DNA from: a virus
Strand: one strand, 5' to 3'
Virus record (IMG/VR): IMGVR_UViG_3300037493_002258
Span: 1-20,888 of that record
DNA length: 20,888 bases
Shown: positions 1 to 20,888 of the stretch, in pieces
How the letters are laid out: each line of letters starts with the position of its first letter
How positions within the stretch are numbered: position 1 is the first letter of the stretch
Made by a program: the position numbers and the translations under genes
The notes under the pieces: generated by a model
Told to the model about the DNA's origin: nothing
Database searches by the model: none
What the model saw: only the letters and a program-made list of their open reading frames with translations

Positions 1-91
1 AGTCCTCGATGAAACGTTTCACGACCTTGACAGCCTCAGGGCAGACAAGATCGCCGTGTGTGTCGGCTAAGAAGATTGATTTTTCCCACAT
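1..91 (-). CDS. Metallophosphoesterase, N-terminal fragment (runs off window)
   Basis: The minus strand opens an ATG frame at 91 that stays open to the window edge, giving 30 residues that begin MWEKSIFLADTHGD. The sequence F-L-A-D-T-H-G-D matches the first metal-binding motif (D-x-H) of calcineurin-like phosphoesterases, which hydrolyse phosphoesters using two metal ions. The start lies 18 nt after the endolysin stop on the same strand, as expected for the next gene of the late operon. There is only a weak Shine-Dalgarno-like GAG upstream. The rest of the protein is outside the window, so the other metal ligands cannot be checked and the substrate is unknown. The family call rests on one motif and is moderately sure; that a gene starts here is more certain. 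Confidence 0.6.
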   Translation of the reverse strand, partial: MWEKSIFLADTHGDLVCPEAVKVVKRFIED

Positions 92-109
92 GGTAGCTCA
101 AGGGTGGTT

Positions 110-673
110 TTATCGGCTTGCCTCAAAATGCATTGCGTCGCGACTCCAAAATGTTCCGGCTGAAAGAAAACCACGTTTTGAGAACGCTTCCATAGCCTCG
201 ATGGGCATGGAGGCGGCGCGTGGCCAGTGAGTTCGCAGGCCGTTAGTGTCGGGCGCAAAGTCGATAGCAATTCCCCAGGCATGTTTAGAGAGCCGCGATC
301 CATCGCGCATCGGGCGGACGTTGTAGCAGCCAGCGTATTGGCCTAGAATCCATGCTGCCGGGCTGTCGGCGATCTCGGTAATCGCAGCCAGCAAACTATC
401 GGCGACGAGCCGGTGACAGCGGATACTGCGCACCGGCTGGCCAGCGTATTTGATGCCCAGCCCGATGACCGGCAGATTTACGAGCTGCTCCTCATCACCT
501 GGCTCTCCGAACCGGCGGATCACGCTGGACTCATCGCCGGTCGGCCATGGGTGCGGGGTCGGCATAAGAGCGCGTAGGTGGCGCTCGCACGCCGCGGTCG
601 ATACATCGCCCCAGATGCCGTCCGGCGTGGTGCCGATGCGCGTCTGGAGAGCGATGATCTCGGTGCGGGTCAT
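110..673 (-). CDS. Endolysin, peptidase M15 family
   Basis: A 187-aa peptidoglycan peptidase, probably the phage endolysin that cleaves peptide cross-links at the end of infection. Residues about 5-35 (TRIGTTPDGIWG then a helix) resemble a short peptidoglycan-binding-like segment. The catalytic part is C-terminal. SKHAWGIAIDF carries the M15 zinc ligands H131 and D138, and the tail RDAMHFE gives H182 and E184 in the family's usual closing motif. No signal peptide is visible, so export would depend on a holin. The start overlaps the stop of the upstream lipoprotein gene as ATGA, which argues for translational coupling and fixes the start. It sits last in a group of small membrane proteins, the usual lysis context. 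Function is well supported by motifs; the exact bond cut (endopeptidase or carboxypeptidase) is not determined. Confidence 0.88.
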   Translation of the reverse strand: MTRTEIIALQTRIGTTPDGIWGDVSTAACERHLRALMPTPHPWPTGDESSVIRRFGEPGDEEQLVNLPVIGLGIKYAGQPVRSIRCHRLVADSLLAAITEIADSPAAWILGQYAGCYNVRPMRDGSRLSKHAWGIAIDFAPDTNGLRTHWPRAASMPIEAMEAFSKRGFLSAGTFWSRDAMHFEASR

Positions 674-846
674 TTAGTCGGGGTGACGCGGATCGTTTTA
701 CTGATCTCGGTCGCAGCCACGACGGAGGCTTGGTCGATGCCGCGCTGCTCGATAACGGTAACCGTGCCATCAGGCGCGGTCGTGGTCGTAATCGTCGAGA
801 CGCAGGATGATAGGCCGAGGCTGGCGATGGCGAGGATGGTTTTCAT
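670..846 (-). CDS. Small lipoprotein, outer-membrane spanin candidate
   Basis: A 58-aa protein starting at ATG 846 inside a longer open frame. The upstream part of that frame overlaps other lysis genes and looks non-coding. The N-terminus MKTILAIASLGLSSC is a lipoprotein signal: basic start, short hydrophobic core, and lipobox L12-S13-S14-C15. The mature part is Thr/Val-rich with no further membrane segment. Small lipoproteins beside a phage endolysin are typically the outer-membrane spanin subunit (Rz1-like), which helps disrupt the outer membrane in Gram-negative hosts. The start overlaps the upstream 54-aa gene stop (ATGA), and its own stop overlaps the endolysin start (ATGA). The lipoprotein call is good; the spanin role is inferred from position, since spanins share little sequence. 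Confidence 0.72.
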   Translation of the reverse strand: MKTILAIASLGLSSCVSTITTTTAPDGTVTVIEQRGIDQASVVAATEISKTIRVTPTK

Positions 847-1007
847 CGGCGTGGGGTGGCGGTTGAGTCTTTGCTGAGGTAGCCGAGGATGGCCAGAGAT
901 ACCGGCAGGATCCAAGTTTTCCAGTCGACCAGTGAGTTGCCATCCTGAACGGTTGTCTGAATGGCGGCGGCAGCGGCGGCCAGAAGGCCGAATATTGTGG
1001 TTTTCAT
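843..1007 (-). CDS. Small membrane protein, holin candidate
   Basis: This 54-aa gene is easy to miss because of its length. It begins MKTTIFGLLAAAAAAIQ at ATG 1007 and ends KDSTATPRR before TGA at 843-845. Two hydrophobic stretches are visible: residues about 4-16 (Ala-rich) and about 31-44 (TWILPVSLAILGYL), separated by a polar loop and followed by a charged tail. Both ends are coupled to neighbours by ATGA overlaps: the start with the stop of the 67-aa gene, the stop with the start of the lipoprotein gene. Perfect packing on both sides supports a real gene. Small size, two possible membrane segments and location before the endolysin fit a holin, but the neighbouring 67-aa protein is an equally good candidate. 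Confidence 0.7.
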   Translation of the reverse strand: MKTTIFGLLAAAAAAIQTTVQDGNSLVDWKTWILPVSLAILGYLSKDSTATPRR

Positions 1008-1207
1008 GGTTTGCGATGGTTGTAGAGACAGGTTCCGAGGCCGCAGCCTTTGGATAGGCGGTCAACGTCCTCCTGCAGTTTGGCGACGATGACGCGCAGG
1101 CTGGCGATCTCGGTGGCGAGTTGGCGGTAGATGATCGCGGCCAGCGTCGAGATGACACCGGCCAAGGTTAGCAGCACCATTAGTATCCATTCGGTGGGGA
1201 TTGTCAT
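1004..1207 (-). CDS. Small membrane protein with coiled coil (holin or spanin-like)
   Basis: A 67-aa protein with one clear membrane segment (residues about 8-27, ILMVLLTLAGVISTLAAIIY). A heptad-like helix follows (about 28-52, with repeated L/I/V spacing: LATEIASLRVIVAKLQEDV). The C-terminus carries two cysteines in GCGLGTCLYN. An N-terminal anchor with a following coiled coil is the layout of inner-membrane spanins and of some holin or XhlA-like phage lysis proteins. It overlaps the 109-aa gene upstream (ATGA at 1204-1207) and the 54-aa membrane gene downstream (ATGA at 1004-1007). Topology is clear from the sequence. Whether it is the holin, the inner spanin partner of the lipoprotein, or another lysis accessory is inference from the neighbourhood. 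Confidence 0.72.
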   Translation of the reverse strand: MTIPTEWILMVLLTLAGVISTLAAIIYRQLATEIASLRVIVAKLQEDVDRLSKGCGLGTCLYNHRKP

Positions 1208-1533
1208 TGATCGGTAGGTTCAGGGTCAAGGGCTAAGGGTTCAGGTGGGACGTAGAGGACGCTGCCATCCGGCTGCGGCTGAAAGATGGTGATGTCCGCG
1301 GCAGGCAGGTTTGCGGCGAGTCCGATGGATGCCAGCGCGGTCTGCATCGTTGCGTAGAGTGTCAGAGCCTGCGCTGGTGTTACTCCGAAATCAGGCATGG
1401 CATCGAGGATGGCCTGTTGCTGGTCTGGCGTGTCAACGAGGCTGTATGCTCGCACCATCTGCGAGACGACGAAATTGGGAACGCTGGAGATGATCTCAGC
1501 AATCGTGGCGGCGGCGGTGTGGGGTGTGGTCAT
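1204..1533 (-). CDS. Unknown 109-aa protein after the tail fibre
   Basis: The open frame extends upstream to 1596, but the ATG at 1533 (MTTPHTAAATIAEI) is the likely start because it lies 4 nt after the tail-fibre stop, while earlier starts run into the fibre gene. The protein is mainly helical and Ala/Gln-rich in residues 5-75, including a DTPDQQQAILDAMPDFGVTP segment. It then ends in a Pro/acidic tail (PQPDGSVLYVPPEPLALDPE). No signal peptide or membrane segment is seen. Its stop overlaps the start of the next small membrane gene (ATGA). I do not recognise a family. Position between fibre and lysis genes would suit a fibre-assembly helper or a small virion protein, but that is only a guess. 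Confidence 0.65.
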   Translation of the reverse strand: MTTPHTAAATIAEIISSVPNFVVSQMVRAYSLVDTPDQQQAILDAMPDFGVTPAQALTLYATMQTALASIGLAANLPAADITIFQPQPDGSVLYVPPEPLALDPEPTDQ

Positions 1534-1537
1534 AATG

Positions 1538-3391
1538 TTAGCTGATTCGTTGTGCTCGGATATAGCTGGGCGGGTTGAGTGTAGGTGATGATCCAACTCC
1601 TGCCGTGCGTTGCGCCCATTGAACGACTAGGTTGCCTGCTACTGTCACGTTAAGAGTGCCGTGGCGCAGGGTAGCGGAAGAGTTTGCACCAAATAGAATT
1701 TCAGCATCAACGGCATTTGCTGCTCTTGTCGTTGGGTATGTGGTCGATGCCGCAGCGCCGTTTTGTGAGTTATAGGTCTGCGCTCCACTGAAAGTGCCGG
1801 TGCCAGTGAATGCAAGTTTTTGCCGTGTTCCTACGGTTACAAATAAAGCGCCACCGCTCACGACGATAAGTGATTCGATATGATAGAGTCCGATCTCTAG
1901 CGCGAGGGTCAGGGTCGCAGACGTCTTGAGCGTCGTGGTGTTATCATTGCCTGCCTCATCCGCGACAAGTTGCGCCGAGAGTCGCCGCCCGCCGCGCCCG
2001 ATAAGGTCGGTGAGCGTAATTAAGCTCGTCGCCGCTGGCGTACCTGTGCCTGCTGATGTCGGGCGGGTCGTGCTGCTGAACGCGTGCGCTCCGGTGTGCG
2101 TCTCCGCGTCGATCATTGCGACTGTTCCAGCCTTGTTGGGGAATTCGATTGCGCGGTCTGCTGTCGGGCTGTGAGAGAGTGTGGTCGTGTAGGTGCCGTT
2201 GGAGAGTTTGAATGTCGAGCGTGATTGGATATAAGCGTTGGCTGCGGCTGTGAATATGTGGGCTGCTGCCCCGACTGTGTATATGTTGGCTTCAGTTCCG
2301 GTTGTGAAGATTTCAGCTGAATTTCCAGATGTGCCTATGGAAGCTAATTCTCCAGATGTAGAGATTCGGCCTTCTTGTCCGGTTGTAGAGATTGTTGCAA
2401 TGTCTCCTACTGTGGAGATGCTGGCGTTGGCTCCAAGTGTGGAGATGCTGGCGTTGGCTCCAAGTGTGGAGATGCTGGCGTCAGCTCCGCTTGTGGAAAT
2501 GATGGCGTTGGCTCCGCTTGTGGAGATTCCTGCATACTGTCCGCTTGTGAAGATGCTGGCGTTGGCTCCCTGTGTGTAGATGGTGGCGTTGGCTCCGGCT
2601 GTGTAGATGTTGGCGTCCGATCCGAGTGTGTAGATGATGCCGGTGGCTCCGCCTGTGCCGATGCTAGCACTGGCTCCAGTCGTAGAGATTGCCCCGCTCG
2701 ATGTGACCGATGATGCACCGACGGCTGCGAAGTTCGATCCGCCTGTTGCATCCCGCAGGGCAAGTGTGTTCGCGGTGGCTGCGGTAGCCCCAGCCGTTGC
2801 CCCGCTGACTGCGGTGCCGTTCGCCGAAATGAATCCGGTCAGGTTCGATGAGGTCGAGGTCGTGACGCTGTTCGGGCCTGTCTCGCCTTTGTCGCCAGTC
2901 TGGTAGAAATCGAAGGTGACGATCTCGTTAGCAGCAAATGCCGAGCCGGAAACGTATGTCCCGTTGATGTGGTGGTGGTTGCCCTCGTCGGTGACGCTGG
3001 TAACAAGGAAGTTAAAATGGCTTGCATCCGCGTTGCTGTTGGATCGAATGACAACCCGCGCTTTGATGGTCGATGTGGAGTCGTCAATCAAAGACAATAG
3101 TGCGCTGGTATTGCTCCCATCGAAATCAGTATCACGGATTGAAATGCGTGTCACCGCACTCAAGGTCGAGCTGTTGAATTTGAGGTGACCGGGACTCGGT
3201 GCGCCTGCGCCCGTCTGGTCGTCGAAGGTGTATTTCAGCCCGGCACGGTCGCCTTGTGCTCCGGTGGCGCCAGTGGCTCCGGCGGGGCCGCGTGAGCCGG
3301 TGCTTACCGAGTAACTGGTCGATCCTTCGCCGGTGATGACTGTCACCTGTGTGGAGCCTTGACCGGCATTTACTGTAACGTTTGTTGCCAT
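1538..3391 (-). CDS. Tail fibre with collagen-like stretches and 9-residue repeats
   Basis: A 617-aa fibre protein, probably the host-binding or decorating fibre. Visible parts in order: a beta-rich N-terminus (1-31); a collagen-like Gly-X-Y run (about 32-48, GSRGPAGATGATGAQGD); a beta-rich domain (about 50-165); a second short collagen-like piece (167-173); an Ala/Thr/Ser linker; seventeen tandem 9-residue repeats (234-386, pattern x-I-x-T-x-G-x-x-A); and a C-terminal domain ending VVQWAQRTAG...SYIRAQRIS, typical of phage fibre ends. Short Gly-X-Y runs and regular nonapeptide repeats suit a trimeric shaft. The ATG overlaps the stop of the upstream 121-aa gene by one base (TAATG). Fibre identity is well supported; the receptor cannot be read from sequence. 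Confidence 0.88.
   Translation of the reverse strand: MATNVTVNAGQGSTQVTVITGEGSTSYSVSTGSRGPAGATGATGAQGDRAGLKYTFDDQTGAGAPSPGHLKFNSSTLSAVTRISIRDTDFDGSNTSALLSLIDDSTSTIKARVVIRSNSNADASHFNFLVTSVTDEGNHHHINGTYVSGSAFAANEIVTFDFYQTGDKGETGPNSVTTSTSSNLTGFISANGTAVSGATAGATAATANTLALRDATGGSNFAAVGASSVTSSGAISTTGASASIGTGGATGIIYTLGSDANIYTAGANATIYTQGANASIFTSGQYAGISTSGANAIISTSGADASISTLGANASISTLGANASISTVGDIATISTTGQEGRISTSGELASIGTSGNSAEIFTTGTEANIYTVGAAAHIFTAAANAYIQSRSTFKLSNGTYTTTLSHSPTADRAIEFPNKAGTVAMIDAETHTGAHAFSSTTRPTSAGTGTPAATSLITLTDLIGRGGRRLSAQLVADEAGNDNTTTLKTSATLTLALEIGLYHIESLIVVSGGALFVTVGTRQKLAFTGTGTFSGAQTYNSQNGAAASTTYPTTRAANAVDAEILFGANSSATLRHGTLNVTVAGNLVVQWAQRTAGVGSSPTLNPPSYIRAQRIS
2234..2692 (-). repeat. Seventeen in-frame 27-nt tandem repeats in the tail fibre
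   Basis: Period is 27 nt, coding for nine residues of pattern x-I-(S/Y/F)-T-x-G-x-x-A, seventeen units covering fibre residues 234-386. Most units have diverged in DNA, but two adjacent ones (2411-2437 and 2438-2464) are identical over 27 nt and the next shares its first 16 bases, a sign of recent duplication. All gains or losses of a unit stay in frame. Confidence 0.9.
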
Positions 3392-3756
3392 TATGCGTGA
3401 GGATCTGCGATAATTTGATGAGTGCCTTTGAACCAGTCTTTATCAAGCACAGATGCGCCATCAATCGTTTCGATTGCCCATGAGTAAAAACCAGCTGGGA
3501 TAGAAAGTGCGCGAGGCTCGACGGTAAACGCCCATGCGTAAGCAGTCGCTGTGGTGATAGTAATCTGTCCGCCGACGTTGCTGTCCAAGGTCAGCGCAAC
3601 AGATCCATCAGTGAGGCTCTTCCATGACATCCTGACTCTGGAAAGCGTGCTGGAATACTTCGTGTCGTCGCTCGATGTAATCGCGATGGTTAGTCCTGAC
3701 CAGGTTTCTCCGGTCACGGTTTGAGGCAGCGTGATGTTTTGCGGATCGCAGCTCAT
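3391..3756 (-). CDS. Small beta-sandwich tail-tip or fibre-base protein
   Basis: A 121-aa protein of mostly alternating polar/hydrophobic beta strands. It follows a pattern common in phage fibre-base proteins: an early GETWSGLTIAIT strand pair, a central VRMSWKSLTDG segment, then a strand ending VEPRALSIPAGFYSWAIETIDGASV. The last motif (Leu/Ile-x-x-G-x-Tyr-x-Trp-x-Ile-Glu-x-x-Asp-Gly) resembles the N-terminal domains of baseplate upper or receptor-binding adaptors. No signal or membrane segment. It lies 2 nt after the 286-aa gene and overlaps the fibre gene by one base, so it probably bridges the tail tip and the fibre. Structural role is inferred from fold-like pattern and place. Confidence 0.65.
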   Translation of the reverse strand: MSCDPQNITLPQTVTGETWSGLTIAITSSDDTKYSSTLSRVRMSWKSLTDGSVALTLDSNVGGQITITTATAYAWAFTVEPRALSIPAGFYSWAIETIDGASVLDKDWFKGTHQIIADPHA

Positions 3757-3758
3757 GG

Positions 3759-4619
3759 TCAGGTCGTTTTGCCGACAACGGTGATGTAAAAATCACTGTC
3801 CGAAGTAGCGTTAAAAGTCAGAGTGGTAAGCAGGTCAGAAAGGTTGTTTGTGTCGTTCGTTGCTACTCGGTATTCGCCAGTGCGTAGTTTCGCATCTTCG
3901 TTAGAAGATGTCATCGTGACTGCACCAGATGCGCATCTTGCCCAGAATCCTTTGAGTGTGACGATTGTAGGGATCGCGATGCCTTCAAAGTCCTTTGCGT
4001 CCCCATCGCTGATGTTTGCGCCTGAACTAGCAACGCCTGCCGTCGTGTTTGTAGATGTTGCGGCAGCCGATACGCCTAGCCCGGCTGCAATGGCAATGTT
4101 GAGCGTTGAGTCATTGGCTGGAAAGAATCCCAAAGTCGATGCGTTGCGCGTGGTGATTACGGTATCAGTCGAGCTGGTCGCAGTAAATAATGCGGCATAC
4201 GCTGTGTCGGCGTTGAAGGCATCCTTGATGGCTGTTGCGATGAGCGTCGCAGTCGTATGGACTGCTGTCGTTAGCGGCACCAAGATAGCCTTCGGTGATC
4301 CGGTCATCCCTGCCGCTGTTACCGTGACTGTAAGATTTCCCGAACTCGTCGCACCAGACGCGGCGGTTACTGTTGCCGTCTCGACTTGAGCAGTCCCGGC
4401 TGTGTATGCGTCCGATGCGGAAGTCGTGTTTGTCGCAACAGCCAGAACAAGGTTGCTGCCTGAAACGATCCTGGCTCTCAGAGCATAGGCGACATCGCAA
4501 TCGGTGAGCGTAACGAAGTTGTTGAACGTGCCGATCTCGACAGAGCCGGTTACGCCTGTTGAAGTTGCTGTTGCGGTGGCTGATAATCCCGCGTTCGCCC
4601 TAGCTGCCGTCAAGGTCAT
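3759..4619 (-). CDS. Thr/Ala-rich tail structural protein
   Basis: A 286-aa protein very rich in Ala, Thr and Ser with almost regular beta-strand alternation (for example TAQVETATVTAASGATSSGNLTV, shown in part). The composition is typical of secreted or virion beta proteins. Residues about 85-190 resemble a repeated immunoglobulin-like unit. The C-terminus (LTTLTFNATSDSDFYITVVGKT) is again strand-like. There is no catalytic motif. The ATG at 4619 lies 40 nt after the previous stop and lacks a Shine-Dalgarno match, but sits 22 nt downstream of the TTTGACTTTCGCC motif shared with two other gaps. Base composition returns to GC-rich here after the AT-rich upstream gene. Probably part of the tail tip or fibre attachment; no precise family recognised. 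Confidence 0.62.
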   Translation of the reverse strand: MTLTAARANAGLSATATATSTGVTGSVEIGTFNNFVTLTDCDVAYALRARIVSGSNLVLAVATNTTSASDAYTAGTAQVETATVTAASGATSSGNLTVTVTAAGMTGSPKAILVPLTTAVHTTATLIATAIKDAFNADTAYAALFTATSSTDTVITTRNASTLGFFPANDSTLNIAIAAGLGVSAAATSTNTTAGVASSGANISDGDAKDFEGIAIPTIVTLKGFWARCASGAVTMTSSNEDAKLRTGEYRVATNDTNNLSDLLTTLTFNATSDSDFYITVVGKTT

Positions 4620-4641
4620 GGCGAAGCATTGCCCGATGCGT

Positions 4642-4654
4642 GGCGAAAGTCAAA
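4642..4654 (-). promoter_or_regulatory. Gap motif TTTGACTTTCGCC before the Thr/Ala-rich tail gene
   Basis: Second copy of the gap motif, again exactly 22 nt before the next ATG (4619) and 5 nt after the previous stop. A TCGGGCAA follows, close to the TCGGCAA found after the copy at 10838-10850. Confidence 0.45.
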
Positions 4655-4659
4655 TTCGA

Positions 4660-5409
4660 TCAGGAGAACTCCAGCGCCATCGTGGTTGAGCCTGACCATC
4701 CTTCGCCTTGGCCAGCGAGCCAGTCTGCAAAAGCGTCAGAAAATAATGCAGATTCATCTGTCCAAGGATTTTCCCAAGGTAATCGATAAACTACAATGGT
4801 TTCAAAAATTTGAAAGAAATCATAAAAAGAAAAACCGTCTGCATAAAAACCTTGTATAGAAATACCAACAGAATTTTCGTCATTGTCTGCACCTCTACCA
4901 CCTGAAACTGGGTCGCCACCTACGCTTGATAAAGATGGAAACCATCCTGCTTCAATGTCTGTAACAGTTTCATCTACAAGAACCCAAGGATCTGTGTCTG
5001 TGTCCCTTTCGTAGTTGGTTACTGTCTCCTCTCCGATTGTAACCAAGTCGTGTGAGTCCCCTAGAGCAAAGTTAAATCTCCAAAAATACGGCAAAGATTG
5101 CGTAACGTTGAACTCACCTTGATCGGTTGGAGCTACTCTTAAGTTAGGTCCACTTTTAATAACTGGTATTTTTTCGTTAAAAACTCGCGTCCATTCTGGC
5201 AATGCTCCGAAATCTAAATCTACTGCAATTTTAACTGCGCTTAATCCCGTTTCTGTATCTCTTTCGTCATGCTCATAATTCAGTAACCCTGTAAGCCGTA
5301 AGAATGGCAATCTGTGTGGGTGATTGTTCACATAGCCAGCTACAAAGATCTGCTTGTTTGCCTTTACGGAATTGAAATTATTAGGATATTGACTTGGTAT
5401 AGCACTCAT
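4660..5409 (-). CDS. Unknown tail-tip protein, AT-rich gene
   Basis: The ATG at 5409 (MSAIPSQYPNNFNS) overlaps the upstream stop as ATGA, so I prefer it to a longer start at 5427. The 249-aa product is rich in aromatic and acidic residues (ETIVVYRLPWENPW, WFPSLSSVGGDPVSGGRGAD), with no signal peptide, membrane helix or recognisable catalytic motif. A Gly/Asp-rich loop lies near residues 165-180. The DNA is clearly more AT-rich than the flanking genes, most obviously at 4740-4870 and 5100-5280, which suggests exchange from another source. Position between the tape measure and the fibres makes it a tail-tip or adsorption protein by context only. That it is translated is well supported by coupling and length. 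Confidence 0.62.
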   Translation of the reverse strand: MSAIPSQYPNNFNSVKANKQIFVAGYVNNHPHRLPFLRLTGLLNYEHDERDTETGLSAVKIAVDLDFGALPEWTRVFNEKIPVIKSGPNLRVAPTDQGEFNVTQSLPYFWRFNFALGDSHDLVTIGEETVTNYERDTDTDPWVLVDETVTDIEAGWFPSLSSVGGDPVSGGRGADNDENSVGISIQGFYADGFSFYDFFQIFETIVVYRLPWENPWTDESALFSDAFADWLAGQGEGWSGSTTMALEFS

Positions 5410-5897
5410 AATAGCCTCGCCGCCCAAATTGAGTTAAATCCACCGCCAACTACAACTGATATTGGACCGAACGTAAATTGATAAGCAAATGAAACTGACC
5501 CACTAGAAAGAAAAACCTCAGCAATAGTGCGGTGGTAATTTGTGGTCGTGTCCGTTGGAATGGTAGTCACCCACTCGACGGTTGAGCTGGTAATAGCTCC
5601 TGTCGTGGAGTCGATGATGACTTTTGCGAGTAGATAATGAAACCCATTTGCCGGATTTTCCTTTTCTTGAGATGCAATGCTGACGCCGCCAAGCAAGCCG
5701 GGGGCTGATTTGAGCAATGCAGTAGTGGCGCTTACTTGAAAGGGGTAAGGTATCTTTTGGTTGATTAGCTGCCTCCTCCTGTCAATTCTTGCTGTCAACT
5801 GCTTTACGGCCTGCCACAACATGGCGACATCCTTAGCCATGACGCGATCACCTTTTTGAGGTGGCTGAGGGTTGGTAGGTATCTGTATCGAACTCAT
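5406..5897 (-). CDS. Unknown 163-aa tail-tip protein
   Basis: The N-terminus is Pro-rich (IPTNPQPPQKGDRV), followed by one helix with heptad-like spacing (about 20-45, AKDVAMLWQAVKQLTARIDR). The remainder is beta-rich and ends in hydrophobic strands (VSFAYQFTFGPISVVVGGGF). A short N-terminal coiled coil followed by a beta domain is a common build for trimeric tail appendage proteins. Both ends overlap neighbours by ATGA (5894-5897 and 5406-5409), so it is translated as part of a coupled set with the 273-aa and 249-aa proteins. No named family recognised. Role in the tail tip is inferred from place and shape. Confidence 0.62.
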   Translation of the reverse strand: MSSIQIPTNPQPPQKGDRVMAKDVAMLWQAVKQLTARIDRRRQLINQKIPYPFQVSATTALLKSAPGLLGGVSIASQEKENPANGFHYLLAKVIIDSTTGAITSSTVEWVTTIPTDTTTNYHRTIAEVFLSSGSVSFAYQFTFGPISVVVGGGFNSIWAARLL

Positions 5898-6715
5898 TGT
5901 GTCTGACCGTAAATCAACTCTGTATCCTCTGTTTCTTCAATCGTTGACCAAGTCCGCGTCCAAGTAATTGGACTGTCGCTTGATCTTGTCTCGGTTGATC
6001 CTGTCAACATCCACGTCATGCCAGGCGGTGTCGCTGGGTTGTTTGGTGGATCGTCTTTCAATCCCATAGGAGCGACTTCCGAGTTCGATAATCCGCCAAG
6101 ATCAGTCTGCGTCTCAGTGTATTCCGCTACCGGCACCTTGTATGTTCGATTGTCTCGTATGAAGATACATTCAAACCAATCATATTCAATACCTCCTGTA
6201 ATCGTAACGATTTCATCGCCAGTCATTACGTCGTAGATAGCATATCCAGAAGTTGTTTTTTCGTAACGAGCAGTTCCAAGATACATTCGTATCATGCCGT
6301 CTGCTGGAGAGTGTTCATCGTGGTCTAGTTCTAAAAACTTTGGATGTCGAATAATGGGGATTTCTCCAAGGCTCGTCGTTAACTCGTAGACCTTTTGTTT
6401 CTCGGATTCAGGTAGTGACAGTTCAAAGTATCCGCTGAAATTGATGCGTATTAAATCAATACCGCTTCCGCCACCGGCATTCTCTTCGTATTCGTGGTCA
6501 TCAACGACCATGTTGTTGAAGTAATCATCGCCTTCAGGATACAAAATGGACAGTTGCACTCCCTTATCGAGGTTCGGTCGAATGAGGCTGTAATCTCCAC
6601 GTCGAATCGTGAAGCTCATGCTTGCGGTAGTTTTACCAGTCTTGTCTGTCGTCGCCCGAAAGTCGTTTCGCGGTTTCAACACGCCGCTTGCCAGTCCGTA
6701 AACTGTCGCACTCAT
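5894..6715 (-). CDS. Tail-tip protein following the tape measure
   Basis: A 273-aa protein whose start overlaps the tape-measure stop (ATGA). Residues about 1-105 are beta-rich with SMSFTIRRGDYSLIRPNL and LIRINFSGYFEL. The middle includes DGMIRMYLGTARYEK, and the C-terminal third is Pro/Thr-rich (DDPPNNPATPPGMTW) and ends in a WTRTWSTIEETEDTE strand. No membrane segment or enzyme motif is visible. The first gene after a tape measure normally codes the distal tail protein or the hub, so this is the best candidate for that role, but I see no clear Dit/gpM-type signature. Its first six residues (MSATVY) are identical to those of the tail tube protein at 9305, possibly coincidence. Structural role likely; family unknown. 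Confidence 0.65.
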   Translation of the reverse strand: MSATVYGLASGVLKPRNDFRATTDKTGKTTASMSFTIRRGDYSLIRPNLDKGVQLSILYPEGDDYFNNMVVDDHEYEENAGGGSGIDLIRINFSGYFELSLPESEKQKVYELTTSLGEIPIIRHPKFLELDHDEHSPADGMIRMYLGTARYEKTTSGYAIYDVMTGDEIVTITGGIEYDWFECIFIRDNRTYKVPVAEYTETQTDLGGLSNSEVAPMGLKDDPPNNPATPPGMTWMLTGSTETRSSDSPITWTRTWSTIEETEDTELIYGQTQ

Positions 6716-7755
6716 GCGTACATCGCGCCTCCATCGCGGTAGATGCGCTCAAGCAGCGAGTTTGTTTTCATGATTTCGGTCGTTGGGTCGATCATGGATG
6801 TGGAGTCATCTTTCCCGCCGAAGAATGACGGCAGCTTTATGCCGGGCATTTTAAGACTGATGCCATCAAATATCCCCATTCCGATCAGTTTGCCAATTCC
6901 ACGAAACTTTTCTTCGATGCTCTTCCAGATTTCAGAATCCCCCATAACTTCGATCGCTTTTGCAAGCTCGGCCTTCAGCGTGTAAACGATTTTGGAAAAA
7001 TCACCGGTATCAATCGCCTGCTGTATCCCGTCCATTAGTTTTTTTACCGTGCTTCCATCGCCGCCGATAGCGTTGAAGATCGCGAGGTTAAGTCCGCGCC
7101 ACAGGTAAGGCAGTCGCTTGAATTGATCTTGCGCTTTGCCAAGTCTGCTTGCCGCTGCTTCTACGTTCGAGGCGAAGCCGTCCATTTCCTCACCTGCCTG
7201 GTTGAATACGTCCTGATTGCGGAAAAGTTTCAAAAGCTGCATGGACATTTTTGCGCCGAAAATCTTCTCAAGGCTGTTTTCAACCTTGCCCGCATCATCG
7301 CCCATTGCTGCGACTGCTCTGCCGATCATCTCAAATTGCTCCATCGTAGTCTTGCCTGCGAAGTCCTTACTTTGCAGGCCAATAGCTCGGAAAGCCTTTT
7401 GTAGATCCTCGCCGCCCTTGGCCGCGTCATAGATGTTGTCGCGAAGAATCGAAAGCATCCGCCCAGCCTTCACTTCCGACCCAGCCAATTCCAACGCCCG
7501 ATCAAGTTTAATGATTTCAGCAGTCGATGCCTTTACCTGTAGCGCGGTGTCTTCCGCTTCCCCGGCAAAGTCTGCGAGCTGGTCAACTCCAGTCGCTGCT
7601 TTGATAGCCAAGTCCACAAGACTCTTGCTCATCATCGCACCGGCACCCATCGCCATACCGCGCCCGATGCCCTTGAACATGCCGCCGATAGATCCGAATC
7701 CTCTCTTCACTGCTGACGAGTCAAATCCTACTTTTAAAGTTGTTCCGATAGCCAT
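6712..7755 (-). CDS. Short tail tape measure protein
   Basis: A 347-aa, mostly helical protein. The N-terminus MAIGTTLKVGFDSSAVKRGF and the Gly/Met/Ala-rich hydrophobic stretch that follows (residues about 22-45) are the classic opening of phage tape measure proteins. Long amphipathic helices (about 60-260) and a Gly/Pro-rich C-terminus come next. It lies directly after the chaperone G/GT pair, the invariant place for this gene, and overlaps the GT reading frame by 22 nt. A ribosome binding site AGGGAG precedes the ATG by about 9 nt. Tape measures set tail length at roughly 0.15 nm per residue, so 347 residues imply a tail of about 50 nm, far shorter than lambda's. No lysozyme or peptidase domain is present. 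Confidence 0.85.
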   Translation of the reverse strand: MAIGTTLKVGFDSSAVKRGFGSIGGMFKGIGRGMAMGAGAMMSKSLVDLAIKAATGVDQLADFAGEAEDTALQVKASTAEIIKLDRALELAGSEVKAGRMLSILRDNIYDAAKGGEDLQKAFRAIGLQSKDFAGKTTMEQFEMIGRAVAAMGDDAGKVENSLEKIFGAKMSMQLLKLFRNQDVFNQAGEEMDGFASNVEAAASRLGKAQDQFKRLPYLWRGLNLAIFNAIGGDGSTVKKLMDGIQQAIDTGDFSKIVYTLKAELAKAIEVMGDSEIWKSIEEKFRGIGKLIGMGIFDGISLKMPGIKLPSFFGGKDDSTSMIDPTTEIMKTNSLLERIYRDGGAMYA

Positions 7756-8326
7756 TGGTCAATTCTCCCTTCTAGTTCTTGTTGTTTTTTGTTTGTCGCC
7801 TCGCATTCGATTGTTTGAGTGTATCTGAGCGTGGATCCGTGTCGAGCCGCTTCACAATACATCAGTTGCATCACTCGCGCCATGTCCGTTTCCCAGATGA
7901 GTTTGTCCGCATTGATCCCATGACGGATAGCGAACGACTCGATCTGGGCTAGGAGGCATGGCGAATCTCCTTTCCCACATTATCGGAGTCCATGACAGAT
8001 TGACCTAGCCGTTCCAGCGATTGCGCGACCTGTGCGATCACGCCGTCGATTTCCTCAATGTGATAGGCGGCGAACTTGGCTAGTGTTTGATTCCTGTCTT
8101 CCTTGTCCATGTCGATGTATGCTGCCATCTCTTCGCGGGTCTGTGACATGACCAGGATGATTTCGACCATGTCATCTGCACTGGGTTCGTTGCCTTCGGT
8201 CACAAAGCCGTTGTTCAGCGCACGAAGCACTACGGCCTGACCGGCACCAATTTGTCGCAACGGTTTCCCGTCGAGTTGGATCTGTCCAATCCACGATTTC
8301 AGCAATGTCTTGTCTCTTTCTTTCAT
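7734..8326 (-). CDS. Tail assembly chaperone, -1 frameshift product (GT-like)
   Basis: Predicted 197-aa fusion made when ribosomes slip back one base on GGGAAAG at 7976-7970. The first 119 residues are those of the G-like protein. The next 78 come from the -1 frame, starting GDSPCLLAQIESFAIRHG and ending GRIDQWLSEQL before TAA at 7736-7734. The extension is a proper protein sequence (helical, charged, ending in a Lys/Gln/Glu-rich helix), has no start codon of its own near the junction, and fills the otherwise empty 193 nt between the G-like stop and the tape measure. In lambda, GT bridges the tape measure and tail tube protein during assembly. Prediction rests on phase, heptamer and position; the frameshift rate is unknown. 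Confidence 0.82.
7949..8326 (-). CDS. Tail assembly chaperone (G-like)
   Basis: The 125-aa zero-frame product, mainly helical and acidic (for example TREEMAAYIDMDKEDRNQTL). Its start, MKERDKTLLKSWIGQIQL, overlaps the stop of the 178-aa gene (ATGA). It lies between the tail tube region and the tape measure, where siphoviruses encode the chaperone that coats the tape measure before tube polymerisation. The last codons carry the slippery heptamer used for the GT form, which identifies the gene better than its sequence, since these proteins are poorly conserved. The C-terminus VGKEIRHAS is translated only when no slip occurs. Confidence 0.82.
   Translation of the reverse strand: MKERDKTLLKSWIGQIQLDGKPLRQIGAGQAVVLRALNNGFVTEGNEPSADDMVEIILVMSQTREEMAAYIDMDKEDRNQTLAKFAAYHIEEIDGVIAQVAQSLERLGQSVMDSDNVGKEIRHAS
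7970..7976 (-). promoter_or_regulatory. Slippery heptamer GGGAAAG for -1 frameshifting
   Basis: The minus strand reads G GGA AAG, with the zero-frame codons GGA (7975-7973) and AAG (7972-7970), so the X XXY YYZ phase is exact. It is the same heptamer lambda uses to make GT. The zero-frame stop follows 18 nt later. No strong downstream stem is obvious by eye, as in other tail-gene frameshifts. Confidence 0.85.
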
Positions 8327-8859
8327 CCGTTCATTCGGTTAATTAGTTCCTGCTTCTGGTGTTTCGGCATGCCAACGCCAATCAAGGCGCTGGCTGTGCC
8401 GTTTGTCATAAAGGTTTCTCGGTTCGACCGCATGTGCAGCGTCAGCAGCTCGCGCCGATTCAGGACGTGCGCGAGGCAATAGCTTTCTGGGTTTTCGGGG
8501 AAAGCTGAAATGTGCCGTTGTGCATCTTCAAAATCCTTCAAGTGACCGATCTCGAAAAGTGTGTGGGCATGGTCGAACCATTCATGCAGCTTCATTCTCT
8601 TAGAAGCGGATTGCACGAATTCCGACATGATCCGAAGCGGATGTTGGCTTGGAATTGTCTCGATGTTGCTCCAAGCCGTTGACATGTCGCTTGTGCTAAA
8701 TCGCCCGTCAAAGCTGATTGCTCCGAAGTGGTAACGGGAATAAACATGCCCGTTTTGATGCGCCACAAGAGTGCAGGGCGATAGATCGTCCAGAGGCACT
8801 CCCAGTGCCATCAGTGCGCAGGCAAAGTTAATATCTCCAGTTCCAAATGATGATGTCAT
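8323..8859 (-). CDS. Unknown 178-aa protein between tail tube and tail chaperone genes
   Basis: A soluble protein with no signal or membrane segment. The N-terminal half (residues 5-60) mixes strands and helices, with GTGDINFACALMALGVPLDD and SRYHFGAISFDGRFSTSD. The C-terminal half is helical with several His and Arg residues (LHEWFDHAHTLFEIGHL, HVLNRRELLTLHMRSNRE) and ends PKHQKQELINRMNG. I recognise no family. The ATG at 8859 lies 20 nt after the tail tube stop and has no Shine-Dalgarno match; the stop overlaps the chaperone start by ATGA. In lambda nothing separates the tail tube gene (V) from G, so this is an extra gene. Place suggests a tail assembly factor or an extra chaperone, but this is inference. 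Confidence 0.68.
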   Translation of the reverse strand: MTSSFGTGDINFACALMALGVPLDDLSPCTLVAHQNGHVYSRYHFGAISFDGRFSTSDMSTAWSNIETIPSQHPLRIMSEFVQSASKRMKLHEWFDHAHTLFEIGHLKDFEDAQRHISAFPENPESYCLAHVLNRRELLTLHMRSNRETFMTNGTASALIGVGMPKHQKQELINRMNG

Positions 8860-8879
8860 ATTTCATAGGTAGCTACGAA

Positions 8880-9305
8880 TTAGGCTGATGTGTAGACTGC
8901 TGTGGAGTCAACACTTGGGTAGAACACTCCGGTAAGGCTGCCAGTTTCAAAGCCGTTATTCGTGCGGGTCATGCTTGCCGCTGTGATGATGACCGAAGCA
9001 TTGGCCACTGGGGTAATTTTGAGAATGTCGGTGTAAACCGTGGAGCTGTCGCCCGTTGCGTTGGCGAGAACAACAAGATCGGCCATGCCGACGACCATGC
9101 CGGCGCCTTTTGTGCTGATTACGCCTTCACAGCTGATGTCGATCCGCTCGTTGCTGATCGAAACACCAATGTCTTGACCTACATGGTTTGGTGCTGTTCC
9201 TACTTCGGAAGCGCCGTTGAATGAAATCGAACCGAGGAAAAGCCCGGTCGAACTGGATTCGGAATTAGCTCCAAACTTTGCGGTTGAGTAAACGGTTGCG
9301 CTCAT
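8880..9305 (-). CDS. Major tail tube protein candidate
   Basis: A 141-aa beta-rich protein with features of tail tube subunits: a short N-terminal arm (MSATVYSTAKFGANSES), then alternating strands (FLGSISFNGASEV, IGVSISNERIDISCEGVI) and a C-terminal strand pair (NNGFETGSLTGVFYPS). The sequence is Thr/Ser/Ala-rich with few Lys or Arg, as in other tube proteins. It follows the tail terminator-like gene and precedes the chaperone and tape measure, the standard tube position. The ATG at 9305 lies 15 nt after the previous stop with no clear Shine-Dalgarno, although the product should be abundant. No Ig-like extension is fused. Identity is inferred from composition and gene order rather than a distinctive motif. 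Confidence 0.72.
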   Translation of the reverse strand: MSATVYSTAKFGANSESSSTGLFLGSISFNGASEVGTAPNHVGQDIGVSISNERIDISCEGVISTKGAGMVVGMADLVVLANATGDSSTVYTDILKITPVANASVIITAASMTRTNNGFETGSLTGVFYPSVDSTAVYTSA

Positions 9306-9320
9306 AGTTTTTGAGGAAAG

Positions 9321-9758
9321 TTAGATTGGACAGGCGATGACCGTCATTTCAAATCTGGTGATCCGTTGCCCATCGGCTGATTCAGTAATTCCTGAAGGGA
9401 GGCGAATGTCAAACACTCTCGATCCGTTCCGGTCGGTAGCCCAAGCGATCATGTCGCGATCTCCTAGGATGTCGTAAAGATTCTGACGCCAGCCATGCTC
9501 TGTGGTAATCGGCGTTCCTTCGTTGTTTTCATCGGCTGGCACTGTGTGCAGCTCGACGGAGATTTCGTATTCGGTGACGCCATACATGGTCACATTCCCT
9601 GCTTCATGCACTGACTGGCTCGTCTCATAGATGCCTATGAATGGAGGCGTCACGTCAGCCTCTTCGCCTGTTATGGCGATTTGAATTCCAGCTAGGTCGA
9701 TGTATTGCTCCTGGATGCGCTTCTGTATCCACTGTCTAATTGATTTCTGAATGTTCAT
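9321..9758 (-). CDS. Tail terminator-like protein (U-like)
   Basis: A 145-aa protein. It starts with a helix (SIRQWIQKRIQEQYI), then strands separated by a Pro-rich loop (DVTPPFIGIYETS), YEISVELHTVPADENNEG, a second helix (WRQNLYDILGDRDMI) and a final strand (TRFEMTVIACPI). This alpha-beta order, with an N-terminal helix and central strand carrying V-E-L, is the pattern of tail terminator (gpU-like) proteins that cap the finished tube and join it to the head. The start overlaps the upstream Z-like gene stop by ATGA. Place between the Z-like gene and the tube agrees with lambda order Z-U-V. No enzyme motif is present. Confidence 0.72.
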   Translation of the reverse strand: MNIQKSIRQWIQKRIQEQYIDLAGIQIAITGEEADVTPPFIGIYETSQSVHEAGNVTMYGVTEYEISVELHTVPADENNEGTPITTEHGWRQNLYDILGDRDMIAWATDRNGSRVFDIRLPSGITESADGQRITRFEMTVIACPI

Positions 9759-10507
9759 GCTTTGTCTTTTTTGTCGATGGCTGCGAGTGTTTTTCGGTAA
9801 TAGGTTACGGTCTTCTTTAGTCCGAACTGAATTGATTTAGTGATGCCTGAGCTTTGCAGGACATGACTGTTGCCCGAATACGCGAGATTGTTTGTGATTC
9901 CTGCCACTGGTTTCCATCCCATGACCGGCTTTTTAGCATTTCCGAAACGCTTGTGCTTTTGAGTGTAGCTCAGAAAGTTTTTGCCGATGCTCATTTTTTC
10001 TGTTCCGGTCTGGGCGCGAGCGATCTCCATGCCTGCTCCAAGCCATGCGCCTTTTGCCATACCAGCTCTAGCTAACCTGATCTTCATGGCTGCAGTAAAC
10101 GTCTTGATGTCGCAGACCATTTTTTCGGAACGTGCCAATTCCGGGGTGCGAGCATTGCGCTTCGTTCGGTTTAACTCGATCCAATCGTTGACAGCTTGAT
10201 GGTCAGTCAGCGCACGGCGTGATTGAACTCCGTAGGTGCTTCCTTGATTTGTGGCCGAGTAACCGCGACCGCGTGTTTTCTCCAGCTTTTCGACAACCAG
10301 AAGCACATTGTATGCGTCCCTAAATATCGCACCTTCCTGTTTGATTCGGGTTTTTACCTTGCCGAATACTTGAGTTTCAAACGCCAGTTCGCGACAGACC
10401 TGAATGCTCCACCGAATCACTGCTTGCGCGTTAGTTTCGCCGAGTCGATTGGCAAAACGCTTCAAGCTGCGTTCAAGTTTTGGCTGATCTATTTCCGCTT
10501 TAATCAT
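9755..10507 (-). CDS. Minor tail or head-tail protein (Z-like)
   Basis: The ATG at 10507 (MIKAEIDQPKLERSLKRF) overlaps the stop of the adaptor gene as ATGA, so I choose it over the longer open frame from 10576. The 250-aa product is basic. The N-terminal part is a helix with KLERSLKRFANRLGETNAQA, like the start of HK97 gp10/lambda Z proteins. A Gly/Ser-rich loop follows (RGRGYSATNQGSTYGVQ), then a central helix with the Ala/Gly-rich AGMAKGAWLGAGMEIARAQ and a Lys-rich C-terminus. Z-type proteins act in tail completion before joining to heads. Gene order supports the call; at 250 aa it is longer than HK97 gp10 and closer to lambda Z. Sequence similarity itself is only suggestive. Confidence 0.68.
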   Translation of the reverse strand: MIKAEIDQPKLERSLKRFANRLGETNAQAVIRWSIQVCRELAFETQVFGKVKTRIKQEGAIFRDAYNVLLVVEKLEKTRGRGYSATNQGSTYGVQSRRALTDHQAVNDWIELNRTKRNARTPELARSEKMVCDIKTFTAAMKIRLARAGMAKGAWLGAGMEIARAQTGTEKMSIGKNFLSYTQKHKRFGNAKKPVMGWKPVAGITNNLAYSGNSHVLQSSGITKSIQFGLKKTVTYYRKTLAAIDKKDKA

Positions 10508-10815
10508 GCCTTGTGGATTTCCTCCAATGTGATCGTGGTAAAGCTGCCTCCTTTTCGGATTCCTTCTACCCTCCATTGCTCTGAGCGTGCTGTGGCGAGC
10601 TTTTTAAGTAAGACGCCTGATGGTAGATCCGATGTTTTGCAGACAGCACTGAGGCGCTTTGTAGGCTCAAAGCCGACCTCGCCAAATGTCTTTGCCTCGT
10701 CTGCTTCGGCGAGGATGCAGGAAATAGCCGTGCCGTTGATGGTTACTGACTCAGCTCCGATCATAGCGAATGACTGCGTGGCTGCCGCTAGAGCTTGTGC
10801 TGATACGATGGACAT
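10504..10815 (-). CDS. Head-tail adaptor (FII-like)
   Basis: A 103-aa protein. An N-terminal helix (SAQALAAATQSFAMIGAES) is followed by strands VTINGTAISCILAEAD and a C-terminal strand region (WRVEGIRKGGSFTTITLEEI). Lambda FII has the same size and order: a helix, a TITSG-type strand pair, and a closing strand with W-x-V. Such proteins sit on the connector and form the site where the tail attaches. It has a good ribosome binding site (AAGGA, 7 nt before the ATG), and the start is 22 nt below the shared TTTGATTTTCGCC motif. Its stop overlaps the Z-like gene by ATGA. The call is from length, strand pattern and position between head and tail genes. Confidence 0.62.
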   Translation of the reverse strand: MSIVSAQALAAATQSFAMIGAESVTINGTAISCILAEADEAKTFGEVGFEPTKRLSAVCKTSDLPSGVLLKKLATARSEQWRVEGIRKGGSFTTITLEEIHKA

Positions 10816-10837
10816 GCGCCCATCCTTGCCGAAATAG

Positions 10838-10850
10838 GGCGAAAATCAAA
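10838..10850 (-). promoter_or_regulatory. Gap motif TTTGATTTTCGCC before the FII-like gene
   Basis: One of three copies of TTTGAYWTTCGCC found in gene gaps, 22 nt before the ATG at 10815 and directly after the ligase stop. Role unknown. Confidence 0.45.
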
Positions 10851-11357
10851 TCAACCCTGCCAGCGGTCGAGGTCAGGAAAAAGACGCTTGATCTTGATGA
10901 AGTTGTTCGGACGGTAGAACTCATCCTTGTGGCGCAGACAGATGCCTTCTCCACCGCGTGCCACGATGTCGGTTTCCATCTCGTCAAGCTCGGCCTCGGT
11001 GTCAAGCGGTGCGTGACTGATGACGGTGCAGTGGGCGGGCAGCTTGAGCTTTTCGAGAGCTTTGATTCGGTCGGCGGTTGAAACGCGAAGGACGGCCATG
11101 TCGAAGATCATGAACCGAATCCCGCGCCAGTCACCGCCCTTGCGCTGCATTGCGGATTGAAGCTCGGCAAACGTGCCGTTGCCCATCCAAAGCTCGCCGT
11201 CGAGCCTAACTGCTGGCATTCCTGCCTTGAACCATGCGGGCGGGTTGAGCTTGTTGCCGTGGCGGGTCATGAACTCCGATCCTGTCCAGATTGCCCGCAC
11301 TCCGTCGAGCTTTTCGCTGGCGAGGTAGTCGGTTATGTTGTCGGGGATTTCGTTCAC
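10851..11357 (-). CDS. Minimal ATP-dependent DNA ligase (nucleotidyltransferase domain only)
   Basis: A 168-aa protein with the covalent nucleotidyltransferase motifs in order: motif I EKLDG with the adenylated Lys16, Ia TRHG (31-34), III LDGELW (52-57), IIIa FMIFD (82-86), IV GEGICLR (136-142) and V IKIKR (154-158). These enzymes seal nicks through an enzyme-AMP step. The protein ends ten residues after motif V, so the OB-fold domain and motif VI of ordinary ligases are absent. Very little precedes motif I. The start is GTG at 11357; the frame has a stop 41 nt upstream and no clear Shine-Dalgarno. It lies between a glycosyltransferase and the FII-like adaptor, an unusual place for a ligase. 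Motifs are convincing; activity on DNA ends without the OB domain is uncertain. Confidence 0.86.
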   Translation of the reverse strand: MNEIPDNITDYLASEKLDGVRAIWTGSEFMTRHGNKLNPPAWFKAGMPAVRLDGELWMGNGTFAELQSAMQRKGGDWRGIRFMIFDMAVLRVSTADRIKALEKLKLPAHCTVISHAPLDTEAELDEMETDIVARGGEGICLRHKDEFYRPNNFIKIKRLFPDLDRWQG

Positions 11358-11404
11358 GGCCTCAACATCTAGGCAATGCCGACCTTTCGCAAGCTAATTT
11401 TTGA

Positions 11405-12010
11405 TTATTTTTCAGGAGCCGCTGTCAGATCTCGGTCGTGCCGGTAGAAGTGCAGGATCTTCGGAATGTGGTAAGTCGTCTTTGCTCGCTTGCGTGCCTG
11501 TAACGACCAGACGCGATCCTCTCCGTAGTTTGTCTCTAAGAACTGGCAGCCTGCCACTGTGTCGCGTTTCCATGCGCAGACGTGCCACGCATCGCGCTGC
11601 GTAATTCCGCCAGGTATGAATGCACCGTCGCCTTGTCCGAGTCGGAAATGGACGGTTGATTCCAAACCGTTGTAGACTGCGTGTTGCTGAAACGTGATGA
11701 CATCTGCACCGCTGGCGGCAGAGGCCAGCAGCTCGGCGACGTAGGTGTCCGCAATGTCGTCATCATCGTCCACGAACGCGATGTATTGCCCGCGCGCGAT
11801 GTCGAGCAGTGCCTGCCGCTTCGCGCCGATGCTGCGGGTGCGGTTGTCACTGAGAATCAGATGCTCGACCTGCCCCGAAGTCCTCAGCGCGGAACTCCGA
11901 TCCTCGATGTGGGTTGGTAGGGCTTGAATCTGCTCCTCGATCCTCCACTGGAGGGCTTGCAGTTGTTTCTCGCGTCCCGGTATCGTCGGTGTCAGTATTG
12001 ATAGGATCAT
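11405..12010 (-). CDS. GT2-family glycosyltransferase
   Basis: A 201-aa GT-A fold transferase. It opens with the typical first strand and loop MILSILTPTIPGREKQL. Residues 50-75 carry the nucleotide-binding half (LILSDNRTRSIGAKRQALLD), and residues 78-85 (AFVDDDDD) the metal- and sugar-nucleotide-binding DXD-type motif. NYGEDRVWSLQ (161-171) supplies the acidic ED pair usual for the catalytic base region. No membrane segment, so it would act in the cytoplasm on a protein or soluble acceptor. The ATG at 12010 lies inside the preceding 85-codon ORF in another frame and has no strong Shine-Dalgarno. Together with the upstream multidomain protein it forms a sugar-transfer pair; donor and acceptor cannot be read from sequence. 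Confidence 0.85.
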   Translation of the reverse strand: MILSILTPTIPGREKQLQALQWRIEEQIQALPTHIEDRSSALRTSGQVEHLILSDNRTRSIGAKRQALLDIARGQYIAFVDDDDDIADTYVAELLASAASGADVITFQQHAVYNGLESTVHFRLGQGDGAFIPGGITQRDAWHVCAWKRDTVAGCQFLETNYGEDRVWSLQARKRAKTTYHIPKILHFYRHDRDLTAAPEK

Positions 12011-12104
12011 GTGGTTTGGTCTTTCTGAAAATTGCGTCGTAGTTGTTCCGGTATGCTGGCGCGTCTCCCAGCCTGTGCCAGTCGCCTTTGTGCGTCTTGC
12101 TCAT
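11847..12104 (-). CDS. Small 85-codon ORF overlapping the GT2 gene
   Basis: It starts at an ATG that overlaps the stop of the 727-aa gene (ATGA). Its first 30 residues (MSKTHKGDWHRLGDAPAYRN, then NYDAIFRK) look like a genuine short phage protein: basic, with a Y-R-x-N-Y-D-x-I-F pattern. Beyond that it runs 164 nt into the GT2 gene in a different frame. The C-terminal 50 residues are low-complexity (Thr, Asp, Ser, Arg rich), as expected of an overprinted frame. Either the whole 85-aa product is made, or the sequence once ended near residue 35 and lost its stop. No function assigned. Coupling supports translation of the beginning. Confidence 0.48.
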   Translation of the reverse strand: MSKTHKGDWHRLGDAPAYRNNYDAIFRKTKPHDPINTDTDDTGTRETTASPPVEDRGADSSPTNPHRGSEFRAEDFGAGRASDSQ

Positions 12105-14284
12105 GGCTTGATGTTGGTTCTGACCCAGCAGCGATTTACAATGTGGTAGGGGATGCCGGATTCCTTGACGGCTTTGAGCACGCTGGGGGTATCAATGTCA
12201 TGCCCGCCGAAGAAGCCATCCGGCTTTACCTTGGGCAGCCATGCCGCGATGTCGGCTTTCACGTTCTCATAATCATGCGCTGCGTCGATAAAGATGCCAT
12301 CGGCTGATTGGTCTGGCTGATGTTTCGATTCTGCTACGCTTTCGTTCCGGCATTTGGTGATCTTCCGGCTGCCGCAGTTTTCTCGGAACTCGTCCCAAAC
12401 GTCAACTTGCCCGGTATCCGGATCGCCCGCGAACGTATCAACGCAAATGAGGGTTGCTGATTTCTTGCCGATGTCGTCCAGCCGATCGCGCAGGTAGATT
12501 GCGCTTTTGCCCTTCCAACTGCCGACCTCGATAAACGTCCCGTCGGTGGGCAGGGTTACGGCCACATGATCGTAGACATCACGGAAGTCAAACCATCCGA
12601 GTATGTCGGCAGATACCTTTTGCCCGGCTATCAGTCGATCCAAGATGCCTTTGCCGATCTCGTATTTTTCCGGCGCATTGCTGCGGGCATAAGTCTCATC
12701 CATCTGAGCCTTCCCGAATGCCGGGTGCAGATGCTCAAAAGTGATCCGGTCGCGTGCGTCGATGACCACGCCGTCACGGAAGGCGCATTTAGAGAACCAG
12801 TTGTCGGAGAACATGCTAAAAAACTCAGGATGAAAAAGGTATCCCTGTTGATCGTAGCGGGCGCGGGTCAGGATCGCCATGCAGAGCAGGTCATCGGTGC
12901 GGTGTCCGTCGCTGATAGCGAGGACGGCGGGCTTGGACGTGTCGCCTAGTGCCTGCAAAATTGCAGTGTCCCATCCTTGGAAGGGTTCCCAATCGTCAGA
13001 AAGTTGCAATAAGACCTCGCCGCGTGAATGTTTTGCGCATTCGTTCCAAGCATTAACGGGGCCACCATTGCCGCGAACTAGGCAGTGACGAGTAACCATC
13101 AGCGGCATGGATTCGGGGTCGTCTGCATCAAGTCCAAAGATATGCTCAACCGCATCGGGGTTGTCTGCCATGCGAAGCCAATCGTTTTTGCACCTCCATG
13201 CTTTGCCAGCTCGACCGCGTGTCGCGTGAAGAAGGCTGATCTTCGCGCCGTGCATGATGAAATGGTTCATCTCTAACACGTCTGCCTCCTCGCCCCTGCG
13301 GTTTGCACGCAGAGCCATCGCACGCAGGCTTACGCCTAGTCTGCCGTAATACATGCGCCGCAGGTTCCAAGGAGGCTCTGGAGGTATCCTGAGCGCAAGC
13401 ATGGCCTCAGTCCAGCCAAGCGAGTCTTTCGGCGAGTTCATAAGGCAGGAAAGTCCAAGCTCTCCGTAGGCTTCTCTACGAGATGGGTCGGTGGAAAGTG
13501 CCTGGAGCAGAAGGTTGTGCTTTGTGTCTTGGTCGCCCGCCAGTCGAGCTAGTTGGAAGAGTGCCTCGTATCGTTCATTCTGTCCGGCCTCGGGCAGTTG
13601 TGCAAATTCCATCGCCTTCGGTATCGCCTCGGCGTTTCGATCTAGCGCGATCAGAGATTGAAAAACATGGAATTTTTGCGACACGGTGCGCTCGTCCTCT
13701 GGGATGCTCTCGAGGATGCGCAGGTTGCGCTCGTCCCGGCTGGCGTGGCGCTTGCCAGATGCATGAACGATCTCGGCTCCGTCAAAGCGCAGATGCTTTG
13801 TTCCTTCGTTGAATTTCAGACATTCATGAATCGGGTTTTCCCAGCGTGCAGATCCTCGTCTCCAGATGCGCTCCCGCCAGTTGACGACTCCATCCTCTGG
13901 CACAACGTAGCGCATCAGCACGCCGTCAATGTCCTCGGTGCTGATGTCCTCGACGAGCTGGCGGATCTGCGCGATTGAATCGGGCGTGATGACGTCGTCG
14001 GTGTCTGCCCACATGAGCCATTCACCCGTTGCCATCCGCAGAGCGGTGTTTCTAGCTGCTGCGAAGTCGTCAACGTGCGGCCAGTCGTGATCCGCTTGGT
14101 TGAAATACTCGTCAATGATGCAGTTGTGCTCTTGCGCAATGTCGAGCGTCCTGTCAGGATCTTGATTGCCGATTGCCCGAACCACAATGATCTCGTCGGC
14201 GAGATACTCGAAATGATCGAGGAAGCGGGTGATGTAGTTTTCCGCGTTGCCGACAATTACGCACAGGCTCAGTTTCTTTTTCAT
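12101..14284 (-). CDS. Multidomain glycosyltransferase-glycosyltransferase-methyltransferase protein
   Basis: A 727-aa cytoplasmic protein with three enzyme-like parts. Residues 1-180 are a GT2 domain: LSLCVIVGNAENYITRFLDH, then WADTDD with the DXD-type motif at 94-97, then WENPIHECLKF. Residues about 185-335 form a helical, TPR-like linker. Residues 348-540 resemble a second GT-A domain: LLHATRGRAGKAW, DADD at 386-389, and LSDDWEPFQGWD at 428-439. Residues 582-727 are a class I methyltransferase of the Methyltransf_24 type: FIEVGSWKGKSA is the SAM-binding loop, and IFIDAAHDYENV and GGHD follow. Such a protein could add sugars and methylate one. It starts 42 nt after the capsid terminator. 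First GT and methyltransferase calls are strong; the second GT is weaker, and the target unknown. Confidence 0.85.
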   Translation of the reverse strand: MKKKLSLCVIVGNAENYITRFLDHFEYLADEIIVVRAIGNQDPDRTLDIAQEHNCIIDEYFNQADHDWPHVDDFAAARNTALRMATGEWLMWADTDDVITPDSIAQIRQLVEDISTEDIDGVLMRYVVPEDGVVNWRERIWRRGSARWENPIHECLKFNEGTKHLRFDGAEIVHASGKRHASRDERNLRILESIPEDERTVSQKFHVFQSLIALDRNAEAIPKAMEFAQLPEAGQNERYEALFQLARLAGDQDTKHNLLLQALSTDPSRREAYGELGLSCLMNSPKDSLGWTEAMLALRIPPEPPWNLRRMYYGRLGVSLRAMALRANRRGEEADVLEMNHFIMHGAKISLLHATRGRAGKAWRCKNDWLRMADNPDAVEHIFGLDADDPESMPLMVTRHCLVRGNGGPVNAWNECAKHSRGEVLLQLSDDWEPFQGWDTAILQALGDTSKPAVLAISDGHRTDDLLCMAILTRARYDQQGYLFHPEFFSMFSDNWFSKCAFRDGVVIDARDRITFEHLHPAFGKAQMDETYARSNAPEKYEIGKGILDRLIAGQKVSADILGWFDFRDVYDHVAVTLPTDGTFIEVGSWKGKSAIYLRDRLDDIGKKSATLICVDTFAGDPDTGQVDVWDEFRENCGSRKITKCRNESVAESKHQPDQSADGIFIDAAHDYENVKADIAAWLPKVKPDGFFGGHDIDTPSVLKAVKESGIPYHIVNRCWVRTNIKP

Positions 14285-14326
14285 TTCTTGGCAGTGGTTG
14301 TAATGCGGGAGCGGGTGGGTGGCAAC

Positions 14327-14360
14327 AAAAAACCGCCAGCCCCTTTCGAGACTGACGGTT
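14327..14360 (-). terminator. Intrinsic terminator after the major capsid gene
   Basis: On the minus strand a 13-bp stem forms from AACCGTCAGTCTC and GGGGCTGGCGGTT (three G-U pairs) around a GAAA tetraloop, followed by six T. It lies 23 nt after the capsid stop and before the glycosyltransferase gene. It would limit transcription into the downstream genes, or stabilise the 3' end of the capsid message. Confidence 0.85.
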
Positions 14361-14382
14361 CATGACATGCACCGAAGAAAAC

Positions 14383-15276
14383 TTATGGCTTCGTGCCGAA
14401 TGCAAGTCCGAGGGTGAGTCCGGTCGCGGTGCCGTAGAGGCACTCAAAGGCTCCGAACATTTGACCAGTTGCTGTGTTGAACGAGCGGCGATAGCCCATG
14501 ACGATGCCGGATGGATCGGCAGCGCGTTCCACGGAGAGATACTCAGCACCGGCTTGTGGCTCAAGGTAGCGCATGGCGACCGAGATAGCGTCCGGGTGAG
14601 CAGCGAAGCATACGAGGGAGGTGGCTGCGGTGGGCAGGATGTTTGTCTCGTAGGTTGGGAATCCGACCAGCTGACCGAGCGTGCCTTGACGAGCAGCTTG
14701 GTTGTCGCCGATGGCGTAGGCTTGAAGCACGTTGGTGGATCCAAGGAGCGAGGCACCAACAACAGTGTTGTGGATGAAAGCGCAAACGCCAGGATCGACA
14801 TCTACGTTCCGACCAGCGAGGACAGAGCGAAGCGAGATGAGCTGGGCGAGTCCATAGTTGGCTTCTGCAGTCGTCACCGATGCGGCTCCGAAGTTGGTGG
14901 TGGTGATGAGCTTCCAGATGTTTTCCAGAACCTTCTGACCGAGGGCGCGACCAGCTTGCAGCGCGAGTTCGTCAAAACGTGCGGCAGAGCTGTTGGCGTT
15001 CTGCAGGTCGGTGATGTCGAAGGTGACGATGTTGTGCTGGTTCAGGTTGACGGTGTTGTGAGTCACCGCACCGCCGCCTGTTTGATAGTTGGCAGTGGAT
15101 GCGTTGAAAGTGGTTGCGGTCATCGCGGAGATGAACGGAACGACAATCGCGTCACCTTTGCCGCGTGCGCTGTCATCCAGCGAGCTAGAAAATGCGCGAA
15201 GTGGAGCGAGCTTGGCAGTGAAGGCTTTGAGTGCCTCTTGTGCGAAGATGGTATCGTTGAAGGATAGAGTGGCCAT
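14383..15276 (-). CDS. Major capsid protein (HK97-fold candidate)
   Basis: A 297-aa protein in the fixed position after the protease/scaffold gene. The N-terminal helix (FNDTIFAQEALKAFTAKLAP) is followed by a strand-rich region (GDAIVVPFISAMTATTFNAS) resembling the N-arm/E-loop. A long P-domain-like helix comes next (FDELALQAGRALGQKVLENIW), then A-domain-like segments (GVCAFIHNTVVGASLLG, AIGDNQAARQGTLGQLVGF) and a C-terminal strand end (GLTLGLAFGTKP). The order (E-loop, spine helix, VGASLLG-type helix, LGxLxGFPxY) is that of small HK97-fold capsids. The ATG at 15276 lies 26 nt after the protease stop and has no Shine-Dalgarno but an A-rich leader, unusual for the most abundant virion protein. 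No separate decoration protein gene is seen beside it. Confidence 0.85.
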   Translation of the reverse strand: MATLSFNDTIFAQEALKAFTAKLAPLRAFSSSLDDSARGKGDAIVVPFISAMTATTFNASTANYQTGGGAVTHNTVNLNQHNIVTFDITDLQNANSSAARFDELALQAGRALGQKVLENIWKLITTTNFGAASVTTAEANYGLAQLISLRSVLAGRNVDVDPGVCAFIHNTVVGASLLGSTNVLQAYAIGDNQAARQGTLGQLVGFPTYETNILPTAATSLVCFAAHPDAISVAMRYLEPQAGAEYLSVERAADPSGIVMGYRRSFNTATGQMFGAFECLYGTATGLTLGLAFGTKP

Positions 15277-15302
15277 AATTCAGTTTTGTTTGAGAGTTGT
15301 TG

Positions 15303-15782
15303 TTATTTGGTGAGTAGTTGGCGGATCTCTGCGCCGTGCTTGGCGTAGTATTCCGTGCGGGCTGCGCCTTTGAGGGTGGCGAGAGCTTCGATGTGATCCT
15401 GTGGAGCGGATTCGGTGCCTGCTTCGGGGAGCGGTGCAGGCTGCCCAATGCTGGCGAGAACCTCGATTGCTTGGTTAGCCGTTGACGCCTTGGCTGCCTC
15501 GATGTCGGCCTGAGCTTGGATAAGCTCGCCTTGAAGTCCCGTGATTGTCTCATCTTTGGCGATGATCTCAGCCTTGAACGCATCAGCGGCGGCGGTCAGA
15601 TTGAAGATATCCAGATCCTTTTCCGCAACAACGGCTGCAAGGTTGGTCAACTCGGCGATCTTAGCTTCGGCAGAAACGAGGTCAGCGCGGAGGCTGTCGG
15701 CTTCTTCAATGTGCGCTTTCAGCTTGTCAGCTTCGTCGTCATTCAGGGATGGGAACAAGGTCTTGAAAATGTTCATGGGCAT
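15303..15782 (-). CDS. Internal in-frame scaffold protein (Nu3-like)
   Basis: Inside the protease gene, Met211 (position 15782) starts an in-frame product of 159 aa (MPMNIFKTLFPSLNDDEADK onwards) that consists only of the coiled-coil scaffold part and the C-terminal tail. A near-ideal ribosome binding site, GGAG with a 6-nt spacer (ACAAAG), precedes the ATG, although many other starts in this operon have none. Lambda makes its scaffold Nu3 in exactly this way from gene C. The scaffold would fill the prohead during capsid assembly and be removed by the protease. Supported by the signal and by where the domain boundary falls; actual translation is not shown. Confidence 0.68.
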   Translation of the reverse strand: MPMNIFKTLFPSLNDDEADKLKAHIEEADSLRADLVSAEAKIAELTNLAAVVAEKDLDIFNLTAAADAFKAEIIAKDETITGLQGELIQAQADIEAAKASTANQAIEVLASIGQPAPLPEAGTESAPQDHIEALATLKGAARTEYYAKHGAEIRQLLTK

Positions 15783-16412
15783 CTTTGTCTCCGACTCAGT
15801 GCGAATGTCAACATGCTTGGCGTTTTGCTCTTTTCCGTCTTTCAGCACGACATCGACGAACCCCTTTTCTTTTGCTTCGTCGGCTGTCATCCATGTCTCG
15901 GCGATCATCATTTCGCGGATCTCCTCCTCGTCCATGCCAGTGCGCTCGGCATAGATGCCAGCGATCTCGGCACTGATGCTTTCGAGTAGCTCGGCCTGCT
16001 TCTTCAGAGCGCGTGCGTCACCAGCTGCGATGGTGCTGGCTTCGTGGATCATCACCCGGCTGCCTGCTGTCATCCGGCGCTTGTCACCAGCCATCAAGAT
16101 CACGCTGCCCATCGAGGCTGCTAAGCCATTGACGGTCGCCGTGATTTCTACGCCACGGGCGGACATTTCGCGCAGGGCGTTGTAGATGCGCTGCCCTTCA
16201 AAGACTGATCCGCCTGGCGTGTTGATCTCGATTTCGATGGCGTCGAGCGCGTCGTCTGCTTTGCAAACGATCTCGCCGATCCGCATCTGCGCAGCAACTG
16301 CGCGATCACCATAAAGTTTGTCGAGCTTGTCGATGAGGTCGTCGGCTGACTCTTTGTTGACGCCGCTGTTGAGCTTAACTTTGCCAAGCCGGTTGTTGAT
16401 TTCGATATTCAT
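15303..16412 (-). CDS. ClpP-type prohead protease with fused scaffold
   Basis: A 369-aa protein beginning at ATG 16412 (MNIEINNRLGKVKLNSG); the longer frame to 16631 only overlaps the portal gene. Residues 35-190 are an S14 (ClpP-like) serine protease. INTPGGSVFEGQRIYNAL is the oxyanion-side strand and helix, GLAASMGS holds the catalytic Ser100, and MIHEAS holds His123. ETWMTADEAKEKGFVD closes the domain. Residues 220-330 are a highly charged coiled coil with Ala/Glu/Lys heptads, suitable for an internal scaffold. In lambda the C gene has the same build. The protein cleaves scaffold and perhaps portal or capsid ends as the head matures. It lies 25 nt after the portal gene and has a poor ribosome binding site of its own. 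Confidence 0.9.
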   Translation of the reverse strand: MNIEINNRLGKVKLNSGVNKESADDLIDKLDKLYGDRAVAAQMRIGEIVCKADDALDAIEIEINTPGGSVFEGQRIYNALREMSARGVEITATVNGLAASMGSVILMAGDKRRMTAGSRVMIHEASTIAAGDARALKKQAELLESISAEIAGIYAERTGMDEEEIREMMIAETWMTADEAKEKGFVDVVLKDGKEQNAKHVDIRTESETKMPMNIFKTLFPSLNDDEADKLKAHIEEADSLRADLVSAEAKIAELTNLAAVVAEKDLDIFNLTAAADAFKAEIIAKDETITGLQGELIQAQADIEAAKASTANQAIEVLASIGQPAPLPEAGTESAPQDHIEALATLKGAARTEYYAKHGAEIRQLLTK

Positions 16413-16437
16413 AAATGGGGTTTGATAGTAAGGAGTT

Positions 16438-18204
16438 TTATTGTTCGTTAGGTGGCGTAGGGTTTGGCGCACCGAATGGAGATGCCTTCGCGCCACCTGG
16501 TGGCGATAGGGTGATTGGGCGGCGGAATCCTTTGTCTTCTTTCCATGCGCCGCGAACGGCTGGGGACATGTTCGGAAGTCCTGCTTCCTTGCGGAAAGTT
16601 TCTTCGTCCATTTCAGCAGGTGTGATGGCACCTGCTCGGACTGCTACGCCGTAAGCGTCAAACTTGGATTTGAGATTTTCAAAACGCATCCGATCATCAT
16701 TTCCATCATTGTGATTTTCATTATCATCAACTGATGGCGATGATGTTTGTTCGGCCATTTCGTTTGGCGTGAGCATGAACATTTCGCGATCATCGACGGT
16801 GTGGGTCATGCCATGCAGTGCATTGAGTTCATCGGCAACTGAATGCGCGATGTGCTTGCGCATCCATACGGAACGTGCGCGGCTAGTCAGGAAGTCGGTT
16901 TCAGTGAGGCCGCGTGCCTCCAATACTTCTGAAAGGTTGCGCGATCCGGTGCGTAGCTCTTCCAGCTCCATCTTGCTTTCGCGGCCATCATCGACCGACA
17001 AGCGGGGCGGGCGGGAGAAGTCCCAAAGTGTAGGCGCTGCAAGTTTAGGAACTCGACCTTGTGCCGCGAATACGGAATACGCAAACGAGATTGCCCGGCG
17101 AGCTGCATACCAAAGCTGCCCTTGGCGCTTAATGACGAACCGGCGACACTTGACGATCTCGCCACGCTCGGCTGTGCCTTGCCCCGTCGATTTCCAGACG
17201 GAATAAGACCAGACGGGAATAATGGCTTCGCGGTTGAGTCGATCTTGGAACGCCTCCCAGTTCGGGCCGGGGTTCTTATGTTCCATCTGCTCCATGCGAT
17301 GCCCGCCCTCGGCTGGTAAATACATGACGCCGCCGGGAAATGCTTGCGTAGAAAATGGAGATGGGTTGGCGCATGTGCCATCGCCTGCCATGTCGTTTGC
17401 TGGATCGTCGATGTCCGGACTCCCTGTCGAGTTGAACACGGTTAGGTGCAAGCGTGAAATGATCTGCTGCCTGATGCGCTCGTCCTCAGTCGAGAGCAGC
17501 GACATTTTTAAAGATTCCAGCGCATGCGTAAAGCATGGAAGACCGCGTCCTTGCTCGCAGTGCGTCGGGTCAAATAGGTGGATTACGTCGGATGCAGGAA
17601 CGTCTTTAAATTTTTTCACACCGTCCTTGCCTATGTCGAAACGATACGCAGCAGGGCGCCCACTCGGATAATAGATGATGCCATCAACAATGCGTAGACC
17701 TTTGAATTCACCATCGGAAACGGTTTTGTCGTAGTCGCTGTAACAACGATGACTAGGTATCATCTGGATTCTTGGAAAGCCGTCAGATCCAACGATCATC
17801 ATCCAGAACACGTCGCCGCTGCGGTCAATCTCGACGCTGGAAAGCTCAAGCATTTTCCACCAATCAAAGATACCACCGCGAACGTCTGCTTGTGGATACC
17901 ATACGTCGTGTAGAAATTTGGCTGCTTGCTTGCCTTTCTCCTGGTCAGTTGTGCCGAGATAAGATGGCAACCATGCTTCGCCTACGCTGTAATCCGCTTT
18001 CTGCAAAATACATGCACGCGGCACGCCCATGTTGACGAAAAGACGATTCGACAAGCTGAGTAAGGTTTTCCGATCATTCGATGGAATCAGTCGCTCAATA
18101 TCGTCGTTGAGGACGGTGTATTGTGGGCCGCGCCGATTTGATCGGTCGGCAGCATGCGCGAGGCGATAGGGTTGCCCGGTATGGTCTAGGATGGCAGAGG
18201 TCAT
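16438..18204 (-). CDS. Portal protein, lambda GpB family
   Basis: A 588-aa protein forming the dodecameric DNA channel at one head vertex, where packaging starts and the tail later attaches. Family features: an N-terminal segment with LSNRLFVNMGVPRACILQ; the conserved EIDRSGDVFWMMI strand region; VIHLFDPTHCEQGRGLPCFTHAL; and a core WEAFQDRLNREAIIPVWSYS. The C-terminal tail has FDAYGVAVRAGAITPAEMDE followed by EAGLP and RRPITLSPPGG. This C-terminal signature is typical of the lambda-type portals. Length matches the family (500-600 aa). Its start overlaps the stop of the small joiner gene by ATGA. The extreme C-terminus is Pro-rich (FGAPNPTPPNEQ). Identification is firm. Confidence 0.94.
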   Translation of the reverse strand: MTSAILDHTGQPYRLAHAADRSNRRGPQYTVLNDDIERLIPSNDRKTLLSLSNRLFVNMGVPRACILQKADYSVGEAWLPSYLGTTDQEKGKQAAKFLHDVWYPQADVRGGIFDWWKMLELSSVEIDRSGDVFWMMIVGSDGFPRIQMIPSHRCYSDYDKTVSDGEFKGLRIVDGIIYYPSGRPAAYRFDIGKDGVKKFKDVPASDVIHLFDPTHCEQGRGLPCFTHALESLKMSLLSTEDERIRQQIISRLHLTVFNSTGSPDIDDPANDMAGDGTCANPSPFSTQAFPGGVMYLPAEGGHRMEQMEHKNPGPNWEAFQDRLNREAIIPVWSYSVWKSTGQGTAERGEIVKCRRFVIKRQGQLWYAARRAISFAYSVFAAQGRVPKLAAPTLWDFSRPPRLSVDDGRESKMELEELRTGSRNLSEVLEARGLTETDFLTSRARSVWMRKHIAHSVADELNALHGMTHTVDDREMFMLTPNEMAEQTSSPSVDDNENHNDGNDDRMRFENLKSKFDAYGVAVRAGAITPAEMDEETFRKEAGLPNMSPAVRGAWKEDKGFRRPITLSPPGGAKASPFGAPNPTPPNEQ

Positions 18205-18482
18205 GATGGAAAGATTGTTATCGACGTTGAGGAAATCGCCTTGCCTCTATCCAGGTAGGCGACGACGTGACGCAGCAGCATGAGCCGCTGCCCGTTCGTC
18301 ATCGTTTGCGACGTCGAGAATGTTTGACCGTTGACCGTGGAGCTGGTGACCTGCGCGGTCGAGTTCGGATCTGTGGCGATAGCTAGTGCTAGCGTTGCGA
18401 ACTCTTCGCGGATCGCTGCTGATGCGCTCGGATTGTCCCGAACTGCTACATAGACTGCCCTTGCCGTTTCCGCGATACTCAT
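18201..18482 (-). CDS. Small head-joining protein (gpW-like candidate)
   Basis: A 93-aa product from the ATG at 18482 (MSIAETARAVYVAVRDNPSA). The open frame extends to a TTG at 18593, but that part overlaps the terminase gene and is probably not translated. The first 50 residues are helical and Ala-rich. The second half has a beta hairpin (STVNGQTFSTSQTMTNGQRL), then a helix (MLLRHVVAYLDRGK). A helix-hairpin-helix of this size in the slot between large terminase and portal matches gpW-type proteins, which stabilise the packaged DNA and provide the connector. The start lies 23 nt below a TTTGACATTCGCC motif, and the stop overlaps the portal start by ATGA. Gene call good; gpW equivalence is inference from place and shape. 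Confidence 0.62.
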   Translation of the reverse strand: MSIAETARAVYVAVRDNPSASAAIREEFATLALAIATDPNSTAQVTSSTVNGQTFSTSQTMTNGQRLMLLRHVVAYLDRGKAISSTSITIFPS

Positions 18483-18505
18483 CACGCTTGTTGTCACGAA
18501 ACGAG

Positions 18506-18518
18506 GGCGAATGTCAAA
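18506..18518 (-). promoter_or_regulatory. Gap motif TTTGACATTCGCC before the gpW-like gene
   Basis: Third copy, 23 nt before the ATG at 18482 and 11 nt after the terminase stop. The first six bases plus one (TTGACA) match a -35 box, but no -10 box is seen at the right distance. Confidence 0.42.
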
Positions 18519-18529
18519 CCAAGCTACCG

Positions 18530-20326
18530 TTACTCGCTGTCGAATACTCTCATCACCAACGCCGCAGTCACTTGGTAATACATGCAGTCCCAAAGGTGGT
18601 TTGCCCCGCCGCTAGGCCGTATCCAGATACCCTTCTCCTGACCAGTCTTGGCGTTGCGCTCGATGCTACGGCGCTCGCACTGCATGTGGTTTTCAAACGG
18701 TTTTGAAAGATCGGACGGCAGCTCGATCTGCTCGCCGTCCGACATTAACCTGGAGAGAATGTCTTTGATCGGGTTGGACGCGGTAAAAATGTATTTTGCC
18801 ACACCACCACTTCGCGCTCGGTGCCGCTTTGTCATGCTGTAGAGCTTCTCGATGGGTTTGCCGGATTGCGTCGGGTGCAGGAAATGGTTCTTGTTGCCTT
18901 CACCTTTGATGCCCATCCAGCCGTGTTTGACGCATAAATCCGCCATCCTGTCGGTGTCGTATCCAAAGTCGATCAGGGTCTTTGCCCTCGGAACTGCATA
19001 TTTGTCGCAAAGCTCCAAAAGTTGCGTTTCGTCAATTCCATCGCTGGGCATGTATCCTTCATAAAGAACTCGGCAGAATCCGCCTTGCCGCCACGCGGCG
19101 ATGACGATCCAGAAATGATCTTTTCCTGCGTCGATGGTTGCGAAGCGATGCGCCTCGCCGTCAATAGGCTGTCCTCCGGCGAAATCTGCTTTCGCGTAGT
19201 CGCTGGATCTGCGCACCACGACCTCGCTGTCGGCCATGTCGTCTGTCCAGAAACTCGCCCTTCTTTTCTGTGTCCACTGCCTCAGGTTGTCGGCGAATCC
19301 CGCAGTTGATAGCCGTTTCGCCGTCAGGTATTCTAAGACTTCCTGCCACCACGGCACCCACCAGATCGCGAGCGAATCAACGTGGAAGCCTCGGATCGAC
19401 TCAACGTGGTGCGGGTTGGTCGGGATGTAGCCGAGTTTGCCGTTGCCCATATTCGATGCTGCCAGCTTGCGCCTAGTCAGCGTGTCGTCGGCGTATTCTT
19501 TTCCGCACTCCTTGCAATGCAGCCGGGCGGTTTTCGCTGTTGCCTGCTCGTCAACCACTCCTTTCGTCCTTTCAATCACGTCATATTTGATGCAGTCCCA
19601 GCCGAAAGGTTGCTCCACTCCGCAATCGCACCGCCAGCCGAACGATGCTCGGTCGGTCTTCATCCACTCGCGCCATAGGTCATCACCTCCTTCGTGTTTG
19701 CCGTCGTCGTCGATCCGCCCACCGACTCCAGCCTGCGAGACGTAGTATTCTTTCCGATTCCACCTATTATGCGTTCGCGCTTGGCACTCTCGCAGCAGTC
19801 CCGGCGCCCACTTCCAAACCTCGTCACCGTAGATCCACCGCACCGACTTCTCTTGAAAGTTGGACATGTTTGCGCCGCCGAGAACCAGCGGCATGTGCGG
19901 AAAAATGATCTCCAACTTACGGCTCTTGTGCCGATCTTCCGGCCACAGGTTGCGGATCGACTCGACAGATTTGAGCGCGGGCAGCAGCCGAGTCTCTGCC
20001 CAGAACCTAGCGTCCGCGTCGGTCTGCGAGGTGTAGAGCATTGCCCCTGGATCTTCGGCGACGATGTAGGGGATCAGACCTTCGGCCATTGTTGACTTGC
20101 CGGATCCAGTCGGCGCGATTACCACGACCTCCCGCACTTCGTGATCACCGGCGCATTCCATCGGCGCCTTCCACCATGGCGTTTGCTCAGGATCGAAGAA
20201 ACTGGCTCGTTCAGAGTTGGCAATTTTGACGTTTTTCGACGCCCATTGCCAGGGCTTTAGCTGGGTCGGCGGCTTGAGTCCGATCCTGATCCCGCTGATC
20301 CATGCTTTTTTTGCGGGGTCATTCAC
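18530..20326 (-). CDS. Terminase large subunit, GpA family
   Basis: The packaging motor: an ATPase that drives DNA into the prohead and a nuclease that cuts the concatemer. I take the GTG at 20326 (598 aa), preceded by GGGAAGG at 9 nt and overlapping the small-subunit stop by 8 nt; an upstream GTG at 20413 overlaps too far. Counted from 20326, residues 72-79 are the Walker A motif (PTGSGKST), and WIYGDEVW near 164-171 is the Walker B region. The family's zinc-finger cysteines follow as CDC at 233/235 and CKEC at 271/274. The C-terminal nuclease has TIDAGKDHFWIV and TLIDFGYDTDRM, with metal-binding acids. Length and order agree with lambda GpA-type enzymes. Confidence 0.95.
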   Translation of the reverse strand: MNDPAKKAWISGIRIGLKPPTQLKPWQWASKNVKIANSERASFFDPEQTPWWKAPMECAGDHEVREVVVIAPTGSGKSTMAEGLIPYIVAEDPGAMLYTSQTDADARFWAETRLLPALKSVESIRNLWPEDRHKSRKLEIIFPHMPLVLGGANMSNFQEKSVRWIYGDEVWKWAPGLLRECQARTHNRWNRKEYYVSQAGVGGRIDDDGKHEGGDDLWREWMKTDRASFGWRCDCGVEQPFGWDCIKYDVIERTKGVVDEQATAKTARLHCKECGKEYADDTLTRRKLAASNMGNGKLGYIPTNPHHVESIRGFHVDSLAIWWVPWWQEVLEYLTAKRLSTAGFADNLRQWTQKRRASFWTDDMADSEVVVRRSSDYAKADFAGGQPIDGEAHRFATIDAGKDHFWIVIAAWRQGGFCRVLYEGYMPSDGIDETQLLELCDKYAVPRAKTLIDFGYDTDRMADLCVKHGWMGIKGEGNKNHFLHPTQSGKPIEKLYSMTKRHRARSGGVAKYIFTASNPIKDILSRLMSDGEQIELPSDLSKPFENHMQCERRSIERNAKTGQEKGIWIRPSGGANHLWDCMYYQVTAALVMRVFDSE

Positions 20327-20828
20327 TTTCAAAAACCTTCCCTTGTGCGTCCGAAAGGTTGTCGAGGATCTCGATGATGTTCTCGCGCAAGACCTTTTGA
20401 ATCTTGGTTTCACTCAAACCAGCAAGCTGAGGCGGTAGATCAGATGTCAGCTTTAGCAGCTCGGCACGAATTACAGAGTAGCACGCGGTAGCCGCTTCCC
20501 GAACTTTGCCGCTTGGCACCAGTTCTTTGCTCTCGATCTGAACGGTAATGATTCCTTTAAGCGCCATCACTTTCTCCTTCAGAATCTTTACGTCATCAAT
20601 GTTGCCTGCGCTGCGGATGGCTTTCTCAATCTCATCGAGGGTCTGCGCGGTGACAGCTTCTGGCGTTGTCGTCTTCGTTCCAGGCTTGATGCGAGATCGA
20701 CGCCGGGATTGCCAAGTCTCAAACGCCTCAACATTCCAGCAATCAACGCCTTGACGTTTGGCTTCGTCCCAATCTTTGCGGTTGATTCCGCGCTTGCGGC
20801 AAGCGTCGGCTATTGTGGTTCGTGGCAT
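20319..20828 (-). CDS. Terminase small subunit candidate
   Basis: A 169-aa protein preceding the large terminase. Residues 3-25 (TTIADACRKRGINRKDWDEA) look like a helix-turn-helix of the Nu1 kind that reads the packaging site. A basic stretch RRRSRIKPGTK follows, then a long helical region (TLDEIEKAIRSAGNIDDVKI, LKEKVMALKG) suited to oligomerisation, and a C-terminal tail (QKVLRENIIEILDNL) that could contact the large subunit. The ATG at 20828 has a distant AGGAA upstream. The stop overlaps the large-subunit GTG start by 8 nt. Position and domain order support the call; the sequence itself is only loosely like known small subunits. Confidence 0.78.
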   Translation of the reverse strand: MPRTTIADACRKRGINRKDWDEAKRQGVDCWNVEAFETWQSRRRSRIKPGTKTTTPEAVTAQTLDEIEKAIRSAGNIDDVKILKEKVMALKGIITVQIESKELVPSGKVREAATACYSVIRAELLKLTSDLPPQLAGLSETKIQKVLRENIIEILDNLSDAQGKVFESE

Positions 20829-20849
20829 ATTTTTCGTTCAGGTTCCTAA

Positions 20850-20866
20850 ATGCAAATTTCTTGCAT
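20850..20866. promoter_or_regulatory. Inverted repeat upstream of the terminase operon
   Basis: ATGCAA and TTGCAT form a perfect 6-bp inverted repeat around a 5-nt spacer (ATTTC on the plus strand). It lies 21 nt before the terminase small subunit start, at the front of the late operon as seen here. It could be an operator for a dimeric regulator, but it is short and unsupported by a recognisable promoter. Confidence 0.35.
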
Positions 20867-20888
20867 GTAGCTATCACGGGCGTCGTTG

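Follow-up and report, generated by a model that had tools for sequence, protein, structure and literature searches.

The window, that is, the whole stretch of DNA analysed here, is an IMG/VR virus record of 20,888 nt. In the direction of transcription, the genes for the terminase large subunit, portal, ClpP-type head protease and major capsid protein precede a fusion gene, which is followed by a small ORF, a stand-alone glycosyltransferase (GT), a ligase-like gene and then the head-tail and tail genes. The fusion gene lies on the minus strand from 14284 to 12101 and encodes a protein of 727 aa. A preliminary description of this DNA had assigned 12101-14284 to one 727-aa chain directly after the major capsid gene. 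Both points were borne out, with the strand being minus; a plus-strand reading of the interval was rejected due to stop codons, and the adjoining upstream gene (14383-15276, minus strand), encoding the proposed acceptor, matches phrog_283 (major head protein, 3.3e-16) and phrog_267. The stand-alone GT, denoted as GT3 (P0002, 201 aa; 11405-12010, minus strand; phrog_14775, 6e-29), is the third GT of the locus and was absent from the preliminary description. The small ORF of 85 aa (11847-12104, minus strand) has an ATG overlapping the stop codon of the fusion gene (ATGA) and also overlaps the start of GT3. Most of the relatives listed have a small ORF with the same -1 overlap, and a motif similar to GKGD..P.....F..NYD.IF is common to several of them. 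Family searches with the 85-aa ORF gave no match, and it may be a translational-coupling element or a small protein.

Two further genes of the window were observed in passing. In the head-tail region, a 168-aa ATP-dependent DNA-ligase-like protein (10851-11357, minus strand) comprises the nucleotidyltransferase part only, with an EKLDG motif; the position of its gene varies in relatives (L002, L003 and L162), and the gene is almost deleted in L001. The product of the gene at 1538-3391 (minus strand) is likely a tail-fibre protein; it contains a collagen-like stretch and a long series of near-repeats such as ISTLGANASISTLGANAS, which probably form a repetitive beta structure.

The AlphaFold2 model of the 727-aa protein, based on a 57-sequence alignment, had a mean pLDDT of 91.9 and a pTM of 0.85; it replaced an earlier 13-sequence model that was weak in the second GT (pLDDT <50 at residues 485-537). 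Along the minus strand, the protein is divided into a GT-A/GT2 catalytic domain of the SunS/ThuS/GmaR type (domain 1a, residues 1-180, 13745-14284), a helical, TPR-like domain following it (domain 1b, residues 181-345, 13250-13744), a second GT-A glycosyltransferase (domain 2, residues 346-555, 12620-13249), and a SAM-dependent methyltransferase (MT) resembling Methyltransf_24 and TylF (domain 3, residues 556-727 plus the stop codon, 12101-12619). Each of the three domains is backed by a confident predicted fold and by conserved catalytic motifs, and the residues for metal binding and catalysis in both GTs do not vary among the 57 diverse sequences. Considering this invariance together with the relatives found in IMG/VR, the fusion protein is not a product of chance.

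Domain 1a matches Pfam Glycos_transf_2 at residues 6-147 (E 6.5e-18), which confirms the GT2 domain of the preliminary description. A GT-A fold, a DxD-type metal motif and a conserved HE region are all present in domain 1, and the motifs D94-x-D96-D97 and H153-E154 are invariant in 57 of 57 sequences. When domain 1 was searched against the PDB using phmmer, GmaR (1.8e-10) and SunS (2e-5) were matched, and its model superimposed on ThuS (Z 21.5) and SunS (Z 20.9) over 266-274 residues. The SunS and ThuS alignments reach residue 287 and thus cover much of the helical domain, the helices of which span residues 181-344 in the model; TPR_19 was matched weakly in relatives. This region had been described as a helical linker. 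It is better regarded as the helical domain of a SunS/ThuS/GmaR-type GT, a type in which a helical (TPR-like) domain lies behind the catalytic domain. In sequence and predicted fold, domain 1 is nearest to enzymes that glycosylate peptides or proteins. The S-glycosyltransferases SunS and ThuS act on a bacteriocin peptide. GmaR acts on flagellin, which its TPR domain is proposed to recognise (PMC9638930), and domain 1b is the proposed acceptor-recognition part of the fusion protein. Although SunS, ThuS and Listeria GmaR share the fold of domain 1, they are single-GT proteins, whereas the window protein adds a second GT and an MT.

Domain 2 has a GT-A fold and an acidic metal motif, and S429-D430-D431, D494 and H518-x-H520 are invariant in the 57 sequences. 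The preliminary description had proposed a second GT-A-like domain here and suggested structure prediction of the middle region as a check. A GT-A fold was found at residues 346-555, where the model aligned with the fucosyltransferase WrtF (Z 17.9), GalNAc-T2 (Z 17.3) and RmlT (Z 17.3), which argues against a middle region lacking such a fold; residues 346-539 also match the glycosyltransferase family phrog_14945 (E 5.8e-19). A homologue of domain 2 from the same family, gp35 of Streptomyces phage Daubenski, is about 30% identical, but it is encoded by a small gene of its own, next to another GT and a nucleotidyltransferase and at a distance of several kb from the portal gene.

Domain 3 agrees with the Methyltransf_24-type domain previously named, with Pfam matches to Methyltransf_24 (residues 585-697, E 1.1e-16) and TylF (3.6e-6). 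It has the SAM-binding class-I fold with E-x-G-x-x-x-G and D-A-A-H-D-Y / G-H-D motifs, which are conserved in those of the 57 aligned sequences that have the domain. Compared with solved folds from about residue 540, it aligned with MeT1 (Z 19.8), SpnH (Z 18.2), MycF (Z 18.0) and NovP (Z 17.6), and the group including TylF gave Z 17.4-19.8. These nearest folds are O-methyltransferases, mostly acting on sugars, and domain 3 is predicted from them to be sugar O-methyltransferase-like. While MeT1, SpnH, MycF, NovP and TylF have the fold in common with domain 3, they function as separate enzymes in secondary metabolism or polysaccharide synthesis, with no GT fusion at a phage capsid locus. Domain 3 also matches phrog_2675, a family labelled as DNA methyltransferase, the halves of which match domain 2-like GTs and domain 3, respectively; the family therefore looks like a GT-MT fusion family whose name is apparently misleading.

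Judging from the sequences of the relatives, the methyl module is lost, swapped or replaced. GT-GT forms of about 550 aa lack it (L049, L060 and several of L122-L133), and L014 has, at the same C-terminal position, an unrelated methyltransferase that resembles Methyltransf_23 and falls just under the curated cut-off. In L026, the MT is 91% identical to that of the window, compared with only 57-64% for domains 1 and 2. Such loss, swapping and replacement would be expected of a cap that varies glycan chemistry.

The fusion protein has 310 relatives in IMG/VR, while no record of the INPHARED phage collection covers 80% of it or gives a full-length match. Loci were drawn from the best 80 matches per IMG/VR search (the best 80 of 310 for the fusion protein); they represent one collection with many fragments, their counts refer to contigs and not to independent events, and the searches share some loci. 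On this basis, the GT gene is preceded by a same-family capsid gene in 81 of 81 GT-anchored loci, mostly directly adjacent and in some cases split off by an insertion, and GT3 lies downstream in nearly all GT-anchored contigs of sufficient length. Of the contigs recovered with the capsid as anchor, 77 extend at least 200 nt downstream of it, and 76 of these have the GT gene; the exception, L098, ends within an insertion, and insertions of this type lie ahead of the GT gene in L051, L061 and L100.

Within the phage collection, Verrucomicrobia phage P8625 is the sole isolate whose capsid protein is related (about 25% identical), and its capsid locus has no GT at the corresponding place. Likewise, the cassette was found in 0 of 33 IMG/VR contigs with a P8625-type capsid, 26 of which have at least 2 kb downstream. 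Among these, L162-L166, apparently close relatives of each other, and L167 resemble the window in terminase (48-57% identical) and portal (53-55%) and also have the ligase-like gene, yet they carry the P8625-type capsid and a small gene where the cassette would be. Cassette carriers L017 and L025, in turn, have a backbone farther from that of the window (33-41% identical). Since the cassette is absent with the P8625-type capsid despite a similar backbone, it follows the capsid type and not the phage backbone. The small gene, of 69-122 aa, lies directly behind the P8625-type capsid gene in L162, L167-L169, L172 and L141; it gave no family match and could encode a decoration protein. As for the host, bacterial-genome matches were limited to three contigs in Verrucomicrobiota and Armatimonadota MAG bins, and P8625 infects a Puniceicoccales strain; these are too weak a basis, so we name no host for the window phage.

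Pairwise identities of the capsid protein and domain 1 were correlated in 26 non-redundant loci (Spearman 0.76, Mantel p 0.0005), and the value was again 0.76 in 47 loci and 0.75 when controlled for portal. For ClpP, whose gene adjoins the capsid gene equally on the upstream side, the correlation with capsid was 0.21/0.28 (0.21 in the 26 loci), and the bootstrap difference between the two correlations was 0.54 (0.30-0.79). In the 26 loci, capsid correlated with portal at 0.09, terminase at 0.07, domain 2 at 0.31, MT at 0.13 and GT3 at 0.29. Domain 2 and GT3 thus follow the capsid weakly (rho 0.29-0.40), and in the 47 loci the capsid-domain 2 correlation drops to -0.02 given domain 1. Within domain 1, the GT and helical parts each co-vary with the capsid (rho 0.66-0.68 for domain 1b), and the correlation falls abruptly at the border between domains 1 and 2. 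This sequence pattern fits domain 1 contacting the capsid protein, with domain 2, GT3 and MT acting on the growing glycan.

The preliminary description had suggested a dedicated virion glycosylation system with a head or tail protein as its substrate. A dedicated system is supported by the position of the gene beside the capsid gene in the relatives examined, its absence with the other capsid type and the co-inheritance of domain 1; as to the substrate, the linkage and co-inheritance favour the head, and the tail is less favoured. We consider, with a probability of roughly 0.7, that the product of the fusion gene is an enzyme for virion glycosylation whose dedicated target is the major capsid protein. 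As the gene for the three-part enzyme adjoins the capsid gene and is co-inherited with it, the heads of a large group of uncultivated phages probably bear small sugars with a methyl cap, added by the phages' own enzymes. The helical part of domain 1 would recognise the capsid protein and domain 1 would attach the first sugar to a side chain, domain 2 would add a second sugar, GT3 would probably extend the chain by a further one, and domain 3 would O-methylate the terminal sugar, thereby capping the glycan and varying the surface chemistry. Candidate advantages are shielding from proteases or non-productive binding, tuning of adsorption, and capsid stability. An S-linked, SunS-like cysteine acceptor was also considered, but the cysteines of the capsid protein are not kept in relatives such as L013 and L014; O-linkage thus seems likelier from the capsid sequences. 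When the capsid alignment was inspected for S/T-rich tails or inserts confined to the clade that accompanies the cassette, no single acceptor site stood out. None of the window proteins scanned was recognised as acting in sugar-nucleotide synthesis, so the donors would have to come from the host.

A stronger form of this proposal, which we regard as unlikely but worth stating, is a single-chain glycan assembly line in which domain 1 is co-adapted to the capsid, domain 2 extends and an exchangeable MT terminates the glycan. The modification would be obligatory for the capsid clade and would perhaps stand in, structurally or at the surface, for the small protein of P8625-type phages.

Several points count against capsid glycosylation. 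The SunS/ThuS relatives of domain 1 could in principle act on other acceptors, and the weak tracking of domain 2 and GT3, while expected for extension enzymes, would equally be expected for another acceptor or for more recombination. In a rival reading, the acceptor would be another virion protein, a tail tube or fibre, with the position in the head region being incidental. The mycobacteriophage tail tube is glycosylated as well (PMC12619734; PMC12363180), and the GT genes of Che8 lie near the genome end, among non-structural genes. However, the tail genes vary widely among cassette carriers and those of the window are often unmatched, whereas capsid and domain 1 stay matched; moreover, L162 lacks the cassette and has the P8625-type capsid, yet its head-tail and tail-tube-like genes resemble those of the window. 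We therefore view a tail acceptor as improbable.

There is also only a small chance that the enzymes alter a host surface polysaccharide or host protein, as in superinfection exclusion, serotype conversion or modification of flagellin or pilin. Domain 1 does resemble GmaR, a flagellin transferase, and WrtF and RmlT, with which domain 2 aligns, have cell-surface glycans as their targets, but the genes sit within the structural gene run, their link to one capsid clade is near-obligatory and independent of the backbone, and no obvious membrane segment was seen in the fusion protein by inspection. Breakpoint clustering is an alternative source of the capsid-domain 1 correlation: if recombination were concentrated at the ClpP/capsid and domain 1/2 borders, the capsid gene and domain 1 could be inherited together with no functional contact, the breakpoints merely flanking two parts that travel together. 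Clustered breakpoints would yield the same correlation, and GIY-YIG-like and repetitive insertions between capsid and GT in some loci point to an active spot. This explanation, however, requires the same boundary in many diverse contigs, while the catalytic residues are kept in all and the cassette is wholly absent with the other capsid type, so that the lack of any capsid-specific function seems similarly far from probable. Hypermodification of phage DNA is the least credible reading: glycosylation of DNA by phage GTs is known (cited in PMC12619734) and phrog_2675 bears its DNA methyltransferase label, but that label looks misleading, no nucleotide-hypermodification gene was recognised among the window proteins scanned, and the nearest folds are protein or peptide GTs for domain 1 and sugar O-methyltransferases for domain 3.

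Glycosylation of tailed-phage virions has been documented mainly in a few mycobacteriophages. Virion proteins are glycosylated in Che8, Corndog and Myrna, and the GTs described as essential are Che8 gp110 and Corndog gp38 (PMC12363180). Papers citing Freeman 2023 report that phage GTs glycosylate the capsid of Che8 (PMC12363180; PMC11256854), and Che8 gp108-gp110, Corndog gp38 and Myrna tie phage GTs to a glycosylated capsid and tail tube protein (PMC12363180, PMC11256854). At window-type loci, phage-encoded GTs are likewise genetically linked to a structural protein, and GT3 is 38% identical (E 8e-30) to the GT half of Che8 gp108, which belongs to a phage with proven glycosylated virions, although the essential Che8 GT named in PMC12363180 is gp110 and not gp108. 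The second half of gp108 matches the methyltransferase family phrog_6608, so that gp108 is a GT-MT fusion. Che8 differs from the window in having one GT per chain, an MT of another family and glycosylation genes away from the capsid locus, a PHROG scan of gp108-110 revealed no SunS/GmaR-type domain, and the phages and hosts are unrelated to those of the window.

In terms of layout, gp15-gp21 of the Omegavirus mycobacteriophage LittleE are similar to the window, with GT genes between the capsid and the head-tail connector; gp15 is a homologue of GT3 (38% identical) and gp17 is a Methyltransf_23-GT fusion with the MT at the N-terminus. The LittleE genes are, however, separate, include an extra kinase gene and lack a chain of two GTs plus MT. 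Capsid-linked GT clusters and GT/MT fusions therefore already exist, and the earlier statement that no example had been described holds, as far as searched, for the full domain order but not for simpler GT/MT fusions such as Che8 gp108 and LittleE gp17. In the papers searched, no chain was described that joins a protein-type GT to a second GT and an MT and is linked to one capsid clade across many contigs. The present analysis adds a large set of uncultivated phages in which a fused GT-GT-MT gene is linked to the capsid, together with comparative evidence on the acceptor protein and a natural contrast in which a similar backbone with another capsid type has no cassette. What a phage gains from head sugars outside animal immunity becomes an experimentally approachable question.

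Some loci showed additional genes around the GT gene. The insertions between capsid and GT gene in L051, L061, L098 and L100 encode highly repetitive proteins of the REANPEKYREAARK type, and those of L051, L061 and L100 also carry a 191-aa gene. A GIY-YIG-like gene lies between the capsid and GT genes in L021. L102 and L103 show a partial duplication at this recombination-prone spot: downstream of the capsid gene, about 80 residues from the GT1 N-terminus are present as a truncated copy and followed by other sequence, behind which L102 has a second GT1 start. In L075, a gene at 9896-10744 between the fusion gene and GT3 resembles, by eye, a C5-cytosine DNA methyltransferase.
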